Assembly (NCBI GenBank): GCA_002070415.1
Contig: MWDF01000002.1
Span: 62,001-126,000 of the forward strand
DNA: 64,000 nucleotides
Direction of reading: 5' to 3'
From: Firmicutes bacterium ADurb.Bin153
Lineage (GTDB): Bacteria > Bacillota > DTU025 > MWDF01
The notes under the pieces are model-generated. The model saw only the letters and a program-made list of their open reading frames with translations, was not told the origin of the DNA and did not search any database. Shown here piece after piece: positions 1 through 64,000 of the stretch. The position numbers were made by a program, and so were the translations under genes. Position 1 is the stretch's first letter. Each line of letters opens with the position of its first letter.

Positions 1-1206
1 GATTTCGCCTCGTCGAGGGAGTACGCCGTATTTCTCGAGAGGAAGAAATCCATCGAGAAGCTTGGCAATCCATATTTCATAAAACATGATTCAAAAGTAG
101 CCGACACTTCGGTCATCTCCGGCAGGAAGACGTTGAATTTCGGATCCTACAACTATGTTTGCCTGTCGGGCGATCCTGAAACCGTTGAGGCCGCCAGGGA
201 AGCAGCTTCCCTGTACGGGACTTCGGCATCGGGAAGCAGGCTGCTGGCCGGGGATAAATCATTATATAGGCAACTGGAAGCGGAGATAGCAGACTGGAAG
301 CACACGGAGGACGCCATAGTCATGGTAAGCGGGCACGCTACGAATGTGACTACGGTAGGTTGCTTGTGCAACGAGAACGACCTGATACTCTACGACATCC
401 TTTCCCATAACTCCATAACACAAGGGTGCCAGCTCTCGAAAAGCATGTCGAAATCCTTCCCCCATAACGATTTCGACGCATTGGAATCACTCCTCAAGGA
501 GCACAGGGACGAGTATGAGAAAGTCCTGCTTATAGTCGAGGGTGTATACAGCATGGACGGCGACATCGCCCCCATCCCGGAGTTCGTGAAGCTCAAGAAG
601 AAGTACGGGCTGCTTTTGATGGTGGATGAGGCACACTCCACGTGCGTACTGGGAGAGCACGGAGGGGGTGTGGACGACTACTTCGGCCTTGCGCCTGATG
701 ACATAGATATAAAGATGGGGACGCTTTCAAAGGGGCTCGGCACTTGCGGAGGATATATCGCCGGAAGCAAGCAGCTTGTTGAATGGCTAATGTACAACGC
801 CCCCGGTTTCGTCTTCTCCGTAGGCATAAGCCCGGTGCTGGCGGCGGCATGCCTTGCGGGCATAAGGAAGATTAGAAGAGACGCAACACCCGTAAAGAGA
901 TTGCACAGCAATATCGCATACTTCATGGCCGAGGCCAGGAAGAGAAGGCTCGATACGGTACTTGCCGGCGAGACGCCGATCGTCCCGATAATGATCGGTC
1001 CGGACGAACAATCGTTCGCACTCAGTGTGAAGATGCTAGAAAAAGGGGTCTTCGTGCCTCCTGCGGTGTATCCTGCGGTACCGAAAGGAAAGTCGAGGCT
1101 TCGCTTCTGCATATGCAGCGAGCATGAGCCTTGGCAGATCGACCAGGCACTTGATGAGCTCGAGCGGACTGCGAAGGAATTGGGGATTCAGCTTCCCAGG
1201 AAATAA
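1..1206 (+). CDS. Alpha-oxoamine synthase (KBL/BioF/SPT family), 5' end outside the window
   Basis: PLP enzyme of the family that condenses an amino acid with an acyl thioester (2-amino-3-ketobutyrate CoA ligase, 8-amino-7-oxononanoate synthase, serine palmitoyltransferase). The frame is open back to base 1, so the start lies upstream; a TTG at 133 is internal because conserved residues (NPYF, then NFGSYNY) precede or span it. Visible motifs are YGTSASGSR, FPHND, VDEAHST (cofactor Asp at codon 209 of the window) and TLSKGLG with the Schiff-base Lys at bases 730-732. No biotin, heme or threonine-catabolism genes are beside it, so the acyl substrate is open. An ArsR-type regulator follows 27 bases later. 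Confidence 0.85.
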   Translation, partial: DFASSREYAVFLERKKSIEKLGNPYFIKHDSKVADTSVISGRKTLNFGSYNYVCLSGDPETVEAAREAASLYGTSASGSRLLAGDKSLYRQLEAEIADWKHTEDAIVMVSGHATNVTTVGCLCNENDLILYDILSHNSITQGCQLSKSMSKSFPHNDFDALESLLKEHRDEYEKVLLIVEGVYSMDGDIAPIPEFVKLKKKYGLLLMVDEAHSTCVLGEHGGGVDDYFGLAPDDIDIKMGTLSKGLGTCGGYIAGSKQLVEWLMYNAPGFVFSVGISPVLAAACLAGIRKIRRDATPVKRLHSNIAYFMAEARKRRLDTVLAGETPIVPIMIGPDEQSFALSVKMLEKGVFVPPAVYPAVPKGKSRLRFCICSEHEPWQIDQALDELERTAKELGIQLPRK

Positions 1207-1233
1207 CTAGCTAAGTGATTTGGGGTGTTTCGT

Positions 1234-1581
1234 ATGGATTATCTGGAGATGGCCGCTAAGGCAAGCGCATTCTCCGATGCAAACAGGGTCAAGATCATGT
1301 GCATGCTCGCGAAGAAAGAGACGTGCGCATGCAACATTCTTGAATACATAGGAGTAACACAACCGACGCTCTCCTACCATATGAAACTCCTGATCGAAAG
1401 CGGACTTGTAAGGGCCAGGAGGGAGGGCAAGTGGACCTTCTACTCGTTAATCGGCGAGGAATTCGAAAGGTTCGCGACATCGGTGAATGAGATAATCGCG
1501 TGCAACATCGGCGATTTTCCTGATATGGATTGCATGTCGGACGAATGTGCAAAGAAGATGAAAGAGGAGACGGGACTATAG
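1234..1581 (+). CDS. ArsR/SmtB-family metal-responsive repressor
   Basis: Small winged-helix repressor (115 aa) of the ArsR/SmtB family. Helix-turn-helix: TQPTLSYHMKLL; wing: RREGKWTFYSL. The segment ETCACNIL sits where ArsR/CadC proteins carry their ELCVCDL thiolate motif, and the C-terminus adds CNIG and CMSDEC, so a soft metal or arsenic sensing role is likely (inference). I chose ATG 1234 because a GGGGTG ribosome site lies about 7 bases upstream; a GTG at 1225 is in frame but overlaps that site. It follows the oxoamine synthase with a 27-base gap and is closed by a terminator at 1647. Confidence 0.85.
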   Translation: MDYLEMAAKASAFSDANRVKIMCMLAKKETCACNILEYIGVTQPTLSYHMKLLIESGLVRARREGKWTFYSLIGEEFERFATSVNEIIACNIGDFPDMDCMSDECAKKMKEETGL

Positions 1582-1646
1582 GACCGGGAATGGGGAAGTC
1601 TCTCGATTCTGCCAAGACGGCATAGGATTAACGGACGGAAATGACA

Positions 1647-1679
1647 GGTGGACTGACCTTGACGGGCAGTCCACCTTTT
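1647..1679 (+). terminator. Rho-independent terminator after the ArsR-type gene
   Basis: Perfect 8-bp stem GGTGGACT / AGTCCACC (1647-1654 with 1668-1675), 13-base loop, followed by TTTT. It ends the plus-strand transcript facing the convergent minus-strand gene at 1704. Confidence 0.8.
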
Positions 1680-1703
1680 AATACAGTCAACTGACGAAGC
1701 GGC

Positions 1704-3197
1704 TCATTCCTCCCATTTTATCTCTATCGAGTAATCTTTGGAGGCCGGCTCCTTGGAAACGCTTACAAGCAGGTAGTACTTGCCCGGTTCCAGGTCGTAG
1801 TTGATTGAGACGTTATCCCTGCCGACCCTCTTAGTAGCCTTGATTATGCTGTCCCCGTTCTCGTCCAGCAGCTCGATCTCCGCGTCAAGCCCCATGGCTA
1901 CGAGATTGATCTTCACCATCCCGAACTCTTTTACCGAGAACGCGAAGTAGTCCCTGTCCTCCGTCCCTGAAACCTTGCCGATTATCGTACCCGAGGCCTT
2001 ATAGGTAGGCCCGAACGCCTCCGGGAAAGCTTCTTCGGTGGCGTTTTCGATGTCGTTGTTGGGTTCCCAGTCATCGAAGCCGCCAACCGTCAAGGAAAGG
2101 CTGCCCGCCTTCGTCATGCTGAAAATATCGGTGGGCATCAGATTCAGCATATAGGTAGCGTCGGGGTCCAAGCCGGTTATCGTAACCGAACCGCTCGAAT
2201 AATACACCTTGAGGTTGCCGGATTCCGCAATGAGCTTGCCTGCCGGCTGCGAGCTATCCGTGGGTTGTGCCTTGGCCGTCAGCGCTGCGGCAGCCTGCGC
2301 TTCGTTCATAAGGGAGAATTTGTATGTGCCGGGGAACGACATCCTCACCTCCACGTAGTATTTCCCCGGCTGCTTTATCTCGACTTTCTGGCTTGAAGTA
2401 TTGGAGGCGTCCTCCAGTAGGCTCTTCTCGAACCCTGCGTTCGATTTCATCGATTCATGGGCGGCACCCTTCACGTTCATCACGGAAAGGTTCGATCCGT
2501 TCATATCCGTGAATGACACATCACCTGTGAAGAAGCCATCCGAAACGCACTTGAAGTCATATATCCCGGCCTCTTTCACATCGACTGCGTAGATGTCCGC
2601 GTAATCGCCCGATGATGCCTGCTTTTCGTATTCGTATCCGTTACCGCCCAGGAGCCTTCCGTTCATGACGGTGCCGGTCTCGACAAGCATCGCATCGGCC
2701 TTCTTGTCATTGGGCTCCTTTTCCGACGCGGCGAACAGCTTATCGTAAGAAGCAAGGAACATGTAGTTCGTGACTCCGGTCGTATTGACCCTGAGGAAGT
2801 ACTCTCCCTTGCCGAGGACGAACACTCCCTTGTACGAGGATCTGACGTCGACGCTTATGCCCTGTGTGCTGCCGTACGACCACTTGCCGTTCGTATCCTG
2901 CCAATACATGATGCCGGCCATCCAGGTATCCACGCCGTCGTTATCGGCGAGCTTCCAGTTCAGTCCGAGCGAGTAGGGCCTGTCCACCATGAAGGATTCG
3001 ATCGATACCCATGAATCTTCCTTCAGCACCAGCCTGAAGTACTGAGGGTTGGGGTTGTCGGAAGGATTGTATGATCCCATCATAGGGAACTCATTTATCA
3101 AGTCGCCCACCATGACAGGCGCGGCTAAGGCGGGCATTGAAATCAGTGTAGCCAGCAGGATAGCTGGAAGAATGAAGCGGATTAGCCTTGCGGACAT
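1704..3197 (-). CDS. Secreted protein with PPC-like (pre-peptidase C-terminal) domains
   Basis: 497-aa exported protein of unknown role. A signal peptide (hydrophobic run then ISMPALA-AP) is followed by beta-rich modules. Two EPN(N/D)D-type segments (EPNDKKADA near residue 160, EPNNDIENA near 380) each open a region ending in Y-F-R/L-L-V strands, the pattern of bacterial pre-peptidase C-terminal domains. The last such module has DYFAFSVKEFG and LEPGKYYLLVSVS. No protease domain is present, so it is not simply the tail of a peptidase. Start at ATG 3197 is supported by AAAGGAG 8 bases upstream; an upstream in-frame TTG overlaps that site. Monocistronic as far as visible. Confidence 0.75.
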   Translation of the reverse strand: MSARLIRFILPAILLATLISMPALAAPVMVGDLINEFPMMGSYNPSDNPNPQYFRLVLKEDSWVSIESFMVDRPYSLGLNWKLADNDGVDTWMAGIMYWQDTNGKWSYGSTQGISVDVRSSYKGVFVLGKGEYFLRVNTTGVTNYMFLASYDKLFAASEKEPNDKKADAMLVETGTVMNGRLLGGNGYEYEKQASSGDYADIYAVDVKEAGIYDFKCVSDGFFTGDVSFTDMNGSNLSVMNVKGAAHESMKSNAGFEKSLLEDASNTSSQKVEIKQPGKYYVEVRMSFPGTYKFSLMNEAQAAAALTAKAQPTDSSQPAGKLIAESGNLKVYYSSGSVTITGLDPDATYMLNLMPTDIFSMTKAGSLSLTVGGFDDWEPNNDIENATEEAFPEAFGPTYKASGTIIGKVSGTEDRDYFAFSVKEFGMVKINLVAMGLDAEIELLDENGDSIIKATKRVGRDNVSINYDLEPGKYYLLVSVSKEPASKDYSIEIKWEE

Positions 3198-3312
3198 TAC
3201 CGACACTCCTTTCAAGAGGCGAATAGTGTGCGATTATGATACAATTCCTTATATCATTTTATACCAGCTTCAGGCGCTTTGTAAGACAATAAAGGCGTAA
3301 AGGGGCGATAAC

Positions 3313-3885
3313 ATGTCGTATTATAGGAAGCTTCAGGGCAGGAAGTGCTACCTTTCACCGATCGACCCGAACGATTATGCATTGTACGTAAGTTGGGTAA
3401 ACGATCTGGACGCGGCCTTGGGCATGCTGTTCCTAGGCTCGGTAATCGGCGAGCAGAAAGAGGCGGAAGTAATCAACAGGCTGAAAGACGGCCTGAACTT
3501 CGCGATAGTGGACGATGCCACCGACAAGCCCATGGGAACTTGCGGCATCCCCAGCGTTGACGAGAAGAACAGGTGCTGCATGGTGGGCATCTTCATAGGG
3601 GACCCGGAAAAGCGCGGCAAAGGGTACGGCACGGAAGCGCTGTCCCTGCTTTGCGATTTTGCCTTCAACGTGCTTAACATGCACAATGTCTCCTTGAAGG
3701 TATATTCGTATAATAAGCCGGCCATAAGGTGTTACGAGAAGGTGGGCTTCAAGTTGGCCGGAAAGCTGAGGCAGGCAAAGAGGATAGGCGGCCGGTGGCA
3801 CGATGAGATCTTCATGGACATACTCGAGGATGAGTTCAGCTCTCCGCTGGTTGCCGACGCCGTTAGAAAGCGGGAGAGGTGTTGA
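3313..3885 (+). CDS. GNAT-family N-acetyltransferase (RimJ/SpeG-like)
   Basis: 190-aa acetyl-CoA-dependent N-acetyltransferase. The acetyl-CoA loop is RGKGYGTEAL (about residues 101-110), preceded by the beta-4 strand VGIFIGDPE and followed by VYSYNKPAIRCYEKVGFK, the classical motif-B segment. The layout matches the RimL/SpeG branch, which acts on protein N-termini or polyamines; the substrate cannot be read from sequence. A GGGG ribosome site precedes ATG 3313. The next gene begins 4 bases after the stop, so the two are probably co-transcribed. Confidence 0.85.
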   Translation: MSYYRKLQGRKCYLSPIDPNDYALYVSWVNDLDAALGMLFLGSVIGEQKEAEVINRLKDGLNFAIVDDATDKPMGTCGIPSVDEKNRCCMVGIFIGDPEKRGKGYGTEALSLLCDFAFNVLNMHNVSLKVYSYNKPAIRCYEKVGFKLAGKLRQAKRIGGRWHDEIFMDILEDEFSSPLVADAVRKRERC

Positions 3886-3889
3886 AGAG

Positions 3890-4528
3890 ATGGCCCGCAC
3901 ATGGATGATGAGCTCGGAGGAGGAAGTGGCCAATTCCATTACGCACGGTGTCATGGCCGCACTTGTTTTGCTGGCCCTTCCTTACATTGCGATAAGGGGA
4001 TACCTGGAAAACGGATGCATAGGCGCGGTCACGAAGAGCGTATTCATGATAAGCATGTTCCTGATGTTCCTCACTTCCTGCCTCTATCATGCCATGGCTT
4101 TCGAAAGTAAGCATAAGCTCGTGTTCAGGGTGCTGGACCACATTTGCATATACATCGCGATAGCCGGCAGCTATACCCCGATTGCGCTGATCACGATAGG
4201 AGGGGGCCTGGGTTGGGCGGTCGTCTTGCTGCAATGGGGATTGGTGGTTTTCGGTGCCCTGTACAAGTCGCTGTCGGTGAGATCCATCCCCAAAGTAAGC
4301 CTTACCTTCTACCTCATCATAGGCTGGACCGCGGTCATCCTCCTTCCCGTCCTCCTCAAGAAGGGCAGTATCGAGCTGATAGCCGCCGTAATATCCGGCG
4401 GCCTGTTCTATTCCATAGGTGCCGTCTTCTATGCCCTGAAAGGTTTCAAGTACCATCACATGGTATGGCACTTGTTGATAAACCTCGGGGCCATTTCGCA
4501 TTTCATCGCGATAATGATGTTCGTATAA
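3890..4528 (+). CDS. Hemolysin III / TrhA (PAQR-like) membrane protein
   Basis: 212-aa seven-helix membrane protein of the hemolysin III (YqfA/TrhA) family, distant relatives of PAQR receptors; some members affect membrane lipid homeostasis. Visible family marks are SITHG near the N-terminus, SCLYHA at the end of a membrane helix, DHICIYIAIAGSYTP, and the C-terminal HHMVWH giving the HxxxH metal pair. Start at ATG 3890 fits the family length; longer in-frame codons upstream lie inside the acetyltransferase gene. It is separated from the copper operon promoter by about 40 bases. Confidence 0.88.
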   Translation: MARTWMMSSEEEVANSITHGVMAALVLLALPYIAIRGYLENGCIGAVTKSVFMISMFLMFLTSCLYHAMAFESKHKLVFRVLDHICIYIAIAGSYTPIALITIGGGLGWAVVLLQWGLVVFGALYKSLSVRSIPKVSLTFYLIIGWTAVILLPVLLKKGSIELIAAVISGGLFYSIGAVFYALKGFKYHHMVWHLLINLGAISHFIAIMMFV

Positions 4529-4565
4529 TCTAGGGCATATTCAAGAAGGCCCAGTATATGGCCTG

Positions 4566-4593
4566 TTGACTATACCCCCATAGGGTATATAAT
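4566..4593 (+). promoter_or_regulatory. copA promoter with CsoR operator in the spacer
   Basis: TTGACT (4566-4571) and TATAAT (4588-4593) are spaced 16 bases apart. The inverted repeat TATACCC-ccata-GGGTATA (4571-4589) fills the spacer. This is the G/C-tract palindrome known for CsoR copper repressors, and a CsoR gene lies in the operon, so copper-released autoregulation is expected. Confidence 0.88.
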
Positions 4594-4613
4594 CCTAGTG
4601 GGGGTGTATTGTT

Positions 4614-6971
4614 GTGGAAAGACACGGCATCGATAAGGACAGACCGGCCGCAGGACCTGGTTCTCAGGTCACAGACGGCCTTGAGAGTAATGGCGGTACA
4701 GGCGGTAAAGCGATAGTTGACCAGGCGCAGCTCGAGATAGGCGGTATGACATGCGCTGCATGCTCTGCGGCCGTCGAGAAGGCGCTGGGCAGGATGAAGG
4801 GCGTATCCGAGGCGAACGTGAACCTTGCGACAGGCAGGGCCAACGTCAAATACGACAGGAATGTCACGAGTACGAAGCAGATGGAGTTGGCTGTAAAGGA
4901 GGCCGGCTATACGGCTTCGTATACGGAAGGGAAGGAGAGTTCCGAAGCCGGCGCCATAAAGAGCGAGGACAGGGCGAAGACATTGAAGAATAAGCTGATG
5001 CTGGCCATCTCCTTTGCGGTACCTCTTTTGTACATATCCATGGGGCACATGATCCCCGGTATCAAGCTTCCCGTGCCGGGCTTGATAGACCACGAGCAAA
5101 GCCCGCTGGGCTTCGCTTTAGCGCAGCTGATGCTGACAGTGCCCATAATAATAGCTGGCGGCGATTTCTTTACGCATGGTTTCCGCGCCCTGTTCAAAAA
5201 GAATCCGAACATGGATTCGTTGGTAGCAATAGGGACCGGCAGCGCATTCTTGTACAGCCTCTATAACACGGCTATGGTCTTCCTTGCCGGGCATATGTAT
5301 GCGAAGGACCTCTACTACGAATCCTCTGCCGTTGTGATCACTCTGGTGATGCTGGGCAAATACCTCGAGACGCTGAGCATAGGGAGGACTTCCGACGCCA
5401 TTAGGAAACTGATGAGGCTTTCGCCATCTACCGCCATAGTGATCCGCTTCGATGAGGAAGTGGAAGTTCCCTTGGACGAAGTAGAGAAGGGCGACACCGC
5501 GGTGGTCAAGCCAGGCGGAAGGATACCGGCGGACGGGACCGTAATCGAAGGCACAAGCGCAGTAGACGAATCAATGATCACAGGAGAGAGCATACCTGTC
5601 GATAAAGCACCCGGGGATCGAGTAATAGGAGGTACCGTGAACGTCTCCGGAATGATGAGGTTCACGGTTACCGGAGTAGGTCAGGATACGGCCCTTGCCA
5701 GGATAATCAGGCTGGTGGAGGACGCACAGGGCAGGAAAGCCCCGATAGCAAGGCTCGCGGACAAGATCTCCGGCATATTCGTGCCCGTAGTCATGTCTAT
5801 AGCGGCTGTCTCGGCCATGTCATGGGCCCTAGCGGGCGAGGGGCTTCCCTTCGCGCTAAAGGTGTTCGTATCGGTTCTGGTGATCGCATGTCCTTGCGCT
5901 CTCGGCCTTGCGACTCCCACGGCGATAATGGTCGGGACCGGCAGGGGAGCGGAGAACGGGATACTCATAAAAGGCGGTGACGCGCTGGAAGTCCTCAACG
6001 GCATAGACCATGTAGTCCTCGACAAGACCGGCACGTTAACCAAGGGGAAGCCCGAGGTCGTCCAAGCCGTATCTTATGGGATCGGCGAAGAGGAGCTGCT
6101 CATGCTGGCCGCGTCGGCCGAAAGCGGCTCGGAGCATCCCATCGCCTGGGCAATACTGGAGAAAGCCAAGTCGATGGGCATGAAACCTCAGAACCCCAGA
6201 TCATTCGCCTCTTACTCAGGCAGCGGCATAGGGGCGGAAATTGACGGGAAAGGGGTGCTCATAGGTTCGCCGAAGTTCCTCGCCGGTCAAGGAGTCTATG
6301 TCGGCAACGATGTTGAAGCCGATGTAACAGGCTTTTCATCCAAAGGCAGCACCGTCATACTCGTTGCCGTCGAAGGATCCGTCAAAGGGTTGTTCGCCAT
6401 AGCGGACACATTGCGCCCGGAGAGCAAAGGGGCCGTACAGAAGCTTAAGGCGATGGGCATAAAGGTAGTGATGCTTACCGGCGACAACGAAAGGACAGCG
6501 ACCGCAATAGCCGATGAAGTCGGCATTGAAGAGACCATGGCCGAGGTGCTGCCTGAGCAGAAATCGGACCATGTGGCGGCATTGCAGGCGAAAGGCTTCA
6601 AGGTGGCGATGGTCGGAGACGGGATAAATGATTCGCCGGCCTTGGCGAAAGCAGACGTAGGGATAGCCATAGGCACTGGAACGGAGATAGCGATAGAGGC
6701 GGCGGATGTCGTGCTCATGCGCTCGGACCTTTCGGGAATATCTGAAGCGGTGTACCTAAGCAGGCAGACCATGCGGAACATAAAGCAGAACCTGTTCTGG
6801 GCGTTCTTCTATAACACGCTGGGCATACCGGTCGCAGCCGGCCTTCTCCACCTATTCGGGGGCCCGCTGCTGAACCCCGTAATAGCCGGCGCGGCCATGG
6901 CGTTCAGCAGCGTTTCGGTGGTCAGCAACGCCCTCAGGCTCAGGAAGCTGGATATCAGGAGGAGGTCATGA
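4614..6971 (+). CDS. copA: Copper-exporting P1B-type ATPase CopA
   Basis: 785-aa membrane ATPase that exports Cu(I). One N-terminal heavy-metal domain with GMTCAAC (residues 44-50), then membrane helices, TGES actuator motif, CPC metal-site motif (residues 426-428, [10 protein letters not shown] after it), DKTGTLTKG with phosphorylated Asp470, SEHP nucleotide-site motif and [16 protein letters not shown] hinge. An unusual polar linker of about 35 residues precedes the metal-binding domain. GTG 4614 has GGGGGTG placed 7 bases upstream. The stop overlaps the csoR start (ATGA), so copA and csoR are translationally coupled under the operator at 4571. Confidence 0.96.
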
Positions 6972-7291
6972 TGCAAACGTGTGACGGGACGGGATGCAGT
7001 CGTAGTAGCCCGGTAAGGGAGAAGGTCAGGTCGGCCGACGAGATAAGGGCCATCTCCAACAGGGTGAATAGGATCGAAGGACAGGTAAGGGGAATAGGTA
7101 ACATGATAAAGGAGAACCGCTACTGCGATGATGTGCTTACGCAGATAGCAGCGGCCCGGGAATCGCTTGCGGGATTGGGCAGGATCATACTCGAGCAGCA
7201 TCTTAGGACTTGCGTCGCCGAACGACTTTCGGAAGGGGATCTGAGCGTCGTCGATGAACTGGTGTCTACGCTGGAAAGGTATCGCGGCTAG
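6968..7291 (+). CDS. csoR: Copper-sensing repressor CsoR
   Basis: 107-aa all-helical repressor of the CsoR/RcnR family (DUF156). The copper ligand set Cys53, His78, Cys82 is visible in [10 protein letters not shown] and [21 protein letters not shown] is the family's DNA-contact helix. Extra cysteines in the first 10 residues (TCDGTGC) are not part of the usual site. It overlaps copA by 4 bases, with AGGAGGAGGT just upstream. It presumably represses its own operon at the TATACCC/GGGTATA site. Confidence 0.95.
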
Positions 7292-7304
7292 GATGCGGCA
7301 TCTG

Positions 7305-7330
7305 CCAGGCCGTGAGGCCCGGTTTTCTTT
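7305..7330 (+). terminator. Terminator of the copA-csoR operon
   Basis: CCaGGCC-gtga-GGCCcGG stem with one A-C mismatch, followed by TTTTCTTT, 14 bases after the csoR stop. Confidence 0.7.
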
Positions 7331-7421
7331 ACGAGGTTCGCCGACCAGGGCTTTCTAGGCGCTAAATGAGGGCGTTGCCGGGCATGTCATGGTATGATTG
7401 TACCGTGGAGGTGTGCCTGTA

Positions 7422-8669
7422 ATGAAAAGGGCAATCTATGTAGTCATCACCGTATTTCTTTTGCTAATGGTAACATCAGCAGGCACTGGAGCCTACAACT
7501 ATAAATCGCACAGGGCGATTGCGGCAGAGGCGTTCCACGCACTGGCCGTGTATTGGCCGGACGAATACCGTGATTACCTCAGCCTTAAGGGATACGGCAC
7601 CGAGGTGAGGTCGCTAAGGCTCAGGCCGGCGTCGTTCTACCAGCTGGATAACGTGCAGATGACAGTGGACGAAACGCCCGAGGTGGACAACTACAACGAT
7701 GTTGAGCTGGTCAAGGTCAAGTCCAGGCTGGACAATCCGCATATTGACGAGGACTTCGTCGTAAACGATACGGTTTCGTATAGCTACGGGAGCTCGAACT
7801 TCACGTCCTTCAACCATTTCATAGACATCAAGAAGGGCGTGGGGGAGTTCGATGATTATGACGGATACTCCTTCGAAAGGGGATCGGCAAGGTCCGGAGG
7901 TTACCAGAAGGCATCGGATGCGGCGACCAGCTTCCTGGAGAAGGTCTTTGCCGGCTTGACGGGTTATGACGTCGACAAGGGCATCAACTGGTGGTTCAGG
8001 GACAGCTACGTGCATGTGCTGGGACATGAGTGGTACAGGGACTGCTCACCGGCGACGCAAAGATACTCCTATCCTGACGAGAAGGGGAAGTACGCAAGCG
8101 TGGAAGCGGAACTTGCGGCCAGGTTCCCCAGGCTCGAAGACGGGGCGAGGACGGGCCAGGGGCTGCCAAATTCCGTGTTCATGCCCCTGGATAACATGGC
8201 TCGCTACTGGTATGAGAACTTCCTGAAGACCAAGGATCCCGTCGCGATGGGACCGGTGCTGCATGCGTTGGCGGATGCGTGTGTTCCGCATCATTCGTCG
8301 GGGTATTCGGGCAATTGGCACGCCGAGTACGAAAAGGATGTAGAGGACAGGATAGCAGGCTGGATCTCGAAGGAAGGCAACCTCAAGAAGGTGAAGGAGA
8401 TTGCGGATTCCTGGTTCTGGCTCGATCCTGACCCGCCAAGGTCGCTAAGAGGAAATGACTGGTCGAGGAAGCCGGCCGTTAACTGGGACGTGGATATGCT
8501 CGTGACATGGCTCGCCCTGAACAGCTTCAAGGCATATTGGGAAGTATATGGGGAGTTCAAGAACGGGTACATCCTGAACGAAGAGAGCGCGACCGAACTG
8601 ACACAGCTGGCTACGGCCATGAGCGTACTAGTAATAAGGAAGACGATAGCGGAGATATATATCAAGTAG
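7422..8669 (+). CDS. Secreted zinc phospholipase C / P1-nuclease-like protein
   Basis: 415-aa exported protein. After a signal peptide (ending near SAGTGA-YN) it has HRAIAAEAF, NHFIDIKKG and the cluster HALADACVPHH followed by NWHAEYEKDVEDRI. These are the spaced His/Asp/Glu ligands of the trinuclear-zinc fold shared by phospholipase C and S1/P1 nuclease. Which ester it cleaves cannot be decided. Start at ATG 7422 with GGAGGTG about 10 bases upstream; a TTG at 7398 lies before that site. It stands alone, between the copper operon terminator and a 326-base gap. Confidence 0.75.
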   Translation: MKRAIYVVITVFLLLMVTSAGTGAYNYKSHRAIAAEAFHALAVYWPDEYRDYLSLKGYGTEVRSLRLRPASFYQLDNVQMTVDETPEVDNYNDVELVKVKSRLDNPHIDEDFVVNDTVSYSYGSSNFTSFNHFIDIKKGVGEFDDYDGYSFERGSARSGGYQKASDAATSFLEKVFAGLTGYDVDKGINWWFRDSYVHVLGHEWYRDCSPATQRYSYPDEKGKYASVEAELAARFPRLEDGARTGQGLPNSVFMPLDNMARYWYENFLKTKDPVAMGPVLHALADACVPHHSSGYSGNWHAEYEKDVEDRIAGWISKEGNLKKVKEIADSWFWLDPDPPRSLRGNDWSRKPAVNWDVDMLVTWLALNSFKAYWEVYGEFKNGYILNEESATELTQLATAMSVLVIRKTIAEIYIK

Positions 8670-8995
8670 GCACCGACAGCCATTGATCAAGAATATGGAC
8701 TCTGAGTGGGGCAGGGCCTGGGATAGATGCCGGGATCCTGCCCTACCGTTATATGAAGCATGCCGAGCCTGACCAAAAAGAGCACCGGCCTGGCAATTGT
8801 CAAATCGTCAGCTTGTGGGCCATCCTGAGTGCTTTATTCGTCTGACAAGTGCTGATACAAGCAGCCATTAATGAGGAAGCGCGATAGAGGATGTGAGGAT
8901 ACGGCAAGCAGCGGTACCACGCAAGGCAGGAGAGCCGAAAAGACAGGAAAGCCCGGGCACGAAGCCCGGGCTTTAACCTATCTCAATTTTCGGAC
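8670..8995. other. 326-base intergenic region
   Basis: No gene supported. It holds a 7-bp stem GGGCAGG / CCTGCCC (8709-8715 with 8737-8743, 21-base loop, no T-run), possibly ending the plus-strand phospholipase transcript. It also holds the strong hairpin at 8948-8974 that ends oppA. A 72-codon plus-strand frame at 8871 runs through that hairpin and into antisense of oppA, and looks spurious. Confidence 0.6.
8936..8974 (-). terminator. Terminator of oppA
   Basis: Perfect 11-bp stem AAAGCCCGGGC / GCCCGGGCTTT (8948-8958 with 8964-8974) with a 5-base loop. Read on the minus strand it is followed by CCTGTCTTTT. Confidence 0.85.
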
Positions 8996-10564
8996 TTACT
9001 TCGAGCTGCAGTTGAAGAAGTACTTGAAGCCGAAGGGCGAGATTACTACGCCCTGCAGGCTCGTCTTCTGGAGATACTCATCGGTGTAGAAGAATATCGG
9101 AGCAGCCGCTGCGTCGTCCATGAGGACCTTCTCAGCCTGGTGCAGGTAGACATAACGAGCCTTGGGATCGTTAGTGCTTGCTGCGGCCTTGGCCATGAAG
9201 TCGTCATACTTCGGGTTGGAATACTGGCCGTCGTTGTTGCCGTTGCCGGTGACGAACAGATCCAGGAACGAGGTCGGATCGTCGTAGTCGGCGAGCCAAC
9301 CGTTACGGGCGACCTGGTAGTTGCCCTTGCGGCGCATGTCGGTGAAGACGTTCCACTCAACGTTGGCCAAGGTCACGTCGATGTTGAGGGCCTTCTTCCA
9401 CATCTGCTGGAGGGCCTCTGCGATCTTCTTGTGACCGGAGCTGGTGTTGTACACGTACTCCAGTTTCGGGAAGCCCTTGCCGTCCGGATAGCCGGCGTCG
9501 GCCAGGAACTTCTTCGCCATCTCTACGTTCTTGGCATACTGGCCGGGATCGATGTACTTCGACTCGGGCTTCTGCGAGAAGTCCTTGTTGTCGGAGTCGG
9601 TGATGCCGAATGCGACCATTGCGTTCGCAGGGATTGCGCCGCCACCGCGGACTTCCTCTGCGATGTACTTGGTGTCGATGGCATACCAGAGGGCCTTACG
9701 GACCAGTATGTTGTTGAGAGGGGCGGCCTTCACGTTGAAGGATACGTAGTAGGTTCCGATCTGAGGTGCTACCTTGTACTCGGGCATCTTTATGACGCTC
9801 TTGTACTCGTCGATCGGATAGGTGTCGATAAGTGAAAGCTGGTTGTTCTTGAATGCCGCGAATACCGCGTTGTCATCCGAGAACAGCTTGAAGATGAGCT
9901 TAGGTACCTTTACGACAGCCTTGTCATGATAGTAGCCGTTGGCGACCATCTCGATGGTGCTGTCCTGTACCCTCTTGGAGAGCTTGTACATGCCGTTCGA
10001 GACGAACTTCTTCGGGTCGAGGGTCCACTTGTCGCCGTTCGCTTCGATGACATCCTTGCGTACAGGCATGTATGTCGGGAAAGCAAACAGGGACTTCATG
10101 TACGGAACCCTGAACTTCACGGTGACTATGATCGTCTTGTCGTCCTTGGCGACGGTCTTGTCGAGGTCTACATAGTCAGTGATGAGGTACGCGTAAGGTG
10201 ATGCAGTCTCTTCGGCAGCGGCACGTTTCCATGCATATACGAAGTCGCCTGCGACCAGCTTTTTACCGTCACTCCAGAACAGGTTGTCCTTGAGGACGAT
10301 CGTCCAGGTCTTTCCGTCAGCCGACTCTACGCAGCTCTTTGCTGCACCAAGCTTCAAGGCGGCATCGGTACCGTAGGTATAGATGCCCTCGAAGAGGTGG
10401 CCGATGTAAATAGCGCCATCGACAGACGAGTTCAAAGCCGGGTCGATTGTCTCGGGCTCGGAACCGACGCATACTGTCAGGCTTTGTAGCGGCGCGCTCA
10501 TTACGATGCCAGTAAGGCTCGCAAAGGCGAGGACTACGGTTAGGATTAGTGCGATCCTCTTCAT
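8996..10564 (-). CDS. oppA: Oligopeptide ABC transporter substrate-binding protein OppA
   Basis: 522-aa extracytoplasmic binding protein of family 5 (SBP_bac_5), which captures peptides for the Opp importer. A cleavable signal peptide ends near IVMSA-PLQ, without a lipobox Cys. Family marks are SEPETIDPALNSS, HLFEGIYTYG, KLVAGDFVYAWKRA, RKALWYAIDTKYI and NGWLADYDDPTSFLDLF. Start at ATG 10564 has GAGGAGGAG a few bases upstream; the longer frame to 10615 lies before that site. It is the last gene of the opp cluster, 110 bases behind oppF, with a hairpin and operator-like repeats in between, so it is probably expressed more strongly than the rest. Confidence 0.93.
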   Translation of the reverse strand: MKRIALILTVVLAFASLTGIVMSAPLQSLTVCVGSEPETIDPALNSSVDGAIYIGHLFEGIYTYGTDAALKLGAAKSCVESADGKTWTIVLKDNLFWSDGKKLVAGDFVYAWKRAAAEETASPYAYLITDYVDLDKTVAKDDKTIIVTVKFRVPYMKSLFAFPTYMPVRKDVIEANGDKWTLDPKKFVSNGMYKLSKRVQDSTIEMVANGYYHDKAVVKVPKLIFKLFSDDNAVFAAFKNNQLSLIDTYPIDEYKSVIKMPEYKVAPQIGTYYVSFNVKAAPLNNILVRKALWYAIDTKYIAEEVRGGGAIPANAMVAFGITDSDNKDFSQKPESKYIDPGQYAKNVEMAKKFLADAGYPDGKGFPKLEYVYNTSSGHKKIAEALQQMWKKALNIDVTLANVEWNVFTDMRRKGNYQVARNGWLADYDDPTSFLDLFVTGNGNNDGQYSNPKYDDFMAKAAASTNDPKARYVYLHQAEKVLMDDAAAAPIFFYTDEYLQKTSLQGVVISPFGFKYFFNCSSK

Positions 10565-10587
10565 TGAATCTCCTCCTCTGTTATTTG

Positions 10588-10664
10588 AACGCCTTCTGGC
10601 GTTACCTACAATCAAAGTTATTCTTTGAATTTACAACAAATCCTACCTAATGTCCAAAGTTATT
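10588..10664 (-). promoter_or_regulatory. oppA upstream region: hairpin, palindrome and repeated half-site
   Basis: Stem AACGCC-ttct-GGCGTT at 10588-10603. Palindrome TCAAAGTTATTCTTTGA at 10612-10628. A second exact copy of CAAAGTTATT occurs at 10655-10664 (first copy 10613-10622). The layout suggests a regulator site and separate control of oppA from oppF; the regulator is unknown. Confidence 0.5.
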
Positions 10665-10674
10665 GGGCGATTTG

Positions 10675-11640
10675 TTATTTCTCCAAAAGATAACATGCGC
10701 ACCAATGGCCCGGGCCGACTTCCTTCAGTACGGGATCGGCCTCCGAGCAGACCGGCATGGCATATTTGCAGCGCTGCCTGAACCGGCATCCGGGCGGCGG
10801 GTCTATGGGAGACGGGACGTCGCCCTCAAGGGGCACCCGCTTCCTGCTGCGGCTGATCTTCGGGTCGGGTACCGGTATAGCGGAGAGCAGCGCCTGCGTA
10901 TACGGGTGCAGAGGCGACTTGTAAAGTTCTTCGGTATTGGTTATCTCCATCATCTTGCCCAGGTACATGACGCCGACATTGGTCGAGATATGCTTCACAA
11001 CCGCAAGGTCGTGCGCTATGAACAGGTAGGTGAGCTGGAAATCCCTCTGCAGGTCCTCCAGCATGTTCATGACCTGAGCCTGGATCGAGACGTCCAGGGC
11101 CGAGATCGGCTCGTCGCAGACTATGAACTCGGGGCGCACCGCAAGTGCCCTCGCGATGCCTATACGCTGCCTTTGCCCTCCCGAGAACTCATGGGGATAC
11201 CTGCAGCCGTGCTCAGGCGACAGTCCTACAAGGGTGAGCAGGTCATGTATCTTCTCGTCCCTTTCTGTGCGTGTGCCGGACAGCCTATGTATATCCATAG
11301 CCTCTGCGATGATGTCACCGACGGTCATCCTCGGGTCCAGCGATGCGTAGGGGTCCTGGAAGATTATCTGCATCTTCCGCCTATATGGTAGCATGTCTCC
11401 CTTTGTAATGTCGTTACCGTCATAGACTATGCTCCCGGATGTCGGTTCATAGAGCCTCAGCACGGTTCTGCCTACAGTTGTCTTGCCGCAGCCGGATTCT
11501 CCCACCAGCCCGAAAGTCTCCCCTTTGTTTATGGAGAAGCTTATGTCATCGACCGCATGAACGAATCTCATGGGTTCGAGCCAGTTCGATTTCACGGGGA
11601 AATACTTCTTGAGGTTCTTGATCTCGAGGAGCTTATTCAT
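10675..11640 (-). CDS. oppF: Oligopeptide ABC transporter ATPase OppF
   Basis: 321-aa ATPase, one of the two nucleotide-binding subunits of the Opp importer. Walker A GESGCGKT (residues 47-54), Q-loop [11 protein letters not shown], signature [15 protein letters not shown], Walker [12 protein letters not shown]-loop AHDLAVV. The C-terminal oligopeptide domain with [14 protein letters not shown] carries the cysteines that bind a [4Fe-4S] cluster in some Opp/Dpp ATPases. The ATG overlaps the oppD stop by 4 bases. Confidence 0.95.
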
Positions 11641-12665
11641 TTCTGCACCTCTTTCCCGGAAGGAATACCGTCGGGCTTGTTAGCCCGTCCGCTGAAGTCC
11701 TCGTGGAGCAGCCAGCACGCGGCCTGGTGCCCTTCGCCGACGTCGAAGAACGGGGGCTGGTTGTCGATGCATACCCTCATGCAGCTCTCGCACCTAGGGG
11801 CGAAGGAGCAGCCAGCAGGCGGGCATAGAAGGTCGACCGGGGTGCCTTCGATAGGTATCAGTCTTTCCCTCTTATCCAGGTGCAGGCGAGGTATGGACCT
11901 GAGCAAGCCCTTCGTATAGGGGTGCTCGGGCTTCTCGAAGATGTCGAATATCGACGCCTTCTCGACGATCTTGCCGGCGTACATCACCATCACTCTGTCG
12001 CACACGTCCGAGATGATGCCAAGGTCGTGTGTGATCAGGATGACCGACATGTTGATCTTCGCCCTCAAATTCTTGAGCAGGTCCAGGATCTGGGCCTGTA
12101 TCGTGACGTCCAGGGCCGTGGTGGGCTCGTCTGCTATCACGAGCTTGGGGTTATTGGCAAGGGCCATAGCTATCATGACCCTCTGTTTCATGCCGCCGGA
12201 GAACTCGTGGGGGTACTGCTTCATGCGCCTTTCCGGGAAAGGTATCTCTACAAGCTCGAGAAGGTGTATCGCCCTGTCGTGGGCTTCCTTCTTCGACAGC
12301 TTCTCATGGGCGAGTATCGCCTCTATGAGCTGGTTGCCTATCGTGTATACCGGGTTGAGGCAAGTCGTGGGGTCTTGGAACACCATCGAGATGTCGCTGC
12401 CCCGTATGGCCTGCATCTGCTTCTCTGGCAGAGATATCATGTCTTTGCCGTCGAAATCGATGGAGCCGCTGACGACCCTGCCGGGCGGGGTAAGGAGCCC
12501 TATCAGGGCATAGACCGATACGGATTTGCCCGAACCGGACTCTCCCACGATACCGACTACTTCGCCCTTGTTCAATTCCCAGCTGATCTCCCTAACCACC
12601 TGCACTTCGCCGGCCGGTGTAAAGAAAGAAACCTTCAAGTCCTTGATATTAACTAGATCACCCAT
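11637..12665 (-). CDS. oppD: Oligopeptide ABC transporter ATPase OppD
   Basis: 342-aa partner ATPase of OppF. Walker A GESGSGKS (residues 41-48), [12 protein letters not shown], signature [15 protein letters not shown], Walker [18 protein letters not shown]. The C-terminal [14 protein letters not shown] motif matches the oligo/dipeptide transporter domain. It lies 27 bases behind oppC and overlaps oppF by 4. Confidence 0.95.
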
Positions 12666-12692
12666 CGTATTCCCTCTCTTCCTTCCAATCGG

Positions 12693-13700
12693 CTACTTCT
12701 TCATCTTCGGGTCCAGAGCATCGCGCAGACCGTCGCCCAGCTGGTTGAAGGCCAGGATTATCAGCGCGATTATCAAGGACGGGAAGAGAAGCCTGTAGGG
12801 GTAGGAATAGACGCCGTTCATGGCGTCGGACGCAAGGGAGCCCAGCGAAGCCATGGGTGCCGAAACGCCCAGCCCGATGAAGCTCAGGAATGATTCTACG
12901 AAAATTGCCGCGGGTATCTGGAATGTGGCGGTGACTATTATCGGCCCTATGCTGTTGGGGATCAGATGCCTCAGGATTATCCTCCTGTTGCTGGCCCCGA
13001 GGGCCCTTGCGGCCGTTACGAACTCCTGCTCTTTTATCTGCAGGACCTGGCCGCGCACCATCCTGGCCATCCCGACCCAGTACAGAAGCGCGAAAGTTAT
13101 GAATATCGATATCAGGCCGGGGCCGACTCCGGCAAGCCCGCGCAACACTCCGCCTGATTCGAACATCAAAGTAAGGGGATCCTTAAGCGTGACCGACAGC
13201 AATATCACTATCAATATGTCCGGCACCGAGTAGAGGATCTCCACGAACCTCATCATGATGTTGTCGACCCATCCTCCGGCCAGGCCCGCCATCGCTCCGT
13301 AAAGCGTGCCTATTATGAGGATTATGAAGGTGGCTATCAGGCCTACCAGTAACGATATCCTGGTGCCTACCATGACCCTCACCATGAGGTCGCGGCCGAG
13401 GCCGTCGGTGCCCATCCAGTGCCTCATCGAAGGCGGCTGGTCCACGTCCTCCCTGATCTGCTCCTCGTACGTATATCCTGTCGTGGCCTTCATAATGTAG
13501 GGCCCGAGGAACGCGAACGCGAACACCGCAAGGATTACGAATATCGATATCATGGCGACCTTGTTCCTTCTGAGCCGCCTGCTAGCATCCTGCCAATAGG
13601 TGGTCGAAGGGCGCATAGTCACGAGCTGCACGCGCTCTTCCTTGGGAACCGGCTTGAACATGTCGGGATCTAACTGCAGGCTAAGCGGATTCTTGTTCAT
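12693..13700 (-). CDS. oppC: Oligopeptide ABC transporter permease OppC
   Basis: 335-aa inner-membrane permease with the N-terminal OppC extension (about 45 cytoplasmic residues, then NKVAMISIFVILAVFAFAF) and the binding-protein-dependent transport domain. HWMGTDGLGRD and EFVTAARALGASNRRIILRHLIPN (the EAA coupling loop) are characteristic. It forms the channel with OppB. 13 bases separate it from oppB. Confidence 0.95.
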   Translation of the reverse strand: MNKNPLSLQLDPDMFKPVPKEERVQLVTMRPSTTYWQDASRRLRRNKVAMISIFVILAVFAFAFLGPYIMKATTGYTYEEQIREDVDQPPSMRHWMGTDGLGRDLMVRVMVGTRISLLVGLIATFIILIIGTLYGAMAGLAGGWVDNIMMRFVEILYSVPDILIVILLSVTLKDPLTLMFESGGVLRGLAGVGPGLISIFITFALLYWVGMARMVRGQVLQIKEQEFVTAARALGASNRRIILRHLIPNSIGPIIVTATFQIPAAIFVESFLSFIGLGVSAPMASLGSLASDAMNGVYSYPYRLLFPSLIIALIILAFNQLGDGLRDALDPKMKK

Positions 13701-13713
13701 CCTCCAACCCCCC

Positions 13714-14631
13714 TCACTTAATCTTTATTCTCGGGTCGATCAGAGGATAAAGCACGTCGACCACAAAGTTCATTATGATGATGAAAGAAGCCAGGAAAAT
13801 CGTGGTACCCATGATCATCGGGTAGTCCCTGGCGTTGATGGAATCGATGAAGAACTTGCCGAGGCCGGGGATAGTGAATATCTTCTCTACCACGAAGCCT
13901 CCCGTAAGCACGTAGGCTGTCAAAGGTCCCACATAGGTCACGACCGGCAGTATCGAGTTCTTGAGGGCGTGCTTGCCGATTACGATGAACTTGTTAAGTC
14001 CCTTCGCCTTGGCGGTCCTTATGTAGTCCTGGCTGATCACGTCAAGCATGGAAGATCTGGTCAGCCTGGTTATGTAGCAGGTAGGATACAGCGAAAGCGC
14101 TATCGAGGGCATGATGTAGTTCTTCCATGAATCAAGGCCGAAAGTAGGCAAGATGGGGTATATCACCCCGAACGTTATTAGGAGCAGGGTACCTATGACG
14201 AACCCCGGAACCGCGATGCCGAACGTCGTGAACAGCATTATCAGCCTATCGCCTAGTTTCTCATGGTTGAGCGCCGCAAGGCTTCCTAGTGGTATGCCTA
14301 TCGCAAGAGCCAGCCCCAGCGAGAGGACGCCTACCTTGGCCGAGATGGGGAATTTGTCAGCGATGATCTCGTTGACGGTCCTCCCTTTGTATTTTATGGT
14401 AGGCCCGAAATCGAATTTGGCTACATTCTTCATGTAGGTGACGTACTGCTCGAACAACGGCTTGTCCAAGCCGTACTTTGCCTTAAGCGCCTCGATCACC
14501 TGCGGCGGCAGACCCTTTTCCGAGTTGAAAGGACTTCCCGGTATGATGTTCATCAACAGGAAAGTCAACGAAGCGATCAGGAAAATGGTCACAACGGCAG
14601 AGACCGCGCGCCTAATAGTGAATTTCCACAT
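13714..14631 (-). CDS. oppB: Oligopeptide ABC transporter permease OppB
   Basis: 305-aa permease, first gene of the opp cluster. MWKFTIRRAVSAVVTIFLIASLTF is the typical OppB first helix, and SPFNSEKGLPPQVIEALKAKYGLDKP the conserved first periplasmic loop. The EAA loop reads DYIRTAKAKGLNKFIVIGKHALKN. AAGGAG lies about 8 bases before the ATG. The 143 bases upstream are A/T-rich, with a possible -10 TATAAT read on the minus strand at 14682-14687, but no convincing -35. Confidence 0.95.
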   Translation of the reverse strand: MWKFTIRRAVSAVVTIFLIASLTFLLMNIIPGSPFNSEKGLPPQVIEALKAKYGLDKPLFEQYVTYMKNVAKFDFGPTIKYKGRTVNEIIADKFPISAKVGVLSLGLALAIGIPLGSLAALNHEKLGDRLIMLFTTFGIAVPGFVIGTLLLITFGVIYPILPTFGLDSWKNYIMPSIALSLYPTCYITRLTRSSMLDVISQDYIRTAKAKGLNKFIVIGKHALKNSILPVVTYVGPLTAYVLTGGFVVEKIFTIPGLGKFFIDSINARDYPMIMGTTIFLASFIIIMNFVVDVLYPLIDPRIKIK

Positions 14632-14774
14632 GTGCCCAACTCCTTGGTTAGTTATATAGCCCCTATTTTATATGGCTACAAATTATATAATAATACACCT
14701 TTAACACTTGCATCACTATTATTATCATAAACGTATCAATAACAGGTCGGATAACTATATGCACGAATGTATCT

Positions 14775-16394
14775 TCAGATATTTATGAAGAACCTTGCCT
14801 TTTCTAGTATGCTTCCCCAGAACCTGTACCTATCCTCGTTCAACCGGCTTTCAATTCTGACCTCCTCACCGAGGACCAGGCTTTGCGGGTCGTCATGCCT
14901 GTACAAGGGCCACGCGGGTCCCGGTTCGCACACAGGATGCCCCTTTGCGGCGAAAGAAGTCCAGTAATCGGTCATCGTCCTTGCCATCGTCCTGTCCTCT
15001 TTGGGGAATCCCGGCGTATCCACGGTGCCGAACACGTAAAAGATATCAAGAGCGTGGAAGGCGCCGTATCCGGTGGATTTCAGCAGCTTCGTAGCATAAC
15101 CGAACATATAGTGGTAGACTTGGTTTCCGGCTTTCGAGTGCAGATCCGCAGTCCATCTTGCCGTGTATATGAAAACGGCGTCGGATATGGCGGTCATGTA
15201 GGCCCTTCCGGGAGAAGCACCGTTGGCGGGGTATTCGTCCATGATCCGGTCCTCGAAACCGGGGAAGGAGCGAGAGAGCCACTGCCTGTACTGTTCCGTA
15301 TCCGCTGGTCCGCCAGGGGCGGCGATGCCCAGCTCGTCTGAATTGCACCCCACTATCAAAGGAACGGGCGCCTCTTCGCCTTTCAGGAACCTGTCCAGGG
15401 GTTGTTCCGTCAACAGGTAGCCGTCGACGCACAGAAGGTTCCTGGTGGTTTTCGCTGGCATGGCGGCTTCGCTGTAGGGGTTCATGTTCAACAGGTCGGT
15501 CCATTCCATGGACATAAGCGTATCAAGCGAGCCCGTGAAATCCTCTACTCCTACTTTCCTTGCCATGCCTTCCCAGAAAGAGCATGCGTCATCTTTCGGC
15601 ATAAGGTTGAACGGGATCGCTCCGCTTTGCGCTATGGCCCTGTCGAACATGCCATCGGATAGGTCCGACGTCATCAGCGTAAGCACGCTCACGGCGCCAG
15701 CAGATTCCCCGAAGAGTGTCACGTTGTCAGGATCGCCGCCGAAACCCCCGATATTCCGCTTTATCCACTTGAGGGCCTCCAGCTGGTCAAGCAGGCCGTA
15801 ATTGCCGTAAGAGCCGCCGGTCCTCGGATCGGCCAGCCCGGGATGGCAGAAGAAACCGAATACGCCGAGCCTGTAGTTTACGGTCACGACCACCACCCCT
15901 TTGGAGGCGAGGTAAGTACCGTCGTAGTATCTTTTCGATGTAGAGCCCGTTAGGAATGACCCGCCGTGTATGAAAACCATGACCGGCAATTTGGAATCGA
16001 CGCTTTCGGCGTTTGTCCAGACGTTCAGATAAAGGCAGTCCTCGCTGAATGTCTCGAAAGCAAGGTCGAGGTCTGTGGCGCTTGGATATGAGGGGCAGCC
16101 GCTTTTGAACGCGTCGCAGAGCAACGGCAGGTCCCTGGCCCTAGGCTCCTGGGGCGCTTTCCACCGGAGGTCTCCTACCGGGGGCGCGGCATAGGGGATC
16201 CCTTTGAACGACCTTACGCCGCCAAGGCTGAGGGAGCCGATGACAGGTCCCTGAAGTGTATTCACCATTAGGGGTATCTTAGCTGAAGAAAAGCCCGTGG
16301 CAAGGATAATAAGCGCCGACGCCACGAGTATCAGGGCAGCGTGCTTAGGTGGTCTGATAGTACGCACCCCCCGAATCCATCTGTGCATGAACAT
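14775..16394 (-). CDS. Exported type-B carboxylesterase
   Basis: 539-aa alpha/beta-hydrolase of the carboxylesterase type B (esterase/lipase) family. An N-terminal hydrophobic segment (AALILVASALIILATGF, about residues 19-35) exports or anchors it. Catalytic nucleophile Ser in GESAGAVSV, oxyanion FIHGGSF, acid in NSDELG, His in GAFHALDIFYVFG. The length is normal for the family. It starts 26 bases behind dinB on the same strand with no strong ribosome site and no promoter seen between, so it is probably the third gene of the LexA-controlled operon. Natural substrate unknown. Confidence 0.88.
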   Translation of the reverse strand: MFMHRWIRGVRTIRPPKHAALILVASALIILATGFSSAKIPLMVNTLQGPVIGSLSLGGVRSFKGIPYAAPPVGDLRWKAPQEPRARDLPLLCDAFKSGCPSYPSATDLDLAFETFSEDCLYLNVWTNAESVDSKLPVMVFIHGGSFLTGSTSKRYYDGTYLASKGVVVVTVNYRLGVFGFFCHPGLADPRTGGSYGNYGLLDQLEALKWIKRNIGGFGGDPDNVTLFGESAGAVSVLTLMTSDLSDGMFDRAIAQSGAIPFNLMPKDDACSFWEGMARKVGVEDFTGSLDTLMSMEWTDLLNMNPYSEAAMPAKTTRNLLCVDGYLLTEQPLDRFLKGEEAPVPLIVGCNSDELGIAAPGGPADTEQYRQWLSRSFPGFEDRIMDEYPANGASPGRAYMTAISDAVFIYTARWTADLHSKAGNQVYHYMFGYATKLLKSTGYGAFHALDIFYVFGTVDTPGFPKEDRTMARTMTDYWTSFAAKGHPVCEPGPAWPLYRHDDPQSLVLGEEVRIESRLNEDRYRFWGSILEKARFFINI

Positions 16395-16420
16395 TCTAGC
16401 ACAGATGGGGCAGGTTGGCG

Positions 16421-17587
16421 CTATGTGCGCCTCTTGGAGTCGATCATGAGATAGGAGCCAGTGAACAGCTTCTTTGAGCCGTACCTATTCCGGATCTCGT
16501 CCATCGTTTTTGACATGTCCTGCCAAGCCCTGTCCCCGGGGAGGATGGGAGTCTCGACGACACCCGCGGACGCGGGTATCAGGCCCGAGAGCCCAAGCCC
16601 GATGAGCCTGAGCCTGCTGCCCTTCTTGAAATGCGCATCCCAGAGGGGAAGCGCGAACTCAACCATCTGCTGGGCATAGCTTACATAATATGGCAGAGTC
16701 CTGGACCTGGTCGAAGTTGAGAAGTCGTCGTATCTCGCGGTCACAGTCATGACCTTCGCGCACATGCACTCCCTCCTCAGCCGCCAGCTAACATGGTCGC
16801 ACAGGAAACGGAGGTGGTGAGAGATATCCTCCTTCTCATCGGTGTCGAACGCCAAGGTCATCCTAGACGAGACGCTCTTTGGCGGCATGTCGGCCTCATC
16901 ATCGACAATGTCGCATACCCCGCCAAGGACCGCCCTAATCGTATCGCGGTCGTATCCGAACTCGGATAGGACCTTGTCCGGCGCAGAAAGGAGCGAACCC
17001 AGGGTAGGCACGCCCCTGCTGCGAAGATATTGAGCCGTTACCTTGCCTATCCCGAGGAGCCTTTCGACCCCGAGGTGGACGATTGAATCAGGCAACCTGT
17101 CAGGTGTGAGGACGGTCAAGCCCCTGGGCTTCACGATCTCCGAGGCAAGCTTGGCCAAAGTCCTTGTGGGCGCAATGCCGATAGACACGGTGATCCCCAG
17201 GTCCTGTTCCACCCATCCCCCGAAAAGGCGCAGCGACTTCTCGGCCTCAGCGTACGAGCCGACAAAGTCCACATAGAACTCGTCTATGGAGGATACCTCG
17301 ACATCCAGTCCCATCGAGCGGAGCTTGGATTCCATCGCCTTGTTATAGGTTATGTACAGATCGAAATCCCCGGGCAGGAACACTGCGCCCGGGCAGAGCC
17401 GGGCGGCTTCCATGGGGGACATGCCGGCCTTCACGCCCTGCTTCTTGGCGGCATAGGAGGCGGAGGAAACGACGGACCTGCTTCCCGCAGGTCCGGACAC
17501 GAGCACCATCTTCCCTTTGAGGGACGGGTTCTTCGCCTGCTCGCATGAGGCGAAGAAAGCGTCGCAGTCGACAAGCGCCTTAGGCAT
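16421..17587 (-). CDS. dinB: Y-family DNA polymerase IV
   Basis: 388-aa translesion DNA polymerase. MPKALVDCDAFFASCEQ carries the first catalytic Asp, and SSIDEFYVD the catalytic Asp-Glu pair. A helix-hairpin-helix region (VERLLGIGKVTAQYLRSRGV) and the little-finger domain follow. It may lack a C-terminal clamp-binding peptide; the end reads MIDSKRRT. It overlaps the DUF72 gene by 8 bases and shares its LexA-controlled promoter. Confidence 0.93.
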   Translation of the reverse strand: MPKALVDCDAFFASCEQAKNPSLKGKMVLVSGPAGSRSVVSSASYAAKKQGVKAGMSPMEAARLCPGAVFLPGDFDLYITYNKAMESKLRSMGLDVEVSSIDEFYVDFVGSYAEAEKSLRLFGGWVEQDLGITVSIGIAPTRTLAKLASEIVKPRGLTVLTPDRLPDSIVHLGVERLLGIGKVTAQYLRSRGVPTLGSLLSAPDKVLSEFGYDRDTIRAVLGGVCDIVDDEADMPPKSVSSRMTLAFDTDEKEDISHHLRFLCDHVSWRLRRECMCAKVMTVTARYDDFSTSTRSRTLPYYVSYAQQMVEFALPLWDAHFKKGSRLRLIGLGLSGLIPASAGVVETPILPGDRAWQDMSKTMDEIRNRYGSKKLFTGSYLMIDSKRRT

Positions 17588-18383
17588 CCTCCGTCAGCTT
17601 CCTCCTCAGTTGTTTCGCGTTCCTCGCTGCCTTGCCCATATGGCAGTTGTTCATGTATATGTACGAATCGCCGACCTCCCCGGCCACTTTCTTGATCCCG
17701 GGCACCCACTCGTCGAGCTCATCCTCTGTGTATTCATAATCATACCTGTCACTGCCCGGTTTCGAGCCCCACCAATCTCGGGAGTTCCTACCATGGAACC
17801 GGAAGTAGGAGAAATCCGCCGTGGAAGCCGCCAGTGGCGGGAAGAGCCCGGGCAGCTTTGGCTCGTCCACGCAGCAGAGGGCGAGGCGGTTGTCGCACAG
17901 GAGCTTCATCATGCGTTCGTTCGCCCAGGAATCGTTCCTGAACTCGACGGCGACTTTCAGCCCGCCGAAGCGTTCGGCTGCAATGAGCATTCGGTCTACG
18001 TTCTCGGGATTCATCCGGAACGACCAGGGATACTGGATGAGCACGCAGGCCAGCTTGCCCGAATCGTACATGGGGGCAAGCGCCGCCCTGAAATCCGAAG
18101 CCGCCTTCCTGACATCCTCGGTCGAAGCGGCCCTATCGTGTGTAATGGACTTATGGGTCCTTACGCTGAAAAGGAAGCCGTCCTTGGCCCTTGCTGCCAT
18201 GGAGGCCATGGTCCTGGAGCTGGGGAACGAATAGTACGTATAATCGATCTCCACCGTATCGAAGTTCTCCTGGTAGAAACCGAACATATCGGCAGCGGCC
18301 GTGCCTTCCGGGTAGAAGCTTCCCACCCAATCCTTGTAGCTGAAACCCGAAGTACCGACGAGCAGCACATCGGACACCCCCAT
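17580..18383 (-). CDS. DUF72 (YecE-like) TIM-barrel protein
   Basis: 267-aa member of DUF72, a TIM-barrel family of unknown biochemical function. Marks are LLVGTSGFSYKDWVGSFYP, FDTVEIDYTYYSFPS, FRTHKSITHD-type segment, VAVEFRNDSW, YFRFHGRN and YIYMNNCHMGKAARNA. It is first in an operon with dinB, directly behind a perfect LexA box that ends 7 bases before its ATG, so a role in the DNA-damage response is a reasonable inference. The ribosome site is weak and the leader would be only about 20 bases. Confidence 0.9.
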   Translation of the reverse strand: MGVSDVLLVGTSGFSYKDWVGSFYPEGTAAADMFGFYQENFDTVEIDYTYYSFPSSRTMASMAARAKDGFLFSVRTHKSITHDRAASTEDVRKAASDFRAALAPMYDSGKLACVLIQYPWSFRMNPENVDRMLIAAERFGGLKVAVEFRNDSWANERMMKLLCDNRLALCCVDEPKLPGLFPPLAASTADFSYFRFHGRNSRDWWGSKPGSDRYDYEYTEDELDEWVPGIKKVAGEVGDSYIYMNNCHMGKAARNAKQLRRKLTEDA

Positions 18384-18390
18384 CCTGGCA

Positions 18391-18438
18391 AGAACATATG
18401 TTCTATATAATATTACTATTGGATTCTTTATCAGTCAA
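18391..18438 (-). promoter_or_regulatory. SOS promoter with LexA (DinR) box
   Basis: On the minus strand TTGACT (18433-18438) and TAATAT (18410-18415) are 17 bases apart. The perfect palindrome AGAACATATGTTCT (18391-18404) covers the expected start site. Its core GAACATATGTTC fits the Gram-positive LexA consensus GAACRNRYGTTC. Confidence 0.88.
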
Positions 18439-18537
18439 TGGTCATAATTATTAGCAGGCCGTATCCTGTGCATCAATAGGTAAAATCTTGATGTATACTG
18501 GATTCACGGTTCCCATTAAGTTATGGAGGTAATAACG

Positions 18538-19653
18538 ATGATCATCGGGGTCCCAACTGAAATCAAAGCGGCTGAGAACAGGGTGGGTTGCACACCTACC
18601 GGCGCGGCATCACTCATTGCGCACGGTCACCAGGTAATAGTCCAGAAGGGCGCAGGGTTAGGATCTGGTTTCGCTGACGCTGAATACGAGGCGGTTGGAT
18701 CGAAGATTGTTGCTAACGCGAAAGAAGTCTATTCCAAGGCCGACATGATCTACAAGGTAAAGGAGCCTCTCGCGGCAGAGTTCGAGCTGATCAAAGAGGG
18801 GCAGATCATGTTCACCTACCTCCATCTTGCTCCTGAGCCGGAGCTTACGAAGGTGCTCAAGGAGAAGAAGGTGGTCTCCATAGCCTACGAGACCGTACAG
18901 ACGGCCGACAACAAACTGCCCCTTCTCGAGCCTATGAGCGAAGTGGCGGGGAGGATGTCGGTCCAGATAGGCGCGACTATCCTACAGAAGGCGAACGGGG
19001 GCGAGGGAGTGCTCCTGGGCGGAGTCCCCGGCGTGCCACCCGCGAAGGTTGTCATAATCGGCGGCGGCACCGTCGGCACCAACGCCGCGAAGATAGCCAT
19101 GGGCATGGGCGCCGACGTGACCATATTCGACAACAACCTGGCAAGGCTTCGCTACCTCGACGACCTGTTCTTCGGCAGGATCAGGACGCAGTTCTCCACC
19201 CCGCATTCAATCGCCCAGGCCATGCCTACCACGGACCTGCTCATTGGAGCTGTCCTTGTGCCGGGCGCTAAGGCTCCGAAGCTGGTCAGCGAATCGGACG
19301 TCAAGTCGATGAAACCCGGTTCGGTCATCGTGGACGTAGCAATCGACCAGGGCGGATGCGTGGCTACTTCTGACAGGGTGACCACCCATCAGAACCCCAC
19401 CTTCGAGAAGTTCGGCGTAGTGCATTATTCGGTGGCCAACATCCCCGGCGCAGTACCGAGGACTTCCACTATAGCGCTGATGAACGCCACGCTGCCCTAT
19501 GCGCTGGCGATCGCGAACAAGGGTTGGCTTAACGCCGTCAAGCAGGACGCGTCCCTCGCCAAGGGCGTGAACGTCCTCGACGGGAAGATCACATGCAAGG
19601 GAGTCGCCGAAGCGCACGGAGAAAAGTACTATCCGGTCAACGAGCTCATCTAG
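18538..19653 (+). CDS. ald: Alanine dehydrogenase
   Basis: 371-aa NAD-dependent enzyme interconverting L-alanine and pyruvate plus ammonia. N-terminus MIIGVPTEIKAAENRVG with Arg15, then Lys75 and His96 (substrate residues). The NAD loop is GGGTVGTNAAKIAMGMGADVTIFDNN, and the C-terminal segment is NIPGAVPRTSTIALMNATLPY. The length is exactly that of the family. ATG 18538 has GGAGGT 7 bases upstream; the ATG at 18523 overlaps that site. It is divergent from the DUF72 operon. In this setting it likely serves amino-acid fermentation. Confidence 0.96.
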   Translation: MIIGVPTEIKAAENRVGCTPTGAASLIAHGHQVIVQKGAGLGSGFADAEYEAVGSKIVANAKEVYSKADMIYKVKEPLAAEFELIKEGQIMFTYLHLAPEPELTKVLKEKKVVSIAYETVQTADNKLPLLEPMSEVAGRMSVQIGATILQKANGGEGVLLGGVPGVPPAKVVIIGGGTVGTNAAKIAMGMGADVTIFDNNLARLRYLDDLFFGRIRTQFSTPHSIAQAMPTTDLLIGAVLVPGAKAPKLVSESDVKSMKPGSVIVDVAIDQGGCVATSDRVTTHQNPTFEKFGVVHYSVANIPGAVPRTSTIALMNATLPYALAIANKGWLNAVKQDASLAKGVNVLDGKITCKGVAEAHGEKYYPVNELI

Positions 19654-19712
19654 AATTCCAATCGGCCGTTGCGGATACAGTGCCATCATAATAAACAGCG
19701 AAAGAGGGGCTC

Positions 19713-20546
19713 ATGGGAAACATAAGACTCATCTGCACCGACGTGGACGGCACTCTAGTATTGGACGACCATAAGAGCATACCGGAAGCCAACATGGAAG
19801 CGCTGCTTGGGGCCCAGGAGACGGGCTCCAAGCTTGCGCTCGTCTCGGGCAGGGGGATTTTCAGCCAGAAGTCGTTCATTAAGACGCTGGGCCTGGACAG
19901 GCACAAGGGTTACCTGGTCGCATTCACCGGCGCGAGGATAGTAGAAGCTTGCGGCATGAGGGAACTATACCGCATGCCGATAGGCATGTCGGACGCGAAC
20001 GCGCTGTGGGCCCATGTCAGGCCGCTTGGCCTGGACGTGATGGTGTACGATGACGACAGGGGAGTGATCTTCGCGACGGCGGACAATGAGTACACCAGGT
20101 TCGACCAGAAGGTCACGGGCATGTCATTCGAAAAGACCGACAGGATCGACCCTTCTTTGGGCTTTACCACGTTCAAGTGCATAATCGCAGGCAGTCCTTC
20201 CGCCCTGGACGGGACCATCGCTTCCGTAAAGGAGAAGTTCTCCGAGGGATTCGAGATAACCAGGTCCTCCGGCGTATTCGCAGAGTTCAACAAAAAGGGC
20301 GTCAGCAAAGGTAATGCCATGCTCATGCTGGCAGAAGAGATGGGCATAGACGCCGGGGAGATCCTTGCCGTAGGAAACGGCGAAAACGACGCGTCGATGC
20401 TTGCAGCAGCCGGCATGTCGGCGGCACCAGCGGATTCGATGCCCGAGGCGAAGGCGGCGGCGAAGTACGTATGCAGGAAAGGTAACGGGGAAGGGGCGCT
20501 AGCTGAGGCGATAAGCTATTTCAACGGAATGCGGCCGATTATATGA
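19713..20546 (+). CDS. Cof-type HAD-superfamily phosphatase
   Basis: 277-aa haloacid-dehalogenase-type hydrolase, class IIB (Cof/YbjI-like), acting on small phosphorylated metabolites. Asp10 and Asp12 in CTDVDGTLV are the nucleophile and acid, VSGR is motif II, and GNGENDASML motif IV. The cap lies between. AAAGAGGGG precedes the ATG. It stands between ald and the binding-protein gene with about 60-base gaps; the substrate is not deducible. Confidence 0.9.
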   Translation: MGNIRLICTDVDGTLVLDDHKSIPEANMEALLGAQETGSKLALVSGRGIFSQKSFIKTLGLDRHKGYLVAFTGARIVEACGMRELYRMPIGMSDANALWAHVRPLGLDVMVYDDDRGVIFATADNEYTRFDQKVTGMSFEKTDRIDPSLGFTTFKCIIAGSPSALDGTIASVKEKFSEGFEITRSSGVFAEFNKKGVSKGNAMLMLAEEMGIDAGEILAVGNGENDASMLAAAGMSAAPADSMPEAKAAAKYVCRKGNGEGALAEAISYFNGMRPII

Positions 20547-20610
20547 ATTCTCAAAACAAACAATATGATGCATAATCGAATATAGCCAATTACCAGAAGG
20601 AGGTATACCC

Positions 20611-21666
20611 ATGCGTAAGATCTTTGCGCTAACTCTTGCGCTGCTGATGGTGGTAGGAGCCAGCATGCTGGGCACCGCGGCAGAGCCAAGCGGTAAGTTG
20701 TCCGTGTTGATCATCATCCAGGAAGGTGAAGGCAAGGCCGTTATCGAGGGCTTCAAGAAGCTCTATCCGAAAGTGGCCGTGGATTCGCTGAGGATGTCCG
20801 CATCAGAGGGCACAGCCAGGATAAAGGCCGAGAAGATAGACCCGACCTTCGACATCATTCTCGGCGGGCCGTCCGATAACTTCGAGATATTGAAGAAGGA
20901 AAAGGCCCTCCTCAAGTACACGCCCGCCAACGCCAAGGAGATACCCGCGGATTACCAGGACAACGAGGGATACTGGTACGGGCTCTATGTAGGACCTCTT
21001 GCGATAGCCATAAACACAAAGAGGTACGCTGAGAAAGGCTACAAGGAGAAGCTCGGCAAGGAATGGAACCAGATAACCCTGGACGACCTGACGAAAGTGG
21101 TCGCTGCCAGCGGTATAAAGGACGTCACCGTCGCCAACCCGAAATCATCGGGCACAGCCAAGATGTTCATATCCGGTCTTTGGCAGTACTATAACTCGCT
21201 GGGGATGGACGGAAAGGCCAAGACCAAGGAATGGTACAAGGCGCTGCATCCGAACGTAGGGAACTACCAGACTTCGGGAACCGGACCTGTCAAGTCGGTC
21301 AGCCAGGGCGAATTCACTTTCTGCATCACCCCGATGCACGACGTATACCTCTACAAGCTGGACAATCCGGCCATCGGAGTAGTCGAGTTCAAGGAAGCCG
21401 GCTGGGAGATAGGCGCCGTCGGCGCCATCGCCAATTCGCCCAACCCCGTGAATGCGAAGCTGTTCATGGACTACCTGTCCTCTTCTGCGGCGGGCAACGT
21501 CCTTTCGAGCTACTCGCAGAAAATACCCTGCAACACCAACTCCGAAGGGCCCTCGGTAGGCAAGCCCCTCTCGAAGACCGTATACTTCAAGCAGTACAAC
21601 TACGATTTCACAACCGCTCATGACGCCGAGATCAAGGAGCTGTTCGGCGATATAACCGGACTATAA
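20611..21666 (+). CDS. ABC transporter substrate-binding protein, ferric-iron type
   Basis: 351-aa extracytoplasmic binding protein with signal peptide (…SMLGTAA-EP, no lipobox). It resembles the iron(III)/AfuA-FbpA group: VDSLRMSASEGTARIKAEK, FDIILGGPSD, GYWYGLYVGPLAIAINTKR, NPKSSGTA. The canonical paired ligand tyrosines of FbpA are not clear, so iron, phosphonate or another anion is possible. AAGGAGGT lies 7 bases before ATG. A strong stem-loop without T-run follows the gene, and the two-domain permease and ATPase come next. Confidence 0.85.
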   Translation: MRKIFALTLALLMVVGASMLGTAAEPSGKLSVLIIIQEGEGKAVIEGFKKLYPKVAVDSLRMSASEGTARIKAEKIDPTFDIILGGPSDNFEILKKEKALLKYTPANAKEIPADYQDNEGYWYGLYVGPLAIAINTKRYAEKGYKEKLGKEWNQITLDDLTKVVAASGIKDVTVANPKSSGTAKMFISGLWQYYNSLGMDGKAKTKEWYKALHPNVGNYQTSGTGPVKSVSQGEFTFCITPMHDVYLYKLDNPAIGVVEFKEAGWEIGAVGAIANSPNPVNAKLFMDYLSSSAAGNVLSSYSQKIPCNTNSEGPSVGKPLSKTVYFKQYNYDFTTAHDAEIKELFGDITGL

Positions 21667-21689
21667 GAAGAAACCGAGTCAAGCCTCTG

Positions 21690-21715
21690 GCAGTGGGCGG
21701 GCTAACCGCCCACTG
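21690..21715 (+). other. Intercistronic stem-loop between binding protein and permease
   Basis: Perfect 11-bp stem GCAGTGGGCGG / CCGCCCACTGC with 5-base loop, no T-run. Such hairpins usually protect the upstream mRNA and let the binding protein be made in excess over the membrane subunits. Confidence 0.65.
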
Positions 21716-21741
21716 CATATGTTGAAGGAAAGGGAGCTGAC

Positions 21742-23433
21742 ATGGTACAGACTCAGGTAAAAGAAAGAAGAGGCTTCCTCAACCAGGTACGAAACGTGTT
21801 GAGCGACCCTTCGCTCCTGGCAATGCTCGTGATCGCATTCGCTTTCGTGGGCCTTTTTATAATCTATCCTCTGTGCAAGCTCATGTCCAACACAACGCTG
21901 GAGACATGGAGGAACTTCTTCACCAAGATCCCATACAGGAGGGCCTACGGCCGCACCATATACTCGTCGCTCCTTTCGGCCTTCACAGCCACGACGTTGG
22001 CGTTCCTCTATGCGTATTCGATAGAGTACACAGAGATAAAATTCAAGAAGTTCTTCCGCTTCATAGCCTTCCTTCCGATGCTCGCACCGTCTTCTATGAC
22101 GGGCATGGCCTTCATAATGCTCTTCGGAAGGAACGGGCTTCTAACGACCAAGCTCATAGGCGTAGAGGTCGAGATCTACGGGCTGCCCGGGATATGGCTC
22201 GCGCAGACGGTGGCCTTCTTCCCGATGGCCTTCGTGGCGATATCCGCCGTACTAAGGGCAATTTCCCCGAACATCGAGATAGCTGCCCAGAACCTGGGAG
22301 CCAAGGGGACGGAGCTATTCCGTACCGTAACGCTTCCGCTGGCGGCCCCGGGCGTGCTGTCGGCGTTCCTGCTCGTGTTCATCAACGCCATGTCCGACTT
22401 CGCAAATCCCAAGCTCCTGGGAGGGCTTTTCGTTACGTCACCCGTACAGGCCTACGGTGTCGTGACCGGGGACGCGGATTTCGGTATGGCGGCTACAATA
22501 TCGGCAATGCTGCTGATTCCTTCGCTCGTGATATTCCTGGCACAGGCCTACATAATGTCGAAGAAGTCCTACGTCACCGTAACGGGCAAGCCTGTGGCCG
22601 GACTGAAGAGGATAATGATAGGCAAGAAGGCCGAGATCGCATGCCAGGTCTACGTATTCCTGGTCGCCGCCCTTTTCTTCCTGGTGATCGGCATCGTCGC
22701 GTTCTTCGCCTTCGCTGACCCTAAAGCATATTACCTGGGGAAGTTCGTTTTCACGCTGAAGGGTTTCACTGAGACAATGACCTTCAACGCATATACCTTC
22801 AGGAACTCCGCGATCATCGCAGCCGCCGCAGGCATCCTCGCGGCCGTCGTCGGGCTGCTCCTGGCGTTTCTGAACTCGAGGAAGGATTTCCCCGGCAAGA
22901 AGATCCTCGATTTCTCGGCGATACTTCCCAACACCTTGCCTGCAACGTTCCTGTCCTTGGCCTTCCTGCTGTCTTTCCAGAGGATACTGACGGTAGGGCC
23001 TGTGCCGATCCTGCCCAAGCTTACGAAGACCATCTTCATAATGATAATCATCCAGGCGGTCAGGCAGCTTCCGATAGGGTACAGGAACGCGCTGTCGGGC
23101 TTCAAGCAGATAGACAAGTCGATAGAGGAAGCCGCGACGAACCTGGGGGCGAACGTGGGCAAGACCATAAGCTCCGTCGTCCTTCCCATGCTAAGGCCGG
23201 CATTCATCTCATCCGCCGTGTACAACTTCATCTCGGCGATGATAGCCGTCTCGGTGATAATATTCGTCGTCACGCCGCAGTGGAACGTGGCATCCATAGT
23301 CGTATACAGCAGGGCGGATTCGGGGTACTACTCCGAGGCGGGTGCGATGTCGATTGCGATAATGGCGATCATACTGGGCACTCTATGGGTCGTCAATTTG
23401 CTGTCCAGGGGAAGGATCAAGGTATTTGACTGA
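21742..23433 (+). CDS. ABC transporter permease, fused two-domain FbpB type
   Basis: 563-aa inner-membrane permease with two transport domains in one chain, as in the iron(III) FbpB/SfuB group. Each half carries an EAA loop: NIEIAAQNLGAKGTELFRTVTLPLA (about residues 175-200) and SIEEAATNLGANVGKTISSVVLPM (about 460-485). About a dozen hydrophobic segments are visible. It is preceded by GGGAGCTGAC and ends so that its TGA lies 17 bases before the ATPase start. Confidence 0.92.
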   Translation: MVQTQVKERRGFLNQVRNVLSDPSLLAMLVIAFAFVGLFIIYPLCKLMSNTTLETWRNFFTKIPYRRAYGRTIYSSLLSAFTATTLAFLYAYSIEYTEIKFKKFFRFIAFLPMLAPSSMTGMAFIMLFGRNGLLTTKLIGVEVEIYGLPGIWLAQTVAFFPMAFVAISAVLRAISPNIEIAAQNLGAKGTELFRTVTLPLAAPGVLSAFLLVFINAMSDFANPKLLGGLFVTSPVQAYGVVTGDADFGMAATISAMLLIPSLVIFLAQAYIMSKKSYVTVTGKPVAGLKRIMIGKKAEIACQVYVFLVAALFFLVIGIVAFFAFADPKAYYLGKFVFTLKGFTETMTFNAYTFRNSAIIAAAAGILAAVVGLLLAFLNSRKDFPGKKILDFSAILPNTLPATFLSLAFLLSFQRILTVGPVPILPKLTKTIFIMIIIQAVRQLPIGYRNALSGFKQIDKSIEEAATNLGANVGKTISSVVLPMLRPAFISSAVYNFISAMIAVSVIIFVVTPQWNVASIVVYSRADSGYYSEAGAMSIAIMAIILGTLWVVNLLSRGRIKVFD

Positions 23434-23450
23434 TGCGAGGGGTGGCACAA

Positions 23451-24518
23451 ATGGATAAGTATCTGATAGAGCTGAAGGGCATCCACAAGGCCTTCGGCTC
23501 CAACATCGTCCTGAACAACATCAACGTCGGGTTCGAGGAAGGGCGCTTCGTCACATTCCTGGGGCCCTCCGGGTGCGGGAAGACGACGCTTCTTAGGACC
23601 ATAGCCGGTTTCTACAGGCCGGACATGGGAGAGGTCTGGATAGACGGGAAGAGGGTGGACCTGCTGCCGGCCCATAAGCGGAACACGCCGATGGTGTTCC
23701 AGGAATACGCGCTGTTCCCGCACCTTAACGTGTTCGATAACGTGGCATACGGGCTCAGGCTCCAGAAGCTGCCCCGCAAGGAGATCGAGACGAAGGTCCG
23801 CGAGGCGCTGGAGCTGACCAACATGGTACAGTACAAGGACAGGAACCCCAACCAGCTGTCGGGCGGCCAGCAGCAGAGGGTGGCGATAGCAAGGGCAATC
23901 GTGATGCAATCAAAGATACTCCTGCTTGACGAGCCGCTGTCCAACCTTGACGCGAAGCTGAGGGAGAGCGTAAGAGTGGAGCTCAGGATGCTGCAAAGGC
24001 AGCTCAACAGGACCTTCATCTACGTGACCCACGACCAGAGCGAAGCTCTAGCAATGTCTGACGTCATAGTGGTCTTCAACAAGGGAAGGATCGAGCAGGT
24101 GGGCTCGCCGATGGAAGTCTACTTCAAGCCGGTCACGAAGTTCGTTGCGGATTTCATCGGAGTGTCGAACTTCATCGAAGGCAAAGTCATCGTGAAGAAC
24201 GGCACCGTGACGCTGGACCACGCGGGCCGCAGCTTCTCGGGGCTGACGACGGACACCTTCAAGGACGGGGACCACGCGATATTCTCGATAAGGCCAGAAT
24301 CCATTACCATAGGGAAATCCGAATGCGCAAGCGGGTCGGAAGCGTGCCTTCCGGTCAGTATAATCCAGGGCATGTTCATAGGCGAGAAAGTAAGGTACGT
24401 GGTGAAGGACCAGATAGGCATGGACTGGGTGATAGACCAGCACGACACGCAGGAGATGCTGACAGGTGGCGCATTCATCTCGATACCGCCCGACAAAGCC
24501 CATGTCATAAAGGAATAG
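23451..24518 (+). CDS. ABC transporter ATPase, FbpC/PotA type
   Basis: 355-aa ATPase energising the importer encoded upstream. Walker A GPSGCGKTT, Q-loop FQEYALFPHLNV, signature LSGGQQQRVAIARAI, Walker B LLLDEPLSNLD, THDQSEA. A C-terminal TOBE-like domain follows from about residue 250 (ISIRPESITIG-type segment). Start ATG 23451 has GAGGGGTGG upstream; an ATG at 23433 overlaps the permease stop and lies before that site. The operon ends at the terminator at 24523. Confidence 0.94.
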   Translation: MDKYLIELKGIHKAFGSNIVLNNINVGFEEGRFVTFLGPSGCGKTTLLRTIAGFYRPDMGEVWIDGKRVDLLPAHKRNTPMVFQEYALFPHLNVFDNVAYGLRLQKLPRKEIETKVREALELTNMVQYKDRNPNQLSGGQQQRVAIARAIVMQSKILLLDEPLSNLDAKLRESVRVELRMLQRQLNRTFIYVTHDQSEALAMSDVIVVFNKGRIEQVGSPMEVYFKPVTKFVADFIGVSNFIEGKVIVKNGTVTLDHAGRSFSGLTTDTFKDGDHAIFSIRPESITIGKSECASGSEACLPVSIIQGMFIGEKVRYVVKDQIGMDWVIDQHDTQEMLTGGAFISIPPDKAHVIKE

Positions 24519-24522
24519 GCCT

Positions 24523-24556
24523 AACGGCGCGGAGCGAATGGCCCGCGCCGTTTCTT
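24523..24556 (+). terminator. Terminator of the iron-type ABC operon
   Basis: Perfect 10-bp stem AACGGCGCGG / CCGCGCCGTT (24523-24532 with 24543-24552), then TCTT. Confidence 0.8.
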
Positions 24557-24594
24557 ATCCGGATTGCGCGGATGGCCCCGAATGGAGGGGACGG

Positions 24595-25101
24595 ATGAAG
24601 AAACTGATATTGGTGAGCGGCACCATGGGTGTTGGTAAGACCACCGCGTGCAGGATGCTCTACAAAATGGCCCCTAGGACTGCCTGGCTCGACGGGGACT
24701 GGTGCTGGCTCATGAACCCCTGGAATTTATGCGATGAGAACAAGGCCATGGTGATGTCCAACATCACCTTCATGCTCGGCGCGTACCTCTCCAACTCCAC
24801 CCTAGACAATATAGTGTTCAGCTGGGTGATGCACAGGAAGGAGATCATAGACGAGCTCCTCGGGAGGATTTCCGGGCACGGGTTCGAGCTCCATTTGTTC
24901 GCCTTGGTATGCTCCCCCGCAGAACTCTCGTCCAGGATGGAGGAGGACGAAAGGGACGCGGAGAACATCAAGGCTAGCATAGAGAGGCTGCCCCTTTACA
25001 GGGGCATGGGGTGGGAGGTCATCGACACTACGCACATGGGGCCCAAGGACGTTGCTCGGGAGATCGCCGGAAGATCCGGGCTCACAGACGGCAGGGGATG
25101 A
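24595..25101 (+). CDS. P-loop nucleotide or small-molecule kinase (AAA_33-like)
   Basis: 168-aa ATP-binding protein with Walker A GTMGVGKTT (residues 9-17) at the very N-terminus and no recognisable partner domain. This is the architecture of small kinases such as shikimate, gluconate or chloramphenicol kinases. WLDGDWCWLMNPW could be the acceptor-site loop; the lid region is ERDAENIKASIERLPLY. Substrate unknown. GGAGGGG lies 5 bases before ATG 24595; in-frame codons upstream run into the terminator. Confidence 0.8.
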   Translation: MKKLILVSGTMGVGKTTACRMLYKMAPRTAWLDGDWCWLMNPWNLCDENKAMVMSNITFMLGAYLSNSTLDNIVFSWVMHRKEIIDELLGRISGHGFELHLFALVCSPAELSSRMEEDERDAENIKASIERLPLYRGMGWEVIDTTHMGPKDVAREIAGRSGLTDGRG

Positions 25102-25199
25102 CCGACAAAAGGACATTTCGTCCGCCTGCGCTGCTATAATGGCTAGTGACACCTTTGGCCTTAAGACGATGACGACGAGTAAGATGGGAGGCGCGAGGA

Positions 25200-26078
25200 T
25201 TGAAGGTTGGTTTCGTAGGATTAGGACTAATGGGAGGCCCGATGGCCCTGAACATCCACATGGCGGGCTTTGAGCTAATGGTATATAACAGGAGCGCGGA
25301 GAGGCTGGTGCCATTTGCGGAACTCGGCATACGTGCGGCCTCCTGCCCGGCCGAGCTTGCCAGGGAGTGCGGGGTCGTAATCACCTGCGTGAGCGATTCT
25401 CCGGACGTGGAGCAGGTCTACCTCGGCAAGGGGGGCATCCTGGAGGGTGCCATGCAGGGCCTGATCACGGTGGATTGCAGCACGATATTGCCGCAGGTCG
25501 AGAGGAAGATCTACGACAAGGCGGCGGAACTCGGGGTATCGCATCTCGATGCGCCCGTCTCAGGCGGCGTGAAGGGCGCCAAGGCGGCCACGCTTGCGAT
25601 TATGGTCGGAGGCGACGAGATTGCCTTCCTCAAGGCAAAGCCGATCCTTGACGCGATGGGCAAGAACGTGACGTACGTAGGTTCGAGCGGCTCCGGCCAG
25701 GTGATCAAGCTCGCTAACCAGACCGTCCTTGCCGGGAACATGCTCGGCCTTTGCGAAGGTCTGATAATCGCGATGAAACACGGGGTCGACCTCGATAAGG
25801 CCGTAGAGATCCTGTCAAACGGCACGGCGTCGAACTGGACGCTCGTAAACCAGGGCAAGCAAATGGTCGATTGCGACTGGAGCGCCGGTTTCTACTCCAA
25901 GCTGTTCAAGAAGGACCTCTCGATAGTGCAGACCCTCGCAAGACAGACGAACAGCAGCCTGCCTTGCTCGGCGCTTGCGCTGTCGCTGTATAATGCGCTG
26001 AGCAACATCGAAGGCGGGGACGATATGGGCCACCAGGCGGTCCTTAAGGTGTTCCGCATGCTATCGGGCCTGGAGTAG
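25200..26078 (+). CDS. Beta-hydroxyacid dehydrogenase (tartronate-semialdehyde reductase / HIBADH family)
   Basis: 292-aa NAD(P)-dependent 6PGDH-like dehydrogenase. The chain starts directly with the Rossmann motif VGFVGLGLMGGPMA. DAPVSGGVKGAKAATLAIMVGG is the substrate-site signature, and GSGQVIKLANQ contains the catalytic Lys. Members reduce tartronate semialdehyde, succinate semialdehyde or 3-hydroxyisobutyrate; I cannot tell which. The start codon is TTG 25200, with GGGAGG 8 bases upstream; no other start keeps the nucleotide-binding strand. A TATAAT box at 25135-25140 may drive it. Confidence 0.9.
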   Translation: MKVGFVGLGLMGGPMALNIHMAGFELMVYNRSAERLVPFAELGIRAASCPAELARECGVVITCVSDSPDVEQVYLGKGGILEGAMQGLITVDCSTILPQVERKIYDKAAELGVSHLDAPVSGGVKGAKAATLAIMVGGDEIAFLKAKPILDAMGKNVTYVGSSGSGQVIKLANQTVLAGNMLGLCEGLIIAMKHGVDLDKAVEILSNGTASNWTLVNQGKQMVDCDWSAGFYSKLFKKDLSIVQTLARQTNSSLPCSALALSLYNALSNIEGGDDMGHQAVLKVFRMLSGLE

Positions 26079-26158
26079 GCCCACCTGAAGCCCGCGTTTA
26101 AAGGGACTTCGGTATAGTATCTGGCCGACGCATCCTGAGACGAATGGAGGGGAATGAC

Positions 26159-26302
26159 GTGAAGAAGTTCCCTATAGCCGCCACCGTAGCGATATTCATG
26201 CTCGGAGCCGCGCTGATCGTAGCCGGGGGATTAGGCGGCGAGTTCCGCGCGATATTCCTTAACGCGACGATACTCTGTTTGTCGTGCATCGGGGTGCAGT
26301 AG
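26159..26302 (+). CDS. Small CXXC membrane protein (CD1871A family)
   Basis: 47-aa single-span protein read from GTG 26159, with GGAGG 7 bases upstream, to TAG 26302. One hydrophobic helix (about residues 6-24) is followed by GEFRAIFLNATILCLSCIGVQ. The short charged break after the helix and the terminal CLSCIG match the CD1871A CXXC family of Clostridia. The next gene starts at the following base, so the two are surely co-expressed; a redox or maturation role with that Fe-S membrane protein is inference. Confidence 0.8.
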   Translation: MKKFPIAATVAIFMLGAALIVAGGLGGEFRAIFLNATILCLSCIGVQ

Positions 26303-27130
26303 ATGGGAAACACCGAGAGGCTGAGGAACTATGTCCAGATAGGAGCGGCGGTCCTGCAGAATTCCTATTTCTTCAAGGGGCTCAAGTTCTGTCCGACGCC
26401 GTCCTTGAACTGCTATGCGTGCCCGCTGGCGGTGACCGCCTGCCCGATGGGCAGCCTGCAGAACCTGATACTGAAGGGCTATCTGCCCCTGGCTGTGACG
26501 GGTTTCTTCGTATCGCTGGGAGCGGCGGTTGGCAGGGCCTCCTGCGGCTGGGCGTGCCCGTTCGGTTATGTACAGGAGCTTCTGGGAAAATTAGGCAGGA
26601 AGAAGGTCAGGGTATCCAATGAGTACGGCTGGCTGCGTTACGTGATCCTGGCGGTCACGGCGCTGGCGCTGCCGTTCATACTGAAGAGCCCAATATTCTG
26701 CAAGCTCTGCCCGGCGGGCACGCTCGAGGCGGGAATCCCCCTGGCGCTTCTGGATGAGGAGATAAGGGAGATCATCGGGCCGCTTTTCTGGCTGAAGGTG
26801 GGCCTGCTCGTCGCGGCCGTCTGGGCCGCGGTGAAGATTAAAAGGCCGTTTTGCAGGTTCGTCTGCCCGCTCGGGGCGATATACTCGCCCTTCAACAGGA
26901 TCAGCGCATTGCGCATGGAAGTGCACGGGAAGTGCGTCAGGTGCGACGCCTGCAAGGAAATATGCCCAGTGGACATGTCAATATACGAAGGGCCCAATTC
27001 CGGAGCGTGCATAAGGTGCATGAAATGTACCGGGTGCTCGGCCGTGGGCGTGAGTTTCCTCGGGAAAGAGATAATAAAGGCCGGTCGCGAAGGCAGGATA
27101 GGGCGTGCGGCCTATGATAGGCAGAGGTAA
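26303..27130 (+). CDS. Membrane 4Fe-4S polyferredoxin (NapH/CcoG-like)
   Basis: 275-aa membrane protein with many cysteine motifs: CPTPSLNCYACPLAVTACPMG, CGWACPFG, CKLCPAG, CRFVCPLGAIYSPF, and a C-terminal ferredoxin pair CVRCDACKEICPVD plus CIRCMKCTGC. At least four hydrophobic helices lie between them. This is the NapH/MauN-type fold that passes electrons across the membrane. It abuts the CXXC mini-protein, so the pair may reduce an extracytoplasmic thiol partner (inference). RNase HIII-like gene follows after 5 bases. Confidence 0.88.
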   Translation: MGNTERLRNYVQIGAAVLQNSYFFKGLKFCPTPSLNCYACPLAVTACPMGSLQNLILKGYLPLAVTGFFVSLGAAVGRASCGWACPFGYVQELLGKLGRKKVRVSNEYGWLRYVILAVTALALPFILKSPIFCKLCPAGTLEAGIPLALLDEEIREIIGPLFWLKVGLLVAAVWAAVKIKRPFCRFVCPLGAIYSPFNRISALRMEVHGKCVRCDACKEICPVDMSIYEGPNSGACIRCMKCTGCSAVGVSFLGKEIIKAGREGRIGRAAYDRQR

Positions 27131-27135
27131 GACGA

Positions 27136-27813
27136 TTGAGTGAGTTCAAAGGAATAAGGCGCATCGGCATAGACGAATCCGGCAAAGGCGACTACTTCGG
27201 CCCACTGGCAATAGCGGCGGTCATGGTCGGGCCCGAGGACGAGGATTACCTGGAAGAAGCCGGGGTCAAGGATTCGAAGAGGCTGACTGACAAAAGCATC
27301 GCCAGGCTCGCTGCGATAATCTCGGGAAGGTGCAAGTACTCGGTGGTAAGGGTCGGCCCTACAAGGTACAACTCGCTGTACGAGAAGATAAAGAACCTCA
27401 ACAGGTTGCTGGCTTGGGGGCATTCGAGGGCGCTCGAGAACGTCCTTGAGAAATCCCCGGGCTGCGAGATCGCCATATCGGACCAGTTCGGCGACGAATC
27501 CTTCCTGATGAACGCCCTCATGAAGGGCGGACGGCGGGTGAGGCTGGTACAGATGCCCAAGGCCGAGCAGGACATCGCAGTGGCCGCCGCGTCGATCATG
27601 GCCAGGGCGGAGTTCGTCAAGGCGATGGATGCGCTGTCGGACGACGCAGGCATGAGACTGCCCAAGGGGGCCTCGGACCCGAACGTTGCCGCTGTCGCGA
27701 AGGCCCTTTTAGGACGGGGCGGCATAGAGGAGCTTTCGAAGTACGCAAAGATACATTTCAAGATCACTAAGCAGGTGACGGAAGGCGTACCTGCCGGCAA
27801 GCGGGGTGTATGA
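27136..27813 (+). CDS. rnhC: Ribonuclease HIII-type nuclease lacking the N-terminal TBP-like domain
   Basis: 225-aa type-2 RNase H that cleaves the RNA strand of RNA-DNA hybrids. GIDESGKGDYFGPLA carries Asp-Glu of the active site, DSKRLTD the next motif, ISDQFGDES the third Asp, and AEQDIAVAAASIMAR the fourth. GKGDYFGPL is the HIII-type signature. Typical RNase HIII is about 300 aa with an N-terminal substrate-binding domain; here the chain starts at the catalytic domain. TTG 27136 is the only sensible start, with AGAGGT 7 bases upstream. Confidence 0.85.
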   Translation: MSEFKGIRRIGIDESGKGDYFGPLAIAAVMVGPEDEDYLEEAGVKDSKRLTDKSIARLAAIISGRCKYSVVRVGPTRYNSLYEKIKNLNRLLAWGHSRALENVLEKSPGCEIAISDQFGDESFLMNALMKGGRRVRLVQMPKAEQDIAVAAASIMARAEFVKAMDALSDDAGMRLPKGASDPNVAAVAKALLGRGGIEELSKYAKIHFKITKQVTEGVPAGKRGV

Positions 27814-27814
27814 T

Positions 27815-29281
27815 TTGTTCGTCGAGGTCGTGCTGATAATATCCGCAGCGTTGGCTGCAGTGTTCGTGTTCATGCTCCTTAAGGCGGCGTACATGCCCAC
27901 AAGGCAGATGGCACCGGGCAAGGCGCAGGAAACACCGGGATTCGACATCGAGAGGGCATCCGGGAGGCTGGCTTCAGCATTGAGGTTCAGGACCGTCAAC
28001 GGCGGCGTTCACGATGAAGGGGCGAAAACCGAGTTCCTTAAGCTGCACGAGCATCTTAGGAACAGCTACCCTAACGTATTCTCGAAGGCGGAAGTGAGCG
28101 TCCACGGAGGATATTCCCTTCTCGTCAGGCTCCGCGGCAAGGATGCGTCGTTGAAGCCCGTCATATTCATGGGACACATGGACGTGGTGCCTGTCGAGGA
28201 AAGCAGCGCGGACAGATGGCTGAACCCAGCTTTCGGCGGGACGATTAACGAGGGCTTCATCTGGGGCAGGGGAGCGCTGGACTGCAAGCATGTCGTCCTT
28301 GGATTGCTGGAGGCGCTCGAGGAGCTCCTCAACTCCGGATACGAGCCCTTAAGGGGTATCTATCTGGCTTTCGGGCACGACGAGGAGACAGGCGGGGCTG
28401 AAGGGGCGGCCGCGATCGGCGCGTTCCTCGAAAGCGAGGGGACGAAGGCGTGGATGGTGCTTGACGAGGGCGGCAGGGTAGACGCCCCCGGGCATCTCAC
28501 AGGCAAGCCTCTGGAAGCCGTAATCAGCATAGGCGAGAAGGGTTACGCCAGCTTCAGGCTGGAAGTCGACATGCCTGGCGGGCATTCCGCGAGGCCTCCC
28601 AGGGAGAATGCGATAAGCGTGCTGATAAAAGCGGCGGACAAGGTGAACAGCCACAGCTTTTCACCCAGGATCGAAGGGCCGGTATCCGACCTTCTGAGTT
28701 TCGCCGGGACCGAGATGGGCTTCTGGAAGAGGCTTGCGATAGCCAACATGTGGATAGCCAAGCCGTTCGTGGTCGGATGGCTCGCATCCTCCCCGTCGAC
28801 CAACTGCCTGATGAGGACTACCGCCGTGACCACCATACTGAAAGCCGGGATGAAGGACAACGTGATTCCGTCCCACGCAGAGGCGATAGTGAACACAAGG
28901 CCTGCTTTCGGCGAGACGCCCGAGAGCGTAAGGTGCGAGCTGGAAAGGGCGATAGCCGACAAGAGGGTGAAGATAGTGGCCTCGGGGCACCAGCATACCC
29001 CGTCGAGCGCCTCACCGGTCGACTGCGACCAGTTCAGGCTGCTGCAGAAGGTAATAGCCGGGCATTTTGAGGACCCTGTCGTAATACCCGGGATACTCAC
29101 GGGCGGTACGGATACCAAGCACTATGCGAATCTTAGCGACGCCGTCTACAGGTTCATCCCCGTGAGGCTTTCGCACGAGCTGGCAGAAGGCGTGCACGGG
29201 ATAAACGAGAGGATACCGGTCGATGAATACGGAAGGATGATTGGCTTCTACATGGAGATCATGAAGGAAGCGTCGTCATAG
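27815..29281 (+). CDS. Membrane-anchored M20 peptidase (carboxypeptidase S / PM20D1-like)
   Basis: 488-aa zinc peptidase or aminoacylase. An N-terminal helix (VVLIISAALAAVFVFMLL) anchors it. GHMDVVPV, RGALDCK, HDEETGG and GGTDTKHY supply the metal ligands and catalytic Glu. The dimerisation lid is PGGHSARPP. The large size and anchor match carboxypeptidase S/PM20D1 rather than ArgE/DapE. I prefer TTG 27815, which has GGGGTG 6 bases upstream; GTG 27806 overlaps that site and the RNase gene's end. It belongs to the plus-strand run from 26159 to 30511. Confidence 0.85.
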   Translation: MFVEVVLIISAALAAVFVFMLLKAAYMPTRQMAPGKAQETPGFDIERASGRLASALRFRTVNGGVHDEGAKTEFLKLHEHLRNSYPNVFSKAEVSVHGGYSLLVRLRGKDASLKPVIFMGHMDVVPVEESSADRWLNPAFGGTINEGFIWGRGALDCKHVVLGLLEALEELLNSGYEPLRGIYLAFGHDEETGGAEGAAAIGAFLESEGTKAWMVLDEGGRVDAPGHLTGKPLEAVISIGEKGYASFRLEVDMPGGHSARPPRENAISVLIKAADKVNSHSFSPRIEGPVSDLLSFAGTEMGFWKRLAIANMWIAKPFVVGWLASSPSTNCLMRTTAVTTILKAGMKDNVIPSHAEAIVNTRPAFGETPESVRCELERAIADKRVKIVASGHQHTPSSASPVDCDQFRLLQKVIAGHFEDPVVIPGILTGGTDTKHYANLSDAVYRFIPVRLSHELAEGVHGINERIPVDEYGRMIGFYMEIMKEASS

Positions 29282-29308
29282 GCAAACATACCTTCGGAGG
29301 TGCATCGG

Positions 29309-30511
29309 ATGGCAAACAGAGTGATGATTTCAGACAGGGTGGACTACGTCGGGTCCCAGGACTGGGACAGGACGATATTCGATTCCCTGATCCCGCTCCC
29401 GGACGGGACCAGCTACAACTCATATATCGTCAAGGGGTCGAGCAAGACGGCGCTCATCGATACGGTGGACCCTAAGTTCCTCCAGGAGCTGGAGGGCAAG
29501 CTCGAGGAAGCAGGAAACGTGGACTACGTCGTGGTCAACCACGTAGAGCAGGACCACAGCGGATGCCTCAACATGGTGTTGGACAGGTATCCAAAGGCTA
29601 CGGCCCTTTGCTCTGAGAAGGCGAAGGACCTAATAATCACCCACTTGCATACGGCCCCGGAGAGGATAATCACCGTAAAGGACGGTGAGGAACTGAGCCT
29701 GGGCGATAGGACGCTCAGGTTCGTGTATGCTCCTTTCGTGCACTGGCCCGAGACCATGCTGACGTACTTGGTTGAGGACCGGATCCTGTTCTCCTGCGAC
29801 ATGTTCGGCTCCCACCTTGCCTCGTCCGACGTCTTCACGGTGAAGCCGCCTCATGAGTACGTCGAGTCGTGCAAGAGGTATTACGCAGAGATAATGATGC
29901 CTTTTGCGATTCCCATAAAGAAGAACCTGGAGAAAGTGGAGGCGCTATCCCCTGCGATGATATGCCCGAGCCACGGGCCATGCTGGACGGAGCCGGCTTT
30001 CGTCATGGACCTCTACAGGAGATGGTCGCAAGGAGCGCCCGAGAACAAGGCGCTGCTGCTGTATGTCTCGATGCACGGGAGCGTGTCGGCGATGGTCGAA
30101 AGGATTACAGACAGGCTATCCGCCGCGGGCGTATCTGTTGCGAGGGTGGACCTTACTGAGCCTGACCTGGGAAAGATTGCGATCAATCTAGTGGATTCGC
30201 ATACGATACTGATCGGCACGCCAACGGTGCTGGGCGGGCCGCACCCGAAAGTAGCCTCCGCCGTTGTGCTGGCCAACGCACTGAGGCCCAAGGCAAAACT
30301 CATAGGGATAGTCGGATCGTTCGGCTGGGCGGGCAAGGCGCCCGAGGTGCTGGCGTCGCTAGTACCCAACCTGTCCGGCGCAGAGCTGCTACAGCCACTG
30401 ATGCTGAAGGGCCTACCTGACGAGGACGGCATCCGGAAGCTGGACGAGTTCGCCGACACTCTCATCGACAGGCATTCCAAGGCTTTCCCGAAAGAAGATG
30501 GATGCTGCTAG
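29309..30511 (+). CDS. fprA: Flavodiiron protein FprA (A-type flavoprotein)
   Basis: 400-aa oxygen or nitric-oxide reductase of anaerobes. The N-terminal metallo-beta-lactamase domain has the diiron ligands His78, Glu80, Asp82 in NHVEQDHSG, then FVHWPE, SCDMFGSH and CPSHGPCW. The C-terminal flavodoxin domain starts near residue 245 (LLYVSMHGSVSAM) and includes GTPTVLGGPHP. No rubredoxin domain is fused. CGGAGG lies 8 bases before ATG 29309. It ends the operon at the terminator at 30536. Confidence 0.95.
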   Translation: MANRVMISDRVDYVGSQDWDRTIFDSLIPLPDGTSYNSYIVKGSSKTALIDTVDPKFLQELEGKLEEAGNVDYVVVNHVEQDHSGCLNMVLDRYPKATALCSEKAKDLIITHLHTAPERIITVKDGEELSLGDRTLRFVYAPFVHWPETMLTYLVEDRILFSCDMFGSHLASSDVFTVKPPHEYVESCKRYYAEIMMPFAIPIKKNLEKVEALSPAMICPSHGPCWTEPAFVMDLYRRWSQGAPENKALLLYVSMHGSVSAMVERITDRLSAAGVSVARVDLTEPDLGKIAINLVDSHTILIGTPTVLGGPHPKVASAVVLANALRPKAKLIGIVGSFGWAGKAPEVLASLVPNLSGAELLQPLMLKGLPDEDGIRKLDEFADTLIDRHSKAFPKEDGCC

Positions 30512-30535
30512 GCTGAATCTAAGCTATTAGAGCCG

Positions 30536-30581
30536 AGAGCACCGTCCGGGACTCAAGTGCCGGGACGGTGCTCTTTCGTTT
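30536..30581 (+). terminator. Terminator after fprA
   Basis: 12-bp perfect stem AGAGCACCGTCC / GGACGGTGCTCT (30536-30547 with 30563-30574), followed by TTCGTTT. Confidence 0.85.
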
Positions 30582-30684
30582 CGCATCTTAGCGGTGCTGA
30601 TCTGCCTGAAGGTTTCGCAGATGCGTCTGACATTGTTTAGCGGTGTCATGCCGAGTGCCGCGACCTGCGGCGCCGTCAGTTCCT

Positions 30685-31479
30685 TCAAGTGCTGCCGGGT
30701 TCTTCTATGTGGCCGATTGATTCCTCATCGCTGTCCCTGCCCATCGCGATCGCGTTGAAGCTGGATCCCAGTATCGTCTCCATGCCGATCGGATCTAACG
30801 AAATCGTATCCGCGTACGAAGTCAGGGTGGACGACATGCATGACGCGCCGGGCAACGAAGCGGGCCACAGAAGGCGCACGGATAGATTGTAAGGATCTGA
30901 GATGACAGAGAACCCAAGGCCGCCTTCGTAGTCCACCGCCATCATCCTAACGGCCTTGTTGCCCGTCGAATACCAATCATAGTGCGCAACGGCAAGGACC
31001 TTCAGGACCGCGTCGTATACATCGGCCTTGTCGATCCCGTTGCCGGTTATTCCTTCAGCCGCTGTCACGATCACGGCCATGTCGTCGGCGAGGGAAGTCA
31101 GCGTACAGTAGCCGTTCACGGCATATTCGAAACCCGCGAACCTTGCCGTTCCCGCGCCCTGGACCTGTAGTATGAGCAGCCTTGCCAGATGTTCCGTGGC
31201 GCCGTTGACCCCGGGGATGCAGCACGGCTTCATCTCGGGTCCGCCTACCAGCACTGCCAGGCCGTTTACGTCGTAGGCCTCCTCCGTGTGCTCTAGCCCG
31301 AAGGCACTGGCGATTTCTCCTACCGGAGGCAGCAAGCCGGGTTCCCGCTTCGTGAGGAGGGAATGTCCGTTCAGCAATCCCATGTCCAAAGCCGGCGTGT
31401 CGGAAGCTGCGCCGACGGACGAAGAAGCCAGCAGGATAAATAGGACAAGCGACAGTTTTATGGCTACACAGGTCTTCAT
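30685..31479 (-). CDS. Secreted protein of unknown function
   Basis: 264-aa exported protein I do not recognise. Signal peptide (VAIKLSLVLFILLASSSVGA-AS), then GLLNGHSLLTKREPGLLPPVGEIASAFG and a Cys-Cys pair in MKPCCIPGVNG. Mixed alpha/beta with no catalytic motif I can name. ATG 31479 has GGAAGG 8 bases upstream; an ATG at 31485 is also possible. It follows the pckA terminator on the same strand, so it probably has its own weak promoter or depends on read-through. The C-terminus is acidic (DSDEESIGHIEE). Confidence 0.6.
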   Translation of the reverse strand: MKTCVAIKLSLVLFILLASSSVGAASDTPALDMGLLNGHSLLTKREPGLLPPVGEIASAFGLEHTEEAYDVNGLAVLVGGPEMKPCCIPGVNGATEHLARLLILQVQGAGTARFAGFEYAVNGYCTLTSLADDMAVIVTAAEGITGNGIDKADVYDAVLKVLAVAHYDWYSTGNKAVRMMAVDYEGGLGFSVISDPYNLSVRLLWPASLPGASCMSSTLTSYADTISLDPIGMETILGSSFNAIAMGRDSDEESIGHIEEPGST

Positions 31480-31536
31480 ATCCATATCCTTCCTTATGTC
31501 CAGGATGTAACCAAGATAACACAAAGCCGGGATATG

Positions 31537-31566
31537 AAGGAAGGCGGCCCCCATAAGGGAGCCGCC
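31537..31566 (-). terminator. Terminator of pckA
   Basis: Minus-strand stem GGCGGCTCCC-ttat-GGGGGCCGCC (31543-31566, one G-U pair), followed by TTCCTT. Confidence 0.75.
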
Positions 31567-31596
31567 CGTCTTTGTCTAGGCAGCGCAACCAGGCCC

Positions 31597-33171
31597 TTAG
31601 GCCTTGGGCCCCGCGGCGATGATCTCGGCCGTAGCGTCCTTGAACTTGGAGAAGTTCTTGACGAACCTTGAGGCCAGGTCCTTGGCCGTCTTGTCATACG
31701 CTTCCTTGTCGGCCCACATGCTCCTCGGGTCGAGCAGGTGAGCATCGACTCCGTTGCAGCTCGTCGGGACCCACACGTTGAATATGGGATGCAGCTTGAA
31801 CTCGGCATCCTTCAGGGAACCGTCGAGTATGGCCGTGATGATCGCCCTCGTTAGCGTTATGTCCATCCTCTTGCCGACTCCGTACGATCCGCCCGCCCAA
31901 CCCGTGTTGACGAGCCATACGGTGGAACCGTGCCGTCTGACCTTCTCGGCGAGCATCTCGGCGTACTTGACCGGCGAAAGCGGCAGGAAAGGTTCGCCGA
32001 AGCAGCTCGAGAACGTCGTCTGGGGTTCCACTATGCCCCTTTCGGTGCCCGCAAGCTTCGAAGTGTAGCCGCTCATGAAATGGTAGCTGGCCATATGGGG
32101 ATCCAGCTTCGCCACGGGAGGCAGAACTCCGAACGCATCCGCGGTAAGGAAGATCACTGCCCTGGGGTGGTCGCCTATGCTGGGTATGACGGCGCCGGGT
32201 ATGTAATCCAGCGGGTAGGCCCCCCTGGTGTTCTCGGTGTAAATCTCGGAATCATAATCAGGTACCCTTGTCTTGTCGTCGATGAGCACGTTTTCGAGTA
32301 CCGAGCCAAACTTCATGGCGTCCCAGATCTGGGGCTCCTTCTCCTTGGAGAGCTTGATCATCTTCGCATAGCATCCGCCCTCGAAGTTGAATACGCCGTT
32401 CTCGGACCAGCCGTGCTGGTCGTCGCCTATGAGGCGGCGCAACGGGTCCGCCGAGAGGGTGGTCTTGCCGGTGCCGGAAAGTCCGAAGAAGAGGGCGGTA
32501 TCGCCGGCCTTGCCCATGTTGGCCGAGCAGTGCATCGAGAAGACGTTCGCTTTGGGCATGAGGTAGTTCATCACGGAGAATGCCGATTTCTTCAGCTCAC
32601 CCGCGTACTGGGAGCCTGCGATCAGCACCACCCTGCGCTTGAAGTTCAGTATGATGGCGGCTTCGGAGTTCGTGCCGTCCCTTTCCGGGTCGCAGTGGAA
32701 GTTGGGGGCGCACACAACTGTAAAGCCGGGCGCGAAAGCCTTCATCTCCTCGGCGTCGGGCCTTATGAAAAGCTGCTTTACGAAGAGCGAGTGCCATGCG
32801 AACTGGGTGATGAAACGAATAGGAAGCGTGTATTTAGTATCGGCCCCGCAGAAGCTGTCGGTCACATATACGGGCTTGTCTTCGAGGTAGCCTAGGATCC
32901 TGTTGAGCAGGGCGTCGAATTTCTCCTCGCTGAAAGGCACGTTTATCTTTCCCCAGGCAATATCGTTCTTTGTCAGGTCCTCTTCGACCGTGAACTTGTC
33001 GTTAGGGGACCTTCCCGTGTACTTCCCCGTCCTTGCGACTAGAGACCCGGTAGACGCCAAATAGCCTTCCTTGTTCGCGAGGGCATGTTCTACTAGCATC
33101 GCCACAGGCAGGTTATGGAACAGCTGCTTGCATCTGATCTTCTCGATGCTGGAATCGAACGTTCCTGGCAT
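31597..33171 (-). CDS. pckA: Phosphoenolpyruvate carboxykinase (ATP)
   Basis: 524-aa enzyme interconverting oxaloacetate plus ATP and PEP plus CO2. RTGKYTGRSPNDKF, the kinase-1a P-loop GLSGTGKTTLS, LIGDDQHGW (kinase-2/metal site), ENTRGAYPLDYIPGA and NTGWAGGSYGVGKRM are all present; the length is typical. AAGGAGG lies about 7 bases upstream of ATG 33171. In a fermenting anaerobe it may run toward oxaloacetate to make ATP, or toward gluconeogenesis. Confidence 0.97.
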   Translation of the reverse strand: MPGTFDSSIEKIRCKQLFHNLPVAMLVEHALANKEGYLASTGSLVARTGKYTGRSPNDKFTVEEDLTKNDIAWGKINVPFSEEKFDALLNRILGYLEDKPVYVTDSFCGADTKYTLPIRFITQFAWHSLFVKQLFIRPDAEEMKAFAPGFTVVCAPNFHCDPERDGTNSEAAIILNFKRRVVLIAGSQYAGELKKSAFSVMNYLMPKANVFSMHCSANMGKAGDTALFFGLSGTGKTTLSADPLRRLIGDDQHGWSENGVFNFEGGCYAKMIKLSKEKEPQIWDAMKFGSVLENVLIDDKTRVPDYDSEIYTENTRGAYPLDYIPGAVIPSIGDHPRAVIFLTADAFGVLPPVAKLDPHMASYHFMSGYTSKLAGTERGIVEPQTTFSSCFGEPFLPLSPVKYAEMLAEKVRRHGSTVWLVNTGWAGGSYGVGKRMDITLTRAIITAILDGSLKDAEFKLHPIFNVWVPTSCNGVDAHLLDPRSMWADKEAYDKTAKDLASRFVKNFSKFKDATAEIIAAGPKA

Positions 33172-33208
33172 GACTGCGCCTCCTTATCGTTATTAAGCAT
33201 ACACATTA

Positions 33209-33217
33209 ATTATACCA
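33209..33217 (-). promoter_or_regulatory. Extended -10 promoter candidate for pckA
   Basis: Minus strand TGGTATAAT: TATAAT at 33209-33214 with TGn immediately before it, 37 bases upstream of the pckA ATG. No clear -35. A plus-strand TATAAT at 33244-33249 may serve the divergent DUF4438 gene. Confidence 0.5.
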
Positions 33218-33316
33218 AGCTGATTTTTTAACGAAAGAGCGTTTATAATATTGTATAAAAGGTAGGACAGGGCTTTGGGCCATGTGTACCAATAAGTACA
33301 ATGCAAGAGGTGTCAT

Positions 33317-34201
33317 ATGTTTAGGACGAACAGGGATAAGGTGGTCATGATAAGCGTCATGGGGTCCGTGGCCCCTCCGGTGAGGAGGTTGGACTACCGC
33401 GTATCGGCCGACGGGGAGCCGTTCGTCCTTCCGGGGACCGGAGGGATCACGTACAATGTCCTCGTGGGCGACTCGTGCTTCGGCTGGGCCGGAGATCATG
33501 TTGAGCCGGGCGTTTCGACATGCTCCGACATCGACAGGCGCTCGGAGGGCAAGAACGCCGGATACAATACCTATGCCTGCATAGGCAACAAGGCGAGGGT
33601 CGCGACGGGTGACGCCAAGGGCGCCGAGGGCGTGGTGGTCGGACACCACGGCGGGATTGAGCATGTCCTGATAGATTTCGAGCCCGAGGCCATGGAGAAG
33701 ATGCTCATCGACGACAAGATACTGGTCAAGGGCTACGGGCAAGGCCTCAAGCTGCTGGATTATCCGGGCGTCAAGGTCATGAACATCGACCCGGACCTGC
33801 TTGATAGGATGGGTATCACCGAAAAAGACGGCGTGCTGTGCGTACCGGTGGCACTCGAAGTACCGGCGAAGCTCATGGGCTCGGGACTCGGCATGGGCAA
33901 CTGCTACAGCGGCGACTACGATATAACGACAACGGACAGGAAGCTGATCGCCGACCTGGGGATAGACAAGCTAAGATTCGGTGACGTAGTTGCGATAACC
34001 GACGCCGACAACAGGTTCGGAAGGTCATATATGTCAGGGGCAGTGACTATCGGTATAGTCGTCCACAGCGACTGCCTCATCGCCGGGCACGGCCCCGGGG
34101 TGGCGACGGTCCTCACTGACGTGGAAGGCAAGATCAGGCCCGTACTCGACAAGGGGGCAAACATAGCGGCATACCTGGGTCTGGGCAGGTACCGCAAATA
34201 G
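33317..34201 (+). CDS. DUF4438-family protein
   Basis: 294-aa protein of DUF4438, a family without established function. Family marks include NRDKVVMISVMGSVAPP, GGITYNVLVGDS, ADHVEPGVS-type segment (GDHVEPGVS), HHGGIEHVLIDF and TIGIVVHSDCLIAGHGPGV. It is rich in glycine and invariant His/Asp residues, so an enzyme is likely, but no active site is assignable. It is divergent from pckA across a 145-base promoter region and is followed after 15 bases by a small exported protein. Confidence 0.82.
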   Translation: MFRTNRDKVVMISVMGSVAPPVRRLDYRVSADGEPFVLPGTGGITYNVLVGDSCFGWAGDHVEPGVSTCSDIDRRSEGKNAGYNTYACIGNKARVATGDAKGAEGVVVGHHGGIEHVLIDFEPEAMEKMLIDDKILVKGYGQGLKLLDYPGVKVMNIDPDLLDRMGITEKDGVLCVPVALEVPAKLMGSGLGMGNCYSGDYDITTTDRKLIADLGIDKLRFGDVVAITDADNRFGRSYMSGAVTIGIVVHSDCLIAGHGPGVATVLTDVEGKIRPVLDKGANIAAYLGLGRYRK

Positions 34202-34216
34202 GCGGAGGTGGCATCT

Positions 34217-34687
34217 ATGTGCAGGAGGCTGGTTACGCTCGCCGTATTGGCCTGCATGCTGTTTGCGGCAGCAACCGCATGCGGGGCGACGAAGTACTTC
34301 TACCTCGGCCAGGACCTTAACACCGATATAACGCTGACAAAGGGCGAGCTGGCGGCCCTGCAGCTCACAGCCTACTACAACAATACGGGCGCTCTTACGG
34401 GCAAGCTCATGAGGCAGAGCCTGAGGGCCATGCTGGGCTCCATGTCGCTCGACGTGTTCGTGGACACGCTAGTTCAGGAAGGATGGCCCGTCTACAAGTA
34501 CGGCGCCGAATTCACCGTTTCAGACGGCGAGGTGATGCTGGCCTACATAGAGGCCGGCGACGTGGTACTGGGCTGGGTCAACAAGTACTTCCCCAACATA
34601 AGCCCCGGTGCGGTTAACATAGTGTTCACGGTAAGGGGTTTTAAGATAGGGTCCTACAAGCAGGGCAAGTTCACGCTTCAAAGATAG
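34217..34687 (+). CDS. Small exported protein of unknown function
   Basis: 156-aa protein with a signal peptide (LVTLAVLACMLFAAATACGATK). The Cys after AATA could be a weak lipobox, but a normal signal-peptidase-I site is equally possible. The mature part has repeated V-x-L-x-Y patterns and no motif I recognise. ATG 34217 follows GGAGGTGG by about 8 bases; a GTG at 34208 overlaps that site. It sits 15 bases behind the DUF4438 gene and ends at a terminator, forming a two-gene unit. Confidence 0.65.
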   Translation: MCRRLVTLAVLACMLFAAATACGATKYFYLGQDLNTDITLTKGELAALQLTAYYNNTGALTGKLMRQSLRAMLGSMSLDVFVDTLVQEGWPVYKYGAEFTVSDGEVMLAYIEAGDVVLGWVNKYFPNISPGAVNIVFTVRGFKIGSYKQGKFTLQR

Positions 34688-34700
34688 AGGGAATAGGGCG

Positions 34701-34739
34701 AAGGCGGCATGGGACCTTATCGGGCCGGTGCCGCCTTTT
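34701..34739 (+). terminator. Terminator after the DUF4438 unit
   Basis: 9-bp stem AAGGCGGCA / TGCCGCCTT (34701-34709 with 34729-34737) followed by TT; the T-run overlaps the stem. Confidence 0.65.
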
Positions 34740-34767
34740 CGGATTATCCCCATCGGAGGTGCCAGAT

Positions 34768-35544
34768 ATGAGGTTGATAGACCTTAACTGCGATGTCGGC
34801 GAATCTTTCGGGGCTTTCGTAAAGGGCTGCGACAGGAGCGTGCTTCAGTCCGTGACCAGCGCCAACATCGCTTGCGGATTCCACGCAGGAGACCCGGGCG
34901 TCATGCAAAGGACCATGGCGGCTTGCAGGGAACTGGGAGTATCACCCGGAGCGCATCCCGGCTATCCGGACGTGCAGGGTTTCGGCAGGAGGGAGATATC
35001 CGCATCCCCGGACGAGATAGAAGGGTACGTCCTCTACCAGATAGGCGCCCTCGACGCCTTCGCCAGGGTGGAAGGCCTTCGCCTGAGGCACGTCAAACCT
35101 CACGGGGCGCTCTACAACAGGGCGGCCAAAGACGATGCGGTGGCCGAAGCCATCTCCCGGGCGGTTATCCGGTATGACAAGGACCTGATAATGGTGGGCC
35201 TTGCCAACTCGCTCATGCTAGACGTCGCAAAAGGGATGGGGCTGAAGACGGCGGCCGAGGCCTTCGCCGACAGGGCGTACAAGCCGGACGGTACTTTGGT
35301 GCCGAGGACCGTGGAGGGCTCAGTCATCCATGACAGGGACGAGGTCGTATCACGCGCGGTAAGGATGGCGTCGGAAGGAGTCGTCCTCGGTGTAGACGGG
35401 GCTCCCATCAAGCTGGACATTACGACAATATGCCTGCATGGCGACACCGAAGGGGCCGCAGCGCTGGCCAAGGGCATCAAGGAGGCGATCGGGGCCCTCG
35501 GCGTCGGCCTCGTGCCCATGCATATAGTGCTCGGAGGTGCTTAA
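34768..35544 (+). CDS. pxpA: 5-oxoprolinase subunit PxpA (LamB/YcsF family)
   Basis: 258-aa subunit of the ATP-dependent 5-oxoprolinase that turns pyroglutamate into glutamate. LNCDVGESFGAF, SANIACGFHAGDP, SPGAHPGYPDVQGFGRRE and RHVKPHGALYN are the family blocks. ATG 34768 lies 8 bases after CGGAGGTG. The stop overlaps the start of the DUF1445 gene by one base. Pyroglutamate forms spontaneously from peptide-derived glutamine, which fits a peptide-using organism. Confidence 0.95.
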   Translation: MRLIDLNCDVGESFGAFVKGCDRSVLQSVTSANIACGFHAGDPGVMQRTMAACRELGVSPGAHPGYPDVQGFGRREISASPDEIEGYVLYQIGALDAFARVEGLRLRHVKPHGALYNRAAKDDAVAEAISRAVIRYDKDLIMVGLANSLMLDVAKGMGLKTAAEAFADRAYKPDGTLVPRTVEGSVIHDRDEVVSRAVRMASEGVVLGVDGAPIKLDITTICLHGDTEGAAALAKGIKEAIGALGVGLVPMHIVLGGA

Positions 35545-36350
35545 TGATGACCGACTACTCGAAGGCCACTCCACGGCAGGTGAGGGAGGCCGCAAGGAAG
35601 GGGCTCCTCGTCGGGCAGACATCCGGGATGGCCGAGGGGTACGTACAGGCAAACCTTGCGGTACTGCCTGGGAACCTCGCCTACGACTTCCTGTTGTTCT
35701 GCACGAGGAACCCTAAGCCATGCCCCCTGATAGAAGTAGGAAGCAAGGGAGACTATCTCACCAGGTTCATAGCGGACGGCGCGGACATAAGGACCGATAT
35801 CCCGAAATACAGGGTATACAGGGACGGGAACCTGTCCGAAGAGCCGCTCGACCTGCTGGAGCTCTGGCAGGACGATTTCGTCTTCTTCCTGTTGGGATGC
35901 AGCTTCTCCTTCGAGAGCAGGTTGATGGCCGCCGGGGTGCCGGTGAGGCACATAGAGGAGAAGAAGAACGTACCCATGTACGTCACGAACATCCAGTGCA
36001 GGCCCGCGGGAGTGTTCCACGGTCCCATGGTGGTGAGCATGAGGCCCATACCGGGAAGGATTGTCAGCAAGGCTGTGGAGATAACCTCAATGCTGCCTGC
36101 CGTCCACGGATCTCCCGTACACATCGGGGATCCAGCCGCGATAGGGATAAAGGACATCGCGAAGCCGGACTTCGGCGACCCCGTGACGATCAAGGCCGGG
36201 GAGGTGCCCGTGTTCTGGGCCTGCGGGGTCACGCCCCAGGCGGCGGCCCTGGCCACGAAGCCAGAGATAATGATCACCCACAGCCCGGGTCACATGTTCG
36301 TAGGCGACATCAAAGACTCGATGATCCAGGAGTTCATATACGGCGTATAG
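35544..36350 (+). CDS. DUF1445 putative hydro-lyase / D-glutamate cyclase family (YcsI-like)
   Basis: 268-aa protein of the YcsI/DUF1445 family, related to the vertebrate D-glutamate cyclase domain. Marks: GYVQANLAVLP, LGCSFSFESRL, TNIQCRPAGVFHGPMVVSMRP, HGSPVHIGDP, FWACGVTPQAA, ITHSPGHMFVGD. It lies between pxpA and pxpB as in the Bacillus ycsFGIJK region. A link to the 5-oxoproline or D-glutamate pool is inference from the family and context. ATG at 35544 or 35547, both just after CGGAGGTG. Confidence 0.88.
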   Translation: MMTDYSKATPRQVREAARKGLLVGQTSGMAEGYVQANLAVLPGNLAYDFLLFCTRNPKPCPLIEVGSKGDYLTRFIADGADIRTDIPKYRVYRDGNLSEEPLDLLELWQDDFVFFLLGCSFSFESRLMAAGVPVRHIEEKKNVPMYVTNIQCRPAGVFHGPMVVSMRPIPGRIVSKAVEITSMLPAVHGSPVHIGDPAAIGIKDIAKPDFGDPVTIKAGEVPVFWACGVTPQAAALATKPEIMITHSPGHMFVGDIKDSMIQEFIYGV

Positions 36351-36360
36351 GGGGCAGGGG

Positions 36361-37095
36361 ATGGATTACGACCTGATCGCGAACGCCTCGGATGATTCTG
36401 TGCTCATAAGGTTCGAAGAGCGCATAGACCCCAAGATCGCATCAAAAGTAAGGAATGCGGGCATTTCCGTAAGGAATGCCGCATTGCCCTGGGTGACGGA
36501 GATAATACCGTCCTATAACGAGCTGCTCGTGGTGTTCGACCAGTGCCAGGTCGCACCGGCAGAAGCGCTCAACGCCATCGCCGAGACCGTAAAAGGCGGC
36601 GGCGTTAGCGCCGAGCAGAAGCCGCGCCTGTTCAGGATACCCGTTTGCTACGGAGGAGAGCTCGGCCCGGACATCGGTAATGTGTGCGATTACACGGGAC
36701 TTGCGGAAGAGGAGGTCATCAGGCTGCATTCGGCCCCCGAATACCTCATATACATGATCGGTTTTACGATCGGCTTCCCATATCTGGGCGGCATGGACCC
36801 GAGGCTGGAGACCCCGAGGCTCGAGAAGCCCAGGAGCATGGTGCCCAGAGGTTCAGTGGGCATCGGTGGGAAGCATACCGGCATATATTCCCTGGATACG
36901 CCGGGAGGCTGGCAGATCATCGGAAGGAGCCCGGTTGAGCTTGTGGACATCGGAAAGATGCCGCCATCCCTGCTGTCGGCTGGGGATTACGTCAAGTTCG
37001 TGCCGATCGCAAGTGAGGAATACGAGGAGATAGGGAAGGCGGTATCGTCTGGATCGTACAGCGTCGCATCCCTCGCTGGGGAGCAGATGCCATGA
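36361..37095 (+). CDS. pxpB: 5-oxoprolinase subunit PxpB (KipI family)
   Basis: 244-aa subunit (AHS1/KipI family). IPVCYGGELGPDIGNVCDYTGL, FPYLGGMDPRLETPRLEKPR and VPRGSVGIGGKHTGIYSLDTPGGWQIIGR-type blocks are typical (GSVGIGG, TPGGWQIIGR). In Bacillus KipI also inhibits the sporulation kinase KinA, but in pxpABC clusters the protein serves 5-oxoprolinase. It overlaps pxpC by 4 bases. Confidence 0.93.
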   Translation: MDYDLIANASDDSVLIRFEERIDPKIASKVRNAGISVRNAALPWVTEIIPSYNELLVVFDQCQVAPAEALNAIAETVKGGGVSAEQKPRLFRIPVCYGGELGPDIGNVCDYTGLAEEEVIRLHSAPEYLIYMIGFTIGFPYLGGMDPRLETPRLEKPRSMVPRGSVGIGGKHTGIYSLDTPGGWQIIGRSPVELVDIGKMPPSLLSAGDYVKFVPIASEEYEEIGKAVSSGSYSVASLAGEQMP

Positions 37096-38120
37096 GAGGA
37101 TCGATCAGGGTGCTGAAGCCCGGCCTTCTGGCGACGGTGCAGGATCTGGGGCGGAAGGGCGCCATGGCCTGGGGCGTTCCGGGCTCGGGCGCGGCGGACC
37201 AGGTCTCGATGAGGATAGCTAACCTCCTGGTCGGGAACGAGCAGGCGGATGCGGTCATAGAGTTCACGATGGGCGGATACGAAATCGAGTTCCTCGATGA
37301 CACCCTCTTTTCGATAGCAGGCGCGGACGGGGAGGCATCCCTTGACGGGGTTTTGATATCGAAGGGGCGTGCGATGAATGCACGCGCCGGTTCCGTGCTC
37401 GCCGCGGGCCCGCTCAGATCGGGCGCCAGGCAGTATATGGCGCTCGGAGGCGGCATAGACGTTCCGGCCGTACTCGGGTCCAGGTCCACCTACCTGAAAG
37501 GGGGCCTGGGCGGATACGAAGGAAGGGCCCTTAAGAGGGGCGACGTGCTCCGCTCGTTCCCGATGTGCTCAAAACACAAGGCAGGCGCGCTCAAGGAAGG
37601 ATTCCGTATTCCTTCGCTAGAAAAGGATACACAGGGAGTCTCGGTGCTCAGGGTCACGGAAGGGACCATGGAAGGAAGGTTTAGGACCGGAGCCATAGAC
37701 GGCATGTTGTCCGTCTTGTACGAAGTCTCCACCGAGAGCGACCGCATGGGCATAAGGTTAATGGGCGACAGGGTGTTTCACAAAGACGGCGCCGATATAT
37801 TGTCAGGAGGCATAGAGCCCGGGGCAGTGCAGGTGCCCGGTTCGGGGAACCCGATAATACTGATGGTCGACAGGCAGACGACGGGAGGGTATGCGAAGGC
37901 GTTTTCGGTCATCAGCGCGGACAGGGCCAAGCTGGGGCAGCTAAGGCCCGGGGACAGGATCAGGTTCAGCAGGATAGCACTTGAAGAGGCGCACGACGCA
38001 TTCCTGGAACTGGAAGAGAGCATCGGGGACAGCATTAGCCCGGACGTTGAGCGATCGAGGTATTTCTCGGTGAAGGTGAATGGGAGAACCTACGCCGTGG
38101 AAGTGGAGGAGGTCCTATGA
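37092..38120 (+). CDS. pxpC: 5-oxoprolinase subunit PxpC (KipA family)
   Basis: 342-aa subunit (AHS2/KipA family). LLATVQDLGRKGAMAWGVPGSGAAD and NLLVGNEQADAVIEFTMGG form the N-terminal signature; SDRMGIRLMGD and DRQTTGGYAK are the C-terminal ones. ATGA overlaps at both ends couple it to pxpB upstream and the phosphodiesterase downstream. Confidence 0.93.
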   Translation: MRGSIRVLKPGLLATVQDLGRKGAMAWGVPGSGAADQVSMRIANLLVGNEQADAVIEFTMGGYEIEFLDDTLFSIAGADGEASLDGVLISKGRAMNARAGSVLAAGPLRSGARQYMALGGGIDVPAVLGSRSTYLKGGLGGYEGRALKRGDVLRSFPMCSKHKAGALKEGFRIPSLEKDTQGVSVLRVTEGTMEGRFRTGAIDGMLSVLYEVSTESDRMGIRLMGDRVFHKDGADILSGGIEPGAVQVPGSGNPIILMVDRQTTGGYAKAFSVISADRAKLGQLRPGDRIRFSRIALEEAHDAFLELEESIGDSISPDVERSRYFSVKVNGRTYAVEVEEVL

Positions 38121-38866
38121 GCAGCTCTTTCGATGGCGCGAAAATGCTGGTCTTCGCCCACCGGGGCGCCAGCGGAGGCGCCCCGGAGAATACGATGGCG
38201 GCCTTCAAGCAGGCGATAGAGAAGGGTTCGGACGGGGTGGAGCTGGACATCCACCTCACCGCGGACGGCAAGGTCGTGGTAATACACGACGCCACGGTGG
38301 ACAGGACATCCGACGGCAGAGGCGAGGTCGCCTACAGGAACTACAGCGAGCTTGCGAAGCTGGATATGGCCGCCCGGTGGAAGGGAAGCAAATGGGGAGC
38401 TCAGAGGATCCCTTTGCTGGAAGAGGTAATAGAGTGCGTCATACCGGCAGGACTGTTGATGAACGTGGAGATAAAAGGGGGAAAAGCCAGCCCCATGCTG
38501 GCCGAGCAGGCGGTCAGCATAATAAAGGGCTATGACGCGATGGACAGGGTGGTCTTCTCCTCGTTCGACCCCCTACAGCTGAACAAGGTCAGGACGCTTG
38601 TCCCGTCGTCGCGGCGCGCCCTCCTTTCATATTTCCCGCCGCCCGTCTCCGCGGGCAAGGCGGACGACCTTTGGGGATGCCATCCGTACCATATGCTGGT
38701 TTCAAAAGGGACGGTGCAGAAGTGGCACTTGGAAGGGATGCACGTGCAGCTCTGGACCGTCAACACGAAGAAGGACATGCAAAGGGCCATTAGGATCGGG
38801 GCGGACGGGATAATCACAAACCACCCCGCGCTCGCCTTGGCTGTCAGGGAAGGGAAAATATGTTAG
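38117..38866 (+). CDS. Glycerophosphodiester phosphodiesterase
   Basis: 249-aa TIM-barrel phosphodiesterase that hydrolyses glycerophosphodiesters to glycerol-3-phosphate and an alcohol. FAHRGASGGAPENTMAAF and GVELDIHLTADGKVVVIHD hold the catalytic His pair and metal-binding Glu/Asp. No signal peptide, so it is cytoplasmic. The 4-base overlap with pxpC makes it part of that operon although no pathway link is evident; an MFS carrier follows 28 bases later. Confidence 0.93.
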   Translation: MSSSFDGAKMLVFAHRGASGGAPENTMAAFKQAIEKGSDGVELDIHLTADGKVVVIHDATVDRTSDGRGEVAYRNYSELAKLDMAARWKGSKWGAQRIPLLEEVIECVIPAGLLMNVEIKGGKASPMLAEQAVSIIKGYDAMDRVVFSSFDPLQLNKVRTLVPSSRRALLSYFPPPVSAGKADDLWGCHPYHMLVSKGTVQKWHLEGMHVQLWTVNTKKDMQRAIRIGADGIITNHPALALAVREGKIC

Positions 38867-38894
38867 CTAGATAGATTGCTTGCGGGGTGAATGA

Positions 38895-40115
38895 ATGAAG
38901 ATCAATTACAGCAGGCTGTTCGTCCTGGGACTCGGTTTCATGTCCATTTCTCTCACCTGGGCGCTCTACAATTCCTACGTACCCGTATTCCTGGACGCCG
39001 CGCTGCCGGCCATGGCGTTCAAAGGCTTGGCGATCGGATTCATAATGACGCTGGACAACATAGCGAGCATCACCCTCCAGCCTTTCTTCTCTGCCATGTC
39101 TGACTCCACCTGGGGCAGGTACGGCAGGAGGATGCCGTACCTCATGGCGGGGATCCCCGTGGCTGCCGTGGCCGTGACGCTCATACCGCTTCTGAGGGAC
39201 AACATGACTCTGATGATAGCCTCCATAGTGATAATGAACGTGTCGATGGCAGTGTTCAGGGCCCCTACCGTGGCGCTGATGCCGGACATCACCCCGAGGG
39301 AGCAGAGGTCGAAGGCGAACGGCGTCATAAACCTCATGGGGGGCCTGGGCGGCATAACGGCGCACTTCGTGGGCTCCAGGCTGTACAACATCGACCCGGT
39401 CGTGCCTTTCGCCATGTCCGGGGTAGTCATGCTCGTATCGCTTCTGATCCTGAGGTACGCGATCAAAGAGCCGGCGAAAGTCGAAGGCGTTGAGGGGGAC
39501 GAGAAGCCAGTAAGCATTTTCGAAGCGCTTAGGGAAGCATTCAGCCCCGAGAAGAGGAGCCTTCTATATCTGCTGTTGGCGATACTCTTCTGGTTCATGG
39601 GATGGAACGCCGTGGAGACTTTCTTCACGCTGTATGCAAAGAGCATCTGGGGCATGAGGGAATCGACGGCGGCGCTCTACCTGGGGATCGGCTCGGTGGC
39701 GTTCCTGCTGTTCGCCATCCCTTCAGGCTTCCTCGCCGGCAAGTTCGGCAGGAAGGCCGTGATAACATCCGGTATCATATGGATGAGCTGCGTCATGACG
39801 ATAATGACGATACTTGGCATAGTAGGCAGGGCGGGCATCGGCCCTGCGGTGATTGCGCTGCTCGTGGCCGCTGGGATCGGCTGGGCGCTCATCAACATAC
39901 ACTCCTTCCCGATGGTGGTCGACATGACGACGTCGGCCAAGACCGGCGCCTATACGGGGCTGTACTATTTCTTCTCCGCACTCGCTGCGATACTGGCCCC
40001 TCCGTTGTTCGGGCTCGTAAGGGACATCGTCGGAAGCATGGCCCCGTTGTTTCCGTTCTCGGCCGTTTTCTTCCTCCTGGCGCTATGGAGTTTCTCCAAA
40101 GTAGAAGCTAGATAA
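38895..40115 (+). CDS. MFS transporter (SLC45/GPH-like)
   Basis: 406-aa carrier with about 12 membrane helices. SDSTWGRYGRRMPYL is the loop 2-3 MFS motif, APTVALMPDITPREQRSKANG is typical of the sucrose/SLC45-like group, and GFLAGKFGRKAVI is the second-half repeat of the loop. Substrate unknown; sugars or glycerophosphodiesters would fit the upstream phosphodiesterase. GGGG lies before ATG 38895. Confidence 0.85.
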   Translation: MKINYSRLFVLGLGFMSISLTWALYNSYVPVFLDAALPAMAFKGLAIGFIMTLDNIASITLQPFFSAMSDSTWGRYGRRMPYLMAGIPVAAVAVTLIPLLRDNMTLMIASIVIMNVSMAVFRAPTVALMPDITPREQRSKANGVINLMGGLGGITAHFVGSRLYNIDPVVPFAMSGVVMLVSLLILRYAIKEPAKVEGVEGDEKPVSIFEALREAFSPEKRSLLYLLLAILFWFMGWNAVETFFTLYAKSIWGMRESTAALYLGIGSVAFLLFAIPSGFLAGKFGRKAVITSGIIWMSCVMTIMTILGIVGRAGIGPAVIALLVAAGIGWALINIHSFPMVVDMTTSAKTGAYTGLYYFFSALAAILAPPLFGLVRDIVGSMAPLFPFSAVFFLLALWSFSKVEAR

Positions 40116-40117
40116 GG

Positions 40118-40123
40118 TATAAT
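40118..40123 (+). promoter_or_regulatory. Possible -10 box for homoserine dehydrogenase
   Basis: TATAAT 32 bases upstream of the ATG, immediately after the MFS stop; no convincing -35 at the right distance. The gene may therefore be read from its own promoter as well as by read-through. Confidence 0.3.
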
Positions 40124-40154
40124 TAATAAGTCAGCTTGAAGTGGGGTGGTGTTC

Positions 40155-41216
40155 ATGAAGCTATACATTTCCCTCCTGGGATTCGGCAAGGTCGGCAGGC
40201 AGTTCGTAAAACTAGTCAGGGCCAAGGAGCAGGACATACTCAATTGGCACGGCATAGAGCCGAAATTCGCTTCTGTTTCGTCTTCCAGAGGTTACGTGGC
40301 GAATCCCGATGGGTTGGACATAGACGTCCTGGCCGGCATGGCGATAAGGGAGCAGAACCTTGCGGAGCATCCCGACTTCGTGCCGTACGGCGCCAAGGAC
40401 AAGATGGACGGCATCCTGCCCGAAGTGGCGGGCAAGGACTGCATAAAAGTCCTCGTGGCGGCGGCCTCGTCGGATTTCGAGACGGGAGAGCCCACCCTTT
40501 CGATAATGAAATCCGCCATCTCCAGAGGGTGGAACATCGCCAGCATGGAGAAATCCCCCCTGGTCGTGGCGTTTGACGAGCTGACCGAGATGGCGAGGAA
40601 GTTCGGCGTGGAGCTGAGATACTCCGGAGCGACGGCGGCGGGCCTGCCTACGATAGACATAGCCAAGATATCGTTGGCCGGATCGAAGGTCATGGCCATA
40701 GAGGGCATACTGAACGCAACGACCAACTATGTCCTTACGCTGATGAGCGAAGACGGCATATCGTATGAAGAGGCACTGTCGATGGCGAGGGCGCACGGCT
40801 ATGCCGAACCCGATCCGACCAGAGACGTCATGGGAATCGACACCGCCTGCAAGATCCTCCTGATCGCGAACGCGGCGATGGGCTGCAGGAAGAAGCTCTC
40901 CGACGTGAAGATAACCGGCATAACGCATATCACGCCCAGGGACGTGGCGAGCTGGGCGATAGAGCAGAGGACGCTGAAGATGATAGGAAGGGCCTGGAGG
41001 GAGGACGACGACGTCAAGATCGAAGTGTCGCCCATGGCCGTACCCTACTATGACATGTTCGCCAAGGTGAACGGAAGCGGCAAGGCGGTGAGGTTCGTCA
41101 CGGACCTGTTCGGCGAGCTGGTCGTAACCGTCCAGGAGGGCGGGCCGGTGGCGGCGGCCGGATCGGGATTCAAGGACGTGATCAACATCTTCAGAAGTTT
41201 CCAGGGCAGGATTTGA
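40155..41216 (+). CDS. hom: Homoserine dehydrogenase (short form, no ACT domain)
   Basis: 353-aa NAD(P)-dependent enzyme reducing aspartate semialdehyde to homoserine, the branch to threonine and methionine. ISLLGFGKVGRQFVKL is the nucleotide loop; SGATAAGLPT, EGILNATTNYVLTLM and AEPDPTRDVMGIDTACKILL are the catalytic-domain signatures. The chain stops after the catalytic domain, so the C-terminal ACT domain of the long bacterial form is absent, as in archaeal-type enzymes. GGGGTGG precedes ATG 40155. The next gene starts 12 bases on. Confidence 0.92.
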   Translation: MKLYISLLGFGKVGRQFVKLVRAKEQDILNWHGIEPKFASVSSSRGYVANPDGLDIDVLAGMAIREQNLAEHPDFVPYGAKDKMDGILPEVAGKDCIKVLVAAASSDFETGEPTLSIMKSAISRGWNIASMEKSPLVVAFDELTEMARKFGVELRYSGATAAGLPTIDIAKISLAGSKVMAIEGILNATTNYVLTLMSEDGISYEEALSMARAHGYAEPDPTRDVMGIDTACKILLIANAAMGCRKKLSDVKITGITHITPRDVASWAIEQRTLKMIGRAWREDDDVKIEVSPMAVPYYDMFAKVNGSGKAVRFVTDLFGELVVTVQEGGPVAAAGSGFKDVINIFRSFQGRI

Positions 41217-41228
41217 CCGGAGGTACCA

Positions 41229-42263
41229 ATGTCCAATAAACAGACCAGGCAATTCGTTAACTCTCTCGGCGAAGGCGACATAGCGACGGGCATCTACCAG
41301 GTGGTGGACGCAAGGGTCATAAAGAACTACCTCGACTTGAGGCTGGGGGACAAGACCGGAAGCATCCCGATGAAGATCTGGGATTGGCGCGATAACGACG
41401 ATGAGATGGGCTTCCTTGCGGTGAAAGGCGAAAAGGCGATGCTCAACGGCGTCAGGGTCGAGATATTCGACGGAAGGGTCCTGCAGTTCGCCGCGGCGCG
41501 CCTTTCTGACATCAAGAGGAACAAGACGATAACATACGCGGCTCCCGGGACCTACGACGAGGACGATTTCGTGGCTAGTTCAGATCGTGACACGGACGAG
41601 CTCCAAGAGGAGCTAAAAGGGCTCGTGTCGAGCGTGAAGAACGAGAGATACAGGGCCTTGCTGGACAGGTTCTTCCATAAGGACAGCCCGGTCTACGCCC
41701 AGTTCATAGTATGGCCGGCCGCTGTGGGCCAGCACCATGCCTATAAGGGCGGACTGCTGGAGCACACTGTCAACGTTGCCAAGCTGTGCGACTTCTTGTG
41801 TTCAAATTACAAGCACATAGACCATGACCTGCTGATCGCAGGGGCGCTGCTTCATGATATCGGGAAGGTCAGATCATATGACAGCTCCGGCAACGGAACT
41901 AAGCCCGAGGTATCCCTCGATGGCGTGTTCATGGACCACATAGCCCTCGGGTGCTCGATGATAGAGGAAGCCATAGACGTGCTGGAAGCCGACAAGGGCA
42001 TATTCGGGACCGGACAGTGGGAGCCGATGGAAAGAAGGCTCATCCTCCATCTTGTCTTGGCCCATCACGGGGAACTAGAATGGGGATCTCCCGTAAGGCC
42101 CGTGGTAATGGAAGCGCAGCTCCTGCACTTCGCGGACAATACCGACGCATGGGCCAACCGCTTCGAGAGGGCGCTTGAATATGCAGGCGAAGGGGAAAGG
42201 GGGACAATGAAAAGACCCGACAATATGGACCGTTTCATTTACATCCCCCTGAAGAGGAGCTGA
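41229..42263 (+). CDS. 3'-5' exoribonuclease YhaM-like (OB fold plus HD domain)
   Basis: 344-aa protein with an N-terminal OB-type nucleic-acid-binding fold (about residues 10-100, GDKTGSIPMKIWDW) and a C-terminal HD phosphohydrolase domain (HHAYKGGLLEHT, GALLHDIGKV, HHGELEWGSP). This is the architecture of Bacillus YhaM, which degrades RNA and some DNA 3'-5'. CGGAGG precedes the ATG. A 10-bp hairpin at 42287 closes the transcript. Confidence 0.9.
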   Translation: MSNKQTRQFVNSLGEGDIATGIYQVVDARVIKNYLDLRLGDKTGSIPMKIWDWRDNDDEMGFLAVKGEKAMLNGVRVEIFDGRVLQFAAARLSDIKRNKTITYAAPGTYDEDDFVASSDRDTDELQEELKGLVSSVKNERYRALLDRFFHKDSPVYAQFIVWPAAVGQHHAYKGGLLEHTVNVAKLCDFLCSNYKHIDHDLLIAGALLHDIGKVRSYDSSGNGTKPEVSLDGVFMDHIALGCSMIEEAIDVLEADKGIFGTGQWEPMERRLILHLVLAHHGELEWGSPVRPVVMEAQLLHFADNTDAWANRFERALEYAGEGERGTMKRPDNMDRFIYIPLKRS

Positions 42264-42286
42264 GCGGAGACCCGGACGGATATGTT

Positions 42287-42317
42287 TTGTGGGGGCTTCA
42301 CAAGGAGGCCCCCACAA
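42287..42317 (+). terminator. Probable terminator hairpin after the YhaM-like gene
   Basis: Perfect 10-bp stem TTGTGGGGGC / GCCCCCACAA with 11-base loop. There is no T-run after it, so termination would need another factor. Confidence 0.5.
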
Positions 42318-42530
42318 TGTATACTTAAGCAAATTGGCTTGGAGGAAAACGCAATATACCACCTAGATAACAAATCAATCATGCACTTCTATGCGGCCGG
42401 GGGTTTCATAAGACCCGCGGACGCTCCTTATGCCATCTTGAGACCCATATCAGCCCGAATGTGTATGCGCGGCTGATGTCCCTCTTCAAAAAACGCGTCC
42501 GTTGACACGTCTAGGGCAGGCAGGGGGGCA

Positions 42531-42594
42531 TCAGAGAGAGCCGGGGAACTACGCCCCGGGCCAGCCTGGCGATTAATACCGCCTTTATTTGGCG
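42531..42594 (+). ncRNA. Structured leader candidate upstream of metNIQ
   Basis: CCGGGG-aactacg-CCCCGG hairpin (42541-42559), then GGCG (42568-42571), CGCC (42580-42583) and GGCG (42591-42594). The middle CGCC can pair with either neighbour, a switch-like arrangement. ATCAGAG, AACT.CGCCCC and AGCCTGGCGA loosely recall the SAM-I core, but the kink-turn and closing P1 helix are not found, so I do not call it an S-box. Confidence 0.3.
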
Positions 42595-42657
42595 TTCAGT
42601 CGTCAGATTCTGGGCATTCCGGCCGCCCCTACTACACAGACGGATGGTGATCCCGCT

Positions 42658-43425
42658 TTGAAACAGATAGAGCCGATAATCGTGTTCAAGAAAGCAAGCA
42701 AAGTGTTCCCGACCGCCGAAGGCGGGGAGAATGAGGTGCTGAAAGACCTGGACCTCACAATAGGCAGGGGCAGGATATTCGGCATAGTGGGACTTTCCGG
42801 CGCGGGGAAGTCCACGCTGATCAGGCTGATAAACCAGCTGGAAAGGCTCACTTCGGGGACCTTGCTGATCGATGGGCAGGATGTGACAAGACAGCACGAC
42901 GGGGACCTCATAAACCTGAGAAGGCATATCGGGATGATATTCCAGAACTTCAACCTGATGAGGAACTCCAACGTATTCGAGAACATAGCCTTCCCGCTCC
43001 GGATAACGAACTATACGAAGGACTACATAGAGAACAGGGTAAACGAGCTGCTCGACACGGTGGGGCTCAAAGAGCACGCCCAATCGTACCCTTTGAAGCT
43101 CTCCGGCGGGCAGAAACAGAGGGTGGCGATAGCAAGGGCTCTTGCGCTGCACCCGGACATCCTGCTTTGCGACGAGGCCACGTCGGCGCTGGACCCAAGG
43201 ACCGCGAAGTCCATCCTGGACCTGCTCAAGTCGGTAAACAGCGACCTTGGCGTTACGGTCATAATCGTCACGCACGACATGAGCGTCATAAAGTACATAT
43301 GTGACGACGTGGCCGTCCTCGACGGCGGGGAGATAGTTGAGCAGGGCCTCGTGGCGGACATCTTCGCCAATCCGCAGTCGCTCATAAAGACGTTCCTGCA
43401 CGGATTCGGAGGTGGTCAGGTATGA
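42658..43425 (+). CDS. metN: Methionine ABC transporter ATPase MetN (short form)
   Basis: 255-aa ATPase of the MetNIQ importer. IVGLSGAGKSTLIRLINQLERLTSG is the Walker A region of MetN-type proteins, FQNFNLMRNSNVFENIAFPL the Q-loop, LSGGQKQRVAIARAL the signature, LCDEATSALDP the Walker B. The usual C-terminal methionine-sensing NIL domain (about 80 residues) is absent: the chain stops after the ATPase domain. TTG 42658 with GGTGAT 7 bases upstream is the best start; a TTG at 42589 would add 23 unconserved residues. Confidence 0.9.
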   Translation: MKQIEPIIVFKKASKVFPTAEGGENEVLKDLDLTIGRGRIFGIVGLSGAGKSTLIRLINQLERLTSGTLLIDGQDVTRQHDGDLINLRRHIGMIFQNFNLMRNSNVFENIAFPLRITNYTKDYIENRVNELLDTVGLKEHAQSYPLKLSGGQKQRVAIARALALHPDILLCDEATSALDPRTAKSILDLLKSVNSDLGVTVIIVTHDMSVIKYICDDVAVLDGGEIVEQGLVADIFANPQSLIKTFLHGFGGGQV

Positions 43426-44117
43426 TGGTCTATTCCTGGCAGGACCTGTTCTCCTCATTCAGGGTGCTCTTAGGGGAGCCCCTCCTGAACACGTTGGCGA
43501 TCATGCTGGGATCTACTTTCCTGGCATGCCTTGGCGGCATACCCCTCGGTGTGTACCTCGTCCTGACATCACCCGGCTACCCGCTCGCGGCAGAAAGGCT
43601 CTACGGGGTCGCATCATCCGTGATAAACATACTCAGGTCGATACCGACGATAATCCTCGTCATACTAATATCCTCGCTGCTCTACTTCCGCTACTCGATA
43701 TACAGGCCGACGGATTTCGCACTCCTTCTCGAAGCTATCGTCATGTGGGCGATAGCCGCGATACCCCTCTGCGCAAGGCTCGTCGAATCGGCGCTCAAGG
43801 AAGTTGACAAGGGGCTTCTGGAAGCCGCCATGGCATGCGGGGCGACGGTAAGGCAGCTGGTGAGGAAAGTGATGCTGAAGGAGGCCCTTCCCGGCCTCAT
43901 ACTAGGCATCACTACGCTTTCGATAACCATACTGGGCACTACGGTGATGTCGGAGACGATAGCCATAAGGACCGTCGCCTCCCGCGCTGTCGTACGCGCG
44001 ACGATAGACAATGACGGAGAGTTCATAGTCTCCGGCATAGCCATACTCGCGGGGATAATCACCCTGGTGCAGACGATAGGCACGAATGCCGCAAGGCATG
44101 CCGACAAATCAAGATGA
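43422..44117 (+). CDS. metI: Methionine ABC transporter permease MetI
   Basis: 231-aa permease with five or six membrane helices. VINILRSIPTIILVILI and the EAA loop DKGLLEAAMACGATVRQLVRKVML are typical, as is LGTTVMSETIAIR-type sequence and the end GIAILAGIITLVQTIGTNAARH. The start ATGATG overlaps the metN stop by 4 bases, behind CGGAGGTGG. Confidence 0.95.
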   Translation: MMVYSWQDLFSSFRVLLGEPLLNTLAIMLGSTFLACLGGIPLGVYLVLTSPGYPLAAERLYGVASSVINILRSIPTIILVILISSLLYFRYSIYRPTDFALLLEAIVMWAIAAIPLCARLVESALKEVDKGLLEAAMACGATVRQLVRKVMLKEALPGLILGITTLSITILGTTVMSETIAIRTVASRAVVRATIDNDGEFIVSGIAILAGIITLVQTIGTNAARHADKSR

Positions 44118-44134
44118 ATTGTGGAGGAAACAAG

Positions 44135-44986
44135 ATGAAGAAGTCGATTACGATAGCTGTTCTGGTGGCATTGGTGCTGGCGGTGGCAGGAGGGCTGTCC
44201 GCCAAGGAGACGATAATAATCGGGACCGTGGTCGGTATCCAGGAGAGCCTCGTGAATGAGTTCATAGTCCCGGCTTTGAACAAGAAGGGCTATGACGTCA
44301 GCGTAAGGGTGTACACATCCTTCGGCCTTAACATCAACAACGACACGGTGCAGGGCAAGACTGATGTAAATTTCTTCCAGCACGAACCCTACCTTAAGGG
44401 CGACTCCGCCAATTCCGGGAAGCTCGAGGCCCTATGGCCGGTGGCCTCGTTCAAGATGGGCCTCTACGGTGCGAATGCCAGTGCCAAGGATGTGACATCC
44501 GGAGGAAGAGTAGGTGTGCCTAACGATAAATCGAACCTTCAAAGGGCCCTCAAGCTGCTTGCAGCGGAAGGGTACATTGCGCTTAGGCCCTCCTTCAGCG
44601 CGGATGTCAACGCGGACAACTACAAGAGCCAAATCGAAGGCAAATCGCTGAAGGCGGAGGACATAATCGCCCTGGATCAGCAGGGGCTGAAGGCGGGCTT
44701 CAGGACAAGGTACAGCGCGGTCGTCCTCTCCGTTGCCGTGGCATATGACCCGGATCCGGCGAAATCGCTGTTCGGGCTGGTCATCGGCAGGGAGGACAGC
44801 TCGATCACGGACGGTTTCGTGAACGTGTTCGTATCAAGGCAGGTAGACCCCAGGGGACAGGACGCGTATTCCAAGAAGATGCTGGACTTGAAGGCGGCAT
44901 TGAAGGGCCTTACGGAAGACCCGGCATTCTTGAAGGTACTGGCCGACAGGTACTCAGGCGTAGTCTACGTACCTGGCTCGAAGTAG
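44135..44986 (+). CDS. metQ: Methionine-binding protein MetQ (NlpA family)
   Basis: 283-aa extracytoplasmic binding protein of the NlpA/MetQ family. Signal peptide AVLVALVLAVAGGLSA-KE has no lipobox Cys, although most MetQ proteins are lipoproteins. Marks: FGLNINNDTVQGKTDVNFFQHEPYL and GGRVGVPNDKSNLQRALKLLAAEG, which are the methionine-pocket blocks. GGAGG lies 7 bases before ATG 44135. It ends the metNIQ operon. Confidence 0.94.
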   Translation: MKKSITIAVLVALVLAVAGGLSAKETIIIGTVVGIQESLVNEFIVPALNKKGYDVSVRVYTSFGLNINNDTVQGKTDVNFFQHEPYLKGDSANSGKLEALWPVASFKMGLYGANASAKDVTSGGRVGVPNDKSNLQRALKLLAAEGYIALRPSFSADVNADNYKSQIEGKSLKAEDIIALDQQGLKAGFRTRYSAVVLSVAVAYDPDPAKSLFGLVIGREDSSITDGFVNVFVSRQVDPRGQDAYSKKMLDLKAALKGLTEDPAFLKVLADRYSGVVYVPGSK

Positions 44987-45006
44987 TCCGTAGAAGGATA
45001 TTTGAC

Positions 45007-45045
45007 GGAGGCGGGAAAATCGTGCGATACGGTTTTCCCGCCTCC
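45007..45045 (+). terminator. Terminator of metNIQ
   Basis: Perfect 13-bp stem GGAGGCGGGAAAA / TTTTCCCGCCTCC (45007-45019 with 45033-45045), 13-base loop. The T-run is inside the 3' arm. Confidence 0.75.
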
Positions 45046-45123
45046 ATCCTATCGTCTTGACGTTTTGTGACCGGCGCCTTTGCCTTACAATGTAAGTGGA
45101 ATGATTTGTGGATGGAGGGAAAA

Positions 45124-46428
45124 ATGGCCGACAATACGTCCAGGTCGTTGAGGTCAAGCTTCGTCTACCAGGTATTCGTACGCAACTACTCTGAGGCGGG
45201 GGATTTCAAGGAGCTGACGGCGGATCTTGAGAGGATACGGGCGCTAGGTGCCGATATCATCCACTTGTTGCCGATACATCCCATAGGGCTGAAGAGAAGG
45301 AAGGGAAGCCTCGGCTCGCCGTACGCGATAAAGGACTATACGAGCATAGATCCCGCCTACGGCAGAGAGGAGGACCTCTCAGAGCTTCTCAGGAAAGCTC
45401 ATTCGCTGGGCATGAGAGTGCTTATGGACATCGTATACAACCACACTTCGCCCGACTCGCGGCTTTTCTCCCAGCATCCTGACTGGTTCTATCACAAGAA
45501 CGGGGTTCCGGGCAACAAGGCTGGGGATTGGCAGGACGTGATAGACCTTGATTTCGAAAGGGGCGGGCAAGCGTTGGAGCGCTACTTGATAGACAACCTG
45601 TCAAGGTGGGCGAAATTCGGTTTCGACGGTTTCAGGTGCGACGTAGCCTCATTGGTTCCGGTCGATTTCTGGATAAGAGCGCGCAAGCAGGTAGACGAGG
45701 CCAAGCCCGGCTTGGTATGGCTGGCAGAATCGGTACACGGAGATTTCATAAAGAAGCTGAGGCGCCTGGGGTTCAGAGCCCACAGCGACAGCGAGCTCTA
45801 TCAGGCTTTCGACGTCTGCTATGATTACGACACCCATGACAGGTTCCAGGAGTATGCGTATGGAAGGGCGGGCCTGAGGCAGTACCTGCAGGCCCTCAGG
45901 TCGCAGGAATTCATCTATCCGGATAATTACGTTAAGCTCAGATACCTAGGCAACCATGATTTCGAAAGGCCGGCTGCGCTCTTTGAAGACAGGCGTAGCC
46001 TAGAAGCCTGGACGGCGTTTACGTTCTTCAACAAGGGCACGGTCCTTATCTATATGGGTGACGAGACGCTCACGGATCATAGGCCGGACCTTTTCGAGAA
46101 GGACGTAATAGACCTAACCAAGCAGGACTTGCGACATGTGGGGTTGATAAAGGACCTTGCTTCTATGAGGATATCGGATTACTTCTCCAGATCGCGCTCG
46201 TTCGAGGTGTCGGAAAACGAGGAGGACAACATCGTAGCGGTCCATGAGCTGGAGGGCAGGAGGCTGTGCGGCATATTCAACGTGGGCAAAAAGAACGCGC
46301 CGGTTGACGCTAGAGCGGCCGGGATCCGCGACGGTGAGTACAGGCCGTTGTTGGGAGGCCGTGCCGTCATCGCAAACGGCCTAGCTTCGGTGGATGCGCC
46401 GTTTTCTGTATTCGAATGCCGAGATTAG
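45124..46428 (+). CDS. GH13 alpha-amylase-family protein
   Basis: 434-aa cytoplasmic glycoside hydrolase family 13 member. Barrel start SSFVYQVFVRNYSEAGDF, LMDIVYNHTS (region I), GFDGFRCDVAS (region II with the nucleophile Asp), WLAESVHG (region III acid Glu), LGNHDFERP (region IV). A short C-terminal beta domain follows. The size suits trehalose- or maltooligosaccharide-acting enzymes; specificity is not assignable. GGAGGG lies 5 bases before ATG 45124; an upstream GTG at 45067 is less likely. Monocistronic between two terminators. Confidence 0.88.
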   Translation: MADNTSRSLRSSFVYQVFVRNYSEAGDFKELTADLERIRALGADIIHLLPIHPIGLKRRKGSLGSPYAIKDYTSIDPAYGREEDLSELLRKAHSLGMRVLMDIVYNHTSPDSRLFSQHPDWFYHKNGVPGNKAGDWQDVIDLDFERGGQALERYLIDNLSRWAKFGFDGFRCDVASLVPVDFWIRARKQVDEAKPGLVWLAESVHGDFIKKLRRLGFRAHSDSELYQAFDVCYDYDTHDRFQEYAYGRAGLRQYLQALRSQEFIYPDNYVKLRYLGNHDFERPAALFEDRRSLEAWTAFTFFNKGTVLIYMGDETLTDHRPDLFEKDVIDLTKQDLRHVGLIKDLASMRISDYFSRSRSFEVSENEEDNIVAVHELEGRRLCGIFNVGKKNAPVDARAAGIRDGEYRPLLGGRAVIANGLASVDAPFSVFECRD

Positions 46429-46480
46429 GCCATATCACCTTGAAGAAATGCATATCAGAATATGCGTATAAGCGAATATA

Positions 46481-46514
46481 AAAGTGCCCGGAACCGTTCG
46501 CCGGGCACTTTTTG
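46481..46514 (+). terminator. Terminator after the amylase-like gene
   Basis: Perfect 11-bp stem AAAGTGCCCGG / CCGGGCACTTT (46481-46491 with 46501-46511) followed by TTGCTTT. Confidence 0.88.
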
Positions 46515-46543
46515 CTTTGGGTGAAGGAGAATCCAACACGATG

Positions 46544-46568
46544 TAATATTATATATGAATATATTGAT
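46544..46568 (+). promoter_or_regulatory. Promoter/operator candidate of the second ArsR-type gene
   Basis: TAATAT (46544-46549) as possible -10, followed by ATGAATATATTGAT (46555-46568), a 14-base near-palindrome around AATATATT. A/T-rich palindromes at this position are typical of ArsR-family autoregulation; no clear -35 is visible. Confidence 0.4.
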
Positions 46569-46584
46569 AAAACGGGAGGCTCCC

Positions 46585-47304
46585 ATGAAGAAGCTGGTAA
46601 GCACAATGAAAGCTATGGCTGACGAACCTCGCATGAGCATATTGGTAGTGCTGGCTTTGAGGGGCGCCGTATGCGTAAGCCACCTGCAGGAGGCGATGAG
46701 GGTGCCCCAGCCGACGGTATCGAGGTACCTTGCTATACTGAGGAACGCGGGGCTCCTTGACGCCGAGCGGAGGGGGCAATGGGTATATTACAGGCTGAAC
46801 GAGGAGGAGGGCGGCATAGCCCTTGACATTATAAGGAGGTCCGCCGACCAGCTGGGCCAGACATCTAGAATAAAGAAGGTCATGGAGAGGCTGGACAGGA
46901 TAGAGCAACAACCGCCGCTTGATGAGCAGATATCGGATACTTCTGGCAGGAGCGCAAGGCCGGAGACCAGGCCGGTGACAAGGTCAAGGAAGCATGCGGT
47001 CCGCCAAACAGAAAGGAAGAAGGCGACGCCTGAAGCGGGCGAGACGGCGCCGGAGGCAGAGGAAAAACGGGAGGAAGCCGAGATCCAAGCCGCTGTCGTT
47101 CAGGAACGAGAGGACATGCTCGTAGTTGGTATCGGTGCTGTCCTAATGGACAGTGAGCCTGAAGGGACTTCCGTCGCCGGCATGAATGAAAAGCCGGTTG
47201 AAGTGGCCGGACAGGAGCAGGCGCAGACCGTTTCGGATGAAGGGGCGAAAAAGGGCAGGAAGCGCGAGAAGAAGCCTCAGCCGCCGAGCCTTTTCGACAT
47301 CTGA
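46585..47304 (+). CDS. ArsR-type winged-helix regulator with a long charged tail
   Basis: 239-aa protein. The first 90 residues are a classic ArsR DNA-binding domain: MADEPRMSILVVLALRGAVCVSHLQEAM, recognition helix PQPTVSRYLAILRNAGLL, wing RRGQWVYYRL. The remaining 150 residues are low-complexity and charged (many E, K, R, A, P), probably disordered, ending in KKGRKREKKPQPPSLFDI. Only one Cys, at the usual CV(S/C) position, so no obvious thiol metal site. GGGAGG lies 6 bases before ATG 46585. It converges with the gene at 47307, leaving 2 bases. Confidence 0.82.
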   Translation: MKKLVSTMKAMADEPRMSILVVLALRGAVCVSHLQEAMRVPQPTVSRYLAILRNAGLLDAERRGQWVYYRLNEEEGGIALDIIRRSADQLGQTSRIKKVMERLDRIEQQPPLDEQISDTSGRSARPETRPVTRSRKHAVRQTERKKATPEAGETAPEAEEKREEAEIQAAVVQEREDMLVVGIGAVLMDSEPEGTSVAGMNEKPVEVAGQEQAQTVSDEGAKKGRKREKKPQPPSLFDI

Positions 47305-47306
47305 TC

Positions 47307-48725
47307 TCATACTAACGGTATCATCGCCGAGAAGTCCCTGAAGGAATTGATAAGAGGGCGCCCTTGCTGCATGGACCAGCCAGTGAACTTGTCCGGCCTG
47401 TACAGTTCCGACTTCGTCGGCCTGACAAGCGGGAAGACCAGGCAATTTGAGAGCAGCGAAGCTTCGAGCCTCATCGAGCAGGATGACATCCCGTCGAAAG
47501 AACCGGGATTCTTTATCGAGTCCACAAGGGCTGCGATATCCTGGTTCGTCTGGACAAGGCCGTCAGGGAGGAACCCCCCTTCTCCTACGGCCGTCGTGAG
47601 CCCCCTGAAACCCGGCTGAAGCCAACCTGTCGAAATCACCGCATCATAAGCCCCTGCTGCAATCTGGCTGCGGTAGCCTGCCTCAGGAGTAGCGGTTATC
47701 ACGCTTACTTGAGCGCCCTGCCTCTCCCACCATGACTTGACCATAACGGCGCAGAGCATCTCCAACGAGTATGCCTTGTCCGAAGCTACGAGCAGCCTTA
47801 TCCTCGACCCTTTGGAAAGAGGCGATGCCTCGGCTGTTTGGGGGCTTTGGAAATATATGCCGGAAGCTACCGAGGCCCTGCCCGGGATGGTCCTAAGCAC
47901 CAGATACGATCTGTCTATCGCCTTTGAGACCGAAGCCCTCAGGGCTGCATCACGGAAGAGCGGAGAAGACGGGTTGTATGAGACCGCGGTCACCGCCATG
48001 GAATCAGAGGACCAGTACGTGCCCTTTATGGCGGCCGCTGTCCTTGAAAGGTCGGTTGACACGTAATGCAACTCGCCGTTCGAGAACGCGGAAAGCATAG
48101 TTTGCGTGTCAGTATAGCCTTTCACGACGACCTGTGTACGGCCTTGGGAGACAGGTTCGAACAAATACGCCCCCGCTTCACATTTCACCAGCCTGTAAGG
48201 GGGATCGCCGGCACCTACTAGGCAGCCTGCCGTATCTATCGAATATACGGGGGCGAAAGCGAACAGCACCCAGAAGATGCCCGGATCTTCTCCGAGGCCG
48301 AAGACCAGCGAAACGCCGTCCGGACCGGCTGAGACGGTAAGGTCGCTGCCCTGAGGTATCCTGCTTGACAGGCAGTCCGCCACGGAGACCGCATCGAAAA
48401 GCGCGGCATCGCCCGCACCCGTGCCGGATTTCAGCATTACGGTGACTTTCCCCGACACGGCGTCGAACGAAGGCCATCCGTACGCCAGCTGGGGTTCGAT
48501 GGCTCCTTCGGGGCCGCCCCATGCGAACAGGGAGTCGCAGGCCATAGCGAGCACCATGTCCTCCGTGCCGCTCAAAGCCCTTATGCATGTAATGGGGTCC
48601 AGCCTTCCGACAATCCCTGCCGCAAGCGGAGTCAAGTCTGAAGCACCGGCGCTTGCGGGAGCCGTGCAACGCGAAAGCGCCATGATGAGCAAAATCGCCG
48701 AAAGCACGATGCTTCGAACCTTCAA
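47307..48725 (-). CDS. Orphan family-5-like extracellular solute-binding protein
   Basis: 472-aa exported protein resembling peptide/nickel binding proteins (SBP_bac_5), but divergent. The signal peptide ends near CTAPASA-GA; a Cys precedes the site but the context (LSRC) is a poor lipobox. Family traces: DPITCIRALSG, AFSNGELHYV, RDAALRASVSKAIDRSYLV, VISTGWLQPG. No permease or ATPase genes are nearby. TTG 48725 with GGTGGTGAT upstream is the likely start. It could serve the Opp system at 10675-14631 (speculation). Confidence 0.7.
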   Translation of the reverse strand: MKVRSIVLSAILLIMALSRCTAPASAGASDLTPLAAGIVGRLDPITCIRALSGTEDMVLAMACDSLFAWGGPEGAIEPQLAYGWPSFDAVSGKVTVMLKSGTGAGDAALFDAVSVADCLSSRIPQGSDLTVSAGPDGVSLVFGLGEDPGIFWVLFAFAPVYSIDTAGCLVGAGDPPYRLVKCEAGAYLFEPVSQGRTQVVVKGYTDTQTMLSAFSNGELHYVSTDLSRTAAAIKGTYWSSDSMAVTAVSYNPSSPLFRDAALRASVSKAIDRSYLVLRTIPGRASVASGIYFQSPQTAEASPLSKGSRIRLLVASDKAYSLEMLCAVMVKSWWERQGAQVSVITATPEAGYRSQIAAGAYDAVISTGWLQPGFRGLTTAVGEGGFLPDGLVQTNQDIAALVDSIKNPGSFDGMSSCSMRLEASLLSNCLVFPLVRPTKSELYRPDKFTGWSMQQGRPLINSFRDFSAMIPLV

Positions 48726-48848
48726 TCGATCACCACCGTAATCCGTAATACCGATGATTCTCCGTTCTAGGTCGCGCGATACTCTTTTTGTATAATAATG
48801 CCCGCTAGAGTAGAATATAGCATATAATCACTTCCGGGAGGTGACCCG

Positions 48849-49478
48849 ATGAGTAAAGTATGTTGGAAACCCGGGACCATGTTATGGCCCCTACCTGCGG
48901 TTATGGTGTCCTGCAAGGGGCCGGGCGCCGAAGGGCGGGATAACATCATCACGCTTTCGTGGGTCGGCACGATCAACTCGGATCCGCCGATGCTGTCAAT
49001 ATCAGTCAGGCCGGAAAGGCACTCCTATGAGCTGATAGAAGCCTCAGGCGAGTTCGTCGTGAACGTGCCGTCAATAGCCCAGGCCAAGGCGGCTGATTAC
49101 TGCGGCTGCGCTTCGGGCAGGAACGAGGACAAATGGAAAGCCACCGGGCTTACGCGCGGCAAGGCCGAAAAGCTCCAGTGCCCTACTATAGAGGAGTGTC
49201 CTGTTAACTTGGAATGCAAGGTAGTGGACAGGAAGAAACTGGGTTCTCACGTTATGTTCATAGCCGAGGTAGTATCGGTCCAGGTAGACGAGAGCCTGAT
49301 GAACGAGAAAGAAAGGTTTGCCCTTGAGAAAGCCGGCCTGTTCGCCTACGTACACGGACATTACTATGCCATAGGCAGGAAGTTGGGAAGGTTCGGCTTC
49401 TCGGTGAGGAAGAAGCCTGTCAGACAGGGCGCGAGGAGCGCCACAAGGATGCCGAGGAAGCCCTCCGGCCCCAAGTGA
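48849..49478 (+). CDS. Flavin reductase-like / flavoredoxin family protein
   Basis: 209-aa FMN-binding protein of the flavin-reductase-like split-barrel family. MSKVCWKPGTMLWPLPAVMVSC, NIITLSWVGTINSDPPMLSISVRPERHSYELI and FVVNVPS are the FMN-site blocks; the C-terminus has a basic tail (RKKPVRQGARSATRMPRKP). Anaerobes use these as electron-transfer flavoredoxins. GGGAGGTG lies 6 bases before ATG. Two TATAAT boxes (48791-48796, 48824-48829) lie upstream, neither with a good -35. Confidence 0.88.
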   Translation: MSKVCWKPGTMLWPLPAVMVSCKGPGAEGRDNIITLSWVGTINSDPPMLSISVRPERHSYELIEASGEFVVNVPSIAQAKAADYCGCASGRNEDKWKATGLTRGKAEKLQCPTIEECPVNLECKVVDRKKLGSHVMFIAEVVSVQVDESLMNEKERFALEKAGLFAYVHGHYYAIGRKLGRFGFSVRKKPVRQGARSATRMPRKPSGPK

Positions 49479-49488
49479 TCCTATAAGC

Positions 49489-50040
49489 TCAGTACGCCAG
49501 AACCGCCCTTGCGGGAGCGCCGTCTTCCGCATCGAGCAAGAGCGGCAACGATATAAGGTAGGCTGGGCCTTCGGCTGCGTCATCGAGCCGAAGGCCTTCC
49601 AATATCACGACTCCCGCGCCGAGGAGGAGCCTATGCACCTCCATGGAAGGTTCCTCATCTATGCTCAGATTCTCCACCCCCACAAGCTTCACACCCAGCT
49701 CGACCAGCGAATAGGCATCTGAGAACGATGGGCATCCCTCTTTTACAAGCACCCTTTCTGCGAGCGGTCCCCCCTCCCTGAGGGTCCTTTTCAGGTCCGC
49801 GAGGCCTATGACGGTGCAGGGGCCCACCATCGAGTTGATCTGCGGCACCGAGGACACTTCCATGAGATGGGCCGGGAAATCCATATGGGTGCCCGTGTGC
49901 GTACCCATGCTGACTTCAGAGACCGAACAACCGTCGTCGGCTACGGTAAGGTGTCTCCTGACCTTCACTTCCGGATCCCCTGGCCATACCGGCATGCCCT
50001 CGAACACCTTGCGAGATACATCTATATATAAAGAGAACAT
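49489..50040 (-). CDS. Cyclase-family (kynurenine formamidase-like) metal-dependent hydrolase
   Basis: 183-aa member of the cyclase/KynB family. HTGTHMDFPAHL is the metal-binding signature, and MPVWPGDPEVKV the conserved N-terminal block. The chain is slightly shorter than KynB (about 205 aa). No tryptophan-catabolism genes are near, so the substrate is unknown. AAGGAGG precedes the ATG. It converges with the flavin reductase, leaving 10 bases, and is divergent from psuG. Confidence 0.87.
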   Translation of the reverse strand: MFSLYIDVSRKVFEGMPVWPGDPEVKVRRHLTVADDGCSVSEVSMGTHTGTHMDFPAHLMEVSSVPQINSMVGPCTVIGLADLKRTLREGGPLAERVLVKEGCPSFSDAYSLVELGVKLVGVENLSIDEEPSMEVHRLLLGAGVVILEGLRLDDAAEGPAYLISLPLLLDAEDGAPARAVLAY

Positions 50041-50173
50041 GCAATTGCCTCCTTAGCGGGTGATATCCGTCCGGCGCATATAAAAATCGCAACGGCTTGG
50101 TTCATACCCGCCCCATTATGGTTTAATAATTATTGTTCTAGGGTAAAAATGTCAAACCTTCAGGAGGTGTCCC

Positions 50174-51094
50174 ATGAGGATCAAGGAGCTGTGCGATTTC
50201 GCGGTCGTTTCCAATGAGGTGGGGCAGGCCCTCGCGGAAGGATTTCCTGTCTGCGCCCTTGAGACTACGATACTCAGCCACGGGCTTCCAAGGCCGTTCA
50301 ACCTTGAGGTCGCCCACAGGGTGGAACAATCCGTTAGGGCATCCGGGGCCATTCCTGCCACTATAGGCATCCTGAACGGCAAGGTCTATATAGGCATGGA
50401 CGAAGACCAGCTGGAAGAAGTATCGTTGGACACCGGATCCGTCAAGGCCTCCTTGAAGGACATACCGTCGGCGATCCTGAGGGGAAAGACCGCAGGTTGT
50501 ACGGTGGCCGCCACTGTGGCGCTTGCCGTAGCGGCGGGGATAAGGACTTTTGCGACAGGAGGAATCGGCGGCGTCCATATAGGTGCGGAGGAAACATTCG
50601 ACATATCCGCGGACCTGAAGGTCCTGGCCGACAACAGGATAATAGTCGTATGCTCGGGCCCCAAGAGCGTGCTGGACGTAGACAAGACGGTCGAGTACCT
50701 TGAGACGCTGTCCATCCCGATCATAGGGTACAAGACGGAGAAGCTTCCGTTGTTCTACACGAGGACCAGCAACTACCCGGTCGACTACAACGCAGAGAAA
50801 CCCGAGGATGTCGCGCTGTTCGCGGACTTGAGGTGGGCGTTGTCGGACGGTGGCATACTGGTGGCCAACCCAGTTCCGAAGGACGCCGAGATGGACAAGG
50901 CGGTGTTCGAGAGGGTGTCAAAGGAAGCGATCCAGTCCGCCGAGAAGAAAGGCATAAGGAAAGCCGAGATAACGCCGTATCTGCTGGACTACATACACAG
51001 ACACAGCGAGGGCGCCTCGCTGAAGGCGAACGCGGCTCTCATAGAATCGAATGCACAGCTTGGGGCGAGCATAGCCGTGGCACTGGCGAGATAA
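50174..51094 (+). CDS. psuG: Pseudouridine-5'-phosphate glycosidase
   Basis: 306-aa enzyme that reversibly splits pseudouridine 5'-phosphate to uracil and ribose-5-phosphate. ALETTILSHGLPRP, ATIGILNGKVYIG, KTAGCTVAATVALAVAAGIRTFATGGIGGVH-type central block (GIGGVH), and CSGPKSVLDVDKTVEYLET are diagnostic. The usual partner kinase PsuK is not adjacent. AGGAGGTG lies 5 bases before the ATG. Confidence 0.95.
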   Translation: MRIKELCDFAVVSNEVGQALAEGFPVCALETTILSHGLPRPFNLEVAHRVEQSVRASGAIPATIGILNGKVYIGMDEDQLEEVSLDTGSVKASLKDIPSAILRGKTAGCTVAATVALAVAAGIRTFATGGIGGVHIGAEETFDISADLKVLADNRIIVVCSGPKSVLDVDKTVEYLETLSIPIIGYKTEKLPLFYTRTSNYPVDYNAEKPEDVALFADLRWALSDGGILVANPVPKDAEMDKAVFERVSKEAIQSAEKKGIRKAEITPYLLDYIHRHSEGASLKANAALIESNAQLGASIAVALAR

Positions 51095-51235
51095 GGCCTG
51101 CAAGGTCGATAAGATGCCCAGATGAACGGGACACCGCATCGCATCCGCAGCGCCGATATACGGTGGGCCTGAGCCTTTGATGTGTTAGAATTGTCATGTA
51201 AGTGCAGCTAATTCCGCTTTGCTGGAGGAAGGCCG

Positions 51236-52528
51236 ATGCGATTTTTCGAGGATTTCAAGATAATGGACGGTTTGTCCGTCCACCTGTGGCCGACGGACAA
51301 GTTCAGGTCCGTACACCTGCAGGTATTCCTGCACAACCCGCTTTCCGACGATACGGTCACGTTCAACAACCTTCTGTCCGCGGTCCTCACCAGGGGCACC
51401 GCCGGATATCCCGAGACGAGGCAGTTCAATACGAGGCTTGACGAGCTTTACGGAGCTGCGGTCTCCTACGCCGTATCCAGGAGGGGCGAAAGGGGCCTGC
51501 TCAGCCTCTGGGCCGGCATGGCCGACATCGAGACCGACGGCATGTCGCCCGTCAGGGTTCTCTCCGGGCTGCTGTCCTCTGTGATGTTCGACCCCGCCAG
51601 GAGCGCGGAGGGCCTGCTCAGACAGGATTACATATCCCAGGAGAAATCGGGGATAGCCAACGATATGGCAGCTTTGAGGGATGACAAGGATGCATGGGCC
51701 GATTTCAGGCTGTGTGCCAACATGTGCAAAGACGAACCGTACGGGATCCATCCTTACGGTGACGATGCGCTCCTTAAGAGCATCGGCCCGGAACCCCTCA
51801 CTTCGTGGTGGACCGGTGTCATGCCCGGTTTCCCGGCCGATATATTCGCCGTCGGCGATTTCGACATGGTAGAGGCGCTCGAGGAGATCGAAAGGGCCTT
51901 CAAAGGCCGCATAAACGGCGGCTCCGACCCGGGACCCGCCTCTTGCGGGATGCCGTCCGCAAAGGAGGCGAGCTTCATAACCGAAGGGGCCGACACGGTG
52001 CAAGTCAAGTTGGCGATAGGATGGAGGGCGCCGACGAACTGGGCCGACGACAACTATCCGTCCCATGCGCTCGCCAACCACATATTCGGCCAGTACTCCC
52101 AGTCCAGGCTCTTCATGAACGTAAGGGAACGCGAAGGCATGGCATACAGCGTAGGATCGAGGATAGAACCGACCAAGGGACTGGTATTCGCCCATGCCGG
52201 CATAGACGCTGCCAAGAAGGACAGGGCCATAGAGGTGGTGCTCGCCGAGCAGAGGGCGCTCGCCGCGGGAAACGTCACCGAGAAGGAGCTCAACGAGGCG
52301 AAGAAGAGCATGGCCCTGGGCATAAGGATGTCGGCGGACAGCCCCGCGGCGCTTTGCGGCAGGGAGATGACTGGCATAGTAAACAAAAGGCGCTTCACCC
52401 CCGAGGAGGCCGTTTCCAGGATATTCGACGTAACGGCCGAGGAAGTGGCGAAGGCCGCTTCGAGCTGGTCGTTAGATACCGTGTTCGCGTTGATGCCCGA
52501 AGATTCGAAAAAGGGGGCCAAGCCATGA
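51236..52528 (+). CDS. M16-family protein without zinc site (YmfF-like)
   Basis: 430-aa M16 peptidase-like subunit. The HxxEH zinc motif is absent; the N-terminal domain reads NPLSDDTVTFNNLLSAVLTRG where it would lie. The C-terminal half keeps the substrate-binding Arg/Tyr block, GQYSQSRLFMNVREREGMAYSVGS. It overlaps the active partner gene by 4 bases, so the two probably form one clamshell protease, as proposed for Bacillus YmfF/YmfH. GGAGG lies 7 bases before ATG 51236. First gene of the operon that runs to 58101. Confidence 0.88.
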   Translation: MRFFEDFKIMDGLSVHLWPTDKFRSVHLQVFLHNPLSDDTVTFNNLLSAVLTRGTAGYPETRQFNTRLDELYGAAVSYAVSRRGERGLLSLWAGMADIETDGMSPVRVLSGLLSSVMFDPARSAEGLLRQDYISQEKSGIANDMAALRDDKDAWADFRLCANMCKDEPYGIHPYGDDALLKSIGPEPLTSWWTGVMPGFPADIFAVGDFDMVEALEEIERAFKGRINGGSDPGPASCGMPSAKEASFITEGADTVQVKLAIGWRAPTNWADDNYPSHALANHIFGQYSQSRLFMNVREREGMAYSVGSRIEPTKGLVFAHAGIDAAKKDRAIEVVLAEQRALAAGNVTEKELNEAKKSMALGIRMSADSPAALCGREMTGIVNKRRFTPEEAVSRIFDVTAEEVAKAASSWSLDTVFALMPEDSKKGAKP

Positions 52529-53820
52529 CGGGCATGTATTTCAAACCTTTCGAGAAAGCCGAAGTGAGGGTCCTCCCGTCAGGCCTGGAAATAGCGGTGA
52601 TCAGGAAACCGGGCTTCGTGAGGAAGTACGCCGTGCTGGCCACCAGATTCGGCTCGCAGATAACCAAGATGCGTTTCATGGGCGACAGGGAGGAATATGA
52701 GCTCCCCGAGGGGACGGCCCATTTCCTTGAGCACAAGCTCTTCGAACGGGAAGACGGCAACATGGAGGAGAAGTTCTCCGAGCTGGGGGCTACTTCGAAC
52801 GCCTTCACGTCTAGCGACATAACGGGATACCTGTTCTGCACCGACGACAAGTTCATCGAATGCCTCGGGCTTCTGTTCGAGCTCGTCTACAAGCCGGCTT
52901 TCTCGGACATCGGCGTCGAGAGCGAGAAGGAGATAATCAAACAGGAGATAGCGATGACGAGGGACGACCCGGACTGGATGGGATACAGGACGTTGCTGAC
53001 CCTGCTCTACAACAGGCATCCCGTGGCGTTGGATCCGGCCGGGACTGTCGCCAGCGTCGAGGAGATATCCGCCGAGGTCTTGTACGCGGCGCACGATGCT
53101 TTCTACGGTTCGGACAACATGACCCTGCTGGTGGTAGGGGACGTAGATGCAGAGGACGTGTTCGGGATGGCATCGGTGCTCGAATCCAAGTACGGGTCAA
53201 GGAAGTCCGAGGAAGTGGAGATAACCGATGTGGTAGAGCCCAGGACCGTCAACATCACCGAACGTGTCATACGCATGGACGTTGCCAGGCCCATAGTATG
53301 GATCGGCATGAAGGACGACCCGGGCGTATTTACAAGTTCCGCCGCAAGAAGGAGGATGGCGGCGTCGGTGCTGATCGAGACCGTCTTCGGTCCCAGCTCC
53401 GCTTTGAACGACGAGCTGTACACGGGCGGGATAATTGATGACAACCTTTCGTATGACGAGCATTATGCCTCCGATTACGGCTACCTGAACCTCGTGGCGG
53501 CCACGGATCGGAAGGACGAGCTGATAGGGAAAGTAAAGGAGGCCATGAAGGCCGCCGCTACTGACGGGATAGACAAGGAGTCCTTTGACCTTGCTCTAAG
53601 GCGCCTGACTGGCGGGCTGCTGAGGTCCTTCGATTCGGAGGAGTTCGTAGCCTACGAGTTCCTCGTGGACCGCTTCAGGGGCATGGACTTGATGGAAAGG
53701 CCATCCATACTGGCCGGCATCAAGTTGGAGGAAGTGAACGAGGTCGCAAGGGTAGTATTCGAGGAAGGGAAGATAAGCATACTGACCATAGAGCCCGTAC
53801 GAAACGGCAGGCGGGCCTGA
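52525..53820 (+). CDS. M16 zinc metalloprotease (YmfH-like)
   Basis: 431-aa catalytic partner. EGTAHFLEHKLFE holds the inverted zinc motif HFLEH, and ESEKEIIKQEIAM the third zinc ligand Glu about 75 residues on. The C-terminal half lacks the clear Arg/Tyr block of its neighbour (it reads GPSSALNDELYTGGIIDDNLSYD). No signal peptide, so it is cytoplasmic; M16 enzymes of this type degrade or process peptides. The ATG at 52525 overlaps the previous stop by 4 bases; the frame is open far upstream, but that part is an out-of-frame reading of the YmfF-like gene. Confidence 0.9.
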   Translation: MTGMYFKPFEKAEVRVLPSGLEIAVIRKPGFVRKYAVLATRFGSQITKMRFMGDREEYELPEGTAHFLEHKLFEREDGNMEEKFSELGATSNAFTSSDITGYLFCTDDKFIECLGLLFELVYKPAFSDIGVESEKEIIKQEIAMTRDDPDWMGYRTLLTLLYNRHPVALDPAGTVASVEEISAEVLYAAHDAFYGSDNMTLLVVGDVDAEDVFGMASVLESKYGSRKSEEVEITDVVEPRTVNITERVIRMDVARPIVWIGMKDDPGVFTSSAARRRMAASVLIETVFGPSSALNDELYTGGIIDDNLSYDEHYASDYGYLNLVAATDRKDELIGKVKEAMKAAATDGIDKESFDLALRRLTGGLLRSFDSEEFVAYEFLVDRFRGMDLMERPSILAGIKLEEVNEVARVVFEEGKISILTIEPVRNGRRA

Positions 53821-53866
53821 CATAGGGCGATAGGGAGAGGAGCGGGACGATTTAGATACTGTTGTT

Positions 53867-54541
53867 GTGTTGATGAGGCACGGACAGACCTCCCACAATT
53901 TCGAGGGGAGGATGCAGGGCAGGTCGGACATACCACTTGATGACAAGGGTATGGAGCAGGCCCAGGCAGTGGCGCGCGCGCTGAGGGACGGGGAGTTCGG
54001 GATGGAATTCGACGCCGTATACTCCAGCCCGCTTAAAAGGGCGAGAAAGACAGCGGAGATAGTGGCGGGCGCGCTCGGCGCCGAAGTGAAGAGCATCCCG
54101 GAGCTGATGGAGATAGACTGCGGCCTTATATCCGGGTATACGATCTCGGAGGCGATGCTGAAGTTCCCCGAGATGGTCGGGCTATTCGGTTCGGGGATGT
54201 GGGAGGGGCGCTACCCGGGAGGGCAGAGCCACAGACAGTACGAGAACGAGAACGTGCTGCCCGCGCTCAGGAGGCTGTACGAGCTGGAACCGGGAAGGCG
54301 TATCCTTGCGGTTACGCACGGGGGTTTCATAAGGACGGCCATAATGAATTTCCTGGGCATCGGGGATGCCAGGCCCTTCTTGAGGCACAGACTGGACAAT
54401 TGCGGCCTGACGACTGTGGAGATAAGGGGATTCGACGGCGAGGGAAAGCCGATTGGAAGGCTAAGGGAAATGAACCTGGTCCTCTCAGGCCAGCATGAGC
54501 ACATTATGGATGTATATTCCAAGGAGGACAATGTAAGGTGA
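53867..54541 (+). CDS. Histidine phosphatase (phosphoglycerate-mutase-like), first copy
   Basis: 224-aa member of the histidine phosphatase superfamily. RHGQTSHN carries the phosphorylated His, SSPLKRARKTAEI the Arg, and VTHGGFIRTA the second His. The natural first strand (DTVVVLMRHG) is encoded in frame from 53855, upstream of GTG 53867, and a GAGGAG site sits at 53837-53842, but no normal start codon lies between; the true start is therefore uncertain. A 4-base overlap joins it to its paralogue. Substrate unknown (cofactor, sugar or ribazole phosphates are possible). Confidence 0.85.
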   Translation: MLMRHGQTSHNFEGRMQGRSDIPLDDKGMEQAQAVARALRDGEFGMEFDAVYSSPLKRARKTAEIVAGALGAEVKSIPELMEIDCGLISGYTISEAMLKFPEMVGLFGSGMWEGRYPGGQSHRQYENENVLPALRRLYELEPGRRILAVTHGGFIRTAIMNFLGIGDARPFLRHRLDNCGLTTVEIRGFDGEGKPIGRLREMNLVLSGQHEHIMDVYSKEDNVR

Positions 54542-55197
54542 GCTCGGGCATCACTCTGTATCTTGTTAGGCATGCGAGCACGGATTGGAACGACGAGGGG
54601 CGCTGGCAGTGCCTTGACGACAGGCCCATCAACGACAGGGGGCTAGCCCAGGCGGAAGCCGTCTCGAAAGCCTTCGTATGCCTTTCGGAGAAGAGGGGAT
54701 TTTCCAAGGTGTACTCCAGCCCGCTGATAAGGGCGCGGCAAACCGCGGAGCCGATAGCAAGAGGCCTAGGGCTTGAGGTGGTCTTGGAACCGCCGCTAAG
54801 GGAGCTCGACTGCGGACTGCTGTCGGGGCTTAGGCCCGATGAGGCGAAGTCGCGGTTCTCCGACTTCCACTCCAGGCTGGAAGGCAATTGGCTGGACGAG
54901 AGGTATCCCGGGGGCGAGACCCACAGGGAGTACGTATCGCGCTGCGTCCTGCCCGCGCTCGACGGGATTTGCTCTGACAATTCCTGCAGTGCGGTCATCG
55001 CCGTCACTCATGCCGGTTTCATAAGGGCCACGGTCGCCTACATCATGGGCACCCCGCCCGGGATGCCCCTTAAGGGGCTTGGCGTGGACAACTGCGCGTA
55101 TTTCAAGTTCGATCTCGAAAGATCCGACGACGGAGGCCTGGCGGGAAGGGTCACCGCTATGAACGTCACCGCGCACCTTAGGAAAGAGGGCCTATGA
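54538..55197 (+). CDS. Histidine phosphatase (phosphoglycerate-mutase-like), second copy
   Basis: 219-aa paralogue of the preceding gene: ITLYLVRHASTDWNDEGRWQ with the catalytic His, SSPLIRARQTAEPIA, the Glu block LRELDCGLLSGL, and VTHAGFIRATVAYIMG with the second His. The two copies share organisation but have diverged, so they likely act on different phosphates. The start is GTG 54538, inside the previous stop (GTGA), with AAGGAGG about 9 bases upstream. Confidence 0.87.
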   Translation: MSSGITLYLVRHASTDWNDEGRWQCLDDRPINDRGLAQAEAVSKAFVCLSEKRGFSKVYSSPLIRARQTAEPIARGLGLEVVLEPPLRELDCGLLSGLRPDEAKSRFSDFHSRLEGNWLDERYPGGETHREYVSRCVLPALDGICSDNSCSAVIAVTHAGFIRATVAYIMGTPPGMPLKGLGVDNCAYFKFDLERSDDGGLAGRVTAMNVTAHLRKEGL

Positions 55198-55219
55198 ACG
55201 TTCAGGGGGAAGTGGACCG

Positions 55220-57178
55220 ATGATCGTAAGGACGGCATGCCCCCATGACTGCTTCGACTGCTGCGGAATCGAAGCCGAGGTCAAGGACGGCGCGGTAGTG
55301 GCCCTTAAAGGATCACAATCCCATCCTGTGACCAGGGGATTCCTGTGCGGTAAGGTGCAGGGTTATCTGAGAAGGCAGTATTCGAAGGACAGGCTGCTAT
55401 ACCCTCTGAGACGGGAAGGCTCATCCTTCAGGAGGATCGGCTGGGAAGAGGCCCTGGATGAGGTGGCTTGCGGCCTTGAGAGGGCAAGGGCCCTGAAAGG
55501 GCCGTCCTCGGTATTGAGCTACTCCGACGCCGGTTCGATGGGCTATCTGAAATCCCTTGAGGGACGCTTCTGGGGCGAGTTCGGGGGTGCGACTTTCGCC
55601 TCTGGCTCACTTTGCAGCGCGGCCGGGCTTGAGGCCATGGCGGCAGACTACGGCAGGATAGGTCAGCACGACCCGGAGGACATTCCCAACAGCAGGCTGA
55701 TTGCCCTATGGGGCAGGAACCCCATGGTCACCAACATACACATGGTTCCCTACATCAGGAAAGCGAAGGAGCGCGGCGCGAAGGTCGTGCTTGTGAACCC
55801 CATGCCCTCGGAATCGGAGGCGCTGGCTGACTATGCCGTAAAGCCCAGGCCCGGTTCGGATGCGGCGCTTGCACTTGGCCTGGCGCGGGAGATCATCGCT
55901 TCGGACATGCATGACGGCGGATATATCGGGCGGCACGTCGAAGGGTATGCAAGCTACCTCGAAGAGGCCATGTCATGGACCCTAGGGAGGACGTCCGACG
56001 TAACGGGCGTCCCCGTCGAGGACATCAGAATGTTCGCAAGGGATTACGCGTTGGTGAAACCCGCTTCGATATGGCTGGGCTTCGGCCTGCAAAGGCATGC
56101 CGGCGGAGGTAACGCGGTTAGGGCCGTAAACGCTCTCGGCGCCATAACAGGCAACATCGGAAGGCCCGGGGGTGGAGTGAATTACTCGAACAGATCCAGC
56201 AGGGTGCTCAACCCCCTGGGCTATGAGGGCAGGATGAAGGACGTGAAGCTCGTATGGAAAGGGCGCCTCGCCGACGACATCCGGGCCTTGGGGGACGGCT
56301 TCATAGAGATGGCGGTAATAGCGAGGAGCAACCCGATGCTGCAGTGCCCCGATACCGAAGATCTCGAGCGGGTCTTCGAGAAGATCCCGCTCAAGGTGGT
56401 ATTCGAGCACTTCATGACAGACACCGCAAAGGCTGCCGACATCGTGCTGCCTGCGGCGACTTTCTTGGAGGAGGACGAGCTCTACTGCTCCTACTTCCAC
56501 AACTACGTTAGCCTCGGCAGGAAGGCCGTGGAACCGTTAGGCGAGGCGAGGCCCGACATCGAGATAATGAAGGGGATGGCAGAACGCCTGGGAATAGGCT
56601 GCCTATCGGGCAGGACAGCCCTGGAATGGATAAGGTACGCCCTGGAACCTATGGAAGCGTACGGCATAACGCTCGACAGGCTGATGGACGAGGGCTGGGT
56701 CAGGTTCCCGGCTCCGATGGTGCCGTGGCAGGACGGCAAGTTCCCCACGGCCAGCGGGAGGATCATGGTCGGCTCACCCGCGCCGCCGAAGTACATACCC
56801 CCTCACGAGCTGCCCGACAAGGAATATCCGTTCTACCTGATTACGGGAGCCTTGAGGGACAGGCTCCATTCACAGTACGATAACCTGGGCGCGGACCCCG
56901 CAGGGCTGCAGGCGGTGTACGTACATCCAGAAGCCGCAAGAAGGCTCGGGCTCAAGGAGCTGTCCGTGGTGGAAGTATACACGAAGCACGCTGCGATGCG
57001 CTTTCTTATGGTATTCGACGACAGGATGAGGCAGGATGTCATATATGCCCACCATGGAAGGTGGAAGGATCGCAACGGCGGGATAAACAGGCTTATCAAA
57101 GGCTATTTGGCTGATATGGGCGGACAAGGTGCCCTTTATGACTGCGCTGCCGGTATCAGGCCTTCGGAGGTGCGATGA
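55220..57178 (+). CDS. Molybdopterin (Mo/W-bisMGD) oxidoreductase, single-subunit
   Basis: 652-aa member of the DMSO-reductase superfamily. The N-terminal CPHDCFDCCG plus GFLCGKVQG make the [4Fe-4S] site; LWGRNPMVTN, GFGLQRHAGGGNAVRAVNALGAITGNIGRPGG-type MGD blocks (GNIGRPGGG), and the C-terminal VYVHPEAARRLGL-VEV domain follow. SGSLCSAAGLEA places a Cys near the metal-ligand position (inference). No twin-arginine leader, no electron-transfer subunit and no cofactor-synthesis gene in the window, so it is a cytoplasmic enzyme of unknown substrate. ATG 55220 follows GGGGGAAG. Confidence 0.88.
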   Translation: MIVRTACPHDCFDCCGIEAEVKDGAVVALKGSQSHPVTRGFLCGKVQGYLRRQYSKDRLLYPLRREGSSFRRIGWEEALDEVACGLERARALKGPSSVLSYSDAGSMGYLKSLEGRFWGEFGGATFASGSLCSAAGLEAMAADYGRIGQHDPEDIPNSRLIALWGRNPMVTNIHMVPYIRKAKERGAKVVLVNPMPSESEALADYAVKPRPGSDAALALGLAREIIASDMHDGGYIGRHVEGYASYLEEAMSWTLGRTSDVTGVPVEDIRMFARDYALVKPASIWLGFGLQRHAGGGNAVRAVNALGAITGNIGRPGGGVNYSNRSSRVLNPLGYEGRMKDVKLVWKGRLADDIRALGDGFIEMAVIARSNPMLQCPDTEDLERVFEKIPLKVVFEHFMTDTAKAADIVLPAATFLEEDELYCSYFHNYVSLGRKAVEPLGEARPDIEIMKGMAERLGIGCLSGRTALEWIRYALEPMEAYGITLDRLMDEGWVRFPAPMVPWQDGKFPTASGRIMVGSPAPPKYIPPHELPDKEYPFYLITGALRDRLHSQYDNLGADPAGLQAVYVHPEAARRLGLKELSVVEVYTKHAAMRFLMVFDDRMRQDVIYAHHGRWKDRNGGINRLIKGYLADMGGQGALYDCAAGIRPSEVR

Positions 57179-58101
57179 TGGGCAAGATCAGGATAGTACT
57201 GAACATGAAGGCCGGGCGCGGCAAGAGCGGCAAGGTGTTCCCGGAGCTCGCCAAGCACATGCAAGAGCTTGGCTTGAGCTTCGACCTGCAGGTCACGCAA
57301 AAGCAGGGGCATGCGGTGGAGCTTGCCAGGCAGGCCCGGCTGGACGGCGTGGACCTTGTGATTGCCGCAGGCGGCGACGGGACCTACCACGAAGTTATGA
57401 ACGGCCTTACCGAGGGCGGCAAGCTTCCTTGTCCGGCCACCGCGATGGGAGTCGTGACCACCGGCAGCGGATGCGACTTCCCCAGGTCCATAAACATGCC
57501 CAGGGATGACTGGAAGGCAGCAGCACAGGTGATAAGGCAGGGGAAACTCAAGCAGGTGGACATAGTGAAGGCGACCTACATAGGCCCTTATGGGGCAATG
57601 GAGAGCAAGGCCTTCATAAACGCGTCGAACGCGGGGCTGACGAGCGAAACGATACTGAGTGCGGAATCCTTCAAGATACTGGGAGGTAAGGCGGGATACC
57701 TTCTCGCCGGGATAAAGACGCTGCTTGCCTACAAGAACAGGGAGATTAGGCTGGTGGTGGACGGCGAGGAGGCATTCAGGGGCAAGGCGACCATGGTCAC
57801 CGTGGGCAACGGCACCTACTGCGGCGGAGGCATAATGTTCACGCCTTCAGCCGACCCGTTCGACGGCATGATCGATGCTGTGGTCATAGGAGACCTCAAC
57901 ATATGGGAGGTGCTCAAGGAGATACCGAGGATATACAGCGGAGGCCACCTTGCGAACCCGAAAGTGAAGGCTTACAGGGGAAAGACCATGCGGCTCGAAT
58001 CGAAGCTGCCGCTGTACGCGGAGATGGACGGGGAGATGCCGGGGACGCTGCCTGTGGAATATGAGGTCCTGCCGGGAGCGTTGAAATTGCTTGTCCCGTG
58101 A
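57175..58101 (+). CDS. Diacylglycerol/lipid kinase family protein (YegS/DgkB-like)
   Basis: 308-aa lipid kinase. IAAGGDGTYHEVMNGL is the nucleotide-binding signature (about residue 61 on), NMKAGRGKSGK the N-terminal block, and GNGTYCGGGIMFTPSADPFDGMIDAVVI the C-terminal one. It phosphorylates diacylglycerol or a related lipid in the membrane-recycling path. The ATGATG start overlaps the oxidoreductase stop by 4 bases, after CGGAGG, so it closes the operon from 51236. Confidence 0.92.
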   Translation: MMGKIRIVLNMKAGRGKSGKVFPELAKHMQELGLSFDLQVTQKQGHAVELARQARLDGVDLVIAAGGDGTYHEVMNGLTEGGKLPCPATAMGVVTTGSGCDFPRSINMPRDDWKAAAQVIRQGKLKQVDIVKATYIGPYGAMESKAFINASNAGLTSETILSAESFKILGGKAGYLLAGIKTLLAYKNREIRLVVDGEEAFRGKATMVTVGNGTYCGGGIMFTPSADPFDGMIDAVVIGDLNIWEVLKEIPRIYSGGHLANPKVKAYRGKTMRLESKLPLYAEMDGEMPGTLPVEYEVLPGALKLLVP

Positions 58102-58145
58102 CATGCTAATATTCGACTTTAAGAAATATACGGTCTTTCAGATGA

Positions 58146-58186
58146 TATAATAAAATTCGGTTGTTGTTTTGACAGCCGCTGTCAAA
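58146..58186 (+). promoter_or_regulatory. purA promoter and leader palindrome
   Basis: TATAAT at 58146-58151 (no clear -35), then the palindrome TTTGACAG-CCG-CTGTCAAA at 58168-58186, directly before the GGAGGTG ribosome site. The perfect 8-bp arms can act as an operator or as a leader hairpin. It does not match the PurR CGAA-type box. Confidence 0.55.
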
Positions 58187-58202
58187 TATCGGAGGTGTGC
58201 TT

Positions 58203-59498
58203 ATGTCAGTATGGGCGGTTCTTGGAGCCCAGTGGGGCGACGAGGGCAAGGGCAAGGTAGTAGATTTCCTGGCCGGAAGGGCCAAGCTCGTGATACGGTA
58301 CCAGGGCGGCGACAACGCCGGGCATACCGTGATAAACGAGTTCGGCAACTTCGGGATGCATCTAATACCTTCAGGAATATTCAATCCCAAGGCCTACAGC
58401 CTCATCGGTACAGGAACGGTTGTAAACCCGGTATCGCTTCTCAAGGAGATGGAACAGGTAAGGGACGCGAAGGTCCCGATGGACAAGCTTATCATATCCA
58501 ACAGGGCGCATCTGGTGATGCCGTACCACGTAGCCCTGGACAAGGCCGAAGAGAAATACAGGGCCGCGATATCCGGCAAGGAGAAGATCGGCACGACGCT
58601 TAGGGGCATAGGGCCAGCGTATGCCGACAAGATAGCCAGATGGGGCATACAGTGCGGTGAGATCCTCGACTGGAACCAGTTCACGAGGAGGGTGAAGATA
58701 AACCTCGAAAGGGCCAACCGCATACTTAACCACGTATACGACGAGCCGGAGCTCGACTACGATGAGATGATGGCGGCTTTCGAACCCGCCTGCCGCGCCA
58801 TAGCGCCGTTCATCGCGGACAGCTACCCGCTTATAAGGAAAGCCCTTGACGAGAACTGGGACATGATACTGGAAGGGCAGCTCGGGGTCATGCGCGACGT
58901 AGACTGGGGCACATACCCGTTCGTGACATCGTCCAACCCCATAGCCGGAGGCGCGTGCGCGGGCGCGGGCATACCCCCTCAGAGGATAGACCAGGTCATA
59001 GGCGTTGTTAAGGCATACTCCACATCGGTCGGTGAAGGACCGATGCCTACGGAGCTGACCGACGAGACCGGCAAGATGCTAAGAGACCTCGGAGGCGAAT
59101 ACGGCGTTACGACAGGGCGCGCCAGGCGCTGCGGCTGGATAGACCTAGTGGCGCTCAAGTTCGCCGCCCAGCTTTCCGGTTTCAGCTCCATCGCAATAAC
59201 CAAGCTCGACGTACTGGACAGCTTCAAGGAGATCAAGCTCTGCGTGGCCTATGACGTCACGAACCCGGACGGCACCAAGTACAGGAGCGACAGCGTGCCC
59301 GCGTCGTACCTGCTTGCGAAGGCGGAGCCCGTATACATCACCATGCCGGGTTGGCAGTCCAGCACCACTGATGCGAAGAAGATGGAAGACCTTCCCAGGG
59401 AGGCGAGGGAATACCTCAGGAAGATAGAGGAAACCATAGGGACGAAGATAAAACTGGTCTCAGTCGGAGCGAGGCGCGAGCAGACCATATTCATATAA
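58203..59498 (+). CDS. purA: Adenylosuccinate synthetase
   Basis: 431-aa GTP-dependent enzyme making adenylosuccinate from IMP and aspartate, first step to AMP. WGDEGKGKVVDFLA (P-loop-like with catalytic Asp13), GDNAGHTV with His41, VTTGRARRCGW and TKLDVLD are the standard blocks; the length is typical. ATG 58203 lies 5 bases after GGAGGTG; TTG/CTG codons upstream overlap that site. The 2-oxoacid oxidoreductase genes follow after 25 bases. Confidence 0.97.
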   Translation: MSVWAVLGAQWGDEGKGKVVDFLAGRAKLVIRYQGGDNAGHTVINEFGNFGMHLIPSGIFNPKAYSLIGTGTVVNPVSLLKEMEQVRDAKVPMDKLIISNRAHLVMPYHVALDKAEEKYRAAISGKEKIGTTLRGIGPAYADKIARWGIQCGEILDWNQFTRRVKINLERANRILNHVYDEPELDYDEMMAAFEPACRAIAPFIADSYPLIRKALDENWDMILEGQLGVMRDVDWGTYPFVTSSNPIAGGACAGAGIPPQRIDQVIGVVKAYSTSVGEGPMPTELTDETGKMLRDLGGEYGVTTGRARRCGWIDLVALKFAAQLSGFSSIAITKLDVLDSFKEIKLCVAYDVTNPDGTKYRSDSVPASYLLAKAEPVYITMPGWQSSTTDAKKMEDLPREAREYLRKIEETIGTKIKLVSVGARREQTIFI

Positions 59499-59523
59499 AC
59501 AACAGTAAACGGAGGTAAGGCAA

Positions 59524-59757
59524 ATGAGCCCAGAGAAAAAGGGGCAGATGCCGGTCGAGATCAACCAGAAATGGTGCAAGGCGTGCGGGCTTTGTTACGC
59601 GCTTTGCCCCAAAAAGGTCCTCGAAGGCGACGAGTGGGGAAAAGCCTTCGTAGCGCATCCTGAGGATTGCATCAAATGCCAGACCTGTGAAATCATGTGT
59701 CCTGACCTCGCAGTCAAAGTAGTGGCCTTAAGGAAGGCCAAGAAGGAGGATGAATGA
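59524..59757 (+). CDS. 2-oxoacid:ferredoxin oxidoreductase delta subunit (ferredoxin)
   Basis: 77-aa two-cluster ferredoxin. CKACGLCYALCPKK and CIKCQTCEIMCPD bind two [4Fe-4S] clusters; VEINQKWCKACGLC is typical of KorD/VorD subunits. It passes electrons from the alpha-beta-gamma complex to free ferredoxin. GGAGGT precedes ATG 59524. The alpha gene starts 1 base after the stop. Confidence 0.93.
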   Translation: MSPEKKGQMPVEINQKWCKACGLCYALCPKKVLEGDEWGKAFVAHPEDCIKCQTCEIMCPDLAVKVVALRKAKKEDE

Positions 59758-59758
59758 C

Positions 59759-60904
59759 ATGGCCGACAGACTAAGGTTGATGCAGGGCAACGAAGCGTGC
59801 GCTCTCGCCGCGGCCATGGCTGGAGTCCGTTTCTTCGCCGGATATCCGATCACACCGTCGACGGAGATCGCCGAACAGATGTCCGAGATGCTCCCTAAGA
59901 TCGGGGGCAAGTTCATCCAGATGGAAGACGAGATAGCCTCCATGGCGGCAATCGTGGGCGCTTCGCTCGCCGGCGCGAAGACCATGACCGCGACATCCGG
60001 GCCCGGTTTTTCGCTGAAACAGGAGAACATAGGTTTCGCCTCGTTCACCGAGATCCCTTGCGTAGTGGTCAACGTCCAGAGGACCGGCCCTTCAACCGGC
60101 CTTCCGACGAACACCGCACAAGGCGACATGATGCAGGCGAAATACGGTTCCCACGGCGACATACCGGCGATAGCCCTGTATCCTTCCACCGTGCCGGAGA
60201 TATTCGACATGACCATTAAGGCGATCAACATATCAGAGATGCTGAGGCAGCCGGTCATACTGCTCATGGACGAGATAATCGCCCACATGAGGGAGAAGAT
60301 ACTCGTGCCCACCCAGGAAGAGGTGGACAAGATGCTGGTATCAAGGCCGAAACCGGCCAAGGGGCTCGACAAGTACCTGCCATACGACGCCAGCATGGGC
60401 GACGTTCCTCCGCTTGCCGCGTACGGCGAGGGCTACCGTTTCCATGTGACAGGCCTCTATCATGACGCCACTGGCTTCCCGACGTCGAAGCCCGCCGAGG
60501 TGGACGCGAAGATAAGGAGGATCCACAGGAAAGTCAAGAACGCGGTCGAGGACATCACGTTCCTGAGATATGACCAGATGGAAGACGCCGAGTATGCGAT
60601 TATCTCCTGCGGTTCAACTGCGCGTTCTGCCAGAAGGGCAGTCGTGCTCGCGCGGGAGAAGGGGATAAAGGTAGGCAGCCTTCAGATCAAGACGATATGG
60701 CCGTTCCCCGAGGAGAAGGTCGGCGAAGTCTGCTCCAAGGTCAAGAAGATCATAGTCCCGGAGATGAACATGGGGCAGATGGTCCTGGAAGTGGAGCGGG
60801 CGGCGAAGGGACGCTGTAAGGTGGTGCCCTACAACAGGGTGGATGGAGAACCGCTTACCCCTGAAGAGATCCTCGAGACGCTCGCGAAGGAGGTGGCTTG
60901 GTAA
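59759..60904 (+). CDS. 2-oxoacid:ferredoxin oxidoreductase alpha subunit
   Basis: 381-aa subunit. LMQGNEACALAAAMAGVRFFAGYPITPSTEIAE is the N-terminal block, MEDEIASMAAIVGASLAGAKTMTATSGPGFSLKQE the pyrimidine-binding domain, and QRTGPSTGLPT the conserved loop. Substrate could be 2-oxoglutarate or branched 2-oxoacids; the sequence does not decide. Start ATG 59759 has AAGGAGGA 8 bases upstream; ATG 59750 overlaps it. Confidence 0.94.
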   Translation: MADRLRLMQGNEACALAAAMAGVRFFAGYPITPSTEIAEQMSEMLPKIGGKFIQMEDEIASMAAIVGASLAGAKTMTATSGPGFSLKQENIGFASFTEIPCVVVNVQRTGPSTGLPTNTAQGDMMQAKYGSHGDIPAIALYPSTVPEIFDMTIKAINISEMLRQPVILLMDEIIAHMREKILVPTQEEVDKMLVSRPKPAKGLDKYLPYDASMGDVPPLAAYGEGYRFHVTGLYHDATGFPTSKPAEVDAKIRRIHRKVKNAVEDITFLRYDQMEDAEYAIISCGSTARSARRAVVLAREKGIKVGSLQIKTIWPFPEEKVGEVCSKVKKIIVPEMNMGQMVLEVERAAKGRCKVVPYNRVDGEPLTPEEILETLAKEVAW

Positions 60905-61725
60905 TGGCAGAAGCATGGGATTTCCTGAGAACCGATAAGATGCCCCATATTTGGTGCCCCGGATGCGGCCATGGGGTGATGATGAACGCACTGCTCAGGA
61001 CGATGGCAAAGCTCGATGTCAACAAGGACGACATCTGCGTCGTCTCGGGTATAGGATGCGCATCGCGCCTGCCCGGCTATCTTGACTTCAACACGCTTCA
61101 CACCACCCACGGCAGGGCCCTCGCATTCGCCACCGGAATAAAGCTGGCAAATCCGAGGCTTAAGGTGGTCGTCGTCTCTGGCGACGGCGATGCGACCGCC
61201 ATAGGAGGCAACCACCTGATCCACGCTGCAAGGCGCAACATGGACATCACGCTCATATGCATGAACAACAATATTTACGGCATGACGAACGGCCAGTACT
61301 CGCCGATGACGCCCACGTCCATGCTGGCCACGACCGCACCGTACGGAAACCTGGAGAGGAACTTCGACCTTTGCAAGCTGGTCGAAGGATGCGGCGCCAA
61401 CTATGTGGCGAGGGCGACCGCGGCCCATCCGCGCAACATCGCGCAGTACATCGAGTATGCGCTTACCCACAAGGGCTTCCAGTTCGTGGAAGTCATGACG
61501 CAGTGCCCGACCTACTACGGAAGGCGCAACAAGCTCGGCGGGCCGGTCGAAATGATAAACACGCTGAAGCAGAACACCATACTGAACACCGCCGCCGCGA
61601 AGCTTCCACCCGAGAAGCTTGAGGGCAAGATCCAGATAGGCGAGTTCGTGAAGAAGGAAGAGCTTACCTACCTGGACAGGTTCGATGCCATGGTGGACAG
61701 GATAACTGGAGGTGTCAAGCCATGA
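60904..61725 (+). CDS. 2-oxoacid:ferredoxin oxidoreductase beta subunit
   Basis: 273-aa thiamine-diphosphate-binding subunit. WCPGCGHGVMMNAL, GIGCASRLPGYLDFNTLHTTHGRAL and the TPP motif GDGDATAIGGNHLIHAARRN with NNNIYGMT-type end are diagnostic. Its Cys residues near the N-terminus (CPGC) may ligate a cluster. The ATG shares one base with the alpha-subunit stop, after GGAGGTGG. Confidence 0.95.
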   Translation: MAEAWDFLRTDKMPHIWCPGCGHGVMMNALLRTMAKLDVNKDDICVVSGIGCASRLPGYLDFNTLHTTHGRALAFATGIKLANPRLKVVVVSGDGDATAIGGNHLIHAARRNMDITLICMNNNIYGMTNGQYSPMTPTSMLATTAPYGNLERNFDLCKLVEGCGANYVARATAAHPRNIAQYIEYALTHKGFQFVEVMTQCPTYYGRRNKLGGPVEMINTLKQNTILNTAAAKLPPEKLEGKIQIGEFVKKEELTYLDRFDAMVDRITGGVKP

Positions 61726-62264
61726 GGAAAGAGCTGAGGCTTTCAGGGTCCGGCGGCCAGGGACTCATAACCGCAGGGATCATACTCGCCGAAGCCGCGA
61801 TGAGAGACGGCATGGAGGCGGTCCAGACCCAGAGCTACGGCCCCGAGGCAAGAGGGGGCGCGGCGAAGGCGGAAGTGATCCTGTCGGATACCGAAGTCGA
61901 CTACCCCAAGGTGTCCTCCCCGGACTACGTCCTCGCCATGACGCCCATAGCCTGCGACAGGTACGGCTGCAACATCAAGCCGGGCGCCAAGCTCGTCGTA
62001 GACGAGGACCTCGTGCCCAATGCGCCGGATTCGAAGCACTGCTACAAGTTCCCCATAACGAGGATATCGAAGGAGACGACCGGCAAACCCCTTTCGGCCA
62101 ACATAGTGGCGTTGGGAGTCCTGAACGAGCTGTTCAAGTTCGTATCCCCCGAGAGGCTTGAGGAGGCCGTCAGGCAGAGGGTCCCGAAAGCATCGGTCGA
62201 GGACAACGTAAGGGCGTTGAACGAGGGGATAAGGTATACCAGGGAGAAGATGCAGGGTAAATAG
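61722..62264 (+). CDS. 2-oxoacid:ferredoxin oxidoreductase gamma subunit
   Basis: 180-aa gamma subunit. ELRLSGSGGQGLITAGIILAEAAMRDG and TQSYGPEARGGAAKAEVILSD are the family signature. The 4-base overlap couples it to beta. The gene order delta-alpha-beta-gamma completes a four-subunit enzyme. A hairpin at 62275 ends the operon. Confidence 0.95.
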   Translation: MRKELRLSGSGGQGLITAGIILAEAAMRDGMEAVQTQSYGPEARGGAAKAEVILSDTEVDYPKVSSPDYVLAMTPIACDRYGCNIKPGAKLVVDEDLVPNAPDSKHCYKFPITRISKETTGKPLSANIVALGVLNELFKFVSPERLEEAVRQRVPKASVEDNVRALNEGIRYTREKMQGK

Positions 62265-62274
62265 CGTGACCTTC

Positions 62275-62300
62275 AGGAGCCGGCGGACGCCGGCTCCTTA
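62275..62300 (+). terminator. Terminator of the 2-oxoacid oxidoreductase operon
   Basis: Perfect 10-bp stem AGGAGCCGGC-ggac-GCCGGCTCCT (62275-62298) followed by TATATTG. Confidence 0.7.
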
Positions 62301-62394
62301 TATTGTGCACCGAAAGAACACCGGACGTATTCCGCGCATAATATAATGTAATTGGAAGCTACTAGAAAGCGACCGATTGAAAGGAGTGGTACTG

Positions 62395-63582
62395 TTGGAC
62401 CCCGCAATGTTTGCCACCAGGACCAGCAACGTCTCGGCGAGCATCATACGCGAGATTTTGAAATTGACACAAGGCAGTGACATCATCTCCTTCGGCGGAG
62501 GTTTCCCATCCCCACAGTCATTCCCGGTAGAGGATATGAAAAGGTACAACGAGGAACTGCTTGCGAAATACGGCAAGGAGATACTCCAATACGGGACGAC
62601 CGAAGGATTCGTCCCGCTAAGGGAGATATTGGCTAAACAAGCAGAGGAAATAGGAATCAGCGCTACCAAGGAGAACATACTGCTGACGACGGGTGCGCAG
62701 CAGGTGATCGACCTGATGGCGAAGGCTCTTATCGACAAGGATGACGTGGTTTTGGTGGAGAACCCGACTTTCCTGGCGGCGCTCAACGTCTTCAAGATGT
62801 ACGAGGCCAGGATCGTGGGCGTGGATACTGACTCCCACGGGCTGCTTCCTGACGACCTCGAGAGGAAGATAAAAGAACACAAACCCAAGTTGGTATACAT
62901 AATACCCAATTTCCAGAATCCCACGGGCGTGACCACCTCGTTTTCCAGGAGGAAGGAGATCATGGATGCCTGCGGGAAGGCGGGAGTCCCGGTGTTGGAG
63001 GACGATCCGTATTCGCTCATCCGCTTCGAAGGAGAGCACCTGCCCGCGATCAGCTCGTTCGACAAGTGGGGTACCGCGGTCTACGCCAGCAGCTTCTCGA
63101 AGACGGTATCCCCCGGCATAAGGCTGGGTTATGCGATCGCCGGCAAGGATATCATGAACAAGCTGGTCGTAGGGAAGCAGACGACGGACGTATGCAGCAA
63201 CAACCTGGCCCAGAGGGCCGTTTATGAGTTCATGGCGAGCGGCAGGTTCGCTGAGCACGTCAAAGACATCATCTCTGAGTACAGGCCGAAGAGGGACAAG
63301 ATGTTCGAGATGGTGGAGCGCACGTTCCCCAAGGGCACGAAGCTGAACAAGCCACACGGGGGACTGTTCCTATGGGCGAAGCTACCCGACGGGATAAGCG
63401 CCGAGCAGATGCTGAAACCCGCGATAGAGAAGGCCAAGGTGGCGTATATACCCGGAAGCCCGTTCTATATAGACCCATCACACGGCAAGGACGAGATGAG
63501 GATGAACTTCTCGAACGCGACGCTCGAGCAGATAGAAATCGGCATAGAAAGGCTCGGTAAGGTGCTGAGCGGGAAGATCTAG
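62395..63582 (+). CDS. Class I/II PLP-dependent aminotransferase (2-aminoadipate / LysN-like)
   Basis: 395-aa aminotransferase of the MocR-domain/LysN group. FGGGFPSPQSFP, LQYGTTEGFVPLREI, TTGAQQVIDLMAKAL, PNFQNPTGVTTS and SSFSKTVSPGIRLGY (Schiff-base Lys) are the fold blocks. These enzymes transaminate aromatic, branched or 2-aminoadipate substrates with 2-oxoglutarate. The start is TTG 62395, with AAGGAG 8 bases upstream; ATG 62407 is too far and TTG 62377 precedes the site. Its position beside the ferredoxin-linked oxidoreductase suits amino-acid fermentation. TATAAT at 62342-62347 may be the -10. Confidence 0.92.
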   Translation: MDPAMFATRTSNVSASIIREILKLTQGSDIISFGGGFPSPQSFPVEDMKRYNEELLAKYGKEILQYGTTEGFVPLREILAKQAEEIGISATKENILLTTGAQQVIDLMAKALIDKDDVVLVENPTFLAALNVFKMYEARIVGVDTDSHGLLPDDLERKIKEHKPKLVYIIPNFQNPTGVTTSFSRRKEIMDACGKAGVPVLEDDPYSLIRFEGEHLPAISSFDKWGTAVYASSFSKTVSPGIRLGYAIAGKDIMNKLVVGKQTTDVCSNNLAQRAVYEFMASGRFAEHVKDIISEYRPKRDKMFEMVERTFPKGTKLNKPHGGLFLWAKLPDGISAEQMLKPAIEKAKVAYIPGSPFYIDPSHGKDEMRMNFSNATLEQIEIGIERLGKVLSGKI

Positions 63583-63600
63583 CAGAAGGCGGGAGTTGTC

Positions 63601-63640
63601 GGAGGCGGTGCTGCCAGGGCGGCGCCGCCTCCTTGCTTTT
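63601..63640 (+). terminator. Terminator after the aminotransferase
   Basis: 8-bp stem GGAGGCGG / CCGCCTCC (63601-63608 with 63625-63632) followed by TTGCTTTT. Confidence 0.85.
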
Positions 63641-63675
63641 ATGATACGCGCCTGTGCGGTTATAATAGTAAGGTA

Positions 63676-64000
63676 ATGCGAAGCACGGGGGATAACACGC
63701 ATAGGAATCACAAGGCGACTGTAACCGTTATGCTGGTCGCCTTGTCTTTGACTGCCGTCCTCGGCCTTTCAGCCGCAGCGGCACCGGGCGTATGGAAGCT
63801 AGAAGTATACGGATTCGGCACGGTGAGTACCTGGCAGCTACTGGAAGATGCCGGCGGGAGGACCTACATCGGCATCAAGGAACTAGCGGAAGCGCTGAGG
63901 CTCGGAATCGATTCATGCGACGGGACATATACCCTGAGATGGGGCGGCAAGGAGGCGAAGCTCAAGGAAGGCAGCCTTGCGCTGTCTGGAAAGGCCTTGT
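63676..64000 (+). CDS. Secreted protein with copper-amine-oxidase-N-like domain, 3' end outside the window
   Basis: The first 108 codons of an exported protein. Signal peptide (TVTVMLVALSLTAVLGLSAAAA-PG), then YIGIKELAEALRLGIDSCDGTYTLRWGGKEAKLKEG, the strand pattern of the copper amine oxidase N-terminal/stalk domain often found in cell-wall amidases. The catalytic part, if any, is beyond base 64000. TATAAT at 63661-63666 lies only 10 bases before ATG 63676, so the mRNA may be almost leaderless. Confidence 0.7.
   Translation, partial: MRSTGDNTHRNHKATVTVMLVALSLTAVLGLSAAAAPGVWKLEVYGFGTVSTWQLLEDAGGRTYIGIKELAEALRLGIDSCDGTYTLRWGGKEAKLKEGSLALSGKAL

Follow-up and report, generated by a model that had tools for sequence, protein, structure and literature searches.

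A CXXC mini-protein paired with a NapH-like membrane polyferredoxin in diverse bacteria: a possible route of electrons to extracytoplasmic thiols

The mini-gene and the polyferredoxin of the window

The window analysed here, a stretch of 64,000 nucleotides from contig MWDF01000002.1 of Firmicutes bacterium ADurb.Bin153, carries on its forward strand a mini-gene of 47 codons (positions 26159-26302), supported by its open reading frame, a family match and homologues in the same place elsewhere, followed by the gene for a NapH-like membrane polyferredoxin of 275 amino acids (26303-27130), hereinafter PF. The mini-gene starts with GTG at 26159, six bases after an apparent ribosome-binding site, GGAGGGG (26146-26152), and stops with TAG at 26300-26302; with the in-frame ATG at 26144 as the start, the protein would have 52 amino acids, but upstream of that ATG we saw no ribosome site comparable to GGAGGGG. 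The earlier note, made from the sequence alone, had placed a 47-residue CXXC mini-protein directly before a polyferredoxin, which held, there being no base between the TAG ending at 26302 and the ATG of PF at 26303; that the two are fused in expression, as was also claimed, is only an inference from the stop abutting the start.

The mini-protein consists of a basic N-terminus, a single predicted hydrophobic membrane helix and the tail CLSCIGVQ, with the CXXC (C40 and C43, codons 26276-26287) at a distance of three residues from the conserved tail at the C-terminus; both cysteine codons are TGC, and there is no in-frame UGA in this gene, UGA variants being found in relatives (see below). Compared with the NCBIfam model CD1871A_fam (NF040920), the protein aligns with positions 2-37 of 38, that is, the hydrophobic helix followed by the C-terminal CXXC, at an E-value of 5.2e-5 and 23 bits, so that homology along the model is demonstrated whereas the curated cut-off of 32 is not met; therefore, the family name, which the earlier note had given without qualification, rests on the relatives. 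The Pfam search with the mini-protein yielded no matches at E <= 1. Over the 47 codons, the changes at the first, second and third positions number 8, 7 and 21 in comparison with one relative from the genus, L101, 8, 7 and 22 with another, L102, and 17, 11 and 28 with the relative L100, and the C-terminal half and tail of the protein are nearly identical among the genus relatives. The third codon positions thus vary most while the tail hardly changes, which indicates that the mini-gene is coding and that selection acts on the protein.

PF meets the criteria for a NapH-like protein, namely, a match to the Pfam domain Fer4_5 (PF12801) well over the threshold (66.6 bits against a gathering score of 22), two CX3CP motifs and a ferredoxin-type C-terminal domain. 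In the NapH/MauN models of NCBIfam it scored 58.6 of the 213.05 bits (TIGR02163) and 48.3 of the 234 bits (NF007013) required, so it is to be regarded as NapH-like rather than as NapH. Neither PF nor the mini-protein matched DsbD_TM (PF02683) up to an E-value of 1, and no FMN-binding domain was among the matches of the nine window proteins scanned, which span only 24538-33171. The genes near the pair encode a 2-hydroxy-3-oxopropionate reductase-like protein, RNase HIII, an M20 peptidase and a flavodiiron-type protein (29300-30508), the last without a separate rubredoxin domain among its NCBIfam and Pfam matches; on the opposite strand, a reading frame of 289 amino acids (30685-31554) has no match in NCBIfam or Pfam at E <= 1.

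Linkage, predicted membrane topology and the thioredoxin partner

When the CD1871A_fam profile was searched, without use of PF, against 398 genomes of the window's phylum, mini-proteins were found in 59 of them, one per genome (44 of the 398 genomes exceed the curated cut-off), and at all 59 loci the mini-gene is followed by PF on its own strand, with an overlap or a distance of no more than 200 bases in 54 cases and of 2.1 kb in the farthest. These loci were selected for having the mini-gene. A search of the 398 genomes with a PF profile detected 66 copies in 63 genomes, each at 217 bits or more, with a sharp gap to every other listed match, at 120 bits or less. Seven of the 66 copies had no mini-protein in the CD1871A_fam search, but L101-L104 among them do possess one that scores below the threshold, so that the mini-gene accompanies 63 of the 66, the exceptions being L105, L106 and L107. 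The copies L105 and L106 are second, mini-less PF copies with a neighbour that, judged by eye, resembles ApbE, which may point to a setting of the flavinylation type.

A pattern scan of named genomes added 80 PF loci, the best of at least 423 relatives, from organisms that include Lachnospiraceae, Clostridia, Coriobacteriia, Desulfobulbaceae, Spirochaetia, Acidobacteriota, Poribacteria, Stahlbacteria, Hydrothermota, WOR-3 and Aminicenantes. The mini-gene is upstream of PF in 73 of the 80 and missing at L113, L123, L132 (with only 325 bases upstream), L139, L148, L155 and L159. The combined set comprises 146 PF loci, 145 of them distinct as L088 and L112 are one contig; altogether, 10 of the 146 copies have no mini-gene within 2.6 kb, and the flanks of some loci are shortened by contig ends. 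Lack of co-occurrence in other genomes would have refuted the pairing that was proposed in the earlier note, and this refutation failed in both directions.

Seven cysteines of PF, C37, C47, C81, C85, C136, C184 and C188, are invariant over the 146 copies, C40 is conserved in 145, and the eight ferredoxin-type cysteines of the 2[4Fe-4S] domain (C211 to C245; 26933-27037), which also gives the ferredoxin matches, each occur in 143 or 144 of the 144 copies whose sequence covers those positions. A cysteine at position 30 or 31 was found by an automatic check in 144 of the 146 copies, and visual inspection showed it in L107, one of the remaining two, as well; C133 is replaced by serine in 13 of the 146. 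The loops with the two CX3CP motifs (C81 and C85, 26543-26557; C184 and C188, 26852-26866) contain on average 4.7 and 4.1 lysines and arginines, respectively, as against 2.9 in the loop with C30, C37, C40 and C47 (26390-26443) and 2.1 in the loop with C133 and C136 (26699-26710), and the mini-protein is more positive before its helix than after it in 49 of 59 cases and less so in three. From these charges, the CX3CP motifs and the ferredoxin domain are predicted to face the cytoplasm, and the six remaining PF cysteines, along with the CXXC of the mini-protein, the outside. To our knowledge, such an outer set of cysteines does not occur in ordinary NapH.

The AlphaFold2 model of PF is confident (pLDDT 87.2, pTM 0.81). 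A Foldseek search with it against the PDB gave no matches at E <= 0.001, and of 182 chains compared with VIA-align 2, six reached Z >= 2 (top Z 3.4), none of them usable. In the PDB sequence search, the 60 matches examined of a total of 82 all fall within profile positions 201-276, that is, the ferredoxin part and the residues that precede it.

At 99 of the 146 PF loci, a gene for a TlpA/ResA-type thioredoxin lies on the same strand within 1.5 kb, preceding PF in 73 cases and following it in 26; the other 47 loci have none within that distance, in part because contigs end. All ten examples scanned were over the Pfam cut-off for AhpC-TSA, and the ResA model matched them below its own. Nearby thioredoxin-like proteins, for which the earlier note had suggested looking, are thus common at PF loci in general, but the window's own locus (L099) has no TlpA/ResA-type gene within 1.5 kb of PF, and neither do its genus relatives adjoin one. 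Accordingly, the acceptor in the window's organism, if it is of this kind, must be encoded elsewhere; there is a lone ResA-like gene in the genome, outside the window, on contig C2.

Should the module supply reductant to the outside, CcdA/DsbD would be expected to be less needed in genomes with PF. Indeed, DsbD_TM was found in 19 of the 63 PF genomes versus 251 of the 335 others (p 2e-11, with kinship ignored), presence being judged visually with a threshold of E <= 0.001 (the weakest match counted, in G071, is at 9e-4) and the 398 genomes being assumed to be the same in the mini-protein, PF and DsbD_TM searches, as their labels agree. With one genome per family (61 genomes in 52 families, the mixed family f3 being represented by a CcdA-bearing genome, against the hypothesis), the difference persists (p 0.0095), at 5 of 12 PF families versus 33 of 40 others. 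Like those of its genus relatives, the window's genome departs from this pattern: it has a DsbD_TM match, probably a CcdA-like gene that, by eye, sits beside a thioredoxin on contig C9. Outside the window, at L193:4879-6080 of this genome, a thioredoxin-like gene is located next to a CcdA-like gene, after a permease, so that the organism appears to own a conventional route, too.

In-frame UGA in the thioredoxin and in the mini-protein

Of the 99 thioredoxin genes, 22 contain an in-frame TGA in place of the first cysteine of the active-site CXXC, with homology on both sides; 19 come from the window's phylum and three from named genomes (L114, Lutispora; L119, Clostridiales; L137, Syntrophomonadaceae). 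In these proteins, most of those inspected having, by eye, a lipobox-like N-terminus, the UGA likely encodes selenocysteine, an inference from sequence, as insertion was not directly observed. All 19 UGA-thioredoxin genomes of the first set have a tRNA-Sec that scores at least 64 bits, versus 20 of the 40 others of that set. After the UGA, the RNA motif GCUGCAGUUGCAGC occurs exactly in 13 of 19 genes and with one change in two more, CAGGAGUU(G/U)CCUG occurs in three, and one gene has neither; it is possible that part of this repetition stems from conservation of the protein. The folding z-score after the UGA averages -0.62, compared with -0.23 in 28 cysteine controls, which is uninformative on its own. 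On the PF tree, cysteine and selenocysteine switched at least six times in the thioredoxin. The SaoT model was not among the matches of the ten thioredoxins scanned, five of which are UGA forms.

To find similar forms of the mini-protein, TGA was read as a residue across all 146 PF loci. Five, all from named genomes, have a TGA inside the CXXC, at the first cysteine in L111, L117, L121 and L143 and at the second in L120 (CLSU-IGLE); a hairpin follows the UGA in each of the five, and each of the five genomes has a tRNA-Sec at 68 bits or more. A profile of 28 mini-proteins, including four UGA forms, was then searched against 297 genomes from the phylum to which L121 (Desulfamplus) belongs and gave 98 matches in 88 genomes, among which 29 have exactly one internal TGA and no TAA or TAG. 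In all 29, the TGA takes the place of precisely the first cysteine (LLULSCIGVG and variants), and homology runs on to the stop. We examined the loci of these 29 and of 11 of the other 69 matches; PF is inside the examined stretch for 25 of the 29 UGA forms (once upstream of the mini-gene), with four lacking it there, and for all 11 cysteine forms. With duplicates removed (L121 is L224, and L143 is L225), 32 distinct loci encode UGA mini-proteins, 31 with the UGA at the first cysteine and one at the second. The putative selenocysteine lies eight residues from the C-terminus, and such genes are easily overlooked because the plain reading frame appears to end at the UGA.

The RNA after the UGA of the mini-gene can form a hairpin, GGGGUC-GGGU-GACCCC. 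In an alignment of 30 sequences, 90.6% of the cells pair, a value reached by only 2 of 500 shuffles; double-change pairs do not exceed chance (161 of 500 shuffles), and the covariation score of 0.202 was reached by 27 of 500. Sliding the alignment by -1 gave a similar covariation of 0.207, with pairing of only 68.3%. In the second phylum, the tRNA-Sec fails to tell the two forms apart, being found in 26 of 27 genomes with UGA mini-proteins (not in G479) and in 26 of 27 with cysteine forms only (not in G435).

Fourteen UGA mini-proteins were compared with NCBIfam. The top match is CD1871A_fam for 12, with one over the cut-off (L111, 32.6 bits); in L143 the family comes only third, at an E-value of 0.8, and L237, which has a long, doubtful start, does not match it. 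No NCBIfam selenoprotein model was matched among these 14. TsoA, a selenoprotein with a "LULAXC motif" (PMC13188914), was considered as an identity for the UGA mini-proteins and set aside, as it was not among the matches of the 14 either. Taken together, the UGA at a conserved cysteine, the homology on both sides, the hairpin and the tRNA-Sec make it likely that the UGA mini-proteins represent a selenoprotein family that has not been recognised, although neither insertion of selenocysteine nor expression was directly observed. The probable exchange of cysteine and selenocysteine in the CXXC fits a redox-active thiol.

At L242, L244, L245, L247 and L249, the UGA mini-protein forms the C-terminus of a longer frame with an extra hydrophobic stretch (about 80-140 residues), perhaps two helices. 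Near the UGA mini-genes L241, L244, L245 and L249, we noticed by eye redoxin-like proteins, some of which lack the CXXC of the active site, as well as, among the same loci, CXXCH (multihaem-like) proteins.

Two correlations that involve C133 of PF were considered as proof of a thiol exit at this residue and dropped. Position 133 is cysteine at 98 of the 99 loci with a thioredoxin versus 35 of the 47 without (Fisher 4e-6, kinship uncorrected), but Ser133 has only five changes on the PF tree, and in the paired test the link is without significance. Likewise, first-cysteine UGA mini-genes with PF downstream are accompanied by Ser133 at 26 distinct loci and by Cys133 at none, and cysteine mini-genes by Cys133 at about 146 and by Ser133 at 12 distinct loci (from a tally of 210 rows, 12 of them duplicated or triplicated, with duplicates removed by hand). 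Here, a single clade of the Ser133 rows was not rejected (p-AU 0.884, the constrained tree being even better; L121, L143, L216 and L219 were left out as duplicates and eight duplicate cysteine rows remained), and the paired test is again not significant. Since the Ser133 rows may be one lineage, the pairing with UGA mini-proteins is a lead and not a test, and both correlations, which fail correction for kinship, are retained only as such.

A proposed electron route, its relatives and its rivals

What comparison shows is the gene linkage of PF and the mini-protein, the frequent thioredoxin, the exchange of cysteine and UGA codons in both small partners, the conserved cysteines and the inverse distribution with CcdA. 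From the linkage, the thioredoxin, the probable selenium and the inverse relation to CcdA, a flow of electrons from the cytoplasm through PF and the mini-protein to the thioredoxin is inferred, and we lean, if not strongly, towards the view that PF and the mini-protein form a transmembrane Fe-S conduit that feeds the dithiol of the mini-protein and then an extracytoplasmic thioredoxin, with the direction, clusters and substrates all being inferred. In this scheme, cytoplasmic electrons, probably from ferredoxin, would enter the C-terminal 2[4Fe-4S] domain of PF and cross the membrane over clusters bound to the CX3CP motifs on the cytoplasmic side and to the outside cysteines, so as to exit at the outer face. 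There, the mini-protein, with its one-helix anchor and its CXXC at the outer surface according to the predicted topology, would accept them as a dithiol, probably by exchange with C133 and C136 of PF, and would pass them to the TlpA/ResA-type thioredoxin, putatively a selenoprotein in some lineages, which would reduce outside proteins; the module may act in place of CcdA or beside it. The membrane redox module serving outside thiols that the earlier note had envisaged is thus supported by comparison and not by biochemistry, and the flow of electrons, its direction and the disulfide or metal state of the CXXC remain inferred. A bolder reading, in which this is an additional outward thiol route that, with a dithiol or selenothiol mini-protein, stands in for CcdA/DsbD in numerous anaerobes from several phyla, and in which the UGA mini-proteins are a new selenoprotein family, could just as well prove wrong as right.

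The task so assigned is already known, and it is the proposed route that is new. DsbD is a carrier that serves extracytoplasmic thioredoxins (PMC8238504), and CcdA/DsbD, which feed thioredoxins of the TlpA, ResA, StoA and Etrx types, would perform the same task with the same type of partner; however, PF and the mini-protein are unrelated to them, have Fe-S motifs in place of a relay of cysteine pairs and show the inverse distribution. The NapH-like transmembrane Fe-S proteins, including those of flavinylated systems, are transmembrane electron carriers with FMN-binding partners (PMC8238504) and share with PF the Fer4_5 domain, the CX3CP motifs and the ferredoxin-type C-terminal domain. As far as is known, PF differs from them in its conserved cysteines on the predicted outer side (C30/31, C37, C40, C47, C133 and C136), and it differs from the flavinylated systems in its partners, which are the CXXC mini-protein and the thioredoxin instead of an FMN-binding domain. 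From the CD1871A family (NF040920), to which it is homologous with a like C-terminal CXXC, the window's mini-protein is set apart by its score below the cut-off and by its UGA-bearing relatives. TlpA-like and redoxin proteins that contain UGA are already known, and the selenocysteine-containing TlpA, Redoxin and Prx-like selenoproteins have UXXC for CXXC (PMC13188914), as do the UGA thioredoxins described here, which are distinguished by their tie to PF and the mini-gene, a tie not mentioned in the relevant sections of that review; CD1871A and NF040920 do not appear in its main text. Ferredoxin:thioredoxin reductase resembles the proposed module in outline, as it passes electrons from an Fe-S cluster to the disulfide of thioredoxin, and a 4 + 2 set of cysteines may be a further analogy, but that enzyme is soluble, unlike the membrane-bound PF; its models were absent among the NCBIfam, Pfam and PDB sequence matches, and the fold comparison gave no usable ones. 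In the full-text literature searched, mostly without subscription papers, we found no paper that deals with PF alongside a CXXC mini-protein and thioredoxin, none that deals with a UGA in the mini-protein, none containing "CD1871A", and none combining polyferredoxin, TlpA and thioredoxin.

The main rival to this proposal holds that the mini-protein is a small structural subunit, the CXXC of which ligates an Fe-S cluster or another metal at the outer face of PF without any thiol-disulfide exchange; PF and the mini-protein might then jointly reduce thioredoxin or some other acceptor. The obligate pairing with an Fe-S protein speaks for this possibility, as do the presence of only two cysteines in the mini-protein and the odd set of cysteines on the outer face of PF. 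We nevertheless consider it unlikely, given that the exchange of cysteine and UGA at the first and, once, at the second position of the CXXC is typical of redox-active thiols, although selenium can also ligate metals, so that the UGA does not exclude this rival.

Electrons conceivably could flow the other way, in a DsbB-like fashion, from outside thiols through the CXXC of the mini-protein and PF into the cell, with the thioredoxin-like partner as an oxidant; the present data do not fix the direction, and NapH-like proteins are thought to serve reductases and oxidases alike (PMC8238504). Such a reversal appears very unlikely, however, because the partner belongs to the TlpA/ResA type, which is reducing, and the module is distributed inversely with a carrier of reductant, CcdA/DsbD. 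Less probable still is a role of PF as an ordinary electron carrier of the NapH type that serves a cytochrome or a reductase in the periplasm or at the surface, with the mini-protein as an assembly factor and the thioredoxin merely maturing cytochromes. NapH-like proteins do serve many oxidoreductases (PMC8238504), and multihaem-like proteins, identified by eye, adjoin the relatives L241, L245 and L249; against this, apart from the thioredoxin, the neighbours examined vary from locus to locus with no fixed terminal reductase, and those in the window encode a 2-hydroxyacid reductase, RNase HIII and a peptidase.

Under the favoured reading, that of an outward conduit, a role is proposed for a family of mini-proteins whose function was unknown, and a probable selenoprotein family is added. 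If true, the route, with a ferredoxin-type Fe-S donor, a CXXC or UXXC mini-protein as the exit and a TlpA-type thioredoxin as the acceptor, would provide a testable answer to the question of how anaerobes without CcdA/DsbD keep their outside thiols reduced.
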